Assembly: GCA_022560555.1 (NCBI GenBank)
Contig: JADFSZ010000089.1
Span: 1-7,107, forward strand
DNA from: JADFSZ01 sp022560555 [NCBI: PVC group bacterium]
GTDB taxonomy: Bacteria > GCA-001730085 > JADFSZ01
Direction of reading: 5' to 3'
Length of the DNA stretch: 7,107 bases
Shown: piece after piece, positions 1-7,107 of the stretch
Numbering within the stretch: the first letter of the stretch is position 1
Layout: each line of letters begins with the position of its first letter
Notes under the pieces: generated by a model
Seen by the model: the letters and a program-made list of their open reading frames with translations, nothing else
What the model was told of the DNA's origin: nothing
Databases searched by the model: none
Program-made: the position numbers and the translations under genes

Positions 1-276
1 AGAGCGGTACTTCTTTGTGATGAGGATGTGATCCGGGCCCATCATTTACCGCCATCGCTTCAGACGGCAGAAACAACCCACACGCAATTTCAAAGAAAGG
101 GCCTTGTTCGGTATTTGGACAACATTGAAAAGGAAATGATCATTGAAACCCTTAAAAAGGTCAAGGGGCACCAAAAAAATGCTGCGAAAGAGCTTGATCT
201 CACCGAACGGATGTTGGGGTACAAGATCAAAAAACATAATATTCAATCCCGTCTTTATCGAAAAGCTTCCACATAG
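1..276 (+). CDS. C-terminal part of a NifA/NtrC-type sigma-54 activator
   Basis: The frame is open from the first base, so the 5' part lies outside the window; 91 codons remain before the TAG. Residues 1-20 (RAVLLCDEDVIRAHHLPPSL) match the stretch that follows the AAA+ ATPase domain in sigma-54 enhancer-binding proteins. A linker runs to about residue 37. Residues 38-81 form a Fis-type helix-turn-helix, with GHQKNAAKELDLT followed by the recognition helix ERMLGYKIKKHNI. The wording LTxRxxGYxIKKxxI is closer to NifA than to NtrC, so NifA-like is my best guess, but the sensor domain and the GAFTGA motif are not visible. Proteins of this class bind upstream enhancers and use ATP to open sigma-54 polymerase complexes. 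Three sigma-54 promoters downstream make a local regulatory role plausible, though this is inferred. No terminator is evident after the stop. Confidence 0.88.
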   Translation, partial: RAVLLCDEDVIRAHHLPPSLQTAETTHTQFQRKGLVRYLDNIEKEMIIETLKKVKGHQKNAAKELDLTERMLGYKIKKHNIQSRLYRKAST

Positions 277-290
277 TTTTTTCATCCTAC

Positions 291-306
291 AATTACAAAA
301 ATGTGG
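291..306 (+). promoter_or_regulatory. candidate enhancer (UAS) site 1
   Basis: AATTACAAAAATGTGG carries the core ACA-AAAA-TGT at 295-304. It is centred about 98 bp before the predicted start of the 371-386 sigma-54 promoter, a usual enhancer distance. The same ten-base core recurs exactly at 676, 950 and 1793. It is a single copy here: I found no partner 30-31 bp to either side. The binding protein is inferred, not shown. Confidence 0.5.
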
Positions 307-370
307 TTTTGAGAGACCTGCTGATTTAAGAATTCCATAAATTTCATATTGAGCCCCATATATTTGCGTA

Positions 371-386
371 TGGCATATCGATTGCA
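371..386 (+). promoter_or_regulatory. sigma-54 (-24/-12) promoter, orphan
   Basis: TGGCATATCGATTGCA fits the sigma-54 consensus TGGCAYR-N4-TTGCA at every defined position, with GG and GC exactly 12 bp apart. The predicted transcription start is near 397. No convincing gene follows directly. The transcript would enter 397-760 and, if not terminated, could reach the porin at 939. Candidate UAS site 1 lies upstream. Confidence 0.72.
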
Positions 387-629
387 GAGTTTCAGACAAT
401 CTTTAAGTAGTGATTCTACGCTTTTATGCCATGAAAGGAAATATTGAGAAATCAAAATACATTTATCTTAACGTTTGAGCTTTTAGATGGACATACCTAC
501 TTATTTTGTCTCAATGCCAGCCGGAATATCAATTATAAAATTCCTCAACACTCAGTAATAACCCCCCGGACAACCCGTTCAATGATGTTCAGAGAAGAAC
601 GGACATGGACCCTGAAAAGTTTGTTTGTG
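387..629 (+). other. gene-poor region downstream of the orphan sigma-54 promoter
   Basis: I see no recognisable gene here. The only candidate of any length is a 65-codon frame at 444-641 starting with TTG, with an AAAGGA ribosome-binding sequence at 433-438. Its translation (MRNQNTFILTFELL...) resembles nothing I know. A 15-codon ATG frame starts at 431. Possible RNA folds are weak: GTAG/CTAC near 410-420, and a 6-bp inverted repeat CCGTTC (575-580) / GAACGG (597-602) with no T-run after it. A small RNA, a small protein or simply a long leader are all possible. Confidence 0.35.
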
Positions 630-641
630 AGGGTGTCATAA

Positions 642-659
642 AATTACATAATTGTAATT
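642..659 (+). promoter_or_regulatory. candidate enhancer (UAS) site 2, perfect inverted repeat
   Basis: AATTACA-TAAT-TGTAATT is a perfect 7-bp inverted repeat around a 4-bp spacer, and it contains the ACA-N4-TGT core at 646-655. It is centred about 140 bp before the predicted start of the 765-780 promoter. A partner site follows 30 bp downstream at 676. The symmetry suggests a dimeric DNA-binding protein, as expected for a Fis-type activator. Confidence 0.55.
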
Positions 660-671
660 AATCTATTAAAA

Positions 672-687
672 ATAGACAAAAATGTAA
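672..687 (+). promoter_or_regulatory. candidate enhancer (UAS) site 3
   Basis: ATAGACAAAAATGTAA has the exact core ACAAAAATGT at 676-685. It is 30 bp downstream of the core of site 2, roughly three helical turns, so both would face the same side of the DNA. Its centre is about 110 bp before the predicted start of the porin promoter. A 6-bp inverted repeat, TCTATT/AATAGA (662-676), lies between the two sites. Confidence 0.55.
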
Positions 688-764
688 TTTAATGCCGAAA
701 TTCACCCCGAATAAAAAACACCCTAAGTATTTGAAATGAAAAGAGATAAAATACTTTCTAGCTT

Positions 765-780
765 TGGCATATTGTTTGCG
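765..780 (+). promoter_or_regulatory. sigma-54 (-24/-12) promoter of the porin gene
   Basis: TGGCATATTGTTTGCG matches TGGCAYR-N4-TTGC, with the correct 12-bp GG-to-GC spacing; only the last base departs from the common W. The predicted start is near 791, leaving a leader of about 148 nt before the porin ATG at 939. Two candidate enhancers lie upstream at 642-659 and 672-687. Confidence 0.7.
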
Positions 781-938
781 AAAAGAGTTATTCAAAATTT
801 ATTGGTTTCCCAAAAAATGGCTGACTTTATCAAAGGAGGTGATGATAGCTCGAAGTTATACAAGCAAAGCCCGCCGCTCGGAAAACATCAACAGGAAAAC
901 TTTGCAAACAATGCTTATCCCTTCAAAGGAGAATAACG

Positions 939-1736
939 ATGAATCGATTACAAAAATGTCTTTCAGGCCTATGCTTTGGTGTAGTATTGGTTACTGCTTC
1001 AGACGCTTATGCTCTTGAATTGTCAGAGCAAACCATGGATGTCACAGTCTCCAACGCTTATGTTAGTCAGTATCTTTGGAGAGGTTATGACCTCCATACA
1101 GACAACATGGGCTATCAACCCAGTATAGATCTGACATTCCCGGAGTTGTTCTATGGGATTGATCTTTCCTTAAACTGGTGGGCTTCCTTTCCGTTGTCCA
1201 AAGGGAATGAGACGGCGAAAGAAATAGATTACTCAGTAACGTTATCACGGGATATTATTGATCAAATCAACCTCTCAGCTGGTTGGATTTACTATGATTT
1301 TTTCGTGCAAGATAGCGGGATCGCGGATGTGCACGAATTTTGGGGATCTCTCACATGGACGCTGCCGTTGGATATTTCAACAACAATTTCCACAACAGGA
1401 ACCGCCTATTATGATTTCCCTCATGAAGAATCCGGACCGGAAAACGGATGGTTTTTTGCGTGGAGCATTGATCTCGATACACCTCTGCCGGATTGGGTTG
1501 TTTTCCAGGAAGAACAGACCATCTCATATGGTGTTGTGATCTGGAGCACGGATGGTGTTGCCGGGACAGATCCAGCTTATTTCTATTCCTACGATCTATA
1601 TGCTGCCACAAGTTATACAGTTGGAGAATACGTCACAATCAATCCGAGTGTGCACTATGTTCTAATAAATGAAACGTCCATCAACACCGAAGACGATGAA
1701 TTCTGGACGGGTGTGACTTTGGATGTGGCGTTTTAG
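939..1736 (+). CDS. TorF/Gcw_chp-like putative outer-membrane porin
   Basis: This is a 265-residue exported protein. The ATG at 939 has a good ribosome-binding site (AAAGGAG, 925-931, 7 nt away). Residues 1-25 form a signal peptide: basic MNRLQK, a hydrophobic core, and a likely cut after AYA. The mature part begins with VTVSNAYVSQYLWRGYDL, the kind of opening seen in the TorF/Gcw_chp family of putative porins. It continues with alternating polar and aromatic strands (for example DLSLNWWASF and INLSAGWIYYDFF) and ends TLDVAF, the C-terminal phenylalanine typical of barrels inserted by the BAM machinery. Function is inferred: a small barrel in the outer membrane, substrate unknown. The sigma-54 promoter and the amtB-PII operon next door suggest a role in acquiring nitrogen compounds. 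From memory, TorF-like genes also sit beside glnK-amtB in some betaproteobacteria. No terminator is obvious after the stop. Confidence 0.78.
   Translation: MNRLQKCLSGLCFGVVLVTASDAYALELSEQTMDVTVSNAYVSQYLWRGYDLHTDNMGYQPSIDLTFPELFYGIDLSLNWWASFPLSKGNETAKEIDYSVTLSRDIIDQINLSAGWIYYDFFVQDSGIADVHEFWGSLTWTLPLDISTTISTTGTAYYDFPHEESGPENGWFFAWSIDLDTPLPDWVVFQEEQTISYGVVIWSTDGVAGTDPAYFYSYDLYAATSYTVGEYVTINPSVHYVLINETSINTEDDEFWTGVTLDVAF
946..961 (+). promoter_or_regulatory. intragenic copy of the ACA-AAAA-TGT motif
   Basis: GATTACAAAAATGTCT contains the exact ten-base core at 950-959, within codons 4-7 of the porin. It lies downstream of the porin promoter, about 160 bp past the predicted start. It could be a downstream enhancer or repressing site, or a chance match in the codons for Leu-Gln-Lys-Cys. 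Confidence 0.22.
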
Positions 1737-1757
1737 ACGAGAAGCAGACCCTGAATA

Positions 1758-1773
1758 TAATACGAAAATGTTC
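1758..1773 (+). promoter_or_regulatory. candidate enhancer (UAS) site 5, near-copy
   Basis: TAATACGAAAATGTTC has the core ACGAAAATGT at 1762-1771, one base different from the others. It forms a tandem pair with site 6: ATAC(G/A)AAAATGTT is repeated 31 bp apart in the same orientation. It is centred about 195 bp before the predicted amtB transcription start. Confidence 0.5.
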
Positions 1774-1788
1774 CTAAATAAATCCATA

Positions 1789-1804
1789 AAATACAAAAAT
1801 GTTA
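1789..1804 (+). promoter_or_regulatory. candidate enhancer (UAS) site 6
   Basis: AAATACAAAAATGTTA has the exact core ACAAAAATGT at 1793-1802. It is centred about 164 bp before the predicted amtB start and lies 31 bp downstream of site 5. This mirrors the paired arrangement in front of the porin. Confidence 0.55.
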
Positions 1805-1935
1805 TATTTTAAGATAAAAACTGTTAATAGGGTTTCAAGAACAAAGGATGAAAACGAAGGTGTCATAGAGGTATAAATAGCTGATATGAAAAATGATATG
1901 ACTTTTTCTGAATCAGCGGTCTCTCAAATGATTTT

Positions 1936-1951
1936 TGGTATGTTTGTTGCA
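1936..1951 (+). promoter_or_regulatory. sigma-54 (-24/-12) promoter of the amtB-glnK operon
   Basis: TGGTATGTTTGTTGCA fits the sigma-54 pattern with a strong -12 element (TTGCA) and the correct 12-bp GG-to-GC spacing; the -24 element has T in place of C. The predicted start is near 1962, giving a leader of about 57 nt to the amtB ATG. Sigma-54 control of amtB-glnK is well established in other bacteria. Confidence 0.75.
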
Positions 1952-2018
1952 TTAAGGACAAAGGCGATTCTCGTCCGAAAATCGCATGCTAACAATCACA
2001 ACAAAGGAGGAAAAGAAA

Positions 2019-3341
2019 ATGGTTAAAAAGTTGTTATGCCTTTTCTTTGCAGTCGGATTTGTTCTTGCTCAATCGACTGTTGGTTTTGCCGAAGAAGCAA
2101 GTGTTGCAGCACAGGCGATGTTTACCGTGAATAATACTTGGATGCTGGTAGCGACATTTCTCGTTTTTATCATGCATCTTGGATTCGCGACGCTTGAAGC
2201 AGGCTTAACTCAAGCCAAAAATACCGTCAATATTTTGTTCAAAAATACATCTATCATTGCCATCGGATTGTTGACCTACGCTATTTGTGGCTTTAATCTG
2301 ATGTATCCGGGCGATTTTTCGATAGGACAGTTTTTCGGATTTTCCGGTTTTGGTATCGCAAGCCCTGAAGGAGCTGCGGGCCTGATCGAATATGCGGATG
2401 GGAATTACACGTACTGGACAGACTTTCTGTTTCAGGCGATGTTTGCCGCGACGGCCGCGACGATTGTTTCCGGAGCGGTTGCCGAACGTATCAAACTCTC
2501 AAGTTTTCTTATTTTCACTACCATTTACGTTGGTCTTGTTTATCCGATTGTCGGCAGTTGGAAATGGGGCGGCGGCTGGCTTGACCAAATGGGATTTTAT
2601 GATTTTGCGGGTTCCACCCTTGTGCATTCCGTTGGGGGTTGGGCCGCTCTGGTTGGTGTCATTCTCTTAGGTCCGCGTCTCGGTAAATACTTTAAAGGAG
2701 GGATTCGTCCCATTCTGGGTCATAATCTTCCTTTAGTTACCATTGGTGTGTTTCTCCTTTGGCTAGGATGGTTCGGTTTTAACGGTGGATCCGTTCTTTC
2801 GGCTGATCCCGGACTTGTTTCTCTTGTATTCGTAACAACGAGTTTGGCGGCGGCTGCCGGTATCATCGGCGCCATGATCACAAGCTGGATTGCACAAAAA
2901 AAGCCGGATTTAACAATGATCCTTAACGGATGTTTGGCCGGATTAGTCGGAATTACAGCCGGAGCCGATACGGTTACCGTTTGTTCAGCTGCCATTATTG
3001 GAGGCATTGCCGGTGTGATTGTTGTTTTTTCTGTCATTTTCTTTGATCGCATAAAAATTGATGATCCGGTCGGGGCCATCTCTGTCCACTTAGTTTGTGG
3101 AATTTGGGGAACTCTCGCTGTTGGGATTTTCAGTACAAATCCGGACCATAGCTTTATGACTCAGCTAATCGGTGTTGCCGCGTATGGAGCATTTTGTCTC
3201 GCATCAGCCTTTGCGATTTTCGGTGGTCTTAAAGCTGTTATGGGAATACGCGTCACTGAAATCGAAGAGCGCCAGGGCTTGGATATCTCAGAACACGGAA
3301 TGGAAGCTTATGGTGGTTTTCAGATTTTTACCACACAGTAA
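2019..3341 (+). CDS. amtB: ammonium transporter, Amt family
   Basis: This is a 440-residue inner-membrane channel for ammonium uptake. I choose the ATG at 2019 over the in-frame ATG at 1986 because an excellent ribosome-binding site (AAAGGAGG, 2003-2010) lies 8 nt before it and the protein then begins with a signal peptide. Residues 1-24 (MVKKLLCLFF... to VGFA) look like a cleavable signal peptide, as in E. coli AmtB. About 11 hydrophobic segments follow. Family landmarks are visible: the DFLFQAMFAATAATIVSGAVAE region, DFAGSTLVHSVGG with the conserved Asp195 and first pore histidine His203, and VGAISVHLVCGIWGTLAVG with the second pore histidine His357. The cytoplasmic tail ends EHGMEAYGGF. 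The length is normal for the family. The PII gene 34 bases downstream should encode its regulator: de-uridylylated PII plugs the channel when nitrogen is plentiful. Transcription most likely starts at the sigma-54 promoter at 1936-1951. Confidence 0.97.
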   Translation: MVKKLLCLFFAVGFVLAQSTVGFAEEASVAAQAMFTVNNTWMLVATFLVFIMHLGFATLEAGLTQAKNTVNILFKNTSIIAIGLLTYAICGFNLMYPGDFSIGQFFGFSGFGIASPEGAAGLIEYADGNYTYWTDFLFQAMFAATAATIVSGAVAERIKLSSFLIFTTIYVGLVYPIVGSWKWGGGWLDQMGFYDFAGSTLVHSVGGWAALVGVILLGPRLGKYFKGGIRPILGHNLPLVTIGVFLLWLGWFGFNGGSVLSADPGLVSLVFVTTSLAAAAGIIGAMITSWIAQKKPDLTMILNGCLAGLVGITAGADTVTVCSAAIIGGIAGVIVVFSVIFFDRIKIDDPVGAISVHLVCGIWGTLAVGIFSTNPDHSFMTQLIGVAAYGAFCLASAFAIFGGLKAVMGIRVTEIEERQGLDISEHGMEAYGGFQIFTTQ

Positions 3342-3375
3342 TGACTAAAAATCAAGCGATATAAGGAGATAAAAA

Positions 3376-3717
3376 ATGAAACTGATCATTGCGTTAATAC
3401 AACCATACAAGCTTTCAGATGTGAAGGAGGCGCTTCGCAGTAACGACATCACGAAGATGACTGTAACAAATGCTCTTGGGTGTGGACAGCAGGCGGGTTA
3501 TGAAGAAGAGTATCGTGGCGTTATCTATGAAGTTAATTTGCTGAAGAAAGTTCGGATTGAAATTGCCGTAACGGATGAATTTGTTCAGAAAACCATTGAT
3601 GCCATCATCCAAGGCGCAAAAACAGGCAAAATCGGTGACGGAAAAATCTTTGTTATGGATTTGACTGATTGTATCCGTATCCGGACAGGAGATCGCGGCG
3701 AAGAAGCGATTGGATAA
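3376..3717 (+). CDS. glnK: PII nitrogen regulatory protein (GlnK-like)
   Basis: This 113-residue PII protein aligns without gaps to the E. coli PII numbering. The T-loop (about residues 37-55, [17 protein letters not shown]) keeps Tyr46 and Tyr51, the latter being the usual uridylylation site. Nucleotide-binding residues are in place: Gln39, the [11 protein letters not shown] loop (Gly87, Gly89, Lys90), and Arg101 and Arg103 in [16 protein letters not shown] trimers sense ATP/ADP and 2-oxoglutarate and bind AmtB and other nitrogen-control proteins. The gene follows amtB by 34 nt, with its own ribosome-binding site (AAGGAG, 3363-3368), and no terminator intervenes, so it is probably co-transcribed from the sigma-54 promoter. 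I use glnK because of the amtB linkage; sequence alone does not cleanly separate GlnK from GlnB. Gene order is amtB then glnK, the reverse of E. coli. Confidence 0.96.
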
Positions 3718-3783
3718 AGCGTGAAATAAAAATCGGATTTACCCAACTTGTCATATGATAAAATCTGAAAGAATACGTACGAT

Positions 3784-3833
3784 GAGCTCTGATGTTATCC
3801 CTTTTAGAGGGGGCTTCAGAGCTCTCGTTTTAT
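3784..3833 (+). terminator. rho-independent terminator of the amtB-glnK operon
   Basis: A perfect 9-bp stem, GAGCTCTGA (3784-3792) with TCAGAGCTC (3816-3824), encloses a loop that can pair further (CCC 3799-3801 with GGG around 3809-3813). The short T-run TTTTAT follows at 3828-3833. It lies 66 bases after the PII stop and separates the operon from gltB. The T-tract is weak, so some read-through is possible. Confidence 0.8.
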
Positions 3834-3940
3834 CCTGAGTCTAATTAGTTTATAATTACTTCTAAAATAAGAACTTGCATATATCAAATTCTTCATCCCC
3901 AGCTTCCTTATATATTACTTGAAATATAGTTACTATTGCG

Positions 3941-3968
3941 TTAAACTTTTCCTCAATTTGTGTATACT
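3941..3968 (+). promoter_or_regulatory. sigma-70-like promoter of gltB
   Basis: TTAAAC (3941-3946) and TATACT (3963-3968) are separated by 16 bp, and a start is expected near 3975, about 26 bases before the gltB ATG. The -10 element is good and the -35 poor. I found no sigma-54 element and no ACA-AAAA-TGT motif in the 283-base gap between the PII gene and gltB. Apart from the terminator, the rest of that gap is AT-rich and featureless. Confidence 0.45.
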
Positions 3969-4000
3969 GATGGTTATTTTATCCAATGAGAGGATTCCGC

Positions 4001-7000
4001 ATGAGTCTCGTCCCGCAAAAACAAGGTCTTTACGATCCTGCCATGGAGCACGATGCCTGTGGTGTCGGTTTTATTGTCCAGATGGAGGGGAAAAAGTCTC
4101 ACACGATCATTCGTAACGGCCTGACTATCCTTGAAAATCTAGCACACCGCGGTGCCTGCGGATGCGACCCTCTGACGGGTGACGGTGCCGGGATCACAAC
4201 GCAAGTTCCGGACAAATTCCTTCGAAAAGAATGTCAAAAAAACCATATTGTTTTACCGCCCGAAGGGGAATATGGTGTCGGAAATGTTTTTCTGCCTCCC
4301 AATCTTGAAGAGCGTAATGCCTATGAAGAATGGTTCGAGCAAATCATCCATGGAGAAGGACAAAAGTTTTTGGGCTGGCGTGATATCCCGCATGACAGTT
4401 CGCAAATCGGAAAAGTTGCCCATTCCGTCGAACCTGAATTCCGGCAGATTTTTATCCAAAAAGACAGCGGTATTAAAGATCAAGATGCTTTTGAGCGCAA
4501 ACTTTATGTCATCCGAAAACTGATTGAAAAGAAAGTCTGGAATTCACATTTTTCTCAACAAAGTTACTTTCATATCGCGAGCCTTTCGACTAGGACACTT
4601 GTCTATAAGGGCCAGCTTATGAGCGATCAGCTGGACCGGTTTTATCTCGATCTTCGGGATGAATCGTTCGAATCCTGTTTGGCGATGGTTCATTCGAGAT
4701 ATAGCACAAACACGTTTCCTTCATGGCCTCTCGCTCATCCGTACCGCATGCTGAGTCATAACGGTGAAATCAATACCCTGCGCGGAAACATCAATTGGTC
4801 TCACGCGAGAGAAATGCTCTATAAAAGCGAACTGTTCGGTGATGATATTCATAAAATTCATCCTATTATCCAACCGGGCGGAAGTGATTCGGCTGCATTT
4901 GACAATGTGCTCGAGATGCTTGTCTTAACGGGACGCTCGTTGCCGCACGCGGTGATGATGATGATCCCCGAAGCCTGGAGCGGACACACCTCGATGGATG
5001 AAGACAAAAGAGCTTTTTATGAATACCATGCGTGTCTCATGGAGCCATGGGACGGTCCCGCGTCCATTGCTTTTACCGACGGCCGTTACATCGGAGCCGT
5101 TTTAGATCGAAATGGTTTACGGCCATCGCGTTATTATGTGACTAAAGATCATTATGTCATTATGGCCTCTGAAGCCGGTGTTTTAGAAATTCCTCCTAAT
5201 AACGTGCTTTTGAAGGGACGTTTACAGCCGGGAAAAATGTTCCTTGTCGATACCAACGAAGGCCGGATTATTGATGACACAGAGCTGAAGCGTTCTTACG
5301 CGACGAAAAAACCCTATAAAGAATGGCTTAAAGAGAACCTGGTTCATATTGATGAGCTGCCAAAACCAAAACGTGTTTTAGGACTCGATAAGGACCGTCT
5401 GCTCGAGCGTCAACAGGCATTCGGATATACGTTGGAAGATCTGAAGCTTATTCTGAAACCCATGGTGGAAGAAGGAAAAGAAGCCACGGGAAGCATGGGA
5501 AATGACGCGCCTTTGGCCGTCCTGTCGAATAAACCCCAGCTTCTCTATAACTATTTCAAACAATTATTCGCGCAAGTGACAAATCCTCCCGTGGACGCGA
5601 TTCGCGAAGAAATCATTATGGGGCCGGAAATGTTTCTGGGAGCGGAAGGTAATCAGCTCGATGAGGTTCCTGAACATTGCCGTCGTTTGAAAATCAATGA
5701 ACCTATCATTTCAAATGAAGATCTTGAAAAAATCCGTGAATTTAATGAAGCCGGACTAACATCTGATACTCTCAAAACAATTTTTCTTAAAAAAGACGGA
5801 GTCAAGGGTTTGGAAGTCTCTCTGGAAAATCTTTTTGGCCAAGCCGATCAAGCGATCAAAAAAGGACACACGCTTCTCATCTTGTCTGATCGGGATGTCA
5901 GTCAAGATCATGTCCCCATGCCCGCGCTTCTGGCTTGTTCCGGACTGCATCATCACCTGATACGTAACGGGAAGCGCACAAAAGTCAGTCTGATAATAGA
6001 GACGGGTGAAGCAAGAGAAATGCACCAATTCGCGCTTCTTATCGGATATGGGGCCAATGCAGTTAATCCATATCTCGCGTTTGAAACTATTCAGTATGAA
6101 ATTGAGCACGGAGATTTTGATCCGAATCTGGCCTTTGATAAAGCCGTTACCAATTACATCAAGGCCACACGTATAGGCCTCTACAAAATTATTTCAAAGA
6201 TGGGAATTTCCACGATTCAATCTTATTGCGGGGCGCAGATTTTTGAAGCGGTTGGTTTGGGAGATGAATTAGTGGAGAAATATTTCACGGCCACACCTTC
6301 CCGTATCGGAGGCATCGGAATCGAAACTTTGGCCGAAGAAATGTTAGCTCGTCACCGACGGGCTTATCCGCCGGCAGATACAGACCAATATGAATATAAA
6401 GAACTGGATATCGGAGGACATTATTATTGGCGACGTGAGGGTGAATTTCATCAAATCAACCCTCAAATGATTGCTCTTTTACAGCACGCGACACGGTCAG
6501 GAGACAGCAGTATGTATAAAAAATACGCGTCCTTAGTCAATGATCAGAGTAAAAACCGGGCGACTTTAAGAGGATTGCTAAAATTTAAAAAGGGGAATTC
6601 CATCCCGATAAACGATGTTGAACCCGCGAAAGAAATTGTGAAACGTTTCGCGACGGGCGCCATGTCCTACGGCTCGATCTCAAAAGAAGCGCATGAAACA
6701 CTCGCTATTGCCATGAATCGTATGGGAGGATTTTCCAATACGGGAGAAGGCGGTGAAGATCCTGATCGATTTCAACCTGATTCAAACGGAGATCTTCGGC
6801 GAAGCCGTATCAAACAGGTGGCTCAAGGACGGTTCGGGGTCACGATTGAATACCTTGTGAACGCGGATCAGCTTCAAATTAAAATGGCTCAAGGGGCCAA
6901 GCCGGGTGAAGGCGGACAGCTTCCGGGGTATAAAGTTAGCAAGGAGATCGCCAAAACGCGTTCCACGACTCCCGGGGTCGGTTTGATCTCCCCGCCGCCG

Positions 7001-7107
7001 CATCACGATATCTATTCGATTGAAGATCTCGCGCAATTGATTCATGATCTAAAAAATGCAAATCGTTTTGCCGATGTCAGCGTAAAACTTGTTGCCGAAT
7101 TCGGCGT
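4001..7107 (+). CDS. gltB: glutamate synthase large subunit, 5' part
   Basis: The frame is open from the ATG at 4001 to the window edge (1035 codons plus 2 bases). The ribosome-binding site GAGAGG (3988-3993) is 7 nt before it. GltB uses glutamine and 2-oxoglutarate to make two glutamates. The precursor starts with a 19-residue propeptide; cleavage would expose Cys20 (EHDACGVGF) as the N-terminal nucleophile of the class II glutamine amidotransferase domain (about 20-430). Further landmarks of that domain are [28 protein letters not shown] (231-240), [11 protein letters not shown] (253-263) and [10 protein letters not shown] (293-302). The central domain includes [13 protein letters not shown] from 497. 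The FMN/synthase domain begins with GAMSYGSIS (886-894) and [10 protein letters not shown] (967-976). The 3Fe-4S cysteines, the C-terminal beta-helix and any gltD lie beyond the window. The full protein is usually about 1500 residues, so roughly a third is missing. It is separated from the PII operon by a terminator. Confidence 0.97.

Follow-up and report, generated by a model that had tools for sequence, protein, structure and literature searches.

Introduction

The upstream activator sequence of NifA is TGT-N10-ACA, and the NtrC-dependent enhancer of E. coli glnAp2 is made of paired sites near -108 and -140. In Desulfovibrio vulgaris (Desulfovibrionales), nine operons of nitrogen metabolism and transport were predicted to belong to the single-component activator DVU1949 (Kazakov et al. 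2015, PMC4641369), and excerpts of that text give three motif groups in which TGT and ACA are spaced 9, 11 or 12 bp apart. In Leptospira, EbpA has two putative GAF domains and binds upstream of amtB, with RpoN, under nitrogen limitation (excerpts of PMC12655853).

The locus reported here lies in a stretch of 7,107 nucleotides from a PVC group bacterium, the whole of which is called the window. Its candidate operators have the form ACA-N4-TGT and accompany a NifA-like activator gene, a full-length paralogue of which is found on contig C200 of the same genome. The C200 protein has the GAF-AAA+-Fis HTH architecture of NifA. However, the operator differs from TGT-N10-ACA, whose sole match in the window (1945) overlaps the amtB -12 element, and the neighbours are amtB, PII, glnA and porin genes (the neighbour search covered AmtB, PII, GlnA and the activator). 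The NifA model TIGR01817 aligns the C200 protein to residue 443, before the HTH, whereas it aligns a Desulfovibrio NifA to 529/534. As at glnAp2, paired dyads about three turns apart are found near nitrogen genes, with centres at -110.5 and -140.5 for the porin promoter. Unlike NtrC, the activator is a one-component GAF protein in which the receiver is absent, and the dyad does not resemble the NtrC operator GCAC...GTGC, whose sole match in the window falls inside gltB at 4142. EbpA, as known from its description in the excerpts, is likewise a GAF-type activator at amtB, although it is termed FhlA-like there and the activator here is NifA-like. Among the matches listed in the literature search, neither the ten-mer nor the dyad was found paired with nitrogen or sigma-54 terms, the motif strings occurring only in a malaria paper; excerpts of PMC12316311 and PMC2725144 held nothing on the motif.

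Results

Candidate operators in the window

The ten-mer ACAAAAATGT was present as an exact copy on the + strand at 295, 676, 950 and 1793 of the whole window, and near-copies were found at 646 (two mismatches) and 1762 (one mismatch), as a preliminary description of this DNA had reported. The 30-bp (646/676) and 31-bp (1762/1793) periods and the centre positions given there agreed with the recomputed values (Table 1). That description had treated all six copies as elements; five of them stand, and copy 950 was rejected as an operator because it is coding, lying inside the porin ORF 185 bp downstream of the porin promoter.

Table 1. Features of the window; centres are computed from the predicted transcription starts
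Feature	Position	Strand	Basis or remark
NifA-like sigma-54 activator, C-terminal 91 aa	1..276	+	Pfam HTH_8 1.2e-11
Single operator ACAAAAATGT	295..304	+	centre -97.5 from predicted start of 371 promoter
-24/-12 (sigma-54) match TGGCATATCGATTGC	371..385	+	sequence match
Porin pair, distal operator ACATAATTGT (TACATAATTGTA)	646..655	+	centre -140.5
Porin pair, proximal operator ACAAAAATGT	676..685	+	centre -110.5, period 30 bp
Porin gene -24/-12 match TGGCATATTGTTTGC	765..779	+	sequence match
Putative outer-membrane porin (TorF/Gcw_chp-like, weak)	939..1736	+	TIGR02001 E=3e-05
amtB pair, distal operator ACGAAAATGT	1762..1771	+	centre -195.5
amtB pair, proximal operator ACAAAAATGT	1793..1802	+	centre -164.5, period 31 bp
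amtB -24/-12 match TGGTATGTTTGTTGC	1936..1950	+	sequence match
amtB, ammonium transporter	1986..3341	+	Pfam Ammonium_transp 4.6e-116
PII signalling protein (glnK/glnB type)	3376..3717	+	Pfam P-II 1.6e-28
gltB, glutamate synthase large subunit	3986..7105	+	Pfam GATase_2, Glu_syn_central, Glu_synthase

Three exact ten-mers were seen in the intergenic DNA (277-938 and 1737-2021), where 0.0145 were expected and none of 2000 dinucleotide shuffles reached three. The dyad ACA-N4-TGT occurred four times in the same DNA against 0.22 expected, and again no shuffle of 2000 was as high. When two or fewer mismatches were allowed, 22 matches were obtained in the window as compared with 14.1 +/- 3.6 in shuffles (5 of 200 reached 22), so that the near-copies count solely through their location. 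Dyad sites stand upstream of -24/-12 matches and the paired sites are in phase, both of which mark a sigma-54 enhancer (UAS), the promoters themselves being sequence matches. The duplicate of the amtB promoter on contig C182 carries ACAAAAATGT in place of the distal operator ACGAAAATGT.

The 371 promoter has one site and no partner; a search of the whole window with Rfam for a transcript from it gave 0 matches. The porin ORF scored 23.7 bits against TIGR02001, under the cut-off of 47.15, and had no Pfam match; the coding ten-mer within it occupies 950-959. The start of amtB is likely to be 2019, behind an AGGAGG-like site. The gltB gene extends past the window end, and no ACA-N4-TGT was found on its 5' side when all window occurrences were enumerated.

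The pairs, of the general form CTACA-N4-TGTAG, very probably act as a sigma-54 enhancer whose activator is a NifA-like GAF-AAA+-Fis protein controlling nitrogen assimilation. Their layout is that of glnAp2, and the operator belongs to neither the NtrC nor the NifA type. Each site would be a dyad of 12-14 bp bound by one HTH dimer of this activator. Sites 30-31 bp (three turns) apart would place two dimers on one DNA face and nucleate the AAA+ ring, which may then reach, by DNA looping, a -24/-12 promoter some 75-145 bp downstream and open the sigma-54 polymerase. The GAF domain may sense nitrogen status or PII. With amtB-PII and porins as targets, the regulon is presumably active under nitrogen scarcity.

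Copies elsewhere in the genome

Genome-wide, 21 exact copies of the ten-mer were counted as compared with 17 for the reversed control. Bulk enrichment was therefore rejected as a test, the signal lying in the position of the copies and not in their number. Fourteen copies were located in ORFs and seven in intergenic DNA. Of the intergenic copies, six stood upstream of -24/-12 matches, the seventh being upstream of the C200 activator gene (C200:2704-2713, between glnA and the activator gene, with an overlapping ORF antisense). By contrast, 13 of the 14 ORF copies lacked a strict -24/-12 match at 400 bp or less, the fourteenth being copy 950. The assignment to ORFs was made by length only for four of them (C50, C131, C135 and C187) and on weak family matches for two (C51 and the porin), and the copy on C53 lies in an ORF of 143 aa with no Pfam match, whose coding status is putative.

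The activator and its clade

The product of 1-276 consists of the end of the AAA+ part and a Fis-type HTH, the contig starting within the gene. It is 95% identical over 88 aa (DNA 96.7% over 241 bp) to the full-length paralogue encoded at C200:1099-2646 (- strand), in which Pfam detected GAF, Sigma54_activat, AAA_lid_14 and HTH_8, and no receiver domain. The C200 protein scored 548.1 against NifA TIGR01817, over the NCBI cut-off of 528.85, and 344.6 bits against ntrC TIGR01818, below the cut-off of 558.6; five of eight further clade members passed TIGR01817 and three failed. Solved relatives of the GAF domain included Nlh1 and Nlh2 (4g3k, 4g3v), and for the HTH the closest relative of solved structure was 2m8g (E=2.8e-05), all of which we take to be Aquifex aeolicus proteins. 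The name Nlh2 was not found among the matches listed in a literature search for it.

A tree was built on the last 345 residues, leaving out activators with an alignment shorter than 300 aa or an in-frame stop (e.g., L116, L121, L143 and L021 of the own genome). The 20 tandem-adjacent activators included in it fell into one clade (100/99), and six other activators of the own genome and a Desulfovibrio NifA were placed outside it. These results bear on whether the operator, though real, is bound by some other regulator, such as a sigma-54 activator of the response-regulator type, with the NifA-like gene a mere neighbour. Nine strong PF00158 matches were obtained in the genome, the C200 protein among them, adjacency is insufficient as proof of binding, and in five genomes of the Desulfobacterota type (G160, G162, G166, G175 and G177) the activator gene is found on another contig than the tandem. 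However, the same five genomes retain a full-length relative of the activator with 50-52% identity, and three of them have ACA-N4-TGT 66-85 bp upstream of the first residue that aligned. Further, none of the seven other own activators scanned reached the NCBI cut-off for ntrC, and the tandem-adjacent activators in the tree share one clade. Binding by a different regulator is thus unlikely, and the NifA-like protein remains the preferred candidate.

Tandem sites in other genomes

In G045, a genome of another phylum, tandem sites were found upstream of glnK-amtB, spaced from a -24/-12 match as in the window. Scans showed like pairs beside amtB, PII, glnA or the activator gene in records labelled as belonging to nine other phyla, and also in Desulfobacterota. 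A tandem scan of genome contigs, with copies that overlapped within 100 bp treated as one, returned at least 115 tandems in at least 113 stretches. Among the matches listed, 50 of 115 tandems were no more than 2 kb from an AmtB, PII, GlnA or activator homologue, and 57 had either such a neighbour or a strict -24/-12 match. The other 58 of the 115 listed had neither; many of these are probably chance matches. In the 57, the flanks outside the search pattern continued the dyad symmetrically, with T before in 37-38 and A after in 42-46. The preliminary description had read the pairs as enhancers for a sigma-54 activator, neither NifA- nor NtrC-type; this was supported both by the positions of the seven intergenic copies and by conservation, for which distant genomes were compared.

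The element is not universal. When 29 amtB loci were gathered by homology from as many other genomes, a single one of which belongs to the same phylum, an ordered dyad with an A/T-rich centre upstream of a -24/-12 match was found solely in G045. G015 keeps the activator-porin-amtB order, yet has a degenerate site only, and no pair match was obtained in the phylum of G025 (3 genomes).

The C200 activator gene has its own pair 67 and 37 bp upstream of the start codon, suggesting autoregulation; the activator would control itself through this pair, probably by repression. In 21 of 27 activator genes, many of them from loci chosen for a tandem, a dyad lay no more than 300 bp from the projected start. 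Both observations would also suit an activator that mainly represses sigma-70 promoters through these sites, the -24/-12 matches being incidental. However, the protein carries a Sigma54_activat domain, and 32 of the 115 tandems among the matches listed had a strict -24/-12 match at a distance of 55-185 bp, where about one was expected from control windows (10/2200 per side); 22 of these 32 matches lay at 77-94 bp. Such a repressor is very unlikely, and activation of sigma-54 promoters is the better account of the pairs.

Free-spacing surveys and the period

Surveys with free spacing gave 15 matches versus 1 for the reversed control in the phylum of G045 (82 genomes) and 21 versus 1 in the phylum of G160 (395 genomes), the seed being one of the 21. 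A strict pair of any kind was present in 12 of the 82 and 21 of the 395 genomes. In the former survey, loci L189 and L201 of G066 are the same two tandems, leaving 11 distinct matches with a period of 29-30 bp. The period of the window, 30-31 bp, was seen in 13 of the 35 unseeded matches as compared with 2.3 expected (binomial p=1.3e-7). All 13 were by amtB, PII, glnA, the activator or a -24/-12 match, as against 12 of the 22 others (Fisher p=0.005), under neighbour and promoter criteria looser than those of the tandem scan. With a range of 29-33 bp, chosen post hoc with the data in view, the count was 23 of 35 (p=6.7e-11), and such context accompanied 23 of 23 versus 2 of 12 others (p=3.6e-7). 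The least probable reading, that the sites are chance A-tracts or DNA-bend/IHF-like elements which aid looping with no specific activator, draws on the A/T-rich core and on the near-equal genome-wide counts of the ten-mer and its reverse, but is scarcely credible given that gene context is predicted by the period and that tandems with a promoter match or nitrogen neighbour occur at a locus GC of up to 0.72, with symmetric flanks.

Relation to DVU1949

In Desulfovibrio sp. A2, a gene that follows POR/TPP-enzyme genes of the iorA-iorB type encodes a protein with 44-45% identity to the C200 protein, probably the orthologue of DVU1949. This protein belongs to the activator clade, on a long branch. 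Sites resembling ACA-N4-TGT precede both its gene run and amtB in this genome: ACATTTCTGT is 52-61 bp before the TPR gene heading the run, and ACAATTATGT and ACAATTATGA stand upstream of amtB, at about 505 and 243 bp. The earlier suggestion of an undescribed operator holds insofar as the site is of neither NifA nor NtrC type; its novelty is uncertain, since a nitrogen regulon was predicted in the Desulfovibrio study for DVU1949, the probable orthologue being a distant relative of the activator.

Discussion

We are inclined, with some reserve, towards a broader view, in which a single NifA-like one-component activator, present as orthologues and using an operator of its own (tandem CTACA-N4-TGTAG, three turns apart), would take the place of NtrC as master regulator of nitrogen assimilation across many non-proteobacterial phyla and Desulfobacterota. 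Many proteins annotated as nif-specific NifA would then be this regulator, and true nif-specific NifA may have branched off from it as a specialised form whose operator changed. The automatic label 'NifA' need not mean nitrogen fixation. For phyla remote from the usual models, the finding supplies an operator together with a clade of regulators and a nitrogen regulon open to testing, and with its narrow spacing rule the regulon may easily be sought in any genome.

Probable operator sites in the window

The host genome comprises 1.66 Mb in 222 contigs and is 91.5% complete. The window is its entire contig C59, on which lie a sigma-54 activator gene (3' end only), a putative porin gene, amtB, a PII gene and gltB. 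The exact ten-mer (ACA-AAAA-TGT) was found at the positions named in the preliminary description. The view of its four + strand copies as one element held for 295, 676 and 1793, which are intergenic, and failed for 950, which lies inside the porin ORF. Across all 7107 bases, ACA-N4-TGT dyads occurred at 295, 646, 676, 950 and 1793 only. The two intergenic stretches held four dyads versus 0.22 expected, a number reached by 0 of 2000 dinucleotide shuffles. Site centres computed from the predicted starts agreed with the earlier estimates: -97.5 for the 371 promoter, -140.5 and -110.5 for the porin, and -195.5 and -164.5 for amtB. The porin pair has the geometry of the NtrC sites of E. coli glnAp2 (near -108 and -140), combined with an unlike operator and an activator of the one-component type.

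Within 371-640, a good -24/-12 match (predicted sigma-54 promoter) with one operator copy was followed by approximately 250 bp without an obvious gene up to the next sites. Rfam gave zero matches in the window; the promoter could produce a small RNA or give the porin transcript a long leader.

Copies and duplications in the genome

The ten-mer occurred 21 times in this genome compared with 17 for the reversed control, showing no bulk enrichment. Fourteen copies, 950 included, were inside ORFs; 7 of these ORFs had a clear Pfam match, 2 (C51 and the porin) had a weak family match, 4 were called coding from length alone (441-724 aa), and the one on C53 (143 aa) is unproven. By contrast, 6 of the 7 intergenic copies preceded a -24/-12 match, so the proposed association with sigma-54 promoters was borne out genome-wide for intergenic copies. 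Strict -24/-12 matches numbered 38, versus 22 in the reversed control, and 5 of the 38 had an exact ten-mer upstream. Two others, on C182 and C146, followed a dyad and are possible further members of the regulon. A dyad was also present at -221 from the match at C49:6843, but this match was inside an ORF; the remaining strict matches had no ACA-N4-TGT dyad within 260 bp. Of the 38, many probably arose by chance or serve other activators.

Operator copies, operator-like sites and associated promoters outside and inside the window
Location	Feature	Position or spacing	Context
Window	exact ten-mers	295, 676, 1793	ahead of -24/-12 match
C182	pair of exact ten-mers	31 bp apart	ahead of -24/-12 match
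C200	exact ten-mer	partner ACATAAATGA 30 bp upstream	ahead of -24/-12 match
C200	seventh intergenic ten-mer	TCAAAAATGT 30 bp downstream	67 bp ahead of activator start codon
C182:12697-12711 (L267)	-24/-12 match	dyad AACAATATTGTT at -139	between ureG-type gene and porin-like remnant
C146:4107-4121 (L262)	-24/-12 match	dyad TACACAGATGTA at -94	then 168-aa ORF without Pfam match
Desulfovibrio sp. A2	ACATTTCTGT	52-61 bp before TPR gene	TPR gene heads gene run with C200-activator relative
Desulfovibrio sp. A2	ACAATTATGT, ACAATTATGA		upstream of amtB

Over 241 bp, the activator fragment at 1-276 shared 96.7% identity with the full-length gene on C200 (L017:1099-2646), the 3' ends being near-identical, and the window contig begins within this duplicated segment. 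The C200 gene is downstream of glnA and upstream of a Porin_O_P-like gene; two operators upstream of its start codon, at 67 and 37 bp (L017:2646-2713), make autoregulation possible. C182:13093-13349 (L015:4094-4350) was 90% identical over 258 bp to window 1755-2012, giving a second amtB-type promoter region behind the urease genes ureC and ureF, a ureG-type GTPase gene and an apparent porin remnant. C182 terminates at this duplicated DNA, so the assembly may have collapsed a second amtB. Judged from these alignments, the two contig ends are explained by duplications of the activator 3' end and the amtB promoter region.

Tandem dyads in other genomes

Tandem dyads with a 30-31 bp period were found in at least 113 stretches of named genomes (80 of them listed); these 113 held 115 tandems. 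Of the 115, 50 had an AmtB, PII, GlnA or activator homologue no more than 2 kb away. A strict -24/-12 match stood at a distance of 55-185 bp in 32; control windows from those loci predict about 1 (10/2200 per side). Both a gene neighbour and a promoter accompanied 25, either one 57, and neither 58; the promoter distance was 77-94 bp in 22 of the 32. Outside the searched core, most of 57 sites had T before and A after, with C and G beyond in fewer than half, suggesting a longer dyad of about CTACA-N4-TGTAG.

When the gap was left open at 8-38 bp (31 possible periods), 15 matches were obtained from 12 of the 82 genomes of the G045 phylum versus 1 in the reversed control, and the 395 genomes of the G160 phylum (seed locus titled Desulfobacteraceae) gave 21, one being the seed, versus 1. 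The period was 30-31 bp in 13 of 35 unseeded matches versus 2.3 expected if all 31 periods are equal (p=1.3e-7), and all 13 were near a nitrogen gene, activator or -24/-12 match compared with 12 of the other 22 (Fisher p=0.005). For 29-33 bp, a range set after seeing the data, the numbers were 23 of 35 (p=6.7e-11) and, for context, 23/23 versus 2/12 (p=3.6e-7), with a gene neighbour in 19 of the 23 and a promoter match alone in 4. Related genomes are not independent in these statistics, and 3 of the 12 other matches are near-copies of one G128/G129 repeat. In the 38 genomes with loci from the collection scan, all 42 free-gap matches (40 of them seeds) had periods of 29-31, with 0 in the control.

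Three places in G128 and G129 (L198, L199, L203) share a nearly identical stretch of 48 bp, ACATTTATGT...ACATTTATGT (period 38 bp). It has no nitrogen neighbour and looks like a dispersed repeat.

The AmtB search covered 59 genomes; the family was represented by this genome alone and the phylum by one other. Conservation upstream of amtB was seen in another phylum: G045 had two pairs with 30-bp periods ahead of glnK-amtB, the last site being 88 bp from a -24/-12 match compared with 89 bp at the window porin promoter. Among 29 orientation-checked amtB loci from 29 other genomes, G045 alone had a dyad with an A/T-rich centre correctly ordered upstream of such a match. G015 (L061:10418-13200) had the activator-porin-amtB order of the window but no more than a degenerate operator. 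Its activator carries an altered recognition helix, TERVMGLRVRK; operator and helix are possibly co-evolving.

The activator and its clade

Sigma-54 activators bind paired dyads as dimers, form an AAA+ ring and contact polymerase by looping, and PII acts in sensing by some NifA proteins. The C200 protein has GAF, Sigma54_activat, AAA lid and HTH_8 domains; the GAF domain would sense the signal, perhaps with PII. The protein exceeded the NCBI nifA cut-off, with the alignment stopping at residue 443, short of the HTH. The closest solved sequence was 9qq6, a Nif-specific regulatory protein, and the nearest solved relative of the HTH was 2m8g. Recognition helices of tandem-associated proteins resembled one another without being identical: T-E-R-I-L-G-Y-K-I was frequent, and several spirochaete records had T-E-R-Q-M-G-x-R-V. 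These helices differed from those of other activators in this genome.

In a 61-sequence tree, a branch with support of 100/99 separated the 20 tandem-adjacent activators passing the length filter, together with 24 others, from the rest. By titles and assignments, this clade spans Planctomycetota, Lentisphaerota, Kiritimatiellota, Latescibacterota, Gemmatimonadota, Spirochaetota, Acidobacteriota, Caldisericota, KSB1 and Fidelibacterota, together with rows from Desulfobacterota genomes. Six other activators of this genome were outside, as was L240, a NifA of Desulfovibrio sp. A2 that scored above the nifA cut-off in an alignment including the HTH. The tandem-adjacent label was scattered inside the clade (14 changes) because many rows represent a gene retrieved twice or have the tandem elsewhere in the genome. 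Of 27 activator genes, 21 had a dyad in the 300 bp preceding the projected start and 6 had none, many of these loci having been picked for a tandem; those with a dyad that were not so picked include G045, L089 and L099. Three Desulfobacterota-type relatives, also not picked, had an upstream dyad, with distance counted to the first aligned residue.

Relation to known regulators

In Kazakov et al. 2015 (PMC4641369), the single-component activator DVU1949 of Desulfovibrio vulgaris is predicted to control nine operons for nitrogen metabolism and transport, and genes of the iorA-iorB kind lie ahead of it in several genomes. The protein of Desulfovibrio sp. A2 that best matches the C200 activator (44-45%) has a similar gene order, behind POR- and TPP-enzyme genes of that kind. 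This order and the three A2 sequences in the table suggest that the published DVU1949 motif may be the ACA-N4-TGT operator. Besides that paper, none among the literature matches listed pairs an ACA-N4-TGT dyad with a sigma-54 activator, most subscription papers being outside the search.

In all likelihood the paired-dyad element is a genuine sigma-54 enhancer of broad phylogenetic range, and its ACA-N4-TGT operator very probably pairs with the NifA-like activator. This type of enhancer is already known; the element is a variant with its own operator, and the surprise is real but moderate.
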